The translations under genes and the position numbers were made by a program. From Bacteroidia bacterium (GTDB lineage: Bacteria; Bacteroidota; Bacteroidia; Bacteroidales; Prolixibacteraceae): 48,513 nt of DNA. How positions within the stretch are numbered: position 1 is the first letter of the stretch; the number at the start of each line of letters is the position of its first letter. Below the pieces are notes generated by a model that searched no databases, was not told the origin of the DNA, and saw nothing but the letters and a program-made list of their open reading frames with translations. The stretch lies in NCBI GenBank assembly GCA_026391655.1, contig JAPLDR010000066.1, positions 1 to 48,513 of the forward strand, given 5' to 3'. This document shows positions 1 through 48,513 of the stretch, piece after piece.

Positions 1-58
1 CTGTAATTGTTGTGGCATCAATTCCATGAACTGCACTGCCATAGGTTTTTACAAGCAT
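1..58 (-). CDS. YifB/ComM-family Mg-chelatase-like ATPase, 5' end only
   Basis: Only the first 19 codons are in the window; the gene runs off the left edge. Read on the minus strand from the ATG at 58-56, the protein begins MLVKTYGSAVHGIDATTIT. This matches the highly conserved start of YifB/ComM proteins (MLxKTxGSAVxGxxAxxI), which are AAA+ ATPases with a Mg-chelatase domain; ComM helps branch migration during natural transformation. A TAACTTTA sequence at 92-85 on the minus strand resembles the -7 box but lacks the final G. The call rests on the N-terminal signature alone, so it is likely but not certain. Confidence 0.7.
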   Translation of the reverse strand, partial: MLVKTYGSAVHGIDATTIT

Positions 59-140
59 ATATTAGGTGGTTAACTATTGTAAGCTAAAGTTACAATAATT
101 TTAGTGAAATTACAATCAGTACTTTTAAAAGATTACTTAA

Positions 141-299
141 ATCTATATCTTTAAAATTAATTTGAATATTTCAGGTAATAGCCTTAAAAATGCTGTAATA
201 ATTTCCGGTTATAACCTTACATTCATTGAGGCGACAGGAACAAGCAACATGCCGATTACTAAAACTTGTAAAAGATTTCTGAAATCACTAAATTTGTAA
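141..299 (+). pseudogene. Possible C-terminal relic of an unknown gene
   Basis: After a stop at 138-140, an open stretch of 52 codons ends at the TAA at 297-299, with no ATG near its beginning. The C-terminal part reads like real protein (for example ISGYNLTFIEATGTSNMPIT), and it ends 13 bases before the antitoxin-like ATG at 313. It may be the tail of a lost gene. I do not recognise the family, and chance openness in A+T-rich DNA is possible. Confidence 0.2.
289..296 (+). promoter_or_regulatory. Bacteroidota -7 promoter box (TAAATTTG)
   Basis: The sequence fits TAnnTTTG exactly, with a TTG 20 bases upstream (266-268) in the place of a -33 element. It lies 16 bases before the ATG at 313 and would drive the truncated antitoxin-like gene. 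Confidence 0.45.
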
Positions 300-312
300 A
301 AAATACGGACAT

Positions 313-471
313 ATGAGAAATACTATACAATATATAATAGATAATCAGGAGGTTAAAACTTTGGTTATTGTTCCGTTTGATAAATGGGAAAAAATCAATT
401 CTGATTACAAGAAACTTCGAAATAAACTCCCCCTCGTTTGTAACGAGGGGTTAGTTGTCAATCGTTTGTAA
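313..471 (+). pseudogene. Antitoxin-like gene truncated by a REP repeat
   Basis: The first 39 codons (starting MRNTIQYIIDNQEVKTLVIV, then PFDKWEKINSDYKKL) resemble the N-terminus of small Phd-like antitoxins of type II toxin-antitoxin systems, in which a short beta-hairpin domain is followed by a helix. The REP repeat beginning at 430 then supplies the remaining codons (PLVCNEGLVVNRL) and a stop, so the native C-terminus, which normally binds the toxin, is missing. A good -7 box precedes the gene. No toxin gene follows. The family call is from pattern memory; the truncation by the repeat is seen directly. Confidence 0.5.
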
Positions 472-475
472 CGAA
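430..475 (+). repeat. REP repeat copy 1 (two-hairpin type)
   Basis: Hairpin 1 (430-450) has a 9-bp stem around a TGT loop, with core CCCTCGTTTGTAACGAGGG. After a spacer (TTAGTTGTCAA) hairpin 2 has a 5-bp stem with the same loop (TCGTTTGTAACGA). This copy interrupts the antitoxin-like gene at 313. Confidence 0.85.
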
Positions 476-530
476 TTGGTAGTTACACCCGTATCAATGC
501 AAATTAGGCTTTCCAGATTTAACTTCTCTA

Positions 531-578
531 CCCCTCGTTTGTAATGAGGGGTAAGTTGTTAGTCGTTTGTAACACGAT
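531..578 (+). repeat. REP repeat copy 2
   Basis: Same two-hairpin layout as the copy at 430, with one change in the first stem (TAATGAGGGG), spacer TAAGTTGTTAG, and a small AC insertion before the final CGAT. Its end runs into the 29-base segment shared with the start of the gene at 4493. Confidence 0.85.
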
Positions 579-603
579 CAAGAACTGAAAAAAAATGAAA
601 AAC
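575..603 (+). repeat. 29-base segment duplicated at 4473-4501
   Basis: This stretch, ending in ATGAAAAAC, matches 4473-4501 at 28 of 29 positions. At 4473-4501 it is the leader and first codons of a membrane-protein gene. Here the match stops 7 bases before REP copy 3 (611). It looks like the beginning of a second copy of that gene, cut off at the fourth codon by repeat insertion or recombination. Confidence 0.7.
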
Positions 604-610
604 GGGGCTA

Positions 611-656
611 CCCCTCCTTTGTAACGAGGAGTTAATTGTCAGTCGTTTGTAACGAT
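611..656 (+). repeat. REP repeat copy 3
   Basis: First hairpin CCCCTCCTTTGTAACGAGGAG-like (611-631) with one mismatch in the stem, spacer TTAATTGTCAG, then the conserved TCGTTTGTAACGAT. It ends 16 bases before the CPBP protease start codon, so it forms part of that gene's leader. Confidence 0.85.
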
Positions 657-672
657 CAATACAGCATAGGAG

Positions 673-1398
673 ATGACGAAAATGATAAGTGAATTATTTC
701 AGAGAATACCCCATAAAAATTGGAAAACTGCATTAATTCTTTTTATGTTAATATTGATAGTTCATATCGCTGCAGCTTTTTTCAAATCACTATTTCTTAA
801 TTTTATTGGTATGTCATTATATATTATCGTACCTCTAATATGTATTAAGCGTAGCTTATGGAAAGAAATAAGAATAAAAAAACCGATTAACTCAAAATAT
901 ATTTTATGGGGAACTCTATTAATAGTGTTTATTGTCGTAATTACTTCAATAATTTACTATTTCATTTGGGGACTTACAACTTCCAATTACATGGTCATTA
1001 TGGCAAAACAACAAATGGGGTATGGAGTAATTAACAAAGCAAATGAATGGAAGTATTTTCCTATCGCCGCACTTGGTTTTTGTCTCATCAGTCCGTTTAC
1101 TGAAGAATTCTTTTATAGAGGTCTCCTTTTAAAAGCTCTAGAATATAGATTTCGCCTAAGTATAGCAAATATAATTCATGCATTCCTATTTGGAATAGTC
1201 CACTTATTCTATTTTGGGCTTGTAGAGTTTAATTGGGGTTTATTACTCTTTATTCCTATAGGACTTCCTGGTAGCTACTTATTTGGATGGATAGTCCAAA
1301 AAACAGAATCAGTATTTTCATCAGTCATTCTTCACATAGTGCATAATTTCATAGTGATTCTTTTGGTATATACATTTATTATTCCAGTAATTGGGTAA
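673..1398 (+). CDS. CPBP-family intramembrane glutamic protease
   Basis: A 241-residue multi-spanning membrane protein with the CPBP (Abi/CaaX protease) signature: EEFFYR with E144, E145 and R149, then H177 in FGIVHL, and H224/N225 in HIVHN. These are the catalytic and metal/water-binding positions of Rce1-like proteases. Family members process prenylated proteins or peptides, or protect against bacteriocins; the substrate here is unknown. The ATG at 673 directly abuts an AGGAG (668-672), while the in-frame ATG at 682 sits 9 bases after it, so translation may really begin at 682. The gene is flanked by REP repeats on both sides and is isolated, which suggests cargo of a recombining region. 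Confidence 0.85.
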   Translation: MTKMISELFQRIPHKNWKTALILFMLILIVHIAAAFFKSLFLNFIGMSLYIIVPLICIKRSLWKEIRIKKPINSKYILWGTLLIVFIVVITSIIYYFIWGLTTSNYMVIMAKQQMGYGVINKANEWKYFPIAALGFCLISPFTEEFFYRGLLLKALEYRFRLSIANIIHAFLFGIVHLFYFGLVEFNWGLLLFIPIGLPGSYLFGWIVQKTESVFSSVILHIVHNFIVILLVYTFIIPVIG

Positions 1399-1445
1399 GT
1401 ATTGAATAATAACAAAACAATTAAGAAAGTTGAAGAATTTCTCTA

Positions 1446-1491
1446 ACCCTCGTTTGTAACGAGGGGTAAGTTGTAAGTCGTTTGTAACGAT
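1446..1491 (+). repeat. REP repeat copy 4, upstream of RAYT relic
   Basis: Carries CCCTCGTTTGTAACGAGGGG, spacer TAAGTTGTAAG and TCGTTTGTAACGATT. It lies 16 bases before the start codon of the decayed RAYT transposase, a normal arrangement for REP/RAYT units. Confidence 0.85.
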
Positions 1492-1507
1492 TATAATACA
1501 TCATGCT

Positions 1508-1663
1508 ATGTCATCAGAAAACTATTCCATCGAAGATCAGAATGCAGTTTACTTTCTGACCTTTACAATCACGGATTGGGTGGATATCTTTACCCGAAGT
1601 TGTTACCGAATGATAGTGATTGAACGGGACAGGCAGTTGCAAACGAGGAGTATTCAAAGGTAA
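1508..1663 (+). pseudogene. Decayed REP-associated (RAYT, Y1) transposase fragment
   Basis: The 51-codon frame beginning MSSENYSIEDQNAVYFLTFT, followed by ITDWVDIFTR, matches the conserved N-terminus of Bacteroidota RAYT/Y1 transposases (typically xxYFVTFTVVDWVDIFTR). RAYTs are single-strand DNA transposases related to IS200/IS605 that cut at REP hairpins. The HUH and catalytic tyrosine regions are absent: about 33 residues in, the similarity ends, and an inverted half REP (1636-1650) follows. REP copy 4 lies upstream in the opposite orientation to that half. The fragment is too short to be active; a functional RAYT elsewhere would be needed to move these REPs. Confidence 0.7.
1636..1650 (-). 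repeat. Inverted half REP at the end of the RAYT relic
   Basis: GTTGCAAACGAGGAG is the reverse complement of CTCCTCGTTTGCAAC, which matches the first half of the REP with one or two changes. With copy 4 it brackets the RAYT relic in inverted orientation. Confidence 0.55.
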
Positions 1664-1793
1664 TGTATATGTTAGATTTAATTTTGCAATAATCATAACA
1701 GTAGCTTATTGACTAATTTATTTGGAATTAGAATAAATTACACCTGATTTTAAAGAAGCAATAAAAAATTCGAATTATTGAATTGGTAATGTC

Positions 1794-1801
1794 TAATTTT
1801 G
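1794..1801 (+). promoter_or_regulatory. -7 promoter box (TAATTTTG) for the DUF4468 lipoprotein
   Basis: Exact fit to TAnnTTTG. A longer open frame could begin at the TTG at 1799, but that codon lies inside this box, so the ATG at 1835 is the better start. Confidence 0.5.
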
Positions 1802-1834
1802 AAGGAACTAAAATCAAATCCTAAAATTCGATCC

Positions 1835-2458
1835 ATGAAAACATCTTATTTTATTTTATTGGTTTTCCTTTTTTCGTCATGTATGACCATAAAATACGTG
1901 ACTGCTCCAAAGGCTAGTGAGATTATTGATGTTTCCGGCACAAAAAACGATCTTTATGTAAGTGCAAATCTATGGATGGTCAGAACTTTTGGGAGTGCTA
2001 AAAGTGTCATTCAATTTCAAGATAAAGAGGCAGGAAAGATTATGGGTAGGTATTTAATGAGGTCATTTGGAGTGGTGATTAAAGGGGCTTCCGCGATTGA
2101 TGTTTATTCTCTAATCACCATATCAGTAAAAGATAATGCAACAAGGATAGATATTGAACCACTAGGAAATTGGCCATACAATAAAAGTGGCTATGCATAC
2201 AGCTCTGAAATGGCGCAAATGGATATTAAAGCATTGATAAATGAATACAGAAAATTCATTTCACTAAAAGAAGATATTTGGCAAAAACCGAGTTTGCCAA
2301 TTTCAGCTAATAAAAATGAAATCCCTCAAAAGATTGTTGCACCGATTGATTCAAAGAAAAAGGTTGTTGCCCCTATTGAGACAAAGAAGAAGCCTGAGAA
2401 AATAGCAAAAACAAAAAATGTAAAACCTGTTCAAAAAGTCAATGAAGTATCACGTTGA
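1835..2458 (+). CDS. DUF4468-domain lipoprotein
   Basis: A 207-residue protein starting MKTSYFILLVFLFSSC, a lipoprotein signal peptide with its cysteine at residue 16, so it is probably membrane-anchored outside the cytoplasm. Residues about 35-145 carry the DUF4468 pattern, a TBP-like fold common in Bacteroidota: KNDLYVSANLWMVRTFGSAK, then VIQFQDKEAGKIMGR. The function of the family is unknown. The tail (about 155-207) is Lys/Pro/Val-rich with repeated VAPI(D/E)xKKK units and is probably unstructured. It stands alone behind its own promoter box. Confidence 0.8.
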   Translation: MKTSYFILLVFLFSSCMTIKYVTAPKASEIIDVSGTKNDLYVSANLWMVRTFGSAKSVIQFQDKEAGKIMGRYLMRSFGVVIKGASAIDVYSLITISVKDNATRIDIEPLGNWPYNKSGYAYSSEMAQMDIKALINEYRKFISLKEDIWQKPSLPISANKNEIPQKIVAPIDSKKKVVAPIETKKKPEKIAKTKNVKPVQKVNEVSR

Positions 2459-2502
2459 ATATTAAGCAATAAAAAATCCGACTGAAAGAGCCAGTAATAT
2501 TA

Positions 2503-2510
2503 TAACTTTG
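2503..2510 (+). promoter_or_regulatory. -7 promoter box (TAACTTTG)
   Basis: Exact fit to the Bacteroidota -7 consensus, 21 bases before the ATG at 2532, giving a short leader. Confidence 0.55.
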
Positions 2511-2531
2511 AGAGAATAAAATTCAAATTTT

Positions 2532-3458
2532 ATGAAAATCTGTCCTATTACTGAATTGCAAACTAAAGAGCTTTTGGGATTTGGAGGTGAAGTTCGTTAC
2601 AGTATCACCTCCTTTGGGAAACAAAGTATTATTGCACTGGAGGATTCATTCGATGAATTTTCCAAAACAGACCAATTCATAGAAAATAGGTATTTGATTG
2701 CGGGTGCCATATTAAATCATCAACTTAGAAATGGAGAAAGTGATGGAATTGCTTATTACTCAATTGGAATAGAGTGGGAGGAAAAACTGTCAAGAATCAT
2801 TTATCCCAAAACGCCAAAGGATAAAATGGATAATTTATTAAAAACACTTTACCAAATGCAAAGATATGATGGCGAAGAAATTAATTTAATGGGTTATGCC
2901 GCTAGTTTTGCTTTTTTGTCCCAACATTTCTTTAAAAATTCTTCTGAATATCATTTTTATTTTAGACTTCTTCAATCTGAGAATCTTATTGACCCAACTA
3001 AGACTTTTAGTAGCCGATTTACCCTCAAAGGTTTGAATTACTATTCAATTATTACTGAATCTGGTCGTTTATCAAATAAGTGCTTTGTGGCTATGGCTTT
3101 TAGTGATGAAACGAAGGAAATCAGAGAAGCTATTCGTGAAGCATTAAAAGTTACGGGCTTTGATCCAATTATAATAGATGAACAACATATCGACAGTCAT
3201 AAAACGATTAATGACGCAATTATCGCTGAATTAAAGGGAGCCAAATTTTGTATTGCTGATTTTACCATGCAGAGAGAAGGAGTTTATTTTGAGAGTGGAT
3301 TTGCTTTAGGACAGGGAAAGCCCGTAATTTATTGTTGTAGAAATGACCATTTTAAAAAATCTCACTTTGACACAAAGCATTTCGCACATATTTTGTATGA
3401 TACTCCTTCTGAATTGAAAGAGTCATTAATTAATAAGATTAACGCTTGGATAAAATGA
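2532..3458 (+). CDS. Nucleoside 2-deoxyribosyltransferase/TIR-like protein with helical N-terminal domain
   Basis: The last 125 or so of 308 residues form a Rossmann-like domain of the deoxyribosyltransferase/TIR-like superfamily: CFVAMAFSDET opens the first strand, AKFCIADFTMQREGVYFESG gives a second strand, and E254 in YFESGFALG aligns with the catalytic glutamate of this superfamily. FDTKHFAHILYDTPSELKE is the usual end of this subfamily. Residues 1-180 are mostly helical, and the part near 140-175 resembles a winged helix, perhaps a sensor. Related proteins occur in phage-defence neighbourhoods, where the domain cleaves NAD or nucleotides; this is an inference here. The gene is single, with its own promoter, between other accessory genes. 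Confidence 0.65.
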   Translation: MKICPITELQTKELLGFGGEVRYSITSFGKQSIIALEDSFDEFSKTDQFIENRYLIAGAILNHQLRNGESDGIAYYSIGIEWEEKLSRIIYPKTPKDKMDNLLKTLYQMQRYDGEEINLMGYAASFAFLSQHFFKNSSEYHFYFRLLQSENLIDPTKTFSSRFTLKGLNYYSIITESGRLSNKCFVAMAFSDETKEIREAIREALKVTGFDPIIIDEQHIDSHKTINDAIIAELKGAKFCIADFTMQREGVYFESGFALGQGKPVIYCCRNDHFKKSHFDTKHFAHILYDTPSELKESLINKINAWIK

Positions 3459-3538
3459 TGGGTTCTAATTCATTGTACTTAAGGTGCTGATACTATTCTG
3501 AATAAGAGAATCAATAAAACCAAATAAATTAATCGAAT

Positions 3539-4357
3539 ATGAAATTTAAAATTATCTCACTCGCTATTTTGATTTTAGCAGAGTTAAGTTCCGTTGGTCA
3601 AACTGGTTTTACAAGATCCAACGAATATAACAGATTAAGGCTTTCAACAAGTGATTTAAAGAAAATATGCAATTCGATTCTATACTACTATCTTGAAGTG
3701 CCGATTGATAGTTCTCTTCTTTCCGATAAGGCACACCTGTATATTACGTGTCAAAATAAAGGAAAAGAAATTATTTTAACTTCTTTCGATCAAATATCAG
3801 AACTAAACATTGATGGAGAAGACTATTCGGCCTTTAACTTAGATTATACATATCGAGCTAAACCAATAGCAGTGGTTAATATTGCATTAAGTAATTATAG
3901 CAGAACACTTTCTGTGACAGGGAAAGACATTAAGAAAGTCGAAGCTCTTTATAGAGATATTGATGATCAGCTTCGATCAAACGAAAATTCTTTAGGATGG
4001 ATAAATTGGGGGATGGTTTTTCTGTTTCTGTCTTTTATAATTTTTTCAGTTGCATTAACTTTTGGAATGATTGCCGCACAGGTATTATTTTCAAAGAAAC
4101 GTGATAAAGAATCAGTAGTTTCTTTTATTGTTTGTTTATTAATTTGTTTATTATTAATAATATTTTCTCTCTCACCAATTTCTTTTAGTGATATTTTCCC
4201 GGGGTTTCTTCTTACCAATGAAAAAGTGCCTTGGTACGTTAAAAATGCCCTCCTTATTGTTGTCATAGGTATATTAGGGTCATTTGGTACAATTTATCAA
4301 ATAATAATATTTTTGATTGGAAAGTCAAAAAAAGACTTTAAAACTACGGGTAAATAG
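3539..4357 (+). CDS. Unrecognised secreted-signal, multi-pass membrane protein
   Basis: I do not recognise this 272-residue protein. Residues 1-20 (MKFKIISLAILILAELSSVG, then Q) form a cleavable signal peptide. An outside-facing domain of about 135 residues follows, with a Tyr-rich early part (YYYLEVPID). Three hydrophobic segments lie at roughly 155-185, 195-218 and 235-262, and the end is Lys-rich (KSKKDFKTTGK), probably cytoplasmic. It follows the deoxyribosyltransferase-like gene by 80 bases without an obvious terminator, so co-transcription is possible. Confidence 0.6.
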   Translation: MKFKIISLAILILAELSSVGQTGFTRSNEYNRLRLSTSDLKKICNSILYYYLEVPIDSSLLSDKAHLYITCQNKGKEIILTSFDQISELNIDGEDYSAFNLDYTYRAKPIAVVNIALSNYSRTLSVTGKDIKKVEALYRDIDDQLRSNENSLGWINWGMVFLFLSFIIFSVALTFGMIAAQVLFSKKRDKESVVSFIVCLLICLLLIIFSLSPISFSDIFPGFLLTNEKVPWYVKNALLIVVIGILGSFGTIYQIIIFLIGKSKKDFKTTGK

Positions 4358-4364
4358 AACTCCT

Positions 4365-4430
4365 GATTGAGAAGGGTTTTTAACGCGGCGATGTTGACGA
4401 TATCCGTCAGTGCTGCTGATATTCCGGCGA
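4365..4430 (+). pseudogene. Decayed fragment of a DUF6922 gene
   Basis: The DNA aligns with codons about 32-50 of the intact DUF6922 gene at 5248. The relic reads IEKGF, stop, then RGDVDDIRQCC, stop; the intact gene reads IERVFSRGDVEDIRQCRRYY. The in-frame stops and small size show that it is dead. The divergence suggests an old duplicate rather than a recent copy. Confidence 0.6.
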
Positions 4431-4492
4431 TTTATCTCCGCAAAATAAACTCATATTAATAAGTTGAAAGAACGATCAAAAACTGAAAAAAA

Positions 4493-5001
4493 ATGAAAAA
4501 CTTACTGCTACCTTATCGCTGGAAATTTGTAGGATGGATCTTAACATTATGCGGAACTTTTTTTGCATTCCTTTATTTCGCGTTCAATTTTAAGTTTAAA
4601 ATTCCTGTTTTTGAGATGTACTCTTCTTTTCTGCGAACAAAAACGTTCGTTACTAAAACAACCAACTTTGCGGATGAATTGATTTTAATATTGCTGATTT
4701 CCGGTCTGGGATTGGTTATTCTTTCCAGGGAGAAAAATGAATCTGAAAATCTTGATTCGATACGCGCCATCGCTTTTGCCAGAGCCTTCCTGACAAATAT
4801 TGTTTTTTTATTATTTTCTATTGTTTTTATTTATGGTACCGGATTTATTACTGTTTTGGTTTTGAACCAAATATCTCTTTCCGTATTTTATATTGTCTTT
4901 TTTTTCTTCCTGAAACTAAAAAAGATGAATTCCTGAGTAAACGAAATTGGATCCTTTTGCTTGTCGTTTTCTCAGTTGCCTTTAGTTTGCTTTATCCTTA
5001 A
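4493..5001 (+). CDS. Unrecognised four-to-five-span membrane protein, frameshifted near its end
   Basis: As read, the ATG at 4493 gives 147 residues ending KLKKMNS at 4936, with hydrophobic segments at about 14-31, 60-77, 98-122 and 123-141. In the next frame the sequence continues without pause as KKDEFLSKRNWILLLVVFSV and more hydrophobic residues to a TAA at 4999-5001. One extra A in the A-run at 4915-4920 joins them into a 169-residue protein with one more membrane span. So the last span is lost by a 1-base deletion, by a sequencing error, or recovered by slippage on the A-run. The family is unknown to me. Its leader and first codons are duplicated at 575-603. Confidence 0.6.
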
Positions 5002-5016
5002 TTCAGAAGCTGCAAG

Positions 5017-5160
5017 AAATCCTGAAAGGATTTAATCTGAATAACCGCCGGTGAAACCGGTGGAGGAGTAGCATAGAAGAAATGGAACCCTGAAGGGGTT
5101 CAACCCCCAGTTTCGCAAGCTACACTGGGGGTTATTCAAATTAAACTCCTCGCGGAGTTT
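5017..5160. repeat. Array of five adjacent hairpins
   Basis: Five inverted repeats lie in a row: 5017-5033 (AAATCC/GGATTT, loop TGAAA), 5045-5063 (CCGCCGG/CCGGTGG, loop TGAAA), 5085-5101 (GAACCC/GGGTTC, loop TGAAG), 5102-5133 (AACCCCCAGT/ACTGGGGGTT) and 5143-5160 (AAACTCC/GGAGTTT, loop TCGC). Three share a TGAA(A/G) loop. This resembles dispersed intergenic hairpin repeats known from Bacteroidota genomes. There is no gene in the element. Confidence 0.7.
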
Positions 5161-5235
5161 TTCAGCAGACTAAATAAACCGGTATCCAATGGGTATGTGG
5201 CTTTCCGGATTTTATCATTGATTTAATTTCTTTCG

Positions 5236-5243
5236 TATCTTTG
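5236..5243 (+). promoter_or_regulatory. -7 promoter box (TATCTTTG) abutting a start codon
   Basis: A strong consensus match ends only 4 bases before the ATG at 5248. With the usual start of transcription a few bases after the box, the mRNA would have almost no leader. Confidence 0.6.
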
Positions 5244-5247
5244 TTTA

Positions 5248-5550
5248 ATGGATCAGAAATTAATACCCATATTCGAAAAGCGCATCTTTTGGGATGTGAA
5301 CTTTGAGCAGATTGACTATGATGCCAAGGCCAACTTTGTGATTGAGCGGGTTTTTTCACGTGGCGATGTGGAGGATATCCGTCAGTGCCGCAGGTATTAT
5401 GGCGATGAAAAAGTGACTTCCGCCTTATTGAATGCTAAATATTTGCCACTTCACACCATCCATCTTGCCAGCGCAATATTTGATAAGCCACTAAATGAAT
5501 TCAGATGCTACACACTCAGGCAGTTGAACCCCGGACTTTTTCCCTACTAA
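5248..5550 (+). CDS. DUF6922-family small protein
   Basis: A 100-residue soluble protein with the DUF6922 pattern: an aromatic FWDV near residues 14-17, FEQIDYDAKANFVIERVF, then RGDVEDIRQCRRYYG. The family is often encoded beside nucleotidyltransferase AbiEii-like toxin genes and may be an antitoxin partner, but its role is not settled. Here no full partner follows; only a short possible remnant is seen at 5552-5614. A decayed copy lies 900 bases upstream. The ATG is supported by the promoter box directly before it. Confidence 0.65.
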   Translation: MDQKLIPIFEKRIFWDVNFEQIDYDAKANFVIERVFSRGDVEDIRQCRRYYGDEKVTSALLNAKYLPLHTIHLASAIFDKPLNEFRCYTLRQLNPGLFPY

Positions 5551-5551
5551 A

Positions 5552-5614
5552 AAGCAAACCTGGGAACTTGTTAAAAAAGGCATTTATAGGGCAGTAAGTG
5601 ATTATCTGAGATAA
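5552..5614 (+). pseudogene. Possible C-terminal remnant of a partner gene
   Basis: Directly after the DUF6922 stop, a frame without a start codon reads KQTWELVKKGIYRAVSDYLR and stops. It looks like the end of a helical protein and could be the tail of a deleted AbiEii-like toxin partner. This is weak evidence: the stretch is short and the match is only by general character. Confidence 0.2.
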
Positions 5615-5623
5615 AATAGGTGT

Positions 5624-5631
5624 TATATTTG
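5624..5631 (+). promoter_or_regulatory. -7 promoter box (TATATTTG) for the mutL cluster
   Basis: Exact TAnnTTTG match 25 bases before the ATG at 5657. Confidence 0.5.
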
Positions 5632-5656
5632 TAATTCAATCAAAAAGTGATTTGAG

Positions 5657-5956
5657 ATGGCAATTTTTCAAATATTTACAAAACATCAGTCACGGCAATT
5701 CAAAATCCCGTACCGTTTTTACGATCCGGCAAAGGAAGAACAAATGGAGCGTGAGTCACGTATTAAAAGAAAATTAAGCATTGCAGATGATAAGGATGAA
5801 ACTACTGATTACAAAAGTAATATTTCGGGTGCTTTTCGTAGCCGGCTTAGCCCACGAATCCAAAAACAACAAGACAAGTCGAATTCGACCGTTAAAATTC
5901 TGCTTTTCGCGTTTATAATGGTTTTGGCGATCTTGATCTATTTTAAACTAAAATAA
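5657..5956 (+). CDS. Small membrane-anchored protein upstream of mutL
   Basis: A 99-residue protein. Residues 1-75 are charged (PYRFYDPAKEEQMERESRIK, then more Lys/Arg), and residues about 80-97 form one hydrophobic span (VKILLFAFIMVLAILIYF) ending in KLK. It is therefore probably a tail-anchored inner-membrane protein with a cytoplasmic N-terminus. Proteins of this type upstream of mutL occur in other Bacteroidota; no function is known to me. It is 10 bases from mutL and likely shares its transcript. Confidence 0.65.
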   Translation: MAIFQIFTKHQSRQFKIPYRFYDPAKEEQMERESRIKRKLSIADDKDETTDYKSNISGAFRSRLSPRIQKQQDKSNSTVKILLFAFIMVLAILIYFKLK

Positions 5957-5966
5957 GAAATCTCAC

Positions 5967-7847
5967 GTGCCGGATATCATCCAACTTTTACCCGATTCAG
6001 TTGCAAACCAGATTGCTGCCGGGGAAGTCATTCAACGTCCGGCCTCGGTCGTGAAGGAACTTGTTGAAAATTCCATTGATGCGGGTGCGACATCTGTTAC
6101 AATCAATATCAAAGATTCGGGGCGTACACTGATTCAGGTAATCGATAACGGCAAAGGGATGTCTCCTACTGATGCAAGGATGTCGTTCGAGCGCCATGCC
6201 ACCTCCAAAATCCGCGAAGCCAATGACCTTTTTGCGATCAGAACTATGGGTTTCAGGGGAGAAGCGCTGGCTTCAATCGCCGGTGTAGCCGATGTCGAAG
6301 TCCGCACGCGTCCACACGGCGAGGAACTTGGAACCTACATTCATATTCTGGGTTCTGCAATTCAGAAACAGGAGGCTGACCAATGTGCCGAAGGAACCAA
6401 CTTTTCGGTAAAAAATATTTTTTTCAATATTCCGGCGCGACGCAAATTTCTGAAATCGAATAGTTCCGAATTAAAGTACATCATCACGGAGGTTCAGCGC
6501 CTGGCGCTGGCAAACCCCGAATTGGCCATCTCGCTGTATCACAACAATTCAGTCATTTATAACCTTCCGTCGGAGAATATCAGAAAGCGGATCGTTTCGC
6601 TTTTTAGCCGGAACATCAACCTGAATCTGATCCCGGTTGACACGAAAACATCTGTTATTAATATATCCGGGTTTATAGGTCAACCCAAATATGCAAAGAA
6701 GACTTTAGGGGAGCAGTTCTTTTTTGTGAACGGGCGATTTATGAAACATCCTTTTTTTAACAGGGCAGTTCAACAGGCTTACGACCGGCTTCTTCCACCC
6801 GAAACATTTCCTTCGTACTTCCTTTATTTTGAGGTCGATCCTGCAACAATAGACATCAATATTCATCCGACAAAGACCGAAATAAAATTTGAAGACGAGC
6901 GTACAGCCTGGCATATCATACAGGCCTCATTGCGCGAAGCGATGGGAAAATTTAACCTGATGCCCTCCATCGATTTCGATCAGGCCGGTTCAATTGATAT
7001 TCCGATCAGCCCGGTTCGCGGTTCGAATATCCCTGAACCTGAAATAATGATCAATCCCAATTTTAATCCGTTTGAAGAGGCAAGAGGCGCAGATCGTGAT
7101 TATTCTAAAGCAACCTCGTACAGAGACGAGCAGAATCTTGACAACTGGCAAACACTCTACAAAGGTTTTGAACGGGAAGGTGAGCAAAATGGCCGAATAT
7201 CTGTTTATCCATCAGATATTTCGGATAATGTTGAACATGAAGCAATTCAACAGACTTTTACAGATGACGACCTGGCAATTAAGGAGTGTCATAATTTTCT
7301 TCAATTCAAAAATAAATATATCCTGACTCCGGTTAAATCAGGGCTGATGGTTATTGACCAACGTCGGGCACATGAACGGATATTATTCGAGGATTTCATG
7401 CGGATTATTGATAATCATTTGGCAATCAGTCAACGGCAATTATTTCCTGCAAAGCTCGAACTCAATGCTGTTGATAAAGAGATTTTGATTGTACTCGACG
7501 AAGAACTGAAGGCGCTTGGTTTCGAAATCCGTCAGGGTGAAGGCGATGATTTCTTTGTTGAGGGAATTCCGGCCCGGCTGAGCCATCTTAATGCATCTGA
7601 TCTTGTAGAAAAATTGATTGGAGATTTTAAAAACAGGCCTGTGGATGTAAAAGAGGAGATCAAGGAACATCTTGCGATGCTTCTTTCCCAATCGGCCGCG
7701 ATCAATTATGGTGTTTCTTTGAAACCGGAGGAAATTTCAGATCTGTTTAATCACCTTTTTGCCTGTCGGACACCCAACTATTCACCGTCCGGAAAAACAG
7801 TGGTCTCTATCGTTTCTTTTCAGGATTTTGAAAAATTGCTCAAGTGA
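5967..7847 (+). CDS. mutL: DNA mismatch repair protein MutL
   Basis: A 626-residue protein that couples mismatch recognition by MutS to strand removal. The GHKL ATPase domain is clear: IAAGEVIQRPASVVKELVEN with the Mg-binding E/N, DNGKGM, and TMGFRGEALASIAG, followed by the transducer domain (FFVNGRFMKHP). The C-terminal dimerisation domain spans about 435-626. The start is GTG (MPDIIQLLPD), as alignment with other MutL proteins requires. At D464 the sequence reads DQRRAHERILFE where the family normally has DQH; the histidine is replaced by arginine. That site is part of the endonuclease metal motif in many MutL proteins, so nicking activity may be altered or absent. Confidence 0.97.
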   Translation: MPDIIQLLPDSVANQIAAGEVIQRPASVVKELVENSIDAGATSVTINIKDSGRTLIQVIDNGKGMSPTDARMSFERHATSKIREANDLFAIRTMGFRGEALASIAGVADVEVRTRPHGEELGTYIHILGSAIQKQEADQCAEGTNFSVKNIFFNIPARRKFLKSNSSELKYIITEVQRLALANPELAISLYHNNSVIYNLPSENIRKRIVSLFSRNINLNLIPVDTKTSVINISGFIGQPKYAKKTLGEQFFFVNGRFMKHPFFNRAVQQAYDRLLPPETFPSYFLYFEVDPATIDINIHPTKTEIKFEDERTAWHIIQASLREAMGKFNLMPSIDFDQAGSIDIPISPVRGSNIPEPEIMINPNFNPFEEARGADRDYSKATSYRDEQNLDNWQTLYKGFEREGEQNGRISVYPSDISDNVEHEAIQQTFTDDDLAIKECHNFLQFKNKYILTPVKSGLMVIDQRRAHERILFEDFMRIIDNHLAISQRQLFPAKLELNAVDKEILIVLDEELKALGFEIRQGEGDDFFVEGIPARLSHLNASDLVEKLIGDFKNRPVDVKEEIKEHLAMLLSQSAAINYGVSLKPEEISDLFNHLFACRTPNYSPSGKTVVSIVSFQDFEKLLK

Positions 7848-7880
7848 ACAACTTTTGAACAACAATCCGGTGCGAATCGT

Positions 7881-7888
7881 TATTTTTG
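7881..7888 (+). promoter_or_regulatory. -7 promoter box (TATTTTTG) for the rhomboid pair
   Basis: Exact consensus match in the 66-base gap after mutL and 25 bases before the ATG at 7914, with TTTG at 7854-7857 as a possible -33 element, somewhat far away. Confidence 0.45.
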
Positions 7889-7913
7889 CATCATTAACAA
7901 GATATTCTAATAT

Positions 7914-8729
7914 ATGAACCAATATCAGACATCACCCTTTTCGATGCCACCGGTTGTAAAAAACCTGATCATCATCAACATCCTTATGTTGGTCGCTAAA
8001 TATGCCCTGAAAGATACTCAATGGGATCTTGACAACCTATTGGGACTCCATTATTGGAGTTCTCCACTTTTTAGACCCTGGCAGTTTGTCACCCACCTGT
8101 TTATGCATGGTGACTTTTGGCATCTGCTTTTTAATATGTTCGCCTTATATATGTTTGGTAAGGTTCTCGAAATGGTATGGGGCTCACAAAGATTTTTGAT
8201 ATATTTTTTTGTCACGGGACTGGGTGCTGCTGCACTTCATTACTATGTGACCTATCTCGAAATTTCTCACTTACAGAAAAGTGTTGCAGCATTTGTCAAT
8301 ACCCCTTCGCCTGATTTGTTGGCCTCTTTTATAAAATCGAATGTTAGTCATCCTCTAGCATGGGTGGCAGATTTTGTGAATAGTTGGAGTGTTGATCCTA
8401 ATAATCAGTCTTATATTCAGCAAGGTACAGATATGGTCCAACGTGTACTCGCTGACCGAATTGATGTTACGACTATTGGAGCTTCAGGAGCTGTTTTTGG
8501 TATTTTACTTGCTTTTGGGTATCTTTTCCCTAATACTGAATTGATGTTGCTTTTTCCACCGGTTCCAATCAAAGCGAAGTATTTCGTAATAGCTTATGGA
8601 GCCATTGAATTGTATTTGGGAATAACACAGTCGAACAGCAATATTGCCCACTTTGCCCATTTGGGTGGGATGCTCTTCGGATTTATCCTGTTGAAATATT
8701 GGGAAAAGAGTACAAAAAAATTCTATTGA
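7914..8729 (+). CDS. Rhomboid-family intramembrane serine protease
   Basis: A 271-residue polytopic inner-membrane protein. The nucleophile S191 sits in GASGAVFG, the catalytic His is H249 in AHLGG, and HGDFWHLLFNMFALYMFG is the typical WH/N segment. Rhomboids cleave membrane-spanning substrates; the substrate is unknown. Compared with small rhomboids it has an insert of about 60 residues (roughly 120-185) between early membrane spans. It is 4 bases from the next rhomboid gene, and the two are probably translated together. Confidence 0.93.
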   Translation: MNQYQTSPFSMPPVVKNLIIINILMLVAKYALKDTQWDLDNLLGLHYWSSPLFRPWQFVTHLFMHGDFWHLLFNMFALYMFGKVLEMVWGSQRFLIYFFVTGLGAAALHYYVTYLEISHLQKSVAAFVNTPSPDLLASFIKSNVSHPLAWVADFVNSWSVDPNNQSYIQQGTDMVQRVLADRIDVTTIGASGAVFGILLAFGYLFPNTELMLLFPPVPIKAKYFVIAYGAIELYLGITQSNSNIAHFAHLGGMLFGFILLKYWEKSTKKFY

Positions 8730-8733
8730 GCCG

Positions 8734-9612
8734 ATGGGAATTATTGATGAAATAAAACTATCATTCAGGAATGGCAGCTATCTTACGAAGCTCATTTATA
8801 TTAATATAGCATTATGGGTGATCGTAAGACTTGTTTTCGTTGGCTACAAACTAAGCGGATCGGATGGTTCGCTAATGTTGAGCTGGCTTGCATTACCGGC
8901 GTCGTTCGAGCTTTTTGTTTCGCGTCCATGGACGATGCTTACGTACATGTTTCTCCATTTCGATTTATTGCACATCCTGTTTAATATACTTTGGCTTTAT
9001 TGGTTCGGCAAGATTTTCCTTGAATATCATAGTCAGCAGAAACTGTTAAGTCTTTATTTGATTGGAGGATTCTCGGGTGGATTGGCGTATATGCTGGCCT
9101 ATAATTTGATACCGGTTTTTCAAAAATCAATTCCCGAGGTTCAATTACTCGGAGCATCGGCATCAGTGATTGCTATTGTAATTGCCATTGCCGTTTATGT
9201 TCCAAACCATTTGATTCATCTTGTATTTATCGGACCCGTAAAAATAAAGTGGATCGCCTTTGTTTCCGTTTTGCTCTATGTTATTAACCTTTCGGGTGAT
9301 AATGCCGGTGGAAATTTCGCCCATCTTGGCGGCGCTTTGTGGGGTTGGATCTACATGTCGCAATTGATTGCAGGAAGGAATATTACAGGTCGCTTTGATC
9401 GGATAACCGATACTTTTTTTTTGTGGTTCAGGCCTCGCAGGAAGCTGAAAATCAAATATAATTCTCCTAATTATGATTACGATTACAATAGAAATAAAGC
9501 GACTCAACAGGACGAAATCAACCGGGTTTTAGATAAAATTGGCAAATCTGGTTACGATAGTTTGACTTTTGACGAGCGGGACATGTTGTTTAAAATGGGT
9601 AAAAAAAAATAA
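8734..9612 (+). CDS. Second rhomboid-family protein with a C-terminal extension (DUF6576-like)
   Basis: A 292-residue polytopic protein. HFDLLHILFNILWLYWFG is the conserved rhomboid segment, S142 lies in GASASVIAI where most rhomboids have GxSG, and H197 in FAHLGGALWG is the catalytic histidine. So the Ser-His pair is present but the glycine after the serine is alanine. Residues 225-292 are a soluble tail ending IGKSGYDSLTFDERDMLFKM, a short cytoplasmic module often seen at the end of Bacteroidota rhomboids. It follows the first rhomboid and precedes the EEP protein by 4 bases, indicating one operon. Confidence 0.9.
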   Translation: MGIIDEIKLSFRNGSYLTKLIYINIALWVIVRLVFVGYKLSGSDGSLMLSWLALPASFELFVSRPWTMLTYMFLHFDLLHILFNILWLYWFGKIFLEYHSQQKLLSLYLIGGFSGGLAYMLAYNLIPVFQKSIPEVQLLGASASVIAIVIAIAVYVPNHLIHLVFIGPVKIKWIAFVSVLLYVINLSGDNAGGNFAHLGGALWGWIYMSQLIAGRNITGRFDRITDTFFLWFRPRRKLKIKYNSPNYDYDYNRNKATQQDEINRVLDKIGKSGYDSLTFDERDMLFKMGKKK

Positions 9613-9616
9613 TAAG

Positions 9617-10684
9617 GTGAGGAATTTTTTTTCAAAATTTGGTTTTATGCTCAATATCGGGACGACTATCCTGCTCCTGCTGTCCTATTTGGCTCCCATT
9701 GTACCCCCTGATAGTTTTTGGCCACTCTCTTTTTTCGGATTAGCTTACCCATATCTGGTGATAATCAATTTCATTTTTCTAATGATTTGGGTTTTACAAC
9801 GCTCTTTAAGATTATTGTTGCCACTTATAGCCTTGCTATTAGGATTTAATAATTTCATGAATACATTTCAGGTTATTCCGCGCTTCGAGACAAGAGATTC
9901 AGGGGTTAAAGTGCTGATATATAATGTTCATAGTTTTAGATATGATCTCAAAACTCATCGGACAAATACCCCAAAGATTCTGGAATATTTTAAATCAACG
10001 GGAGCCGAAATTATTTGTCTTCAGGAGGCGACGTTACTCAGGGGAGGTAAGCTCAGTCCGCAAGGAATGAAGGATGCATTGCCCGAAATTAACTATTATC
10101 AGGTCGCATCGTCAGGCGATTATTCCGGATCAATCACTTTGTCGAAATTCCCGATCATCAGCATGGGCGAAATCAGGTTTCCAGGATCTTCAAATTTGGT
10201 GCTTTTCTCAGATATAAAAATAAGTAACAGTCAGATTATCAGGATATATAATTGCCATTTGCAATCCTATTCAATCGATCCGGAGGATTACACTATTATC
10301 GATTCCATCGGAACGGGATCAAATACTGTGCAAATTAACGAGGCCCGAAAAATGAGTTATAAACTAAAAGTTGGTTTTAAACTTCGGGCGTTTCAGTCCA
10401 GAAAGGTTTCAGATCATATAAAGAAATCTCCTTATCCGGTAATCGTGTGCGGCGATTTCAATGATACTCCGGTATCGTATGCCTACCGGAAAGTCCGGGG
10501 TGACCTGAAAGATGCTTTCGTAGAGTCGGGGTGGGGCATTTCGAATAGTTATAATGGCGAATTGCCCTCTTTCAGAATTGATTATATCTTATACGATCAA
10601 AAGTTTACATCGGAGAACTATAAGCGTGACCGGGTTTATTTCTCCGACCATTTCCCTGTCCATTGTCAGCTGAATATTGAGTAG
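9617..10684 (+). CDS. Membrane-anchored endonuclease/exonuclease/phosphatase-family protein
   Basis: A 355-residue protein with three membrane spans in the first 85 residues, then an EEP domain (DNase I-like phosphohydrolase fold): VLIYNVHSFRY, EIICLQEATL with the metal-binding Glu, VCGDFNDTPVSYAYR, and SDHFPVHCQL at the end. All key metal and catalytic segments are present. The substrate could be a nucleic acid, phospholipid or phosphodiester. I chose GTG at 9617, right after the rhomboid stop, because the sequence before it overlaps the previous gene and the family usually begins with a short Lys/Arg-Phe-rich stretch; an alternative ATG is at 9647. It closes the rhomboid operon before a strong terminator. 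Confidence 0.85.
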   Translation: MRNFFSKFGFMLNIGTTILLLLSYLAPIVPPDSFWPLSFFGLAYPYLVIINFIFLMIWVLQRSLRLLLPLIALLLGFNNFMNTFQVIPRFETRDSGVKVLIYNVHSFRYDLKTHRTNTPKILEYFKSTGAEIICLQEATLLRGGKLSPQGMKDALPEINYYQVASSGDYSGSITLSKFPIISMGEIRFPGSSNLVLFSDIKISNSQIIRIYNCHLQSYSIDPEDYTIIDSIGTGSNTVQINEARKMSYKLKVGFKLRAFQSRKVSDHIKKSPYPVIVCGDFNDTPVSYAYRKVRGDLKDAFVESGWGISNSYNGELPSFRIDYILYDQKFTSENYKRDRVYFSDHFPVHCQLNIE

Positions 10685-10691
10685 AAATTCC

Positions 10692-10740
10692 ACCAAATAA
10701 TTAAGGCACAAGATAACTTCTTGTGCCTTAATTATTTGGT
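10692..10740. terminator. Bidirectional terminator between the EEP gene and trxA
   Basis: A perfect 21-bp inverted repeat (10692-10712 with 10720-10740) around a 7-base loop ATAACTT. The outer part of each arm is A+T-rich, so it can give a U-run in either direction. It sits between two convergent genes. Confidence 0.9.
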
Positions 10741-10752
10741 AATGAAACAGAT

Positions 10753-11070
10753 CTACAAAAGGGCATCGATTCTCGAGGCTAGGGTAGTTTTTGGAACAGC
10801 ACCTACCAGTTTATCGGCAACTTCACCATTTTTGAAAAATAAAACTGTGGGGATATTGCGTATTCCAAACTTCGCGGCAGTTCCGGGATTCGAGTCAACA
10901 TCCATTTTTGTTATAACAGCTCTCCCGTTGTAATCATCAGAAAGCTCAGCTACAAGTGGTCCTATCATTCTGCACGGTCCGCACCACTCAGCCCAAAAGT
11001 CAACTAAGACAGGCTTCCCTGACTGAAGGACTATCTCATCAAAATTTGCATCTGTTACCTCAATTGCCAT
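10753..11070 (-). CDS. trxA: Thioredoxin
   Basis: A 105-residue thioredoxin: FWAEWCGPCRMIGP holds the redox pair CGPC, and the cis-proline lies in RNIPTVLFFKNG. It reduces disulfides of cytoplasmic proteins. A longer frame begins at 11106, but the promoter box at 11111-11104 overlaps that point, so the ATG at 11070 (MAIEVTDANFDE) is the real start. It lies downstream of dnaE, with a 58-base gap, on the same strand. Confidence 0.97.
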   Translation of the reverse strand: MAIEVTDANFDEIVLQSGKPVLVDFWAEWCGPCRMIGPLVAELSDDYNGRAVITKMDVDSNPGTAAKFGIRNIPTVLFFKNGEVADKLVGAVPKTTLASRIDALL

Positions 11071-11103
11071 GTCAATATATTTTAAAGTGTTTGAAAAGTC
11101 AGA

Positions 11104-11111
11104 CAAAATTA
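11104..11111 (-). promoter_or_regulatory. -7 promoter box (TAATTTTG) for trxA
   Basis: Exact consensus on the minus strand, 33 bases before the trxA ATG. It lies just beyond the dnaE stop, so trxA can be transcribed alone. Confidence 0.55.
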
Positions 11112-11128
11112 TCGAACAAATTTACAAA

Positions 11129-14100
11129 TTAATTTATTGTAAAAACGATATCGGATTTTTTTTGCAGATATACCTTGAGTTCACCGGACAATCCGATACG
11201 TCGGGTTCTTGAGAAAAGGTAGAGTTTGATGTTTGTTGTCTGGTCGTGAACTGCAAATTTCAATAATGTTTTACCGGGTGATTTGGCAAACGTTGAATCG
11301 AGCTCTTCAACAAGATCAGCTGTCAATAATTCAGCTGCTACCGACAATCGCAAACTTTCGGCCTTCCCGGCCAATTCCTGAAGCAATTCAATTTTACTTG
11401 CCTTAAATTCAAGTTGATCTCCTCCCTGCCATTTCACAGCAACTTTCCCGCGAATAAGCAGGAATAATCCTTTTTTGCAGAAATTCCCGAAAGTCACAAA
11501 GTCGTTGCCAAAGAACATTATCTTATACGAATCCGTGTAGTCGGTAAGCGTGAGCGAAGCGAAAGGTTTTCCGTTTTTTGTAAACCCTTCCTGCGTTTCG
11601 GTGACAATTCCTGCAAAAGTCAAATCGCGGTTTTTAAGCAATTCCATTTCACTGTTTAGCATGGCCAGGTTGGTATCTTTGGTGCAAAAACTCCTGATTT
11701 CCAACGCATAGTCGTCGAGCGGATGCGACGAAAGATAGATTCCGATCAGATTTTTCTCTTTCTCTAGCGCCACAATTTTAGGCCACTCCGGGACAATAGG
11801 CACTGTTGGTAATTTTACCTCTATCGTTTGAAATCCGCCAAATAATGAAGCCATTGATGATTGCCTTTCACTTTGAATTCTGTTCCCGTATTTGGTCAGG
11901 GCCTCGATAAATGAGGTCCCGTCGCCCATATCACCAAAGTACTGCGACCTATGTATATTTGTGAAGCTGTCGAAGCCTCCGGCCATTGCAAGCGCTTCGA
12001 GATTTTTTTTATTAATCGTCTGTAAATTAACTCTTTCTACAAAATCAAATATCGATTTAAAATCGCCGTTGGCATCTCTTTCTTTTACAATATCGGTCAC
12101 AGCTCCAGCTCCGACACCTTTGATGGCCGATAATCCGAATCGAAGTCCCCCGCTTTTATTGACGAAAAATTTCGAGCGCGATTCGTTTACATCGGGTCCC
12201 AGAACAGCTAATCCCATATGCTTACTCTCATCCATAAAAATAGAGATCTTGTCAGCATTTGTGAGGTTGCAACTTAGTACTGCCGCCATAAACTCTGACG
12301 GAAAATTGGCTTTCAGATATCCGGTTTGATAGGCGATATACGCATAACAGACCGAATGCGATTTATTGAATGCATATTGAGCAAATGCTTCCCAGTCTTT
12401 CCATATTTTATCGATCAGATTATCAGGCGATTTACCGACTGTTTTACTGCCTTCGATGAATTCGGGATTGCTTTTACAACCTATGATGAATTGCGCTTTT
12501 AATTTTTCCATCAGCGGCAAATTCTTTTTACCCATTGCTTTCCGCAGAGAATCGGACTCACCTCGTGTAAACTGACCTAATGCGCGCGATTGAAGCATTA
12601 CTTGTTCCTGATACACTGTAATTCCGTATGTATCAGACAGATAACGCTCCATGATCGGATGATCATAAACGATCTCCTCCCTTCCCATTTTTCGGTTTAC
12701 ATAATTAGGGATGTACTCCATGGGACCAGGTCGATAAAGGGCATTCATCGCGACAAGATCTTCAAAACGGCTGGGTTGTAATAATCTGAGCCATTTTTTC
12801 ATTCCTGACGATTCGAACTGGAAAATAGCAGTAGTGTTCGCGTTACTAAAAAGCTCGAAGGTCTTTTTATCGTCAAACGGAATTTTATCAATGTCTATCT
12901 CAATTTTTTTTGACAGATAAATATTCTCGAGGCAATCCTTAATGATTGAAAGTGTTTTCAATCCAAGAAAATCCATTTTCAGTAGTCCGATTGCTTCAAC
13001 AAAATGTCCGTCGTATTGGGTTGTCAGAAGATCTTCGTCCTTTGTTGGCATTAATGGAATATGATTGTCGAGTTTATCCCTGCCAATCAGAATCCCGCAT
13101 GCGTGCACTCCGAATTGTCTGATGCAACCTTCAAGTGTTTGAGCGTACTTTAATGTTTTTACAATTAGTGGATTAGCGGATTTCTTTTCGGCTTCAAGCA
13201 AAGGATTCTCACTGTAGGCCTTCGCAAGGGTAATCTTTGGTGTTTCAGGAACCATTTTTGCAAGCCGGTCAGCTTCGGCGAGTGGTAATTTCAACACACG
13301 GGCAACGTCTCTGATGGCCATTTTCGCGGCCATGGTTCCGAATGTGCAGATATGAGCAACATTTTCGCGGCTGTATTTTTCCTTTACCCAATTGAGAACC
13401 AGCTGGCGTCCGTCATCATCGAAATCGATGTCAATATCGGGCATCGAAATCCTGTCGGGATTAAGGAATCGTTCGAAAAGGAGATCGTGTTTGATCGGAT
13501 CAACATTGGTAATTCCTGTTGCATATGCTACTACTGAGCCGGCTGCCGATCCGCGGCCCGGACCAACGATCACGTGCATTTCGCGGGCCGCTGCGATAAA
13601 ATCCTGTACAATAAGGAAATACCCCGGGAATCCCATCAATTTTATTGTGTTGAGTTCAAATTCAATCCGTTCTTCTATTTCATTGGGAAGCACTTCTCCA
13701 TAACGGATTGATGCGCCCTGATAAACAAGATGGCTCAGGTAATCGGATTCATATTTCACTCTAAGGGCTTTTTCGTAGCTTTCCGGTTTTTTAGGTGCAT
13801 TCTTAAATTCTTCGATTAAATCCTCTTCAGAAAACCTTTCCCTATATTCTTCCATTGTACCGAAACTTTTGGGAATGGGGAATTCGGGCATAATCGGATC
13901 GGAGTCCAGTTCGAATAACTCGATCTTTTCTGTAATATCCTGAGTGTTGGCAAGTACTTCGGGCAAATCGCTAAATATTTTGTTCATCTCGGCAGTCGTC
14001 TTGAGCCACTCTTGTTTGGTGTAGCGCATCCGTGATGGATCGTCGAGATCTTTTCCCGTATTCAGACAGATGAGAAGATCGTGGGCATCTGCATCTTCGC

Positions 14101-14767
14101 CGTTAGTGAAGTGACTGTCATTAGTTCCAATTACTTTTACGCCGAACTTTTCACCAAGTCGGATCAGCTCTTTATTAACGATCACCTGACTTTCGTAAAC
14201 ATCGGTAGGTAATTGCGGATCAGTTGTTTTATGTCGTTGAACCTCAAGATAGAAATCGTCTTTAAAAATGCTTTTATACCACCTTATGGCCTCTTCGGCT
14301 GCTGCCAGATCGCCTTTTAGGATGCATTGAGGAATCTCTCCTCCAATACATGCAGATGACACTATTAGCCCTTCGCAATGTTTTTCGAGCAGATTTTTGT
14401 CAATACGAGGTTTGTAATAGAATCCCTCATTATTGGCTATTGTAACCAATTTAAGTAGATTGCGATAGCCTTTTTCATTTTTGGCCAGCAAAATCAGATG
14501 GTCTCCCGACCGATCTTCTTTTTCGCTTTTGTCTTTGAAATGGATTCCCCGCGACGCAACATAAGTCTCAACACCAAGTATTGGTTTGATGTCCATTCTT
14601 TTGCATGTTTCGTGGAACTCTTTGATCCCAAACATGTTGCCGTGGTCGGTGAGCGCCAGGGCCGTCATTCCGTCCTTTTTCGCTTTTTTTACCAGATCAG
14701 TGACAGCAGCTGCACCGTCGAGGATTGAATATTGGCTGTGGACATGTAGATGGGTAAATGATACCAT
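11129..14767 (-). CDS. dnaE: DNA polymerase III alpha subunit
   Basis: A 1212-residue replicative polymerase. The PHP domain opens the protein (FTHLHVHSQYSILDGAA, LTDHGNMFG). The palm domain has the catalytic aspartates in MPDIDIDFDDDGR (about residues 443-454), preceded by VGPGRGSAAGSVVAYA. The fingers region holds RPGPMEYIPNYV and ALYRPG, and the tandem HhH motif follows. The OB-fold lies near 980-1060 (LTFAGIVTETQEG). The frame extends 16 codons further upstream, but the family starts at MVSFTHLHVHS, so I chose the ATG at 14767. Confidence 0.97.
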   Translation of the reverse strand: MVSFTHLHVHSQYSILDGAAAVTDLVKKAKKDGMTALALTDHGNMFGIKEFHETCKRMDIKPILGVETYVASRGIHFKDKSEKEDRSGDHLILLAKNEKGYRNLLKLVTIANNEGFYYKPRIDKNLLEKHCEGLIVSSACIGGEIPQCILKGDLAAAEEAIRWYKSIFKDDFYLEVQRHKTTDPQLPTDVYESQVIVNKELIRLGEKFGVKVIGTNDSHFTNGEDADAHDLLICLNTGKDLDDPSRMRYTKQEWLKTTAEMNKIFSDLPEVLANTQDITEKIELFELDSDPIMPEFPIPKSFGTMEEYRERFSEEDLIEEFKNAPKKPESYEKALRVKYESDYLSHLVYQGASIRYGEVLPNEIEERIEFELNTIKLMGFPGYFLIVQDFIAAAREMHVIVGPGRGSAAGSVVAYATGITNVDPIKHDLLFERFLNPDRISMPDIDIDFDDDGRQLVLNWVKEKYSRENVAHICTFGTMAAKMAIRDVARVLKLPLAEADRLAKMVPETPKITLAKAYSENPLLEAEKKSANPLIVKTLKYAQTLEGCIRQFGVHACGILIGRDKLDNHIPLMPTKDEDLLTTQYDGHFVEAIGLLKMDFLGLKTLSIIKDCLENIYLSKKIEIDIDKIPFDDKKTFELFSNANTTAIFQFESSGMKKWLRLLQPSRFEDLVAMNALYRPGPMEYIPNYVNRKMGREEIVYDHPIMERYLSDTYGITVYQEQVMLQSRALGQFTRGESDSLRKAMGKKNLPLMEKLKAQFIIGCKSNPEFIEGSKTVGKSPDNLIDKIWKDWEAFAQYAFNKSHSVCYAYIAYQTGYLKANFPSEFMAAVLSCNLTNADKISIFMDESKHMGLAVLGPDVNESRSKFFVNKSGGLRFGLSAIKGVGAGAVTDIVKERDANGDFKSIFDFVERVNLQTINKKNLEALAMAGGFDSFTNIHRSQYFGDMGDGTSFIEALTKYGNRIQSERQSSMASLFGGFQTIEVKLPTVPIVPEWPKIVALEKEKNLIGIYLSSHPLDDYALEIRSFCTKDTNLAMLNSEMELLKNRDLTFAGIVTETQEGFTKNGKPFASLTLTDYTDSYKIMFFGNDFVTFGNFCKKGLFLLIRGKVAVKWQGGDQLEFKASKIELLQELAGKAESLRLSVAAELLTADLVEELDSTFAKSPGKTLLKFAVHDQTTNIKLYLFSRTRRIGLSGELKVYLQKKSDIVFTIN

Positions 14768-15074
14768 AGTTAAAACCTTTTGAATGAATAGGAATGTCGT
14801 TTCCCGGTGGTGCATTTTGTTGCACGGTTAAAAATAGGGAATTTTAACCGATTACTTTCAGGTGTTGATAACTATTCGGCATTAAATAGTAATACATTGA
14901 AGTATAGTACATACCTGAATCTGATAAAATGCAGGCACAAAAAAAGAAGGAAACCTATCGGGTATCCTGCTTTCGTTCCGGCCGGAAACTAATCCGTTTA
15001 AATGAAATTGAGAAATGTAAACATCTGCTTTCTCCTATTCTATGTGTTTAGAAAATTCTTTAATATCAGGTTTT
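14768..15074. other. Intergenic region upstream of dnaE
   Basis: About 300 bases without a supported gene. I see no clear -7 box for dnaE. A perfect palindrome TTCCGGCCGGAA lies at 14976-14987; it has no T-run and may be part of the end of the leftward lipoprotein transcript. Confidence 0.4.
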
Positions 15075-15773
15075 TTATAGGGGAATATCACTAGATGAAA
15101 CGCTGATTGCCTGTAAATAATCGTATGCTGTTGTTTCGAACAATAATCCTGTCAATTCAAATGTATAGGTTCCTGTACCACTTGATGTTACTGTATTGAT
15201 GGGGAAGGCTAATCTTAGGCTTGATTTCAACGGACTGCTTGCATCTGAAAAGGCAGGCTGATAGTAAACCTGAGTCGTACCCTTCATAATTTTTAACTGA
15301 TAAGCGTGTGTACTGGTAATTGCGTCCCATTTAATGTAGACGGAATCTCCATTAGCTGTTTTAGCCAGCGCAGTAATATTAGCCGGAAGAATAGCAGAAG
15401 AGGAGAGCGAATTGGTGTAAATTTTTTCTTCGCCATCATTAAATTTCACGGTGTAAGTGTATGTGCCTGCCACAGGTTGAGTGGCAGAATAATCAGTGGC
15501 TGCAGGTTCATTAAAAAATGAATAACCCGCATTCTCGAAATTTTGCAACAGTATTGTCGAACCACCAGGCGATGTTACACTTACTGTTGACATTTTGTTA
15601 TATGAAAACACAGAATGCACTGTTGTATAAACAGTTACTCCCTGAGTATTTTTAATTGTTTTTAAGAAAACATCAGCCGATGCCACATTTTCAACTTTTA
15701 CTTTTTCGCATCCCGACAAACCCAACATAATCGTAGCCACCAAGGCTAATAAATGTAATTTTTTCATCTTCAT
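15075..15773 (-). CDS. Lipoprotein of unknown function with an Ig/fibronectin-like domain
   Basis: A 232-residue protein with a lipoprotein signal (MKMKKLHLLALVATIMLGLS, then GC with the lipid-bearing cysteine at 22). The mature part has beta-rich sequence: a first domain (about 35-120) with TYTYTVKFNDGEE, and a second (about 128-232) that begins PANITALAKTANGDSVYIKW and reads like a fibronectin type III-like fold (SVYIKWDAITSTHAYQLKI). It probably sits on the cell surface or in the periplasm. Function is unknown. A second possible start is at 15767. Confidence 0.7.
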   Translation of the reverse strand: MKMKKLHLLALVATIMLGLSGCEKVKVENVASADVFLKTIKNTQGVTVYTTVHSVFSYNKMSTVSVTSPGGSTILLQNFENAGYSFFNEPAATDYSATQPVAGTYTYTVKFNDGEEKIYTNSLSSSAILPANITALAKTANGDSVYIKWDAITSTHAYQLKIMKGTTQVYYQPAFSDASSPLKSSLRLAFPINTVTSSGTGTYTFELTGLLFETTAYDYLQAISVSSSDIPL

Positions 15774-15847
15774 TAGTTTAATAAATAATTGTGCTTTTCA
15801 ATAGCATATACCGTTCAAATGTTGTTTTACCCTACTGAAATGCAAGG

Positions 15848-15855
15848 CAAAGTTA
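15848..15855 (-). promoter_or_regulatory. -7 promoter box (TAACTTTG) for the lipoprotein
   Basis: Exact consensus on the minus strand, 74 bases before the lipoprotein start. Confidence 0.45.
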
Positions 15856-15991
15856 ACCAAATCTATTTATTTACCTCATTTTAGGGCAAAGCAAAACAAC
15901 TTTATTAAGACGCCCCTTTGTTCATAACAGTTGCGTCGGGCATTCCGTTTACTTAAAACAGCACATCTATTTTTTGTACCGAATATTATAG

Positions 15992-15999
15992 TATCTTTG
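15992..15999 (+). promoter_or_regulatory. -7 promoter box (TATCTTTG) for rpsP
   Basis: Very good consensus match, 39 bases before the rpsP ATG; the leader after it contains ACGTAAAACGT, a small inverted repeat directly before the start codon. Confidence 0.65.
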
Positions 16000-16038
16000 C
16001 CCCGCAAATAAAAATTATAAATTTTAACGTAAAACGTT

Positions 16039-16584
16039 ATGTCAGTAAAGATTCGTTTGGCAAGGCATGGTCGGAAACAACATGCATATTACCACATTGT
16101 GGTAGCAAACAGCAGGTCGCCACGAGATGGCAGGTTTATTGAGAGGATTGGTTCTTACAATCCAAATTCTAATCCTGCCACCATCGATCTTGATTTTGAT
16201 AAAGCCATAGCATGGCTAAACACTGGTGCCCAGCCTACCGATACTTGTCGCACAATTTTGTCGCACAAGGGTGTAATGATGAAAAAACACCTTCTTGAAG
16301 GTGTTAAGAAAGGAGCTTTTGATCTTGCTGAAGCCGATAAAAGGTTCGATGCATGGATGAAAGAAAAAGAGAATGCGATTCAGGCGAAAAAGGATGGACT
16401 TACCGCTGGTTTCAACGAAGACATGAAAAAACGTCTTATAGCTGAAACAAAAGTCAATGAGGCTCGCCTTGCAGACATCGCGAAGAAAAATGCCGCTGCT
16501 GCCGCTGCTGCAATGGTAAAACCGGTTAAAGAGGCAGAAGCAGAAACAGAGGCTGAAGTAGCAGAACCAACTGAAGAAGCATAA
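16039..16584 (+). CDS. rpsP: 30S ribosomal protein S16, long Bacteroidota form
   Basis: A 181-residue S16. The ribosomal core is residues 1-80: [20 protein letters not shown], then [21 protein letters not shown]16 binds 16S rRNA and helps 30S assembly. The usual bacterial protein is about 80-90 residues; the extra 95 residues here are helical, Lys/Ala/Glu-rich, and end in an acidic repeat ([17 protein letters not shown]). Such tails are normal in Bacteroidota. A terminator and a new promoter separate it from rimM. Confidence 0.98.
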
Positions 16585-16626
16585 AATTAAAACTTTCTTT
16601 GGACGTTTAGCTGAGAAAATTACAAA

Positions 16627-16660
16627 GGGCAATGGTTATTTTAACCATCGCCCTTTTTTT
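16627..16660 (+). terminator. Rho-independent terminator after rpsP
   Basis: GGGCAATGGTTA (16627-16638) pairs with TAACCATCGCCC (16642-16653) with one mismatch, and a run of seven T follows. Confidence 0.9.
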
Positions 16661-16661
16661 A

Positions 16662-16669
16662 TATCTTTG
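16662..16669 (+). promoter_or_regulatory. -7 promoter box (TATCTTTG) for rimM
   Basis: Directly after the T-run of the rpsP terminator and 23 bases before the rimM ATG. Confidence 0.55.
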
Positions 16670-16692
16670 TATTTTATTATTTGCATTTTGCT

Positions 16693-17232
16693 ATGATTCA
16701 AATAAATAAGAGTGAATGTGCAGAGGTTGGATATATTCAGAAGCCGCATGGACTCAAAGGCGAAGTCATTTTAATATTCAGCAAGGAGTTTAAAGAAACT
16801 GTTGAAGAGCTTGAATTTCTTTTCGTTGAAGTAGATGGTGGACTCGTTCCTTTTTTTATCGAAGATGAAGGATTAAACCTCAGAACCGACGAAAGTGCCA
16901 TTTGCAGACTTGAGTTTGTCGATTCGCTCACTAAAGCAAAGAATTTGATTGGATGCAAAGTCTATGTGTTTGATCATGAAATAATCGATTCTGAAGATCA
17001 GGGAACCGATTCAACTTTGATCGGTATGAGAGCTTTTGATGCAAAATTTGGTGATATTGGTCTGATCAGCCGTGTTGATGATTTTTCGGGCAATCTTGTA
17101 ATTACAGTTGATCATCCGCGTGCCGAAGTTATGATCCCCCTCTCGGATGAGATCATCACATCGATTGATGAAATTAAAAGGGAAATCCACTTAAGTTGCC
17201 CCAATGGATTAATCGAAGTATACCTTGAATAG
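16693..17232 (+). CDS. rimM: 16S rRNA processing protein RimM
   Basis: A 179-residue RimM. The N-terminal domain has VGYIQKPHGLKGEVILIFS, the family hallmark, and the PRC-barrel domain follows (about 95-170; LIGMRAFDAKFGDIGLISRV, then MIPLSDEIITSID). RimM helps 16S rRNA maturation and 30S assembly and binds S19. It lies next to rpsP as in many bacteria, although trmD and rplS do not follow here. A TTG 12 bases upstream is in frame but the ATG at 16693 fits the promoter and family better. Confidence 0.95.
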   Translation: MIQINKSECAEVGYIQKPHGLKGEVILIFSKEFKETVEELEFLFVEVDGGLVPFFIEDEGLNLRTDESAICRLEFVDSLTKAKNLIGCKVYVFDHEIIDSEDQGTDSTLIGMRAFDAKFGDIGLISRVDDFSGNLVITVDHPRAEVMIPLSDEIITSIDEIKREIHLSCPNGLIEVYLE

Positions 17233-17303
17233 AATATTTTTCTGATGATGCAACTTTCCTTCAACTTGAACGTCTTTTTTATTAAACATTTAATTCTACA
17301 GAT

Positions 17304-18008
17304 ATGAAGCCAAGATTTATTACATTAATTACGATTCTTGTTTTTGCCGGAACACAGTTACTTGTCGCCCAGACGAACCAAAAAAGAGAAATTCCAGCGT
17401 TCACTGAAATATCTTTGAGGATTGGAGCAAATGTCCATCTTAAACAAGGAAGTACTCAGTCAGTTGAAGTGTCAGGGAAGGAGACAACACTCGAAAAGCT
17501 AATTACAGAGGTGAATGATAGGAAGTTAGTGATCAGATATCCTAATGAATCCTGGTTCAGCAAATGGAATCCTGGTCCTGTCGACGTCTATGTAACTATT
17601 CCGCAAATTGATGGTCTGGCCATTTCAGGATCAGGAACAATCGTTTCGGACGGAAGAATTGAATCCAGAATTCTGGATTTAACCATTAGCGGAAGCGGCG
17701 ATATTAAACTCACCGATCTCAAAGGTGATAAGGTTTCGGCTACTATTTCCGGCTCAGGGAATATTCACCTTTTTGGCAAACAGAATGCTGCAGAACTTAA
17801 TGCGACCATTTCGGGTTCCGGAAATGTAAAAGCAATTGAATTCCCTGCTGATAATGTTGATGTGAAAATCTCCGGATCAGGAAATTGCTGGGTTAATTCG
17901 GTTAAAAAACTATTTGTTCGACTTGCAGGGTCTGGTAATGTTGTTTACAGGGGAAATCCTTCAATTGATTCAAGTGTTGCAGGCTCGGGAAAGGTGAAGG
18001 AAGAATAA
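17304..18008 (+). CDS. Head-GIN (DUF2807) domain secreted protein
   Basis: A 234-residue protein with a signal peptide ending near residue 22 (FAGTQLLVAQ). The mature part is one DUF2807/head-GIN domain, a right-handed beta-helix with repeated ISGSGN-type turns: AISGSGTIV, TISGSGDIK, TISGSGNIH, TISGSGNVK, KISGSGNCW, LAGSGNVVY and VAGSGKVKE, spaced about 18-22 residues apart. Such proteins are common in Bacteroidota and are thought to sit in the periplasm or on the surface; their role is unknown. Confidence 0.88.
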   Translation: MKPRFITLITILVFAGTQLLVAQTNQKREIPAFTEISLRIGANVHLKQGSTQSVEVSGKETTLEKLITEVNDRKLVIRYPNESWFSKWNPGPVDVYVTIPQIDGLAISGSGTIVSDGRIESRILDLTISGSGDIKLTDLKGDKVSATISGSGNIHLFGKQNAAELNATISGSGNVKAIEFPADNVDVKISGSGNCWVNSVKKLFVRLAGSGNVVYRGNPSIDSSVAGSGKVKEE

Positions 18009-18025
18009 AAGCGCTAATTTTTATA

Positions 18026-18601
18026 CTATTTCCGGATAATCTCAATTTGACCTCCCACACCAAGTTTTATAATACCTGAAGGGTTCGATCTGGTTAAGTC
18101 GTCCTGACGAAACTTGACAATATAATCAACCGATTTTTTTATTTCGTCATTGATTTCGACAAAATTCAAGGGAGATTTTTGTCCGCTGATATTGGCTGAA
18201 GTTGAAACCAGGGGTTTTCGGAATCTTTGGATCAATTGCTGTGTGAATGCTTCAGTTGTAATCCTGATCCCGACACTTCCATCTGGTGCTAATAAATTAG
18301 CTGCAAGATTTTTAGCTCCAGGGTAAATAATGGTCAGCGGGCTGTCAGCTACTTCAATTAGTTCCCATGCTATTTCGGGGACTTCAGCGATATAGGAGTT
18401 TAGTAAATTTGGATTCTCCATCAAAACAAGCATACTCTTTGTATCCTGCCGTTGCTTTATTTCATAGATACGTCTGACCGCCACGGGATTCGTGGCATCG
18501 CAACCGACTCCCCAAATGGTATCGGTGGGATAAAGGATGATTCCACCTGAACGAAGCACTTCGACTGCTTTTACTAGATCTTCTACAAAACTGGTATTCA
18601 T
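18026..18601 (-). CDS. tsaC: L-threonylcarbamoyladenylate synthase (Sua5/YrdC family)
   Basis: A 191-residue Sua5/YciO/YrdC-domain protein. It makes threonylcarbamoyl-AMP from threonine, bicarbonate and ATP for the t6A37 modification of ANN-reading tRNAs. ILYPTDTIWGVGCDATNP, YEIKQRQDTKSMLVLM (the KxR..K(S) nucleotide-binding region), and PLVSTSANISGQ are the family signatures. It overlaps the stop of the upstream glycosyltransferase by 4 bases (ATGA), so the two are translationally coupled. The C-terminal Sua5 domain is absent, as in short TsaC forms. Confidence 0.92.
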   Translation of the reverse strand: MNTSFVEDLVKAVEVLRSGGIILYPTDTIWGVGCDATNPVAVRRIYEIKQRQDTKSMLVLMENPNLLNSYIAEVPEIAWELIEVADSPLTIIYPGAKNLAANLLAPDGSVGIRITTEAFTQQLIQRFRKPLVSTSANISGQKSPLNFVEINDEIKKSVDYIVKFRQDDLTRSNPSGIIKLGVGGQIEIIRK

Positions 18602-19485
18602 GATTCTTTGAACACATTAAAATGTTTTTTCTCGAACGGACGGAATCCTAAAAAATTTTCAAGATAGTATAATAAAAAATGTCGGATGCTAAATTTTTTC
18701 TTTTTCGTGGAGAGATTAGGATACCAGTTAATTGCCTTAATCCTCGCTTGCATTACTTTAGGGTGGTACTCTCTGAATTGTTTCAGGCTATCAATATCTT
18801 TTTCGTAAGCAAACTCCTCAGATTCATGCTCTGTTGTTTTGATATGTTTTGAATTGCGTATCCTAATTGATTTTGATTCTTCTATTTTATCCTTCATCAG
18901 CTTTGGTGACCTTACCCATTCATAATGGTTCATCCCTCCGTCGATAAATACACCTGTCAATTTTTTGCCATTTTCCCAGTGAAAACCCTGAGCATTATAC
19001 CACGATCTGATCCCCTTATTATTCCTGACTATTCGAATTTCGCTCTTGGACCAGCGTCTCGAATCGCCATAGTAGTCAAAAGTGCCATAAAAGTGAGTAT
19101 AGTTCATAATTAGTCCATCTATTTCTTTGACATCAAGGTACTTTTTCATCGAAAGCATGATCCCGGGTAAGAACTTTTCATGCACCACTTCATCACCATG
19201 AATATAGAAACACCAATCGTATTCGGCAGGAATGGCATCAAAAGCTTTATTGGTTTCAGATGTCAGTATCTTACTTCGTTCGCGTAATGATAGATTCCAA
19301 ACAGTATCAATGATTTCAATTTTTTTGGAATCAATCGATTCGATCAACGCCCTGGTGCCGTCATCGCAATCGCCAACAGCCACAATAAATTTATTACAGG
19401 CCGGCAAAATCGAAGCAATAGCCTCAACTACAGGATAATCGAATTTAACTGCGTTTCTAATGAAACAAAACCCACAAACTTTCAT
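18598..19485 (-). CDS. Glycosyltransferase family 2-like protein
   Basis: A 295-residue protein with a GT-A-like first half: CGFCFIRNAVKFDYPVVEAI, IVAVGDCDDGTRALI, then YDWCFYIHGDEVVHE, where HGDE takes the place of the DxD metal site. Family members transfer sugars from nucleotide-sugar donors to cell-surface or other acceptors. The second half (180-295) is Lys/His/Arg-rich and reads like the acceptor domain. There are no membrane spans. It lies 32 bases after lysA and overlaps tsaC. The acceptor cannot be inferred. Confidence 0.8.
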   Translation of the reverse strand: MKVCGFCFIRNAVKFDYPVVEAIASILPACNKFIVAVGDCDDGTRALIESIDSKKIEIIDTVWNLSLRERSKILTSETNKAFDAIPAEYDWCFYIHGDEVVHEKFLPGIMLSMKKYLDVKEIDGLIMNYTHFYGTFDYYGDSRRWSKSEIRIVRNNKGIRSWYNAQGFHWENGKKLTGVFIDGGMNHYEWVRSPKLMKDKIEESKSIRIRNSKHIKTTEHESEEFAYEKDIDSLKQFREYHPKVMQARIKAINWYPNLSTKKKKFSIRHFLLYYLENFLGFRPFEKKHFNVFKES

Positions 19486-19517
19486 ATTTTTATTTTATTT
19501 CCTCGATTGTATGTGAT

Positions 19518-20783
19518 TTATACTTTAAATCCGGGTATTCCGTTGAAATCAACTGTAATAAAATAATCTTCGAGTGTTTCAGCTCTTCTTATCTGAACGA
19601 CTTCTCCATCCTGACGAAGCAGTAATTCTGAAGAACGAAGTTTTCCGTTATAATTAAATCCCATGGAATGTCCGTGGGCACCTGTGTCATGAATAACTAC
19701 AATATCACCAGCGGCTAATTTTGGTAATACCCTGTTAATAGCGAATTTGTCATTGTTTTCGCACAATGATCCTGTCACATCGTACATGATCTTTGTTGCA
19801 GCCTCTTCCTTACCAGGAACGGATATGTGATGATAGGAACCATAAAGCGCCGGTCTCATGAGATTGGCCATAGATGCATCAAGTCCGGCATATTTTTTAT
19901 AGGTATTTTTGATGTGGAGCACCTTGCTTACCAAATAGCCGAAAGGTCCGGTTATGGCTCGTCCGGATTCGAAGTAAAGCTTAATGGGATTCAGATCATT
20001 ACTGAGGATATATTTTTCGTAATTATACCTGATTCCTTCGCTCATCTTTTCCAGATCAACCTCCACCTGATCGGGTTTGTAGGGAATTCCAATACCTCCG
20101 CCAAGATTGGCAAATTCGAAGGTGATATTTAATTTTTTCGAAAGATCAGCAATCAGTTCGAAGAGAATTTGAGCCGTTCCCGCAAAGTAGTCTGAGTCGA
20201 GTTCATTGGATGCCACCATTGTGTGAATTCCAAAACGTTTTACACCTTTGTCAATTAGCAATTGGTAACCTTCGAAAAGCTGGCTTCTGGTAAAGCCGTA
20301 TTTCGCCTCTTCAGGATGTCCGATAATTGCATTCCCCTCTTTTAATGAGCCGGGGTTATAACGGCAACAGACGAGTTCAGGCAGGCCAATATTTTCGTCA
20401 AGATATTGTATATGGGTGATATCGTCAAGGTTGATAATTGCTCCCAATTCGATGGCTTTCTTGTACTCTTCTAAAGGTGTATCGTTCGAAGTGAACATGA
20501 TCTCTTCACCCCGCATTCCGATTCTTTCAGCCAGCTCAAGTTCTGCGATTGAACTACAATCGATTCCAAAACCTTCACTACGAAGGATTTTCATCAGATA
20601 TGGATTAGGGGCAGCTTTAATTGCGTAATACTCTTTAAAACCTTCATTCCATGCAAATGCCTTTACAAACCTTTTGGCATATGTTCGAATCCCTTTTTCG
20701 TCATAGATATGGAATGGAGTTGGATATTTTTCAATGATTTTTTCTAATACTTCTTTGGTAAAAGGAAGTTTCTTTTCAGTCAT
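19518..20783 (-). CDS. lysA: Diaminopimelate decarboxylase (LysA-type PLP enzyme)
   Basis: A 421-residue fold-type III PLP decarboxylase, the last step of lysine synthesis from meso-diaminopimelate. K56 in YYAIKAAPNPYL carries PLP; FANLGGGIGIPY binds its phosphate; FESGRAITGPFGYLV holds the conserved EPGR-like segment as ESGR; and TGSLCENNDKFAINR holds the active-site Cys from the partner subunit. HTMVAS replaces the usual HIGS motif, so it belongs to a divergent branch common in Bacteroidota, and substrate specificity could differ. It is first in an operon with the glycosyltransferase and tsaC. Confidence 0.88.
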   Translation of the reverse strand: MTEKKLPFTKEVLEKIIEKYPTPFHIYDEKGIRTYAKRFVKAFAWNEGFKEYYAIKAAPNPYLMKILRSEGFGIDCSSIAELELAERIGMRGEEIMFTSNDTPLEEYKKAIELGAIINLDDITHIQYLDENIGLPELVCCRYNPGSLKEGNAIIGHPEEAKYGFTRSQLFEGYQLLIDKGVKRFGIHTMVASNELDSDYFAGTAQILFELIADLSKKLNITFEFANLGGGIGIPYKPDQVEVDLEKMSEGIRYNYEKYILSNDLNPIKLYFESGRAITGPFGYLVSKVLHIKNTYKKYAGLDASMANLMRPALYGSYHHISVPGKEEAATKIMYDVTGSLCENNDKFAINRVLPKLAAGDIVVIHDTGAHGHSMGFNYNGKLRSSELLLRQDGEVVQIRRAETLEDYFITVDFNGIPGFKV

Positions 20784-20805
20784 ATTTTTTAAAATTAAAG
20801 CGCTG

Positions 20806-20813
20806 CAAATTTA
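20806..20813 (-). promoter_or_regulatory. -7 promoter box (TAAATTTG) for lysA
   Basis: Exact consensus on the minus strand, 22 bases before the lysA start. Confidence 0.55.
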
Positions 20814-20883
20814 GGAAAAATAAGGATATCATGCATTCAATATCAGAAACCAGTTACCAATTAAGACTACGGTCAAGCAAGAA

Positions 20884-20906
20884 AGGCCGGAATTTGTATC
20901 CGGCCT
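20884..20906 (-). terminator. Terminator after the DUF4136 gene
   Basis: AGGCCGGA (20884-20891) pairs perfectly with TCCGGCCT (20899-20906), a G+C-rich stem in an A+T-rich gap. On the minus strand it is followed by TTTCTTGC, a weak T-run. Confidence 0.65.
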
Positions 20907-20931
20907 GTTTCATTGACAAACAATCTTTGAG

Positions 20932-21456
20932 TTATTGCGGGAAATTCTTAAAAATCATCGCTACTACACTGTTTATTTTATCTTCCCTGGTTTCGGTACG
21001 CGGATTTACCAATCCTTCAGCAACACCTTCCCAGATCATTTTCTTTTCCTGTACATCAATCAAATCGATGAAAAGAGTCCCTTCAATCGACTTATTCACA
21101 TCGACATAAGTACTGGAAGATCCAAAACCCCGATAATACATACCTCCATTATAAAAGGTATTCGCCGTCGCTGAATATTTGGTCTTTCCTTTTACAAAAG
21201 CATTGACCAGAACATCGGGCGTTGTTGAGATCTGAAAACCTTTTGCCTGCATCTCTTTGCTGATGGCATCTTTCAACCTGCGACGGTTTAGATCATTCAA
21301 AGTCACCTTGTCTACCTCTTTGCTGAAATTAAATGTTTTGTATTTCGAAAAATCAGCTTTTCGGTCGTAGTCGGTACTCACTTTAATGCTGGCACATCCG
21401 ACCATAAAAATCATAAGCATTGCTGGCAAAATTAATTTTAAGAAATTAGTTTTCAT
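20932..21456 (-). CDS. DUF4136-domain lipoprotein
   Basis: A 174-residue lipoprotein: signal MKTNFLKLILPAMLMIFMVG with the lipid-bearing Cys21 (GCASI). The DUF4136 domain fills the mature protein: STDYDRKADFSKYKTFNF at the start, RRRLKDAISKEMQAKGFQI in the middle, and GTLFIDLIDVQEKKMIWEG near the end. The family is common in Bacteroidota and proteobacteria, with unknown function. It lies 40 bases downstream of the large secreted protein on the same strand. Confidence 0.9.
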   Translation of the reverse strand: MKTNFLKLILPAMLMIFMVGCASIKVSTDYDRKADFSKYKTFNFSKEVDKVTLNDLNRRRLKDAISKEMQAKGFQISTTPDVLVNAFVKGKTKYSATANTFYNGGMYYRGFGSSSTYVDVNKSIEGTLFIDLIDVQEKKMIWEGVAEGLVNPRTETREDKINSVVAMIFKNFPQ

Positions 21457-21496
21457 GATATTAAAATTATTAATTAAACATTTATTTTTTGACTAA

Positions 21497-23383
21497 TCAA
21501 TTTCCACGTCCTGGATTTCTGCTTCCTGACTGCCTGCTCGCAGCTTTGGCTTCGCGTCGTTGTTCTCTTCGAGATGGTTGAACATTTACCGAATTCACTT
21601 CTCTTCTGCCCGAGGCAGATGATCTTGCAGGTTGAGAATTGGATCTTTCTGCCCGTACAGCAGGAGCAGAAGTTTTGCTTCTTTCCTGTTGGACTGCTGA
21701 CTGTTGTTGCTCGGCGGCTCGATTTACTACAGGTGCTGATGAAGTCTGCCGGCGGGTTGTTGATGCAGGAACATTCTCTTTAATCCTGTTGACATTTGCA
21801 TCATTGGAACGTGGATTTTCATTGTTACCTGGATTTGCAAAGGTCCCTTTTCTCGATCTTCCTGTTGGGGTTCCTTCAGGAGTAGTGATCGTTGGAGTTG
21901 CTCTTCTGCGAATAGTACCACTGCCGGTTTCTGAACCTCTGCGGTTGTAAGAACCTTCTGACCTGCCTGGATTAATTGTATTATAAGCTCTCCGGTTTAC
22001 AGAATTTTCCGCACTGCCGGAATTATTCTGCTCAGTTCCCCTTCTGTTGACAACTCCACCAGTTGTCCCGGAACTTCTTTGTGCATTCCCATTTCGGTAC
22101 AGGTTTTCGTTGCCCCGTCGATTGACAGTTCCGCTTCTGTTTGCTCCTGATTCCATCGCATTTGGCCGACGGACTATATTATTACCCCTCTGATGGTCAA
22201 TTCTTTCAAGATTTGAATTATTTACCCTTGGGTTGTTGATTACATTCGCTTCAATTGATCTGTAGAATCCGTTACGCGGCACTGAACGTTGCGAGTTGCG
22301 ATAACGATTCATGAAATGATTTTCGTAATAGCTGTAATAATTATAAGAAAGATGTGGAAACAATGACGGATGATAATACGTTTGCCAGTGCATGAAATGG
22401 TATGATGGAAGTCCGACAAAAACGATATTTCCAAAATGATTTCTGTAAAAACCTGTGTGATAATAAAAAGGACGTGGCCGCCAGTAAGGATCTGAATACC
22501 AGTACGGATACCCAAACCAGTATGGATAACTATTGATCAGGTTCACCTCTACGATCGGATCCGATGAACCGTCAAGGTACCTTGTTTCATTATTTTCTCT
22601 TGCAAATCTCTCGGATGCTGCAAGCATTTCGTTGTATGCTTCCGGATCATTCTCTATCTGATTCTTATAGGCATTTAAATCTTCTTTGTTCTGTTCGGCA
22701 AGTTCCTGAGAAATTCGTTCGAGATTACGCACGACCCATTCAGGATCTTCGCTGTAAACTGTACCAAGAAGCGAAGTAAAGTCCTTATCTTCAACCAGAA
22801 CAGAAACAATCTCGGGATATGCCAGTAAAGCATTTACACTTTCACGGGTCTCTGTATTGTAGGGCTCTAGATACGCCTGAAATGCCCTGTCAATTTCGTT
22901 GTTTAGCTGATCGATACGAAGAAGAACATCGAAATACGTGCGTGCATAATTGTTGGTTGTCGCATGAATATCTTCGGGGTAATTCGACACAATTTGAGCT
23001 ACTTCCGCAGAGGAGGGTTTTCCATTACTTACGAGATCGGTGATCAGGTTCGGGTACCGGGCCATCTCATAAAATGCGGCCTGTGCATCGCGGTCGTAGT
23101 CATTGATAATTGCCCTAAACTGATTTTGCGATCTTTTTTGCAACTCTTCAACTTTTTTTAGCACTTCAGGTGTCTGTACGACCTGAAGAATATGGTTTTG
23201 TATTTTTTGGTCATATCCGGCAATAGCATCGATTGTAGTACGATCTTCTTCAATCATTTGCAATAATGTGTTTTTGTTTTCCAACTGAGCATTACTTTGT
23301 AATGAAAGTCCCAGTGTAATCGCTGTGATAATCCATGTCAGTAGATTTATTCTGACCAGATTATGATATTTAGAAGTTTTCAT
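21497..23383 (-). CDS. Large secreted protein with Tyr/Trp-rich middle and Arg/Asn/Ser-rich tail
   Basis: A 628-residue protein that I recognise only as a type found in Bacteroidota. Residues 1-32 are a signal peptide ending SNAQ. About 33-265 are helical, with repeated patterns such as YPNLITDLV, YPEIVSVLV and YPEDIHATT, which may be internal repeats. About 280-360 are Tyr/Trp/Pro/His-rich (NSYPYWFGYPYWYSDPYW). About 370-628 are low-complexity and basic (repeats of VNRRG, RNGN, SGTxxR), probably disordered. The three parts suggest an exported structural or surface protein. Function is unknown. Confidence 0.75.
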   Translation of the reverse strand: MKTSKYHNLVRINLLTWIITAITLGLSLQSNAQLENKNTLLQMIEEDRTTIDAIAGYDQKIQNHILQVVQTPEVLKKVEELQKRSQNQFRAIINDYDRDAQAAFYEMARYPNLITDLVSNGKPSSAEVAQIVSNYPEDIHATTNNYARTYFDVLLRIDQLNNEIDRAFQAYLEPYNTETRESVNALLAYPEIVSVLVEDKDFTSLLGTVYSEDPEWVVRNLERISQELAEQNKEDLNAYKNQIENDPEAYNEMLAASERFARENNETRYLDGSSDPIVEVNLINSYPYWFGYPYWYSDPYWRPRPFYYHTGFYRNHFGNIVFVGLPSYHFMHWQTYYHPSLFPHLSYNYYSYYENHFMNRYRNSQRSVPRNGFYRSIEANVINNPRVNNSNLERIDHQRGNNIVRRPNAMESGANRSGTVNRRGNENLYRNGNAQRSSGTTGGVVNRRGTEQNNSGSAENSVNRRAYNTINPGRSEGSYNRRGSETGSGTIRRRATPTITTPEGTPTGRSRKGTFANPGNNENPRSNDANVNRIKENVPASTTRRQTSSAPVVNRAAEQQQSAVQQERSKTSAPAVRAERSNSQPARSSASGRREVNSVNVQPSRREQRREAKAASRQSGSRNPGRGN

Positions 23384-23591
23384 GACTTGCGATTTTGTTT
23401 ATACACTTAATTGCAAACAAAAATTCTGCCAGAAATGAAATTTTCCGGTCGGTTTACTTTTTATTTTTGATGTTTTAAAACCGTTTAAATGGCAAATAAT
23501 TGAAATGTAGATAAATGGTGACGAAATGTTGATGCACGGATATTTTTCACCGAACGAAATTTCAAATGAATCTGTTTCAAATGAATTGTCC

Positions 23592-23619
23592 GTAGAGACG
23601 TTGCATGCAGCGTCTCTAC
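23592..23619. repeat. 28-base palindromic repeat (GTAGAGACG...CGTCTCTAC)
   Basis: GTAGAGACG (23592-23600) and CGTCTCTAC (23611-23619) flank TTGCATGCAG, giving a nearly perfect palindrome with one T/G mismatch. A T-rich run follows on the plus strand. The sequence matches a widely dispersed hairpin repeat of Bacteroidota and cyanobacteria as I remember it. It is just upstream of the mfd promoter. Confidence 0.75.
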
Positions 23620-23629
23620 AATTTTTTCG

Positions 23630-23637
23630 TAATTTTG
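23630..23637 (+). promoter_or_regulatory. -7 promoter box (TAATTTTG) for mfd
   Basis: Exact consensus, 25 bases before the TTG start codon of mfd; this supports that unusual start. Confidence 0.55.
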
Positions 23638-23662
23638 CCCGGTCGTCTGAAATATATAGACT

Positions 23663-26600
23663 TTGGAACTTAAGGAACTGCTCAAATATTACACCTCACA
23701 TCCGCCAGTAATCGGATTGCGCGAAAAGATTGCTGAATCTGTTGCAAGTAAAATTTCACTCAAAGGTTTAACCGGATCATCATCCGCTGTCGTTCTGGCG
23801 GCTACCTACGAGATCAATCCATTTAGTTCGATTGTAATTTTAAACGACAGGGAAGAGGCTGCCTATTTTTTTGATGATCTCAATTCTCTGGGCTTCGAGG
23901 AAAAAGTATTATTCTTTCCATCGTCATATCGCCGCAGTATAGTTCACGAAAGAATTGAGAGTGAGAATATTATATTTCGCACAGAAGTTCTGAACAAGCT
24001 GGCGCTCAACGAAACAGGTTATCTTATTATTACCTATCCCGAAGCTGTTATGGAAAAGGTGATTTCGGGATCGGGACTCGCGAAAAATACACTTCATATA
24101 CGCAAAGGCGAAAAACTCTCCATCTCGTTTATCAATGAGGTTTTGTACGAATATGGTTTTGAGAGAGTTGAATTTGTTTATGAACCCGGACAATATTCAC
24201 TTAGGGGATCAATCATTGATATTTTTTCTTTCTCAAACGAAGATCCTTACCGGATTGACTTTTTTGGCGATGAGGTTGATTCTATCCGAACCTTTGATAT
24301 AGAGGATCAGATTTCGAAAGAGACGCTAACCCGGATTTCGATAATTCCCAATATTCAGGAGGGATTACATGACGAAAAGCGGGTTAGCGTTTTTGAATTT
24401 CTGAATAATAAGACGGTGATTGCCGCACATAGTTTCTCTTATGTTGCCGGGCAGATTAAACAATTGCATCAGGAAGCAGCGGGGAAGTTTAGTGATAAAG
24501 AAATCGTTGATCTGGTTATCTCGGGAAAAGTTTTTAAAAGTGAAATTGAAGCTTTTACTTGTGTTGAATTTGGATCGACGCAATATTTTAAGCCAGCAGA
24601 AGAGGTCCTTTTCAACACTTCAATACAGCCTGTATTTAATAAAAACTTCGATTTGCTGGGGCAGAACCTCAAATCAAACCGGCAGAAAGGGTATAGGAAC
24701 ATTCTCCTGACATCAAATTCCAAACAGATCGAACGGCTTCACGCTATTTTCGACGACAAAGGTGATCCTCAAAAAATAGATAGTCTGTTATTTGCTATAA
24801 ATGAAGGGTTTATTGATCACGATCTGAAAATATGCTGTTATACCGATCACCAGATTTTTGAACGTTATCATCGGTTTAAGTTGCGATCGAAAAAATCGTC
24901 CCGACAGGCAATTACAATAAAAGAGTTGAGCAAACTTCATCAAGGCGACTTTGTAGTTCACATAGATCATGGTGTCGGAAAATTTGCAGGATTGATAAAA
25001 ACAGAGGTTAATGGGAAAATTCAGGAAGCTATACGATTGATATATAGGGATAACGATTCGCTATTGGTCAGCATTCACTCGTTACATCGCATCTCAAAAT
25101 ATAAGGGGAAAGAGGGACAGGAGCCGCCAATCAATAAATTAGGGACTGCTGCCTGGCAGAACCTTAAAACAAAAACCAAGAATAAAGTTAAAGATATTGC
25201 CCGCGAATTGATCGCACTTTATGCCAAACGAAAGATGGAGAATGGGTTTGCCTTTTCGGCTGATTCGTACCTCCAGGAGGAACTGGAGGCAAGCTTTATT
25301 TATGAGGATACACCGGATCAGCTGAAAGCGACTTATTCGATCAAGGAGGATATGGAGAAACCAATGCCTATGGATCGATTGGTTTGTGGTGATGTCGGAT
25401 TTGGAAAGACTGAAGTGGCGATCCGTGCGGCATTCAAAGCTGTAGCTGATAGCAAACAGGTGGCGGTGCTGGTTCCCACAACTATTCTGGCTTTGCAGCA
25501 CTATAAAACGTTTTCAGAAAGATTAAAGGATTTTCCATGTAATGTTCAATACATTAGCAGGTTGCGTCATTCTGGTGATGTGAAGAATATATTAAAGGGA
25601 CTCGGTGAAGGGAAAATCGATATCATTATTGGTACCCACAAACTAATCGGAAAAGATGTAAAGTTTAACGATCTTGGGTTGTTGATCATCGATGAAGAGC
25701 AACATTTTGGGGTGTCGGTAAAGGAAAAACTAAAACTTCTTAAAGCGAATGTCGATACTTTGACACTGACCGCCACGCCGATTCCACGAACGTTGCAATT
25801 CTCTCTTATGGGTGCACGTGACCTCTCCATTATTAATACACCACCACCGAATAGGTATCCTATTAATACAGAGGTAAGTATATTTAATGAGGAAATTATT
25901 CGCGATGCCATCAATTACGAGGTTGCGCGCGGAGGACAAGCGTTTTTTATTAATAACAGGGTGCAGAATATCAACGAAATAGAGGTTCTGATTAATCGAC
26001 TTTGTCCGGGAGTCCGCACTGTTGTCGGGCATGGACAAATGGAAGGTGATAAGCTCGAGAAGGTGATGCTCGACTTTGTGAATGGCGATTTTGATGTACT
26101 GGTTTCAACAACAATTATTGAATCCGGTCTGGACATTCCTAATACCAATACAATCATTATCAATAATGCCCAGAATTTTGGGTTGAGTGAACTTCACCAG
26201 TTAAGGGGACGCGTTGGCCGGTCAAATAAAAAGGCATTTTGTTATTTATTGGCGCCACCGTTGAATTCAATTTCGGCTGATGCGCGAAGACGTTTACAGG
26301 CTATTGAGGAGTTCTCTGAAATCGGAAGCGGCTTCACTATTGCGATGCAGGATCTTGATATCCGGGGTGCTGGAAATCTGTTGGGTGGTGAACAAAGCGG
26401 ATTTATTGCAGACATCGGTTTCGAAGCTTATCATCGGATATTGAATGAAGCGATGATGGAATTGAAGACGGGCGAATTTCAGGATCTTTTTGAAGAGGAA
26501 AATACGGAAGCATCGGGTGCTTTTCCCGATTTGAGATATGTAAACGATTGTAATATAGATACTGACCTTGAGTTGCTTTTTCCTGACAAATACATCTCAA

Positions 26601-27004
26601 GTATCTCTGAACGCATGTTGCTTTATCGCGAATTGGACAATATGGAAAACGAAACGATGATCCAGCTGTTTGAAAAAGGACTCATAGACCGTTTCGGACC
26701 GATTCCTGAAGCATCACGTGAATTGATTGATGTTGTCCGTCTGCGCTGGATCGCCATATCATTGAATGTGGAACGAATTATACTCAAGGAATCGAAGATG
26801 ATTTGCTATTTACCATCCGATCCCGCGTCGAAATACTACCAGTCGTTGCATTTTCAAAAACTGATGCAATGGATCGTTCAAAATCCATCGAAGTGCCGTG
26901 TAAAAGAAGGGAAGGGGAAATTGAGCATCAACTTTTCGGACATAAAAACATTACGGAAGGCGGTTAGCATGCTCAAGGATATAGCGGATAAAGCAAGTGA
27001 CTGA
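23663..27004 (+). CDS. mfd: Transcription-repair coupling factor Mfd
   Basis: A 1113-residue SF2 translocase. It removes stalled RNA polymerase from damaged DNA and recruits UvrA. A UvrB-like N-terminal part (1-340) is followed by the RNA-polymerase-interacting domain (about 420-480; HIDHGVGKFAGLIK), the translocase with Walker A GDVGFGKTEVA (about 575-585) and DEEQ box D677-Q680, TATPIPRTLQ, motif VI LHQLRGRVGRS, and a C-terminal TRCF domain with LELLFPDKYI. The start is TTG at 23663 (MELKELLKYY); no ATG fits nearby. Length is near the usual for the family. Confidence 0.97.
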   Translation: MELKELLKYYTSHPPVIGLREKIAESVASKISLKGLTGSSSAVVLAATYEINPFSSIVILNDREEAAYFFDDLNSLGFEEKVLFFPSSYRRSIVHERIESENIIFRTEVLNKLALNETGYLIITYPEAVMEKVISGSGLAKNTLHIRKGEKLSISFINEVLYEYGFERVEFVYEPGQYSLRGSIIDIFSFSNEDPYRIDFFGDEVDSIRTFDIEDQISKETLTRISIIPNIQEGLHDEKRVSVFEFLNNKTVIAAHSFSYVAGQIKQLHQEAAGKFSDKEIVDLVISGKVFKSEIEAFTCVEFGSTQYFKPAEEVLFNTSIQPVFNKNFDLLGQNLKSNRQKGYRNILLTSNSKQIERLHAIFDDKGDPQKIDSLLFAINEGFIDHDLKICCYTDHQIFERYHRFKLRSKKSSRQAITIKELSKLHQGDFVVHIDHGVGKFAGLIKTEVNGKIQEAIRLIYRDNDSLLVSIHSLHRISKYKGKEGQEPPINKLGTAAWQNLKTKTKNKVKDIARELIALYAKRKMENGFAFSADSYLQEELEASFIYEDTPDQLKATYSIKEDMEKPMPMDRLVCGDVGFGKTEVAIRAAFKAVADSKQVAVLVPTTILALQHYKTFSERLKDFPCNVQYISRLRHSGDVKNILKGLGEGKIDIIIGTHKLIGKDVKFNDLGLLIIDEEQHFGVSVKEKLKLLKANVDTLTLTATPIPRTLQFSLMGARDLSIINTPPPNRYPINTEVSIFNEEIIRDAINYEVARGGQAFFINNRVQNINEIEVLINRLCPGVRTVVGHGQMEGDKLEKVMLDFVNGDFDVLVSTTIIESGLDIPNTNTIIINNAQNFGLSELHQLRGRVGRSNKKAFCYLLAPPLNSISADARRRLQAIEEFSEIGSGFTIAMQDLDIRGAGNLLGGEQSGFIADIGFEAYHRILNEAMMELKTGEFQDLFEEENTEASGAFPDLRYVNDCNIDTDLELLFPDKYISSISERMLLYRELDNMENETMIQLFEKGLIDRFGPIPEASRELIDVVRLRWIAISLNVERIILKESKMICYLPSDPASKYYQSLHFQKLMQWIVQNPSKCRVKEGKGKLSINFSDIKTLRKAVSMLKDIADKASD

Positions 27005-27008
27005 CCGA

Positions 27009-27269
27009 TCATTTGTATTTTTCAGTCAGATATTTTGAATAATCATTTTTAAAATCCAAATCAGCAGGTATTTGAACTCCTGAAGACATACTCTTTACAA
27101 AAGGTGAAATCTGAATTTCTGTTTTGCTGTTTTTTGAATCCTCTTTAATTGTTAGTGATTGAAGGTATGATTCGATAATTCGTGACAAACTTCTATTGTT
27201 TGATGAAGCATATTCTTTAGCTCGTTCAATCACTGTCTTATCAAGTTTTAATGTCAGTTTTGTATCCAT
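27009..27269 (-). CDS. Solitary DUF6364-family antitoxin-like protein
   Basis: An 86-residue protein starting MDTKLTLKLDKTVIERAKEY, then ASSNNRSLSRIIESYLQSL: a ribbon-helix-helix-type N-terminus with a flexible C-terminal tail, as in DUF6364 antitoxins. Such proteins usually repress their own operon and neutralise a PIN-domain or similar toxin. No toxin follows: the stop is 5 bases from the mfd stop, which converges. The frame extends 29 codons further upstream, but the promoter box at 27297-27290 shows that the ATG at 27269 is right. Confidence 0.7.
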   Translation of the reverse strand: MDTKLTLKLDKTVIERAKEYASSNNRSLSRIIESYLQSLTIKEDSKNSKTEIQISPFVKSMSSGVQIPADLDFKNDYSKYLTEKYK

Positions 27270-27289
27270 GGCATAAAGTTTTATACGTA

Positions 27290-27297
27290 CAAATATA
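27290..27297 (-). promoter_or_regulatory. -7 promoter box (TATATTTG) for the antitoxin gene
   Basis: Exact consensus on the minus strand, 20 bases before the ATG at 27269. Confidence 0.55.
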
Positions 27298-27500
27298 TCC
27301 GTATAATACAATTTTTTTGCCTTGATTTGTTTATTTTTCATTGACTGTTCTGTCAATAGTTCAGTTTTAAAACATTTTCATACGACAAATTGTCTGATAA
27401 TCAGGGTTGGCAGGTGTTTTGAGATAATGAGTTTGAAAATCGTCGTTCTGTTCAGAGAGACTTGATTATCATCATTAGAAAACTAAAAAAAATCGAAGAT

Positions 27501-30092
27501 ATGAATTTTGACAACTTTACAATTAAAGCACAGGAGGCAGTAAACCAGGCAGTTAAAATTGCCGAAGGAAATAACCAGCAGGCCATTGAAACAGGCCACT
27601 TATTAAAAGGATTGATGGTAAATGCTGAGAGTGTAACCGGATTTCTGCTCAAAAAACTGGGTGTTAATATTGTGATATTCAATGCTGCACTCGACAAAAT
27701 TATTGTGAGTTACCCTAAAGTTACAGGTGGCGAGTCGTACCTTTCGTCGGCGGCCAATTCGGCAGTACAAAAAGCCGTTTCGATCTCACAGAAAATGGGC
27801 GATCAATATGTTTCGGTTGAGCATTTGCTACTTGGACTTTTAGATGGAAGTGACCAGGTAAGCCGGTTGATGAAGGATAGCGGAATCAGTCACAAGGAGC
27901 TTGATGAGGCAATAAAGGTGCTTCGAAAAGGTTCCAAAGTTGATAGCCAGACTGCTGAAGATACTTTTAACTCCTTGAATCGGTATGCAGTGAACCTGAA
28001 TGAACAGGCGAAGTCAGGGAAACTCGATCCCGTGATTGGACGTGATGAAGAGATTCGCCGCGTATTGCAGATTTTGTCGCGACGGACTAAAAACAATCCG
28101 ATCCTGATCGGGGAACCTGGAACAGGGAAAACTGCTATAGTGGAAGGTTTAGCCCAACGTATTGTGAGGGGCGATGTCCCTGAAAATTTGAAAGATAAAC
28201 AGGTTTTTTCGCTTGACATGGGAGCTTTGATTGCTGGTGCAAAGTATAAAGGGGAATTCGAAGAACGGTTGAAAGCTGTTATCAACGAGGTGATTCAGGC
28301 TGAAGGTAATGTGATTCTTTTTATTGATGAGATACATACGTTGGTTGGTGCCGGTAAAGGCGAAGGTGCCATGGACGCTGCCAATATTCTGAAACCTGCT
28401 TTGGCACGCGGCGAACTGCGGGCGGTCGGGGCAACGACTTTAAGCGAATACCAAAAATATTTCGAGAAAGATAAGGCACTTGAGCGACGTTTCCAATTGG
28501 TAATGGTTGATGAACCAAGCACTTTGGATGCTATTTCCATTCTTCGGGGATTGAAGGAAAGATATGAAAATCACCACAAAGTGAGGATCAAAGATGATGC
28601 AATCATTGCGGCTGTTGAACTTTCGCAAAGATATATTACCGATAGGTTTCTTCCCGACAAGGCGATTGACCTTATGGATGAAGCAGCAGCTAAACTGAGA
28701 ATGGAGATGGATTCACTTCCTGAAGGGCTCGATGAGATAGATCGTAAACTGACACAGCTTGAGATTGAACGTGCTGCTATTCAACGGGAAAAAGATACTA
28801 CAAAACTTGAGAAACTCGAAGAGGAAATTGCAAACCTCAAGGCTGAGCAAACGAAGTTCCGGGCATCGTGGCAAGCCGAAAAAGGGGCGATTGAGGCTGT
28901 TCAAAACGAGAAGTTATTGATTGAAGATCTGAAGTTGCAGGCTGATCAGGCTGAACGGCAAGGTGAATACGGGCGTGTTGCAGAAATTCGTTATGGTAAA
29001 ATAAAGGAAGCCGAGACAGAAATTGCCCGGTTACAGCAAGAATTGATACAGCTGCAGGCCGGTAAATCACTGATCAAAGAAGAGGTCGATAGTGAGGATA
29101 TTGCGGCTGTGGTCGCTCGCTGGACTGGTATTCCTGTTCAAAAAATGCTTCAGAGTGAACGTGAAAAATTGCTCCATCTTGAAGATGAGTTGCATTTACG
29201 GGTAATTGGTCAGAATGAAGCGATTGCAGCTGTTGCTGATGCGGTACGGCGTTCAAGAGCCGGTTTGCAGGATGACAAACGACCGATCGGTTCATTTATT
29301 TTTCTGGGAACCACAGGTGTAGGTAAAACCGAACTCGCAAAAGCGTTGGCTGAATATCTTTTCGACGATGAAAATATGTTGACACGTATCGATATGTCGG
29401 AATACCAGGAGAAATTTTCTGTAACGCGGTTAATCGGATCGCCTCCCGGATATATTGGCTATGATGAAGGCGGGCAACTGACCGAAGCTGTCAGACGGAA
29501 ACCTTACTCGGTTGTATTGTTTGACGAAATCGAAAAAGCACATCCCGATGTTTTTAATGTTTTGCTTCAGGTACTTGACGATGGTCGACTTACCGACAAT
29601 AAGGGGAGGGTTGTGAATTTTAAAAATACGATCATCATTATGACCTCGAACATTGGTTCACATATCATACGCGAACGGTTTGCTCATCTCACAGAAAGTA
29701 ACCGGACAAAGGTGGTGGAAGACTTGCGCAGTGAACTTTTTGAGTTGCTTAAACAAACCATCCGGCCTGAATTTTTGAACCGTATCGACGAGATCATCAT
29801 GTTTACGCCTTTAAGCCGAAAAGAGATACATGATATTGTGCGGTTGCAGTTTGCTTTGGTTGCTGAGCGGTTAAAGAAGAGCGGATACGAGACCACAATC
29901 ACCGACGCTGCTGTCGATTGGATTGCTGAAGCTGGTTTCGATCCTCAGTTTGGGGCGCGTCCTGTAAAACGAATGATGCAGAAATACCTGCTTAACGATT
30001 TGTCGAAGGATATCCTTGCCGGAAAAGTCTCTGCAGATCATCCGGTTGCAATCGATGTGAAGGATGACAAACTGGTTTTTGTTAGTGAGTAA
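27501..30092 (+). CDS. clpB: ATP-dependent disaggregase ClpB
   Basis: An 863-residue Hsp100 protein that, with DnaK, rescues aggregated proteins. The N-terminal Clp domain (1-150) is followed by the first AAA+ module with Walker [10 protein letters not shown] (204-212) and Walker [15 protein letters not shown], then the coiled-coil M domain (about 410-530; [20 protein letters not shown]), which separates ClpB from ClpA/ClpC. The second AAA+ module has [12 protein letters not shown] (from 603) and [16 protein letters not shown]. The length equals the family norm. The frame opens 13 codons earlier, but ATG at 27501 ([14 protein letters not shown]) matches the family. Confidence 0.97.
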
Positions 30093-30200
30093 TTTTTGGA
30101 ATGGCGGGAAATGCAGCTAGCTTCTGATAACTGGCAGTTTGCAAAAATTTGATCTTTCTCCATTATCCTTTAACCTGTGTTTTAGAATCCCACTTTTTGA

Positions 30201-30208
30201 TAACTTTG
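30201..30208 (+). promoter_or_regulatory. -7 promoter box (TAACTTTG) for the EamA transporter
   Basis: Exact consensus, 96 bases before the ATG at 30305. The resulting leader of about 90 bases holds no clear riboswitch fold that I can identify. Confidence 0.5.
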
Positions 30209-30304
30209 CGGCTCTTTAAATATCCGGGTAGAACCAATATTTGAAAAACAATTTCAGGGGTTTACTCGTATTAATTTATCCCGGAGTAACAGAGAACCGA
30301 AAAA

Positions 30305-31291
30305 ATGGATAGATCGAAGATAAAAGGTCATATTGCGATACTGTGCACTTCTCTGATTTTTGGAGTGAATATTCCCCTTTCAAAGAATCTGATGCCCGAT
30401 TGGATGAGTCCGTTGGGTTTGACTTATTCACGTTTCGCCTTTGGCGCAATGGCCTTCTGGTTGCTTTCGCTATTTCTTAAATCTGAAAAAGTGACCCGAA
30501 AAGATATGGGAGCCTTATTCTTTGGATCGTTTTTAGGTGTTGGTCTAAACCAGGCTTCGTTTATATTTGGTTTGCAACACACCTCTTCAACAAATGCTTC
30601 CATTGTAATTACTATTACCCCAATTCTGGCAATGATCATCTCGTTTTTCATTCTGAAAGAGCCGATTACCTTTAAAAAAGCCGGAGGAGTTATTATTGGG
30701 TTGATTGGCGTTTTATCGATGATTCTAACTTCTGAAATATCAGCTTCAGGCCGTGAAGCTTCAATAATCGGCGACTTATTGTGCATCACAAGCAGCCTTT
30801 CCTATGCTTTCTACCTGGTTTTAATGCGTGGAATATCGAAGCGATACAGCTCAGTTACCATTATGAAGTGGATGTTTCTTTTCTCTTCACTGATGTTTTT
30901 ACCGTTTGGTTATAAAGATGTTATTTCCGCCAGAATTTTTTCGGAAGGTTCTTCAGTTGCCTGGGGTAGTTATATCTATTTGTTAGTCGGAGCCACGTTC
31001 TTTACTTATTTATTGATACCTGTGGCTCAGAAGCTGATACGCCCAACAACCATCGGGATGTACAATTATTTGCAGCCGCTTGTCGCTTCTTTTATTGCAA
31101 TTATGTGGGGTCAGGATATATTTTCCTGGACGAAACCCATTTCTGCTGTATTGATCTTTGCAGGAGTTTATTTTGTAACTACAAGCAAATCTCGCGAAGA
31201 TGTAGAACGCGAACGCTTGTTAAAATTGGAGAAAACGAACCTGGACAATTTACAGGTTTGCCCAATTATAGAACCGATATCCAAACCTTGA
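30305..31291 (+). CDS. EamA/DMT-family transporter
   Basis: A 328-residue inner-membrane protein with ten hydrophobic segments, forming two EamA repeats (about 8-140 and 155-290). Typical segments are NASIVITITPILAMIISFFI at the end of the first repeat and GMYNYLQPLVASFIAI in the second. The drug/metabolite transporter superfamily exports amino acids, nucleosides or similar small molecules; the substrate cannot be inferred. The cytoplasmic tail of about 35 residues is charged (SKSREDVERERLLKLEK). It is the last housekeeping-like gene before the TIR island. Confidence 0.9.
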   Translation: MDRSKIKGHIAILCTSLIFGVNIPLSKNLMPDWMSPLGLTYSRFAFGAMAFWLLSLFLKSEKVTRKDMGALFFGSFLGVGLNQASFIFGLQHTSSTNASIVITITPILAMIISFFILKEPITFKKAGGVIIGLIGVLSMILTSEISASGREASIIGDLLCITSSLSYAFYLVLMRGISKRYSSVTIMKWMFLFSSLMFLPFGYKDVISARIFSEGSSVAWGSYIYLLVGATFFTYLLIPVAQKLIRPTTIGMYNYLQPLVASFIAIMWGQDIFSWTKPISAVLIFAGVYFVTTSKSREDVERERLLKLEKTNLDNLQVCPIIEPISKP

Positions 31292-31440
31292 CTTTGCAGG
31301 CAGGCTGACCTTTTGTTTTTCATCAAATCAAACATCTTTTGTGCAAATTCTTTTTTACAGGATTTGAAAACTACCAACTTTTGATGTAAATAGCAGGATC
31401 AGTAACGTATCTGGTTGATAGACTAATAGACTTAAGGAAT

Positions 31441-31542
31441 ATGCAAGATTACACTAAACTAAGAGTCTTTGAAATAGGATTAAAATTTATAGATACTAAG
31501 AAAGTGCTTTGGGTACTTGTCCGAGCATTGCTGAAATGCTGA
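31441..31542 (+). pseudogene. Possible relic of a four-helix-bundle (S23/IVP-type) gene
   Basis: A 33-codon frame begins MQDYTKLRVFEIGLKFIDTK and then loses any family likeness before a stop. The start resembles small four-helix-bundle proteins (MxDYxKLxVWxxG...), which are about 120 residues long. It would be a remnant at the left border of the TIR/GNAT island. The match is short and uncertain. Confidence 0.3.
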
Positions 31543-31573
31543 AAGTCTTTAGCCCACAGTCTAAATAATCTAT

Positions 31574-32323
31574 TTAAACAGGAAATTCCTTCAATTTAAT
31601 TTCACCATTCACTAAAGATTTTTCAATTTCATTTTTCATTTTAATAAATGTTCTATTTTTCATTGGAGAAAGTATATTAAGGCTTTTATATAGGTCGGAA
31701 AGAAAGTCCATAACAATTTTGTAGTCAATAGAGTTATGTATTGATTCTACTAAGGGTATACAAAAAAGATATAAATTATGAACTTCTTTCAAATTGCTAC
31801 TTAGAGCAGGTTGTGTATAAGGAATATCAACTAAACGGGCATTTATCCTGGAAAAAATCTTCAAGCGTAATACAGGGTCAATACTATCTAATTCAATATC
31901 TGTCTTTTCAGGAATATTTGATTCAAAAAAAATAACATTAAAAGTTAGATTATTTATTAGCTCAAGCCACTTGATAGTATCAAATATTCCTTTTTTTAAT
32001 GAAGACCATGCACCAATACCCCTATAAGCCGAATCAATGAAAACATATGTAATATGGAGGCATTTGCTTGTCAAATAATAATCAGCTATTACGCCACCTA
32101 TAATTTTTTCTTCATTATCATATTTACAGAGTAAAATAAAGGTATGTGGGTCATATTCAGTACGTTTACCTTTGACGCGATTTAAAATATTTTTTAATGG
32201 CTCCCTTTCATTTTCATCAGGGAATTCAGATATATATATTTCGGTGAGCCGTTTAAGACCTGAATCGTATTTCTCATAATCTTCTGAATTTATTAATTTG
32301 GTAATACTGCAATGATGTTTCAT
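31574..32323 (-). CDS. GNAT-family N-acetyltransferase linked to a TIR gene
   Basis: A 249-residue protein with a GNAT-like acetyl-CoA-binding core: IIGGVIADYYL gives the central strand, and ITYVFIDSAYRGIGAWSSLK contains the pyrophosphate-binding motif R-G-x-G-A at 101-105. GNAT enzymes move an acetyl group to an amine of a protein, sugar or small molecule. The last 100 residues (from 150) have no clear GNAT match and are helical and Ile/Lys-rich. It lies downstream of the TIR gene on the same strand, across a 217-base gap. Base composition is strongly A+T-rich, unlike the flanking clpB, sbcD and sbcC genes. The pairing suggests a shared task, but this is inference. Confidence 0.65.
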   Translation of the reverse strand: MKHHCSITKLINSEDYEKYDSGLKRLTEIYISEFPDENEREPLKNILNRVKGKRTEYDPHTFILLCKYDNEEKIIGGVIADYYLTSKCLHITYVFIDSAYRGIGAWSSLKKGIFDTIKWLELINNLTFNVIFFESNIPEKTDIELDSIDPVLRLKIFSRINARLVDIPYTQPALSSNLKEVHNLYLFCIPLVESIHNSIDYKIVMDFLSDLYKSLNILSPMKNRTFIKMKNEIEKSLVNGEIKLKEFPV

Positions 32324-32540
32324 AAAATGGTAATTTAAATTTATAGGTTTATTAAATCAATACTTCTTCTGAATTACAGTTTACGATTACTGATAATATT
32401 ATCTACTAGTATTCATTTGTTTGTTTCAGGAAATTCAGGTTATTTATTTTGGAACAAAACCTTTCCAATATGTCTGAAAAATTGTCATTAACTATTGTAT
32501 ACATTTATCTGAAAGTATATTTTATTTAACAAATTGTGCT

Positions 32541-34250
32541 TTACATAGTACTCTCGTTAACCCTTTTATGTAGTGCTGAAACAAAATCAATAACGTCCGA
32601 AGGTTGCCGTCTTTCATTTTTATTAAGTATTACAAATCTTTTATGAATAATTTTTTCCCCGTTATCCAACTCTTCAATTTGTTTTTCAAGAATCTTTTCA
32701 ATATCGTCATCAAAAAGTGCAATAGAAAACATATAATACCCCTGCTCTTTGTATGCTTCGACTTCTTCACATTCCAATATATGGTGAAGAGCTTTTCTGA
32801 CCAAACACCCTTGAAGAAATTCCAGACCTAATCTACTTGCAATATTAGCGTGTTCAAAAAAAGGCAAAACCAGTCCGGGCTCCATCTTTTCACAGCAATA
32901 GATTTTACCGTCTTCTAAAGCCTCTACAGAAATATTTTTAAAATCATCATTATTTAGTTTTACCATTTTTTTTTCTTCTATTTTACCATTGTATTTCATT
33001 TTAACTTGCTCCAGAATTAACCAGACATATGCAGAGTTATAATATGGTTTATTGCGCCATATATTAAATATTTTGTTGCTTTTATTAGTATAAAACAAAG
33101 CTATTTCAGGTAATAGAAATTCGTTGTCTTCGTTATTGATATTTTGAAAAATGTGATGCTTATATATTTTAGAAAAAAATTTATCCTTTTTAAGGTTTAT
33201 TAGTATCAAGTTTTTAAGCTTTAATGGCCACCCGCTTTTCCTATTTTGGTATTCTTCACTAAAACACTTTCGCCAATTTTCTTTGCGGATAACTAAAGGA
33301 AGAGAATTGGCTTCATCACCCGTGGAAACCTGGGCTATCATATATTCATAACTTTCGTCATTTAATAAAAAGGATGTATCAATAGAAGGTCCCCAGGATA
33401 GCCAGCAAAACTCAACGAAATAATGAAAATCGTCAAGCGAACCGATATTTTTTTTACACAATGTAACATAAGCATTTATTATCGGGGGCCAATTATCTGC
33501 TACTCTGGTAATTAATCCGGTTAATAAGAATAAGGGGCTTAAATAACATTCTTCGATTGTAATTGGTTTGCTTAACAAATTTGTAAAAGTATCTTTCCCC
33601 CATTTCCAATTTTTACTCCTGATTTCTAAATTTTCAATAGCATTGGTTAATGTTGATGTTAATTGAAAAATGTGCGGAATTGTATAGGACCTTTTCGGTT
33701 TAAACAAATTTATGTTATCGAGCATCCTGGTTATCTGTTCATTTTCATCTAATTTTACTTTTCCACTAGCTATTTCTTTATTTGAAGGGAGCTTTCCCAA
33801 TCCCATAATGTAAATATCTTTTGGAATTTTAAGAAAATTCATTAAAAAGGCTTTTAATTGTTCTTCGAAACCATTATTATACATATAAAGGGCTTGAAAA
33901 TCTGCTAAATCAGGCCGTTTAGAAAATTCTGTTTCTGCATCACTTTTAATTAATATTGGTAAAATTTTTTTTTTAAGTTTTATCGCTCTTGTGACTTCTT
34001 TTTTAACCTCTAGTGATTTTAACGATTCTAATGAAACATAAAAAATAACTAAAGATGCGTTAATAATTGCTTTATTTATTTGTTTTGCCCATTTTGCAGC
34101 AGGGTTCAAATTCTCCACATCAAAAAATGTATTAAACCCTTGTTCCTTAATCAACTTAATATTTTTAATCAAATTTTTTCTGTCATCTGATTCTTTATTA
34201 GTATTTAGGCGAGAATAACTAATAAAAATTAATGGTTTGTTTGTTTCCAT
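32541..34250 (-). CDS. TIR-domain protein with a large unrecognised C-terminal region
   Basis: A 569-residue protein. Residues 5-135 form a TIR domain: IFISYSR at its first strand, FFDVENLNPAAKWAKQINKA as the BB-loop region, and SLVIFYVSLESLKSLEVKKE, in which E85 aligns with the catalytic glutamate of NAD-cleaving bacterial TIRs. The remaining 430 residues match no domain I recognise; they are helical, with Trp-rich motifs (KNWKWGKDTF, FCWLSWGPSI) and a later segment (FFEHANIASRLGLEFLQGCL). TIR effectors in phage defence deplete NAD or make signal nucleotides when a sensor region detects infection, and the C-terminal part could be that sensor. The frame begins at a TTG at 34259, but ATG at 34250 (METNKPLIF) is preferred. 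Confidence 0.75.
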   Translation of the reverse strand: METNKPLIFISYSRLNTNKESDDRKNLIKNIKLIKEQGFNTFFDVENLNPAAKWAKQINKAIINASLVIFYVSLESLKSLEVKKEVTRAIKLKKKILPILIKSDAETEFSKRPDLADFQALYMYNNGFEEQLKAFLMNFLKIPKDIYIMGLGKLPSNKEIASGKVKLDENEQITRMLDNINLFKPKRSYTIPHIFQLTSTLTNAIENLEIRSKNWKWGKDTFTNLLSKPITIEECYLSPLFLLTGLITRVADNWPPIINAYVTLCKKNIGSLDDFHYFVEFCWLSWGPSIDTSFLLNDESYEYMIAQVSTGDEANSLPLVIRKENWRKCFSEEYQNRKSGWPLKLKNLILINLKKDKFFSKIYKHHIFQNINNEDNEFLLPEIALFYTNKSNKIFNIWRNKPYYNSAYVWLILEQVKMKYNGKIEEKKMVKLNNDDFKNISVEALEDGKIYCCEKMEPGLVLPFFEHANIASRLGLEFLQGCLVRKALHHILECEEVEAYKEQGYYMFSIALFDDDIEKILEKQIEELDNGEKIIHKRFVILNKNERRQPSDVIDFVSALHKRVNESTM

Positions 34251-34323
34251 AATAAACAATTGTTAATTAAGAATATAATTGTCTAAGAAATTAGAATCTA
34301 TTTAAAAATAGATAGCAAATTTA

Positions 34324-34331
34324 CAAAATTA
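34324..34331 (-). promoter_or_regulatory. -7 promoter box (TAATTTTG) for the TIR gene
   Basis: Exact consensus on the minus strand, 73 bases before the TIR ATG. The same gap must hold the promoter of sbcD in the other direction, for which I see no good box. Confidence 0.45.
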
Positions 34332-34463
34332 ATTTATTATTTTTCAAGAAAAATTCAAAAACTAAAGGGACAGATTGACGTTGATCCTCCACAACAAAGG
34401 AAAAACTCAAAAAAAAGGCGACTTTACAGACAGACTCTAATTAATCATCATAATCTAAATCTA

Positions 34464-35687
34464 ATGAAGCTACTTCACACCTCCGACTGGCATCTTGGTA
34501 AACGATTGGAAAATCTATCCCGTCTCGATGAACAAAAGGATGTTCTTAAAGAGATCTGCGGGATCGCTGAGACCGAACAGGTTGATGCAGTGATTGTTTC
34601 AGGCGACCTTTTCGATACCTACAATCCGTCAGCCGAAGCAGTCGAACTGTTTTATAAAACGCTGAAACGTCTTGCAAACAATGGGAAGCGTGCTGTAATT
34701 GCCATAGCAGGTAATCACGATTCACCCGACCGAATCGAGGCTCCCGATCCGCTGGCACGAGAATGTGGAATCCTGTTTGCCGGTTATCCCAATGCAATAA
34801 TTCCACCATTTGAACTGGAATCAGGATTGAAAGTCATCCAAAGTGAGGAGGGTTTTGTTGAACTTTTGGTACCTGGTTGTCCCGGGCCTTTGCGGTTGTT
34901 GCTGACTCCTTATGCCAACGAATTCAGACTAAAAGCATATCTCGGTCACGAAGATTCGGAAGAGGAATTACGTAAATTATTAAACGACAAATGGTCTGCC
35001 CTGTCTCAGAAATACTGTGATAATAATGGAATAAACATTTTAATCTCGCATCTTTTTTTCGCCCGGAAAGGAGCAGTATTACCAGAGGAACCGGAGGATG
35101 AGAAACCAATACTTCATGTTGGAGGGGCGCAGGTGATCTATTCGGAGAATATTCCTTCACAAATCCAATATTGTGCGCTGGGCCATCTGCACCGTAAACA
35201 AACCATCGATTCAAATCCATGCCCGGTCATTTATTGTGGTAGTCCGCTCTCGTATAGTTTTGCCGAAGCTGACCAAAAAAAGTATGTTGTGGTAATTGAA
35301 GCCGAACCCGGAAAGACACCCGTTATCTCGAACCATGAACTGACTAAAGCGAAACGGTTATTGCGTAAAAGAGCTTTCAGTGTAGTTGAGGCTATTGAAT
35401 GGCTGAAGGAGCATCAGTCGGCACTTATCGAATTGACAATGAGTACCGATACTTATTTGACGGCAGAAGAACGCAAATTACTGAATAACACTCACAACGG
35501 GATTATCTCGATCATCCCTGACGTAAAAAGTGGAGATGGCGATCCTGTGAATTTTAGAAGGATAATCGATTTGAGCAAGAGTATGGAGGAACTGTTCACC
35601 GACTATTTCAGGTACGAGAAAGGGCAGGAGCCTAATCAACAGATTTTGAACTTGTTCAAAGAAGTTTTGGCAGAGGACGAAGAATAG
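34464..35687 (+). CDS. sbcD: Exonuclease subunit SbcD (Mre11-like)
   Basis: A 407-residue metallophosphoesterase nuclease. LLHTSDWHLGKRLE, VIVSGDLFDTYNP and IAIAGNHDSPDRIEA hold the metal-binding Asp/His/Asn residues; ISHLFFARKGA and CALGHLHRKQ complete the site. With SbcC it opens hairpins and trims DNA ends. The lengths and order (sbcD then sbcC) are standard. A 131-base gap with a hairpin repeat separates the two genes. Confidence 0.96.
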   Translation: MKLLHTSDWHLGKRLENLSRLDEQKDVLKEICGIAETEQVDAVIVSGDLFDTYNPSAEAVELFYKTLKRLANNGKRAVIAIAGNHDSPDRIEAPDPLARECGILFAGYPNAIIPPFELESGLKVIQSEEGFVELLVPGCPGPLRLLLTPYANEFRLKAYLGHEDSEEELRKLLNDKWSALSQKYCDNNGINILISHLFFARKGAVLPEEPEDEKPILHVGGAQVIYSENIPSQIQYCALGHLHRKQTIDSNPCPVIYCGSPLSYSFAEADQKKYVVVIEAEPGKTPVISNHELTKAKRLLRKRAFSVVEAIEWLKEHQSALIELTMSTDTYLTAEERKLLNNTHNGIISIIPDVKSGDGDPVNFRRIIDLSKSMEELFTDYFRYEKGQEPNQQILNLFKEVLAEDEE

Positions 35688-35719
35688 TTTTAATCACAGA
35701 TACACATGAAAAAGATTAA

Positions 35720-35805
35720 ACCACAGATTTCACAAATCCCGCACGTGCGGGACAGATTATTCAAAATTGATTTTTCAATCTGTGTAAATCTGAGTAATCT
35801 GTGGT
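35720..35805. repeat. 86-base inverted-repeat element between sbcD and sbcC
   Basis: The ends ACCACAGATT (35720-35729) and AATCTGTGGT (35796-35805) are exact inverted repeats. Inside lies a perfect 16-base palindrome TCCCGCACGTGCGGGA (35737-35752) and a smaller pair CAGATT/AATCTG (35753-35758 with 35777-35782). It resembles dispersed short repeats of Bacteroidota and may be a MITE-like or REP-like unit. A related CACAGATA lies just upstream at 35694. Confidence 0.65.
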
Positions 35806-35818
35806 AAAAAAAGTAATT

Positions 35819-38800
35819 ATGATACCAATTAAACTAATCATTCAGGGTCTTTTTTCTTACCAGGAAAAACAAACAATCGATTTTCAGCGACTTACCGAGG
35901 CCCATCTTTTTGGGATTTTTGGGTCGGTTGGCAGTGGAAAATCGTCGATACTGGATGCCATCACATTTGCGTTGTATGGCGAAACAGAACGGATGAATGC
36001 CCGCGACAATCGTAATTACAATATGATGAACCTGAAATCGGATGAGTTGTTTATTGAGTTCGATTTCAGTGCAGGTAAAGGGAGCACCACCTATCGTTCG
36101 GTCGTCAGGGGTAAGCGGAACCGTAAAAGGTTTGACGATGTCAAGACACTTGACCGTTCGGCTTATAAAAACCTGAACGGAACATGGGAACCAATTGAGA
36201 TTGAAGAATTACAGCAGATTATCGGACTGAGTTACGAGAATTTCAAACGGACAATTATTATCCCGCAAGGAAAGTTCCAGGAGTTTCTTCAGCTGGGGAA
36301 CAAAGACCGGACGCAGATGATGAAAGAGTTGTTCAGTCTTGAAAAGTTTGAGCTTTATTACAATACAGTTGCGCTCGAAACCAGGAATAATGAGCAGATG
36401 CAAAAGTTACAGGGGCAACTTCAGCAGTTGGGCGAAGTAAAACCCGAACAATTGGAGGAGGTTAACCTTAAATTAGATACAATTCGGTCAGAGATCAAAT
36501 TGCTAACATCACAACTGTCTTTAAAACAGCACGACGAAAATGCTTTAGTTCAACTCAAAGAGCTTACTGACAAACTAAAAGTTCAGCAAGCAAAAGTTGA
36601 ATTGCTAAAAACAAAAGAGGAATCAGTTCAGAAATCGGAGCAAACACTTAAGGAATATGAATACTGTCTGACTAAATTTAAAAACCTCTTCGATCGGTCG
36701 GATGAGATCGGACAAGGAATCGTTCAGCTAAAGAAAACTATTGAAAATGAAGATTTAATACTCAAAGAAAACACTTACAAGTTAAAGGAGCTCGAAAAGA
36801 GTTTTAAAACACTAAGTATCGACTATGAGCAACGCGATCTGATAAAGCAACAAGCCGGAGAGTTAATAAAGATTGTCCGGATCATTGAATTGAATGCTGA
36901 GAACCAGAAGATTGCTGAACGGGTAATAAACGGTGCGGCAGTATGCGAAAGTTCGAAAAATAAGATTCAGCAGCATAAATCCGCACAGGAACGGCTGACC
37001 GAAGAGTTGAAGGCCCTTAAATCGCGGTTGCCCGATCTGGCAGAACTTTCGAAAGTTCAGAATTGGTTTACCATCCGGAAATCGCTTGCAGCAACAAACC
37101 TCGAATATTTGAAAGAACTTGATGTCATTCAAAAAGAGATTATTTTACTGAATGATCGGTTTATAAAAAGTACCGAAAACCTGTCGGAAGTGTCCACTCA
37201 GCATCTTCAGATTAGTGAAGTGCTTGAATTATTGTCAAATATAGTGTTGGAAACGAAGGAAGTGATTTCCGCGATCGACAAAAACATTGAACATCTTTTA
37301 ATCAGGGCAAAGCTCGAAGAGTACGCCACAGATTTGGAAGAGGGAAAACCTTGCCCGCTATGTGGTTCTATGTCTCACCCCGGGATAATGGATGGAGCCG
37401 ATATGAAAATTGCTTTACAAAAGGAGCGCGACTCGAAACTGAAACAGGTGAAAGCTATTGAATTGCTTGAAAAATTGATAGTTAGTTTACGCGAAATTGG
37501 AACACAGCTTCAGATGAAGCGCGATTCAGTTCAAAAGCTGGCCTTGAAGCAAGTGGAAAATCAGGCCAGAATTGAGGTGCACCAGACTCTTTTTGTCTGG
37601 CCCGATTTTAAGGAAGAAAATATATTGATTCAGGCATTTAAGGAGGCTAATTCGAAGCAGCTTTCGATCAAATCAAAGGAGATTGAACTTGAAAAATCGC
37701 AAAAGGAATCGGAAAATGAGCAAAAGGATCTTGAGATATATAAAAATAAACTCAATGCAATCAGAGAGCAACAAACTATCAATCAGGCGGAAATCAATAC
37801 ATTAACACAGCAGATTGAAAAACTGGATATCGGAACATATATGCTCCAATCGGCAGAGGAAGTTAAACAACAGTTAGAAGGTTTAATGTTAAGATATTCA
37901 GCGATCGAAACTTCATATTCGACAATTACCAACGCAATAAAACTCGTTCAGCAAAAGTGCGATGAATCATCCGGCAAGCTGCAAGCCAATCAATCGATAT
38001 TGATTTTACAGGAAAACGATCAAAAATTAGTAAGCGATCAGATTATCAAACTTATGTCGGCTTCGGATTATTCCGGCATCGATCAGATTAAAGCGATTTT
38101 GAATCAGAAAATTGATATAGAATCAGAAAAATTAAAGATTCAGAATTTCAGGCAGCAATTGCAACTTTCAGAAAATCAGCTACAGTTGTTGAAAATTGAA
38201 ATCGGAGAACGAACCTATATTGCGGAGGATCATCAAAAACTAAGGGAAGAGGTGTCGAAACTCAGTGATAATCAGGCGGAGAAAAACTGCGAACTTGGTA
38301 AAACAGAAAGCGATATCCGTAAATTAATCATTGATCTGGAGCAACAGAAAGAAATTCGAAAGTTTCTCGTTAATCTGGAATTGCGTGCAGAAGATCTTAG
38401 AACAATGAAGCAATTGTTTAAGGGAAGCGGATTTGTGAACTACGTTTCATCCGTTCATCTCCATAACCTTTGTCTTGCAGCCAACGATCGGTTTTATAAG
38501 TTAGTCCGTCAAAAAATGAGTCTGGAAATCACTGAGGACAATAATTTTCAGGTACGCGATTATCTGAATGGAGGAAAAGTAAGAAGCGTAAAAACCCTCT
38601 CAGGTGGTCAGACTTTTCAGGCGGCCTTATCGCTGGCACTGGCCTTAGCCGATAGTATTCAGAAATTTACCGACTCGTCACAGAATTTCTTCTTTCTGGA
38701 TGAAGGATTCGGATCGCTCGATAAAGAGTCGTTGGACGTGGTATTTGAAACCCTTAAATCACTGCGCAAAGAGAACCGGATTGTAGGTGTGATCTCGCAT

Positions 38801-38893
38801 GTTGAGGAGATGCAACAGGAGATTGATACCCACCTGCGGATTGTCAACAATGATGAGACCGGTAGCAGAATATACAGAAGCTGGGAGAAATAA
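35819..38893 (+). CDS. sbcC: Exonuclease subunit SbcC (Rad50-like ATPase)
   Basis: A 1024-residue SMC-type ATPase, partner of SbcD. Walker A is GSVGSGKSS near residues 37-45, with the Q-loop at TIIIPQGKFQEFLQLG. Two long coiled coils flank the zinc hook CPLC at C512-C515, in the exact middle. The signature motif is VKTLSGGQTFQAALSLALAL and Walker B is FFFLDEGFGSLD. It tethers DNA ends and drives the SbcD nuclease. The frame extends 6 codons upstream into the repeat, but the ATG at 35819 (MIPIKLIIQGLFSYQ) is the family start. Confidence 0.95.
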   Translation: MIPIKLIIQGLFSYQEKQTIDFQRLTEAHLFGIFGSVGSGKSSILDAITFALYGETERMNARDNRNYNMMNLKSDELFIEFDFSAGKGSTTYRSVVRGKRNRKRFDDVKTLDRSAYKNLNGTWEPIEIEELQQIIGLSYENFKRTIIIPQGKFQEFLQLGNKDRTQMMKELFSLEKFELYYNTVALETRNNEQMQKLQGQLQQLGEVKPEQLEEVNLKLDTIRSEIKLLTSQLSLKQHDENALVQLKELTDKLKVQQAKVELLKTKEESVQKSEQTLKEYEYCLTKFKNLFDRSDEIGQGIVQLKKTIENEDLILKENTYKLKELEKSFKTLSIDYEQRDLIKQQAGELIKIVRIIELNAENQKIAERVINGAAVCESSKNKIQQHKSAQERLTEELKALKSRLPDLAELSKVQNWFTIRKSLAATNLEYLKELDVIQKEIILLNDRFIKSTENLSEVSTQHLQISEVLELLSNIVLETKEVISAIDKNIEHLLIRAKLEEYATDLEEGKPCPLCGSMSHPGIMDGADMKIALQKERDSKLKQVKAIELLEKLIVSLREIGTQLQMKRDSVQKLALKQVENQARIEVHQTLFVWPDFKEENILIQAFKEANSKQLSIKSKEIELEKSQKESENEQKDLEIYKNKLNAIREQQTINQAEINTLTQQIEKLDIGTYMLQSAEEVKQQLEGLMLRYSAIETSYSTITNAIKLVQQKCDESSGKLQANQSILILQENDQKLVSDQIIKLMSASDYSGIDQIKAILNQKIDIESEKLKIQNFRQQLQLSENQLQLLKIEIGERTYIAEDHQKLREEVSKLSDNQAEKNCELGKTESDIRKLIIDLEQQKEIRKFLVNLELRAEDLRTMKQLFKGSGFVNYVSSVHLHNLCLAANDRFYKLVRQKMSLEITEDNNFQVRDYLNGGKVRSVKTLSGGQTFQAALSLALALADSIQKFTDSSQNFFFLDEGFGSLDKESLDVVFETLKSLRKENRIVGVISHVEEMQQEIDTHLRIVNNDETGSRIYRSWEK

Positions 38894-38953
38894 TTCCAAT
38901 ATTATCAATTTGTAAACTTTTCAGGTCTCTGGCTCCTGATTGGAAATTAAATC

Positions 38954-38961
38954 TACTTTTG
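38954..38961 (+). promoter_or_regulatory. -7 promoter box (TACTTTTG) for maeB
   Basis: Exact consensus in the gap after sbcC, 75 bases before the maeB ATG. Confidence 0.45.
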
Positions 38962-39036
38962 TCTGCCAAATTTTTATTGGAAAAGGGCTTTTTCTTGTAA
39001 TAAATTACAGGCTTCAAACACCAAAATATTGTCATA

Positions 39037-41343
39037 ATGGAAAATTCTAAACGTACTGATGCGTTACGGACCGATGCATTAAATTACCACAAAAATGGCA
39101 GACCCGGGAAAATACAGGTTGTACCAACAAAACCATACAGTACAGCGCGTGATTTGGCGCTTGCGTATTCACCAGGTGTAGCTATACCTTGTTTGGAGAT
39201 TCAAAAAGATCTTCAGTGTGCATACGACTACACAGCCAAAGGAAATCTGGTTGCTGTAATCTCGAATGGAACTGCAGTTCTCGGTTTGGGCGATATTGGT
39301 GCTCTTGCCGGAAAACCCGTAATGGAAGGCAAAGGTCTGCTATTCAAAATATTTGCTGATATCGACGTGTTTGATATTGAAGTCGATGAAAAAGATCCGG
39401 CGAAATTTATTGAAGTGGTGAAAGCCATCTCACCTACTTTTGGAGGAATTAATCTCGAAGATATTAAAGCTCCTGAATGCTTTGAAATCGAAGAAAAACT
39501 GAAGGAAGCTTTAGACATCCCGCTCATGCATGATGACCAACACGGAACTGCTATTATTTCAGCAGCTGCACTGATTAACGCTCTTGAACTGGTTGGCAAG
39601 AAAATCGAAGACATTAAAATAGTGGTCAATGGTGCCGGTGCTGCTGCTTCGTCATGCACCACTCTTTACATGGCACTTGGCGCCAAACTTGAGAATATCG
39701 TAATGGTTGACAGTAAGGGCGTTATTTCAACACGTCGTACCGATCTGAACAGCCGCAAAAAACCATTTGCATCCACACTTCCATGCAATACGCTTGCAGA
39801 AGCAGTTGTTGGTTCCGATGTCTTCCTTGGACTTTCGGTTGAAGGTTGTCTTACTCAGGATATGGTTCGCAGCATGGCCGAAAATCCTCTGGTGTTTGCC
39901 TGCGCCAATCCAAATCCTGAAATTTCATACACCGACGCTATGGCTTCGCGACCTGATATTATTTTTGCAACAGGCCGGAGTGACTATCCTAACCAGGTCA
40001 ACAATGTATTAGGGTTCCCATATATTTTCCGTGGTGCTTTGGATGTACGTTCAACTGGCATTAACGAAGCAATGAAAGTTGCTGCTGTGCTTGCAATTGC
40101 TGAACTGGCTAAAAAACCAGTTCCTGAAGTGGTGACTGCAGCCTATAATGCAAAACATATAAGTTTTGGACGTCAATATATAATTCCTAAACCTCTTGAT
40201 CCACGATTGTTGGTTGTGGTTGCCCCTGCAGTAGCGAAAGCTGCCATGGAGAGCGGTATTGCCCGCAAGCCGATCACTGACTGGGCGAAATATGAAGAAG
40301 AATTACGCCAACGTATGGGTCTCGACAATAAACTGATCCGTGGGTTGACCGAAAAAGCACAAGAAAATCCAAAACGTGTGGTTTTTGCTGAAGCGAACCA
40401 TATCAATATGCTTAAAGCTGCTCAGATCGCCCGTGCTGAAGGTATTTGTATTCCAATTTTGCTGGGGAATGAAGAGCGCATTGAGAAAATTATCGCTGAA
40501 AATCAGATCGAACTTGACGGTGTTGAAATCGTGAATTTACGTCACGACAGGGAAGATGCTAAACGTCAGAAATATGCCAGAATGCTGACAGCCAAACGTC
40601 AGCGTGCAGGAATGACTTATGATGAAGCTTACGAGAAAATGTTCGATCGCAACTATTTCGGAATGATGATGGTTGAAGCTGGCGATGCCGATGCTTTCGT
40701 TACCGGAGTTTATACAAAATATCAGGATGCTATAGTTCCGGCCATCGAAATTGTAGGTATGCGTGAGGGGTTGAACCACATTGCCGGGATGAATATTGTA
40801 ACCACTAAACAGGGAACTCTTTTCTTTGCCGATACCATGGTAAACAGCCAACCAACCAAAGAAACATTGATTGATGTTGCCAAGCTGACACAAGATGCAG
40901 TGAAATTATTTAATACTGAGCCGGTGATTGCTATGCTTTCGTATTCAAACTTTGGCGCTAGAGGCGCCGGAAGCCCCGGAATGGTTCACGATGCTGTAGC
41001 TTATTTGCATGAGAATAATCCTGAAATGATGATTGACGGCGAGTTACAGTTGAATTTTGCCTTAAATAAAGATTTGCGTCACCAAAAATTCCCATTCTCG
41101 AAAATTGATGGTAAAAATGTAAACACCCTGATTTTCCCGAACCTTAGTTCAGCAACTATTGCCTACAAGCTGATGCTTGAAAACGGAATGAGCGACACTA
41201 TCGGGCCAATTCAGATGGGATTAAACAAGCCGATACACATTCTGAACGTTGAAAGTTCTGTCCGCGATATTCTGAACATGGTAACTATTGCAGTTATTGA
41301 TGCCCAGGTTGAAGAACAGAAACTCAGACAGAAATTGGTTTAA
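39037..41343 (+). CDS. maeB: NADP-dependent malic enzyme with phosphotransacetylase-like domain
   Basis: A 768-residue two-part enzyme. Residues 1-420 are malic enzyme: LAYSPGVAIPCLEI, NLEDIKAPECFEIE, LMHDDQHGTAIISAAA and the Rossmann motif VVNGAGAAASS. It makes pyruvate and NADPH from malate. Residues 430-768 are a phosphotransacetylase-like domain (RVVFAEANHINMLKAA, SYSNFGARGAGSPGMV), in this protein class thought to be regulatory (response to acetyl-CoA) rather than catalytic. The length fits MaeB. The stop codon lies within a 25-base tandem repeat. Confidence 0.95.
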   Translation: MENSKRTDALRTDALNYHKNGRPGKIQVVPTKPYSTARDLALAYSPGVAIPCLEIQKDLQCAYDYTAKGNLVAVISNGTAVLGLGDIGALAGKPVMEGKGLLFKIFADIDVFDIEVDEKDPAKFIEVVKAISPTFGGINLEDIKAPECFEIEEKLKEALDIPLMHDDQHGTAIISAAALINALELVGKKIEDIKIVVNGAGAAASSCTTLYMALGAKLENIVMVDSKGVISTRRTDLNSRKKPFASTLPCNTLAEAVVGSDVFLGLSVEGCLTQDMVRSMAENPLVFACANPNPEISYTDAMASRPDIIFATGRSDYPNQVNNVLGFPYIFRGALDVRSTGINEAMKVAAVLAIAELAKKPVPEVVTAAYNAKHISFGRQYIIPKPLDPRLLVVVAPAVAKAAMESGIARKPITDWAKYEEELRQRMGLDNKLIRGLTEKAQENPKRVVFAEANHINMLKAAQIARAEGICIPILLGNEERIEKIIAENQIELDGVEIVNLRHDREDAKRQKYARMLTAKRQRAGMTYDEAYEKMFDRNYFGMMMVEAGDADAFVTGVYTKYQDAIVPAIEIVGMREGLNHIAGMNIVTTKQGTLFFADTMVNSQPTKETLIDVAKLTQDAVKLFNTEPVIAMLSYSNFGARGAGSPGMVHDAVAYLHENNPEMMIDGELQLNFALNKDLRHQKFPFSKIDGKNVNTLIFPNLSSATIAYKLMLENGMSDTIGPIQMGLNKPIHILNVESSVRDILNMVTIAVIDAQVEEQKLRQKLV

Positions 41344-41388
41344 GACTCTTACAGCAACCATTAGTTTAAGACTTTTACAGCAAACATT
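41338..41388 (+). repeat. Tandem 25-base duplication at the maeB stop
   Basis: Copy 1 (41338-41362) and copy 2 (41364-41388) begin GTTTAAGACT and end CATT, differ at 2 of 25 positions and are 26 bases apart. Copy 1 contains the maeB TAA stop. Confidence 0.8.
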
Positions 41389-41409
41389 TTCCGGTTTGCA
41401 AAATTGATA

Positions 41410-41450
41410 ATCAAAAAATCCCATGAATTTGCATTCACGGGATTTTTGAT
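41410..41450. terminator. Terminator after maeB
   Basis: An inverted repeat with core ATCCCATGAAT...ATTCACGGGAT, one mismatch, and A-rich/T-rich outer arms (CAAAAAA and TTTTTG), suited to stopping transcription on the plus strand and possibly both. Confidence 0.75.
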
Positions 41451-41568
41451 TAAAATATAGTGTCTTTCAGTTTGTTGCAAAATCATTAGAATTGATACAT
41501 TTATACAGACATTCAAATGAGAAAAAATATTAATATTGTGATGGTCACACGAACTTAAATTCAACTAT

Positions 41569-42252
41569 ATGGGACTCAGATTCAATTGTTTTCGCCTGTT
41601 TTTATTTGTTACGATACCCTTGATGGTATCGGGATTTAACACTTTCGCAACCGATAAATATAAAGGGAAAGCCTGGAAAAACAGCATTCAGCAAATTACC
41701 GGGAAAATTCAATGTGAGTTTTACGACCTCGGTGGTGAAGGAGTTGCATACCACGATATGGATACTATTAATAATGGCAGTGGTAAGCTCAATCCGGCAA
41801 ACGGAACGTTTCTGAATGAGTTCAGAATGAATGAAGGAGTCGATATCTCTTATACCAAATTTCAGGATCCTACTATCGATAATAATCCATTTAACATTGT
41901 AGAACCTGTAAAAAACCAGCTTTATGTAGGATGGACAGAACCCGGCGAATGGATCAATTACACCATTAAAGTCAATAAGTCAGGCACATACAGTATTGGA
42001 ATCATGTACACAGCCAGTGGAGATGGAGGTATCTCATTTGAACTTGATGGGAAGCAGCTTACACAGGAGTTACGAATCCCTACCACCCGAAATGATAAAG
42101 AACCCATTGCATGGCGACAATGGCATCACTGGAACCGCGTAGATTCCCTGACAACCGTAAAACTTATAAAAGGTATTCATACCCTTACGCTGAAGACTGT
42201 ATCGAATGGAAATATGAATTACGATTATCTGGAGTTTAAATTGAAAGAATAA
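41569..42252 (+). CDS. Secreted CBM6-like carbohydrate-binding protein
   Basis: A 227-residue protein with a signal peptide (about 1-27, RLFLFVTIPLMVSGF). The rest resembles a single CBM6/CBM35-type beta-sandwich: GKIQCEFYDLGGEGVAYHDM at the start, then WTEPGEWINYTIKVNKSGTY and HTLTLKTVSNGNMNYDYLEF, where Trp and Asn/Tyr residues typically line the sugar site. No catalytic domain is fused. It lies 68 bases before the GH2 gene on the same strand, so the two are probably expressed together. Confidence 0.75.
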   Translation: MGLRFNCFRLFLFVTIPLMVSGFNTFATDKYKGKAWKNSIQQITGKIQCEFYDLGGEGVAYHDMDTINNGSGKLNPANGTFLNEFRMNEGVDISYTKFQDPTIDNNPFNIVEPVKNQLYVGWTEPGEWINYTIKVNKSGTYSIGIMYTASGDGGISFELDGKQLTQELRIPTTRNDKEPIAWRQWHHWNRVDSLTTVKLIKGIHTLTLKTVSNGNMNYDYLEFKLKE

Positions 42253-42320
42253 TTTATCGGAATAACACTTAAAACGATATTAACAATTAATTGATCCGAA
42301 ATGCTAATAAATAATTAATT

Positions 42321-44114
42321 ATGAAAAAAACGTTTATCTTGCTTTTAATATGCACTTCATTCGTTGCAATGAGTCAAACGAATGAATCGTATTCGCAGTT
42401 AATTCAAAACATTGGCGGGCGGTCAACTCAATCGCTGAATGGACATTGGAATAGATTGGTCGATCCACTTGAATCGGGATATTATGATTATCGGAAAAAA
42501 CCAAACCCAAATGGCTTTTTCAAAAACATGACGGTTGATAACTGGAATCAATTCAAGGAATATGGTTTTGAAGATGCTCCTGTTCTCCAGGTACCGGGAG
42601 ACTGGAATACGCAGGAGGCAAAGCTATATTACTATGAAGGTACTGTATGGTACAAGAAGAGTTTCACTTATTCAGGAAAGTCACAACGCCAGTTTCTTTA
42701 TTTTGGGGCGGTAAATTACGAAACAAAAGTTTACCTGAACGGACAAAAAGTTGGGGAACATGAAGGTGGGTATACTCCTTTTAATATAGAAGTTACCAAA
42801 TTGATTAATCAGGGTGAAAACACCCTGATTGTAAAGGTCGACAATAAACGACACGCGGATGGCATTCCAACTGATAATTTCGACTGGTGGAATTATGGAG
42901 GGATCACCCGTGATGTAATGCTGGTTGAAACGCCTTCAACATTTATCCGCGACTATAAAGTTCAACTCAAAAAGGGAAGTAAATCAGTATTGCAGGTTGA
43001 GGTTAAAGTGGATGGAAATGCCTTGCAACAAAATGTGAAAATTGAGATTCCTGAGCTTAAGCTTAGTAAATCGGTAATTACTGGTAATAACGGCGAAATC
43101 GCATTTGAGCAGAACGTTGTACCTTCGCTTTGGTCACCTTCAAACCCCAAACTGTATCGGGTTGTCATTTCGACCGCAGCAGATAAAGTTGAGGATGAAA
43201 TTGGATTTCGTACGATTGAAACAAGTGGAAATAAAATTCTGCTTAACGGAAGTCCCATTTTCCTGAAGGGAATTTGTATACATGAAGAGGCTCCGATCCG
43301 AACCGGAAGAGCCTTCTCTTTAGCTGATTCAAAAAACCTCCTTGATATGGCGCAACAATTAGGCGTTAATTTTCTCCGTTTAGCACATTATCCGCACAAC
43401 GAATATATGGTTCGCGAAGCTGAACGAAGAGGTATTCTTCTTTGGTCGGAAATTCCGGTTTACTGGACCGTTGATTTTGAGAATCCGGTTACACTTGCAA
43501 ATGCCACGAATCAGTTGAGCGAAATGATCAGTCGTGACAAGAACAGGGCTGCAGTTGTTTTTTGGTCAGTTGCCAATGAAACGCCTCATGGCGAAGCACG
43601 AAGTAAATTTCTGACATCATTGGTAAAATCGGCTAAAGCATTTGATAATACACGGATGGTAAGTATGGCTCTTGAAAAATCACAAATAAACGATTCGATC
43701 CAAACCATCAATGATGATATGATGGATCAGGTTGAGGTTGTGAGTTTTAATGAATATTTGGGATGGTATCAGGGAACATGGGAGTTGCCTTTGAAAGTAA
43801 AATGGGTATTTAAAAATGATAAACCGATAATTATAAGCGAGTTTGGAGGAGAGGCATTATCCGGACTTCATGGTGCAATAAATCAACGATGGACAGAAGA
43901 ATACCAGGAGCAGTTGTATAAGAATACCTGTTCAATGCTAGATAAAATGCCGAATCTTGTTGGTACCACTCCCTGGATCCTGATGGATTTCCGCTCTTCA
44001 AAACGACTGCTCCCCAAAATTCAGGATGATTTTAACCGCAAAGGTCTTTTCAGCGATCGGGGCGAACCTAAAAAAGCGATGTTTATTTTAAAGGATTGGT
44101 ATGAAAAGAAATGA
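42321..44114 (+). CDS. Secreted GH2 glycoside hydrolase (beta-glucuronidase/galactosidase-like)
   Basis: A 597-residue exported enzyme; the signal peptide ends near residue 19 (VAMSQ). The sugar-binding jelly-roll domain (about 40-200; GAVNYETKVYLNGQKVGEHE) is followed by an Ig-like domain (200-290) and the catalytic barrel (295-597). E420 in SVANETPHG is the acid/base and E507 in IIISEFGGEAL the nucleophile, as in clan GH-A. FLRLAHYPHNEYMVREAERR is the typical GH2 segment. It hydrolyses beta-linked sugars such as beta-galactosides or beta-glucuronides; the exact linkage cannot be told. The length is short for beta-galactosidase and fits beta-glucuronidase-like enzymes. Confidence 0.92.
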   Translation: MKKTFILLLICTSFVAMSQTNESYSQLIQNIGGRSTQSLNGHWNRLVDPLESGYYDYRKKPNPNGFFKNMTVDNWNQFKEYGFEDAPVLQVPGDWNTQEAKLYYYEGTVWYKKSFTYSGKSQRQFLYFGAVNYETKVYLNGQKVGEHEGGYTPFNIEVTKLINQGENTLIVKVDNKRHADGIPTDNFDWWNYGGITRDVMLVETPSTFIRDYKVQLKKGSKSVLQVEVKVDGNALQQNVKIEIPELKLSKSVITGNNGEIAFEQNVVPSLWSPSNPKLYRVVISTAADKVEDEIGFRTIETSGNKILLNGSPIFLKGICIHEEAPIRTGRAFSLADSKNLLDMAQQLGVNFLRLAHYPHNEYMVREAERRGILLWSEIPVYWTVDFENPVTLANATNQLSEMISRDKNRAAVVFWSVANETPHGEARSKFLTSLVKSAKAFDNTRMVSMALEKSQINDSIQTINDDMMDQVEVVSFNEYLGWYQGTWELPLKVKWVFKNDKPIIISEFGGEALSGLHGAINQRWTEEYQEQLYKNTCSMLDKMPNLVGTTPWILMDFRSSKRLLPKIQDDFNRKGLFSDRGEPKKAMFILKDWYEKK

Positions 44115-44142
44115 CTACCAGTTTTTTATATTAAATATTTGA

Positions 44143-44184
44143 TTAAAGAATCCACTTTCTCAGAGGGTGGATTCTTTAATTTTT
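44143..44184 (+). terminator. Rho-independent terminator after the GH2 gene
   Basis: TTAAAGAATCCAC (44143-44155) pairs exactly with GTGGATTCTTTAA (44167-44179), followed by five T. Confidence 0.88.
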
Positions 44185-44465
44185 CACTTACTTTTCTCTT
44201 GAACAGATTGTGAATCGGCGATTACCCGAATTTGAGTCTGCAATTGAGGATTAAACATTGTATCTTCGAACCCAATATAAAAACCGAAGAAAATCAATGA
44301 TAACAGGCGAATAGTGTAATAAAAACAATATAATGGTTTATTTACAAAAGCTAAACCGTATTTTTAGAAACATATAGCCCCAAACATATGTGATATTATA
44401 TATTTCATACTACTTGTCTATCACAAGTAATTCCGAAGCAAAACGCATTTAAAAAATGGATAATA
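44185..44465. other. Gene-free stretch before the acidic unknown gene
   Basis: About 280 A+T-rich bases with no supported gene or RNA. TATCTTCG at 44261-44268 is one base off the -7 consensus and would give a leader of about 190 bases; this is a weak candidate promoter. Confidence 0.4.
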
Positions 44466-44948
44466 ATGTTTGACGACGAAAACGAAATAGATCCCAAAGA
44501 TTTACCTATTTATAAAAAGGGATGGGAGATCTACGAAGTGGTTGATGAGATATGTCAACTCATCCCGGATGATGATGAACACCTGGGACATGTGAAAAGT
44601 ATCATGCTTGAAGATGCCATGATGTTAACCGTAAAAGTGGCCGGGGCAACAGCAGGTCAGTTGTATGATATCAAAATGGAGGCAGCAGCCATTATCCGTA
44701 AAGCTGCCCAAAATCTGATGATTCAAAACCACAGCCTCGAAATGTTTGGTTTTGAACATGTGGAATATTTCCAGATAGTCAGAAATTTACTGGAGGAATA
44801 CCGGTTATTGTTCATTGACTGGGTCTCGAAATTCGATCCATGGAATTATATTATCGATCGCTGGGGACTATTCAATCCTCCTGGTGTCGGTCCGTTCGAT
44901 CACGATCCTGATGACGATATTCCCTTTGACGGATTTGATGAACGCTAA
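44466..44948 (+). CDS. Unrecognised small acidic soluble protein
   Basis: A 160-residue protein without signal or membrane span. Residues 1-30 and the last 20 are very acidic (DDENEIDPKDLP and DHDPDDDIPFDGFDER). The middle (about 45-125) is helical (MLEDAMMLTVKVAGATAGQL, then AAAIIRKAAQNLMIQNHSLEMF), like a four-helix bundle. It may be a small conserved Bacteroidota protein, but I cannot name a family. It stands alone behind the GH2 terminator and converges with the GH20 gene. Confidence 0.6.
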   Translation: MFDDENEIDPKDLPIYKKGWEIYEVVDEICQLIPDDDEHLGHVKSIMLEDAMMLTVKVAGATAGQLYDIKMEAAAIIRKAAQNLMIQNHSLEMFGFEHVEYFQIVRNLLEEYRLLFIDWVSKFDPWNYIIDRWGLFNPPGVGPFDHDPDDDIPFDGFDER

Positions 44949-44992
44949 CTTATATCAGGTTCTAAAAAAAAATATAACGGCTGATCAGATAG

Positions 44993-46648
44993 TTATTTTG
45001 TGTTTGCCTTGAACGCACTTTTTGAATAATTAATTCCCATCTGATCGTACCTTTTAGTAAACGTCTGGATGCGGTTCAAAAAATCATCCCAGTTACGGGT
45101 TTCCTTCGGACTCCATAAGACTTCGGCCATTGCAGCAATGCGCGGGAAGGTCATGTATTCGGCATGTTTGATATTGGGTACATATTCGGTCCACAGGTTA
45201 GCCTGCGCGCCAAGTATATGTTTGGCCGCTTCAGTACTTAACTCAGGAGGTATGGGATTGAATTCGTAAACCTTTTTTAAAGGGAGAAAACCACCAATTG
45301 CGGGCGGTTCCTGATCCTTAGGCCCTTGATAATAGTCGAAATAGCATTCAGATGTTGGTGTCATGACCACATCATGCCCCTGATTTGCTGCTTCAATACC
45401 ACCTTTATATCCACGCCAGCTCATCACAGTAGCTTCGGCAGGCAATCCACCTTCCAGGATTTCGTCCCATCCAAGCAAAACCTTGTTTTTCGAATTGATG
45501 AACTTTTCGATGCGTTTGATGAAATAGCTCTGAAGTTCACCTACATTTTTCAGACCTTCGGTTTTGATCCGTTTTTTGCATTTCGGACATTTTTCCCATT
45601 CTGTCTTGGTTGCTTCGTCGCCTCCAATATGAATGTATTTAGATGGAAATAAATCGATTACTTCGCTCAACACGCCTTCGAGAAACAGAAAAGTTGAATC
45701 ATTTCCGGCGCAATAAATATCGGTAACCGGCCATACGCCGCCAGGCAGAACTGTAAAAGGTCCTCCGGAGCACGAATACTGAGGATAGGCAGCCAAAGCG
45801 GAAGTTACATGGGCTGGCATTTCAATTTCAGGAACGATGGTGATGTAGCGACTTTGTGCGTATTCCACCATTTCTTTAATATCTTCCTGAGTATAGAATC
45901 CGCCATAAGTTGCTTTTTCTCCCGCTTCCTGTTTGGGCCGTTTGTTCCAGTTTTTATCTTCGCGGTCAACACGCCAGGCACCAATTTCGGTCAGTTTAGG
46001 ATATTTTTTAATCTCAATGCGCCATCCCTGATCGTCGACCAGGTGCAGATGAAGTGTGTTGATTTTATGAATAGCAAGGTTGTCAATCATTCGAAGCACA
46101 TCTTCTTTAGGAAAGAAGTGACGCACAACATCGAGCTCAAAACCGCGCCATTTGAAGGCCGGACTATCGCTAATACTGATTACCGGAATCAACCAGTCAA
46201 CATTTTTCTGCTTCTGGTTACTCTCAATTTCTGCCGGAAGTAACTGCCGCAAAGTCTGCATCGCATAAAAGAACCCAGCCGGTTTGGCTGCCTTTATTTC
46301 GATACGGTCTTTCTGAACTTCCAGCGAATAGGCTTCGTCAGCCAGGGTCTGGTCGGTTCTGAAATATACCTGATTCGAACCTTCGGTGCCTCCAACATTA
46401 ATTTCGGGTTTCCATCCGGCTGCTTTTTCGAACTTAGCGGTCAACTGACCGGCAATAGCTTCCTGTTCAGTATTTTCAACAAAAAGCCGGGTGCTTTTTT
46501 TAAATTGGAAAGAGGATTCACCCAATGTCATTTTCTGAACCATAGGGATCAATACAATTTCGCTTTGGGTAAGAGGTTTGTTTGGCGTGCAACTCCAGAT
46601 GAAGGTACAGCACAGTATAAGTATGATCCCGGCAATTGTTTGTTTCAT
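44993..46648 (-). CDS. GH20 beta-N-acetylhexosaminidase lipoprotein
   Basis: A 551-residue exported enzyme with a lipoprotein signal (MKQTIAGIILILCCTFIWSC, lipid on Cys20). A GH20b helper domain lies at about 30-150, then the GH20 catalytic barrel at 155-510. D344-E345 in HIGGDEATKTEW are the catalytic pair of substrate-assisted hydrolysis; HLHLVDDQGWRIEI, PEIEMPAHVTSALAAYPQYS and GWDEILEGGL are further family motifs. It removes terminal GlcNAc or GalNAc from chitin-like or host/cell-wall glycans, probably at the cell surface. Confidence 0.95.
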   Translation of the reverse strand: MKQTIAGIILILCCTFIWSCTPNKPLTQSEIVLIPMVQKMTLGESSFQFKKSTRLFVENTEQEAIAGQLTAKFEKAAGWKPEINVGGTEGSNQVYFRTDQTLADEAYSLEVQKDRIEIKAAKPAGFFYAMQTLRQLLPAEIESNQKQKNVDWLIPVISISDSPAFKWRGFELDVVRHFFPKEDVLRMIDNLAIHKINTLHLHLVDDQGWRIEIKKYPKLTEIGAWRVDREDKNWNKRPKQEAGEKATYGGFYTQEDIKEMVEYAQSRYITIVPEIEMPAHVTSALAAYPQYSCSGGPFTVLPGGVWPVTDIYCAGNDSTFLFLEGVLSEVIDLFPSKYIHIGGDEATKTEWEKCPKCKKRIKTEGLKNVGELQSYFIKRIEKFINSKNKVLLGWDEILEGGLPAEATVMSWRGYKGGIEAANQGHDVVMTPTSECYFDYYQGPKDQEPPAIGGFLPLKKVYEFNPIPPELSTEAAKHILGAQANLWTEYVPNIKHAEYMTFPRIAAMAEVLWSPKETRNWDDFLNRIQTFTKRYDQMGINYSKSAFKANTK

Positions 46649-46743
46649 TGTTAATTTGTTTTGGAATTGGAGTTGCTAAGATAGAATATTTTTTTTTGAA
46701 TCATGATATTTGAAAAATCACTTTATTTGTTAATTGAATTATC

Positions 46744-46761
46744 CCAACCACCTAGGGTTGG
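46744..46761 (+). repeat. Short hairpin upstream of the transglutaminase-like gene
   Basis: CCAACC/GGTTGG around the loop ACCTAG, 20 bases before the ATG at 46782. It could lie in the leader and influence translation. GAGCTACAAC follows, as in some dispersed Bacteroidota repeats. Confidence 0.4.
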
Positions 46762-46781
46762 AGCTACAACATTAAAATTCT

Positions 46782-48513
46782 ATGGCAAATAAATTTTTAT
46801 CAATAATTCTGGTTTCTATCCTTTTTGTGGCGTGCTCACAAAAACAGGCTCTGATTCAAAACCCTGCCCGCATTGCCGATATTCAGCGAATGTTGGTGGT
46901 ACAGAAAGAACTTACTTCAAAAAGCATCCTGCCGATCTGGGATATTTTTAAAAAGCCACTTAGCGATTCAGAAAAACAGGCTATGGAGTTCTTATATGCC
47001 TATATGCCACTGAGCGATCTGGCCGACTATAACCCCGGATTCTATCTGAAGAATGTGCAGGTGAGTTTACAAGCACGTCAGGAAATGACCTGGGGGAAGA
47101 CCCTTCCGGAAGAAGAGTTTCTCCATTTTGTATTGCCAGTAAGGGTGAACAACGAGAATCTTGATAATTTCAGAGAAGTCATGTATCCCGAAATCAGTGA
47201 ACGTATCAAAGGATTGAGTATGAAAGATGCTGCTCTTGAAATCAACCATTGGTGTCATGAGAAAGTGACTTATCGGGGAACCGATTCGCGTACGAGTGCT
47301 CCTTTAAGTACGGTGAAAAAATCTTTCGGACGTTGTGGCGAAGAATCAACATTTACCGTTGCTGCCTTGCGTACCGCAGGGATCCCTGCGCGACAGGTAT
47401 ATACGCCACGCTGGGCGCACTCTGACGACAACCATGCCTGGGTGGAAGTCTGGATCGACGGCAAATGGAATTATATGGGAGCATGCGAACCTGATGTCGA
47501 CCTCAATATGGGTTGGTTTAGTGAGCCGGCAACCCGGGTTATGCTGGTACACACACGGGCTTTCGGTCGTTATTTCGGGAAGGGAAATGTGATTGTAAAT
47601 GAGGATCGTTTTTCGGAACTGAATCTGACTTCAAACTATGCAACTACTAAAAAAGTAACTATCTCAGTTAAAAATACAGATGGAACACCTGCTGACAGTG
47701 CGAAAGTGGAGTTTCAGTTGTATAACTATGCTGAATATTACCCGATTGCATCTGGTCTCACAAATGCCAACGGAATGACCAGCCTGAATACGGGTATGGG
47801 TGATCTGATTATCCGTGCTTCGAAAAACGGCGGAAACTTTCAGTTCCTGAAAAAGATACACTTGAACTGGTACTCAATCAAACTATTCCTGCCAATACCA
47901 GCGTATCGTTCGACCTGATTCCTCCACATGCCACCAAAGTAGTGATGACCGTCACAGAAGTTGCCCGTAAACAAAACAATCGGCGTCTGTCACTCGAGGA
48001 TTCCATACGAGGTGCCTACATGAAAACCTTCAAAGATTCGGCCTGGATTGCCGGCTTTGCTGAAAAAACCAAACTTCCGTTTGATACTATATCGAGGTTT
48101 ATTAAATTAAGCTACGGAAACTGGAATCAGATTTCGTCTTATCTCGAAAAAAATGCTTCCCAATTCCGCAGCACCGTGCTCGAAATGGCCATCCAGCTTT
48201 CCGATAAGGACTTCAGCGATGTTCCAGAATCCATACTGACTGATCATCTGGTACAAACAGCCAAATCAGGAGTACAAAAACTGACATCATCTAAAGAATT
48301 GTTTACCATGTATGTGCTGTCGCCACGCATTGGCCTCGAAAACCTAAGTCCATGGCGAAGTTTCCTAAGTAATTCATTTGGTGAAGAAATGGCACAGTCA
48401 ACACGAAAAGATATTTCCGTACTGACCAACTGGATTCGAGATAATATTGTAATCAATACTATTGCGAACAAACATTCGCGAGCTCCACTTTCGCCCATCG
48501 GTGTTTACAATCT
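46782..48513 (+). CDS. Transglutaminase-like lipoprotein, frameshifted, 3' end outside the window
   Basis: Exported protein with a lipoprotein signal (MANKFLSIILVSILFVA, then Cys18). A transglutaminase-like/papain-fold domain spans about 140-270, with the full triad C185 in FGRCGEES, H218 in DDNHAWVEVW, and D238 in MGACEPD. An Ig-like domain follows (about 285-370). As read, the frame ends at 47918, but the next frame continues from LKKDTLELVLNQTIPAN straight to the window edge without a stop. One missing A in the A-run at 47850-47854 explains the break. The full protein is therefore at least 577 residues. It probably acts as a peptidase-like or cross-linking enzyme at the cell surface; substrate unknown. 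Confidence 0.8.

Follow-up and report, generated by a model that had tools for sequence, protein, structure and literature searches.

In CBASS, a sensor domain takes either a TIR domain, as in the TIR-SAVED and TIR-STING effectors, or a membrane module, as in the TM effectors. Bacteria often use TIR domains to shut themselves down when infected. The TIR domain is characterized by the catalytic motif S-x-W-x-x-x-E, and acetyltransferases of the GNAT superfamily carry the acetyl-CoA loop motif R/Q-x-x-G-x-G/A. Kaur et al. 2020 (PMC7159879) describe EADs that are carried both by a core protein and, a second time, by an effector, and propose them as coupling adaptors; the same effectors, for example TIR domains and peptidases, may also be fused to the core directly. 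A GNAT domain is named there among the vWA-linked effectors, so that a GNAT in a system of the EAD type is not new per se. The name EAD11, used below, is Pfam's and has no occurrence in the text of that paper. In a different setting, GNAT domains are also mentioned in passages on Dnd- and BREX-related systems (PMC10853773, PMC12839542).

The locus described here lies in a stretch of 48,513 nucleotides, called the window, from a Bacteroidia bacterium of the family Prolixibacteraceae, and it was singled out as a candidate defence system made of a TIR gene and a GNAT gene. Comparison with other genomes shows that the unit that recurs is another one, namely a domain at the C-terminus of the TIR protein, named X in this work, together with the GNAT; the TIR is one of three modules found in the N-terminal slot of X. 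Among the literature matches listed, which include few subscription papers, there is no title on TIR-X, on X-GNAT, or on a two-gene system of TIR and GNAT.

The two genes and their insertion site

Both genes were found where the original prediction had placed them, on the same (reverse) strand and with the TIR gene upstream. By its open reading frame and Pfam matches, the TIR-X gene extends over 32541..34250 from an ATG start, with a TTG at 34259 also possible; the protein has 569 aa from the ATG and 572 aa from the TTG, and its residues are given in TTG numbering. The GNAT gene (31574..32323, reverse strand) encodes the X partner, a protein of 249 aa. The gap between the two genes measures 217 bp and has no ORF of at least 50 aa.

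The pair had been described as an island richer in A+T than clpB, sbcD, and sbcC, and the A+T richness is borne out. The genes sit in an A+T-rich insertion of 3,049 bp between eamA and sbcD (31402..34450), with a GC of 0.289 vs 0.408 and 0.406 in the flanks, the minimum among 910 overlapping 3,049-bp segments of the whole stretch. Its edges were set by comparison with the empty sites of congeners. In a search for sbcD over 18 genomes of the genus, own included, 4 of the 17 congeners matched, and three of these four have the order clpB-eamA-sbcD-sbcC with zero genes between eamA and sbcD; around the sbcD of the fourth, eamA was not found within 14 kb. The same comparison, with the empty sites L048 and L049, reveals a 4-bp direct repeat, ATCA, at the edges of the insertion (31398..31401 and 34447..34450, forward strand), which may be an identity by chance. 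Neither gene of the insert encodes a transposase, and an Rfam scan of 31200-34600 gave zero matches. The only other gene content is an ORF of 33 codons (31441..31542, forward strand), which had been taken for a possible gene relic: the frame is present, has no Pfam match, and is left unassigned.

The TIR domain spans aa 11-135 (33855..34229, reverse strand) and belongs to the TIR family by profile, with matches to Pfam TIR_2 (E=2.2e-13; 51.2 bits vs a cut-off of 28) and ThsB_TIR (4e-5; 24.4 bits vs 21.2). On the window proteins, PADLOC and NCBIfam touch the TIR part only, weakly or far under cut-off, and Pfam gives no EAD match. A phmmer search of the TIR part against PDB chains returned none at E<=0.01, and the AlphaFold model of the window TIR protein (pLDDT 38.9) offers no usable fold. 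Reading the sequence by eye, Glu88 (33996..33998, reverse strand; Glu85 from the ATG) occupies the place of the motif Glu and is putatively catalytic, as that Glu is in the TIR family. The putative catalytic glutamate named earlier is thus present at this place; the aromatic position is held by Glu84. It is plausible that the domain is the predicted NAD-consuming effector of the pair.

The X domain, its GNAT, and a second partner

BLASTP to fused relatives places X at aa 233-572 of the TIR protein (32544..33563, reverse strand). Over residues 233-556 it is homologous to the X of fused TM-X-GNAT proteins, with values of 1e-22 to L020, 6e-14 to L023, and 1e-12 to L052. When 18 chosen columns of the X alignment are considered, 14 are identical in 11/11 rows and 4 deviate in one row. 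Two motifs stand out on the reverse strand: WGPS (aa 289-292; 33384..33395), invariant in all 11 rows, and G-D/E-E-x-N-S/T (aa 314-319; 33303..33320). Residues S292, Q310, E316, N318, and H470 are kept in every row, and D/E315, S/T319, E469, and N/D472 have one deviating row each (of 11). Judged by this pattern, the conserved polar residues look like a ligand or catalytic site. The X + GNAT family, as defined in this analysis, comprises WGPS, G-D/E-E-x-N, and H, with a GNAT fused or adjacent, and all of these are present in the window.

The C-terminal region of the TIR protein does not appear to be a known metabolic domain, zero such matches having emerged from the libraries searched. X in the scanned relatives, and likewise the domain Y introduced below, reach the cut-off of no Pfam, NCBIfam, or PADLOC model (nine relatives for the latter two libraries), and X has no match among PDB sequences. 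The model of one fused relative, L024 (pLDDT 82.6), shows X as a mixed alpha/beta part, together with a helix at the N-terminus and a GNAT. Its GNAT part folds as a GNAT, with Foldseek matches to RimI and GCN5. Against the PDB, the best 50 of 756 Foldseek matches are all acetyltransferases, and against BFVD so are most of the best 50 of 432, the others being unnamed or of low probability. Because the matches listed point to the GNAT part, X itself is left without a fold assignment.

The window GNAT is a member of the GNAT superfamily by Pfam Acetyltransf_1 (E=4e-5; 24.2 bits vs a cut-off of 20.7). It is 41% identical over 216 aa to the GNAT of a congener, G405, and 27% identical to the GNAT half of L024 (E=2e-16). 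Its acetyl-CoA loop, R101-G-I-G-A-W106 (32006..32023, reverse strand), retains the G of the motif, missing in 2/9 other rows, and departs from the motif at the last place, where the nine other rows have Ala. With W106, the enzyme may be a weak, slow, or dead acetyltransferase; it may also bind acetyl-CoA without turnover.

How firmly are X and GNAT associated? A GNAT of the same family, divergent in one case, is found in 11/11 X loci, fused in eight and adjacent in three (the window, the Novosphingobium plasmid locus L039, and the congener locus L055). Seven of these loci were reached via the GNAT, and the window was the starting point, so that these eight say little about co-occurrence; the remaining three were found through X alone, and a GNAT is present in 3/3. 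The first is a TM-X protein encoded on a conjugative plasmid of Novosphingobium, where the GNAT gene is convergent with the X gene and overlaps it slightly. The second, from a different genome of the order to which the window belongs (1/149 besides that of the window), is a single TM-X-GNAT chain with a divergent GNAT half (BLASTP 0.018 to the window GNAT; 6e-4 by profile). In the third, the X protein of a congener is followed directly by a GNAT gene (1/100 family genomes besides that of the window). Fusions of the type TM-X-GNAT occur in Bacillota, in Mycobacterium, and in the genome of the same order.

Since X is fused to, or adjoins, the same GNAT family elsewhere, TIR-X and GNAT are very probably linked in function and act as a unit. 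The proposal that the two genes belong together is strengthened by these fusions from other genomes. As a recurring pair, TIR and GNAT fare differently: no second TIR-X was found in the genomes searched, and a check on co-occurrence succeeds for the C-terminal region with GNAT and would fail for the TIR-GNAT pairing alone.

The distribution is sparse. The whole TIR protein has no match in genome contigs (peptide patterns), viral contigs, plasmids, or phages; its single match among 395 genomes of the phylum is in its own genome, and 61 relatives yield two, its own and a frame of 1,447 aa that is matched by the TIR alone (aa 7-115). X occurs in 2/149 genomes of the order and in 2/100 of the family, own included, and in 296 genomes of the phylum only in its own. 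It was not found in viral contigs, and in 299 genomes of L020's phylum and 200 of L023's order only the seeds were recovered. Relatives occur on plasmids as well.

At nine loci the N-terminal slot of X holds a hydrophobic helix; in the window it is filled by the TIR, and in G405 by a domain that is EAD11-like. Taking a mean Kyte-Doolittle value of at least 1.6 over 19 residues as the criterion, a hydrophobic segment near the N-terminus is present in 9/9 TM-type X proteins and in neither the window TIR-X nor the G405 X protein. In G405, one strand encodes in succession an EAD11-trypsin, an amidohydrolase, a 92-aa ORF, the EAD11-like X protein, and the GNAT, the last two with a gap of 0 bp. The EAD11-trypsin reaches 39.7 bits for EAD11 and 1e-17 for Trypsin_2; EAD11 on the X protein has 24.3 bits, under the Pfam cut-off of 26, and the likeness between the two EAD11 stretches is only weak (35% over 54 aa, E=0.05). 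Some weak NCBIfam matches were dismissed as coincidence or as a signal common to GNATs: the Novosphingobium X protein matched an unrelated effector model (12.8 bits vs 621), and L007 and L052 matched a model of an aminoglycoside acetyltransferase (20.5 and 14.3 bits, respectively, vs 200).

X is not the only partner of this GNAT. In a scan for relatives of the GNAT, 22 loci emerged: 9 GNAT-Y single chains, 4 with a GNAT gene and then a Y gene, 7 TM-X-GNAT single chains (6 Bacillota, 1 Mycobacterium), 1 lone GNAT, and 1 archaeal protein without X and without Y. The second partner, Y, is a membrane protein and accompanies the GNAT in 13/13 Bacteroidota loci of the scan. Two C-terminal hydrophobic segments were seen in 5/5 tested of the nine GNAT-Y chains and in a tenth chain, L061, which brings the loci with GNAT and partner in one chain to 10 for Y, besides 8 for X. 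A Rhodococcus gene of 757 aa (L041) was considered as Y and rejected; it has two C-terminal hydrophobic segments but no Y match. By profile comparison, X and Y are unrelated (probability 0.3%).

A tree of 28 GNAT domains (the X-partnered GNAT of G405, found later, is left out) splits the X-fused GNATs from the rest with moderate support (90/87) and contains several very long end branches. The window GNAT falls on the Y side, nearest to L007 (42%) and without a well-supported clade; the GNAT of Novosphingobium, an X partner, clusters with two plasmid GNATs that have Y as partner (100/100). Read plainly, the tree suggests that X and Y replaced one another beside the GNAT.

The surroundings of eight TM-X-GNAT loci were surveyed through 59 of 65 listed neighbour proteins, with family matches given per set and not traced to single neighbours. 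The Pfam families (best 25 of 67) pertain largely to transport and metabolism, for example ABC transporters and menaquinone, cell-wall, and sugar nucleotidyltransferase genes, with AAA_21 in two. Among the PADLOC families (25 of 31), the commonest are mad3 and mad8, each with 4 members, followed by AriA (3); most others have 1, and no defence family recurs clearly. In our reading, the fused genes do not lie in a clear defence island.

Possible roles of the pair

It seems fairly likely that the pair in the window is a conflict system. More specifically, we lean towards a two-gene conflict module, probably of the anti-phage abortive-infection kind, with X+GNAT as the sensing core and the TIR as effector. 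This reading is adopted because of the homology of X, the 11/11 linkage to GNAT, the variety of modules in the slot, the G405 cluster, the exchange of partners, the low-GC insert with its empty site, and the plasmid relatives. For the defence role first proposed, the support comes from the EAD11-trypsin, EAD11-like X, and GNAT cluster of G405, and none is added by a recurrence of TIR with GNAT. Several observations count against the module: in the TIR, the aromatic residue usual before the catalytic Glu is missing, TIR-X was seen once, the neighbours of the fused genes show no clear defence island, X and Y match no PADLOC or NCBIfam model above cut-off in the relatives scanned, the 217-bp gap makes co-transcription uncertain, the W106 loop is odd, the window GNAT resembles Y-partnered GNATs more than X-fused ones, one fusion, that of the same order, has a very divergent GNAT half, EAD11 on the G405 X protein is under cut-off and only weakly like that of the trypsin, and X has no assigned fold.

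How would such a module work? X+GNAT would be a sensing or licensing core, and the module at the N-terminus of X the effector or the adaptor of an effector; in the window, the TIR would fill this slot. Once X is triggered, the TIR domains would cluster, and NAD+ would be consumed or a nucleotide signal made, stopping both the cell and the phage. The weakest step concerns the GNAT, which would modify either X itself or a small molecule that X binds, by use of acetyl-CoA, and in this way hold the effector in check or mark the infection.

Taken more widely, these data suggest a family of defence modules, hitherto undescribed, whose effectors can be swapped. A bolder and more tentative proposal is that X+GNAT and Y+GNAT, seen in Bacteroidota, Bacillota, Actinomycetota, and Pseudomonadota, form an undescribed immune core in which a GNAT step that requires acetyl-CoA gates exchangeable effectors, be they a membrane module, a TIR NADase, or EAD11-recruited proteases; the window would hold its TIR-armed form. 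If true, a new core would be added to the one-sensor, swappable-effector logic of bacterial immunity, the adjacency of a TIR gene and a GNAT gene would be explained, and the GNAT-Y membrane proteins of Bacteroidota would be predicted to be immune proteins too. We know of no earlier immune core with an acetyltransferase as its constant partner, and X can now be named as a concrete domain with invariant polar residues.

Defence may not be involved at all. X-GNAT, and Y-GNAT with it, could be an acetyltransferase that is anchored in the membrane and serves metabolism or an envelope pathway, with the TIR as a scaffold replacing the anchor, and the lack of a clear defence island around the fused genes and the broad yet sparse distribution over phyla suit this idea. 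It is nevertheless unlikely, given the EAD11-trypsin and the EAD11-like X protein of the congener, the sporadic occurrence (2/149 and 2/100 genomes, own included), the Glu retained by the TIR, and the insert and plasmid settings.

Slightly more doubtful still is an addictive module in which TIR-X is constitutively toxic and the GNAT silences it by acetylation or binding, protection being only indirect. Two genes, an insert, and plasmid-borne relatives speak for it, as does the GNAT being the constant partner of differing effector-like proteins; however, GNAT and partner form one chain in 8 X and 10 Y loci, which is not the way of typical labile antitoxins, the gene for the toxic part precedes that for the GNAT, and the gap has no ORF of at least 50 aa. 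That two unrelated foreign genes became chance neighbours in one A+T-rich insert would agree with the 217-bp gap and with a second TIR-X + GNAT pair not being found, but is most improbable with X and the GNAT family fused or adjacent in 11/11 X loci, 3/3 of those reached via X only.

Comparison with known systems

The conflict module favoured here shares single features with several known systems. As in the TacT/AtaT toxins, a GNAT is part of a two-gene mobile module; unlike them, there is no small antitoxin-like partner, the partner being X or Y, and the window GNAT, with 249 aa, has a C-terminal extension of its own. The ribbon-helix-helix (DUF1778) antitoxin of TacAT/AtaRT has no above-cut-off match in either window protein. 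The likeness to the TIR proteins of short Argonautes (PADLOC Aga_TIR, E=1.1e-5) is confined to the TIR part, with a match (aa 39-124) that stops inside the TIR; the other genes of the insert are the GNAT and the 33-codon ORF.

With Thoeris, the common element is ThsB, since the window TIR reaches Pfam ThsB_TIR; the differences are an insert without ThsA and the presence of X at the C-terminus of the TIR protein. The NCBIfam model of Thoeris type III gives 14 bits vs a cut-off of 220. Like the sensor of the TIR-SAVED and TIR-STING effectors of CBASS, X takes a TIR or a membrane module. CBASS, however, pairs a CD-NTase with SAVED, STING, or another receptor, and no such profile match is found in the insert; the window X has no match to SAVED or STING in Pfam, and the partner is a GNAT.

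The EAD-coupled VMAP/iSTAND ternary systems offer the last comparison. No vWA, MoxR, VMAP, or STAND component was seen, and the X proteins scanned with Pfam have no VMAP or STAND match; here the core is X, and the recurring partner is the GNAT. As in passages describing those systems (PMC7159879), a core has an N-terminal slot that holds a TIR, a peptidase, or an EAD adaptor, and in G405 an EAD-trypsin lies near an EAD-like core protein. By this analogy, X behaves like a core of the EAD-system kind.

GNAT relatives in other settings

The GNAT family of the window also occurs elsewhere. In congener G405, genes for an EAD11-trypsin protein, an amidohydrolase, a 92-aa ORF, an EAD11-like protein carrying domain X (the C-terminal part of the window TIR protein) and a GNAT follow one another on the same strand (L055:6530-11493), and this stretch is a candidate conflict locus. 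On a Rhodococcus sp. DMU1 plasmid (L041:2550-9509), a 757-aa protein with two hydrophobic segments at its C-terminal end is followed by a GNAT of the family and then by a caspase-domain gene; genes of the HEXXH peptide-modification and radical SAM types lie on the opposite strand. Finally, a putative viral contig (IMG/VR, L029:7992-9382) encodes a lone GNAT of the family, after which comes a calcineurin-like phosphoesterase.

Additional GNAT copies

Two loci, L015 (6237-7715) and the TM-X-GNAT locus L023 (5352-6137), hold a second family protein near the first. In three loci from Larkinella and Fibrella (L012, L013 and L018), the GNAT gene precedes a gene for a protein of ~1,200 aa, inside which profile matches (5e-3, 5e-9 and 4e-9, respectively) seem to mark a degenerate GNAT copy before the second membrane partner, Y.

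Other features of the window

Another low-GC stretch (positions 1-5000, GC 0.32) holds a plus-strand gene (2532-3458) whose product combines a nucleoside deoxyribosyltransferase-like domain (6e-7) with a below-cut-off CAP12/PCTIR TIR match; this protein may be a second effector that acts on nucleotides. Upstream of the TIR gene, inspection by eye finds an imperfect -33 element and, on the minus strand, TAAATTTG (34316-34323), which resembles the Bacteroidota -7 element, TAnnTTTG.
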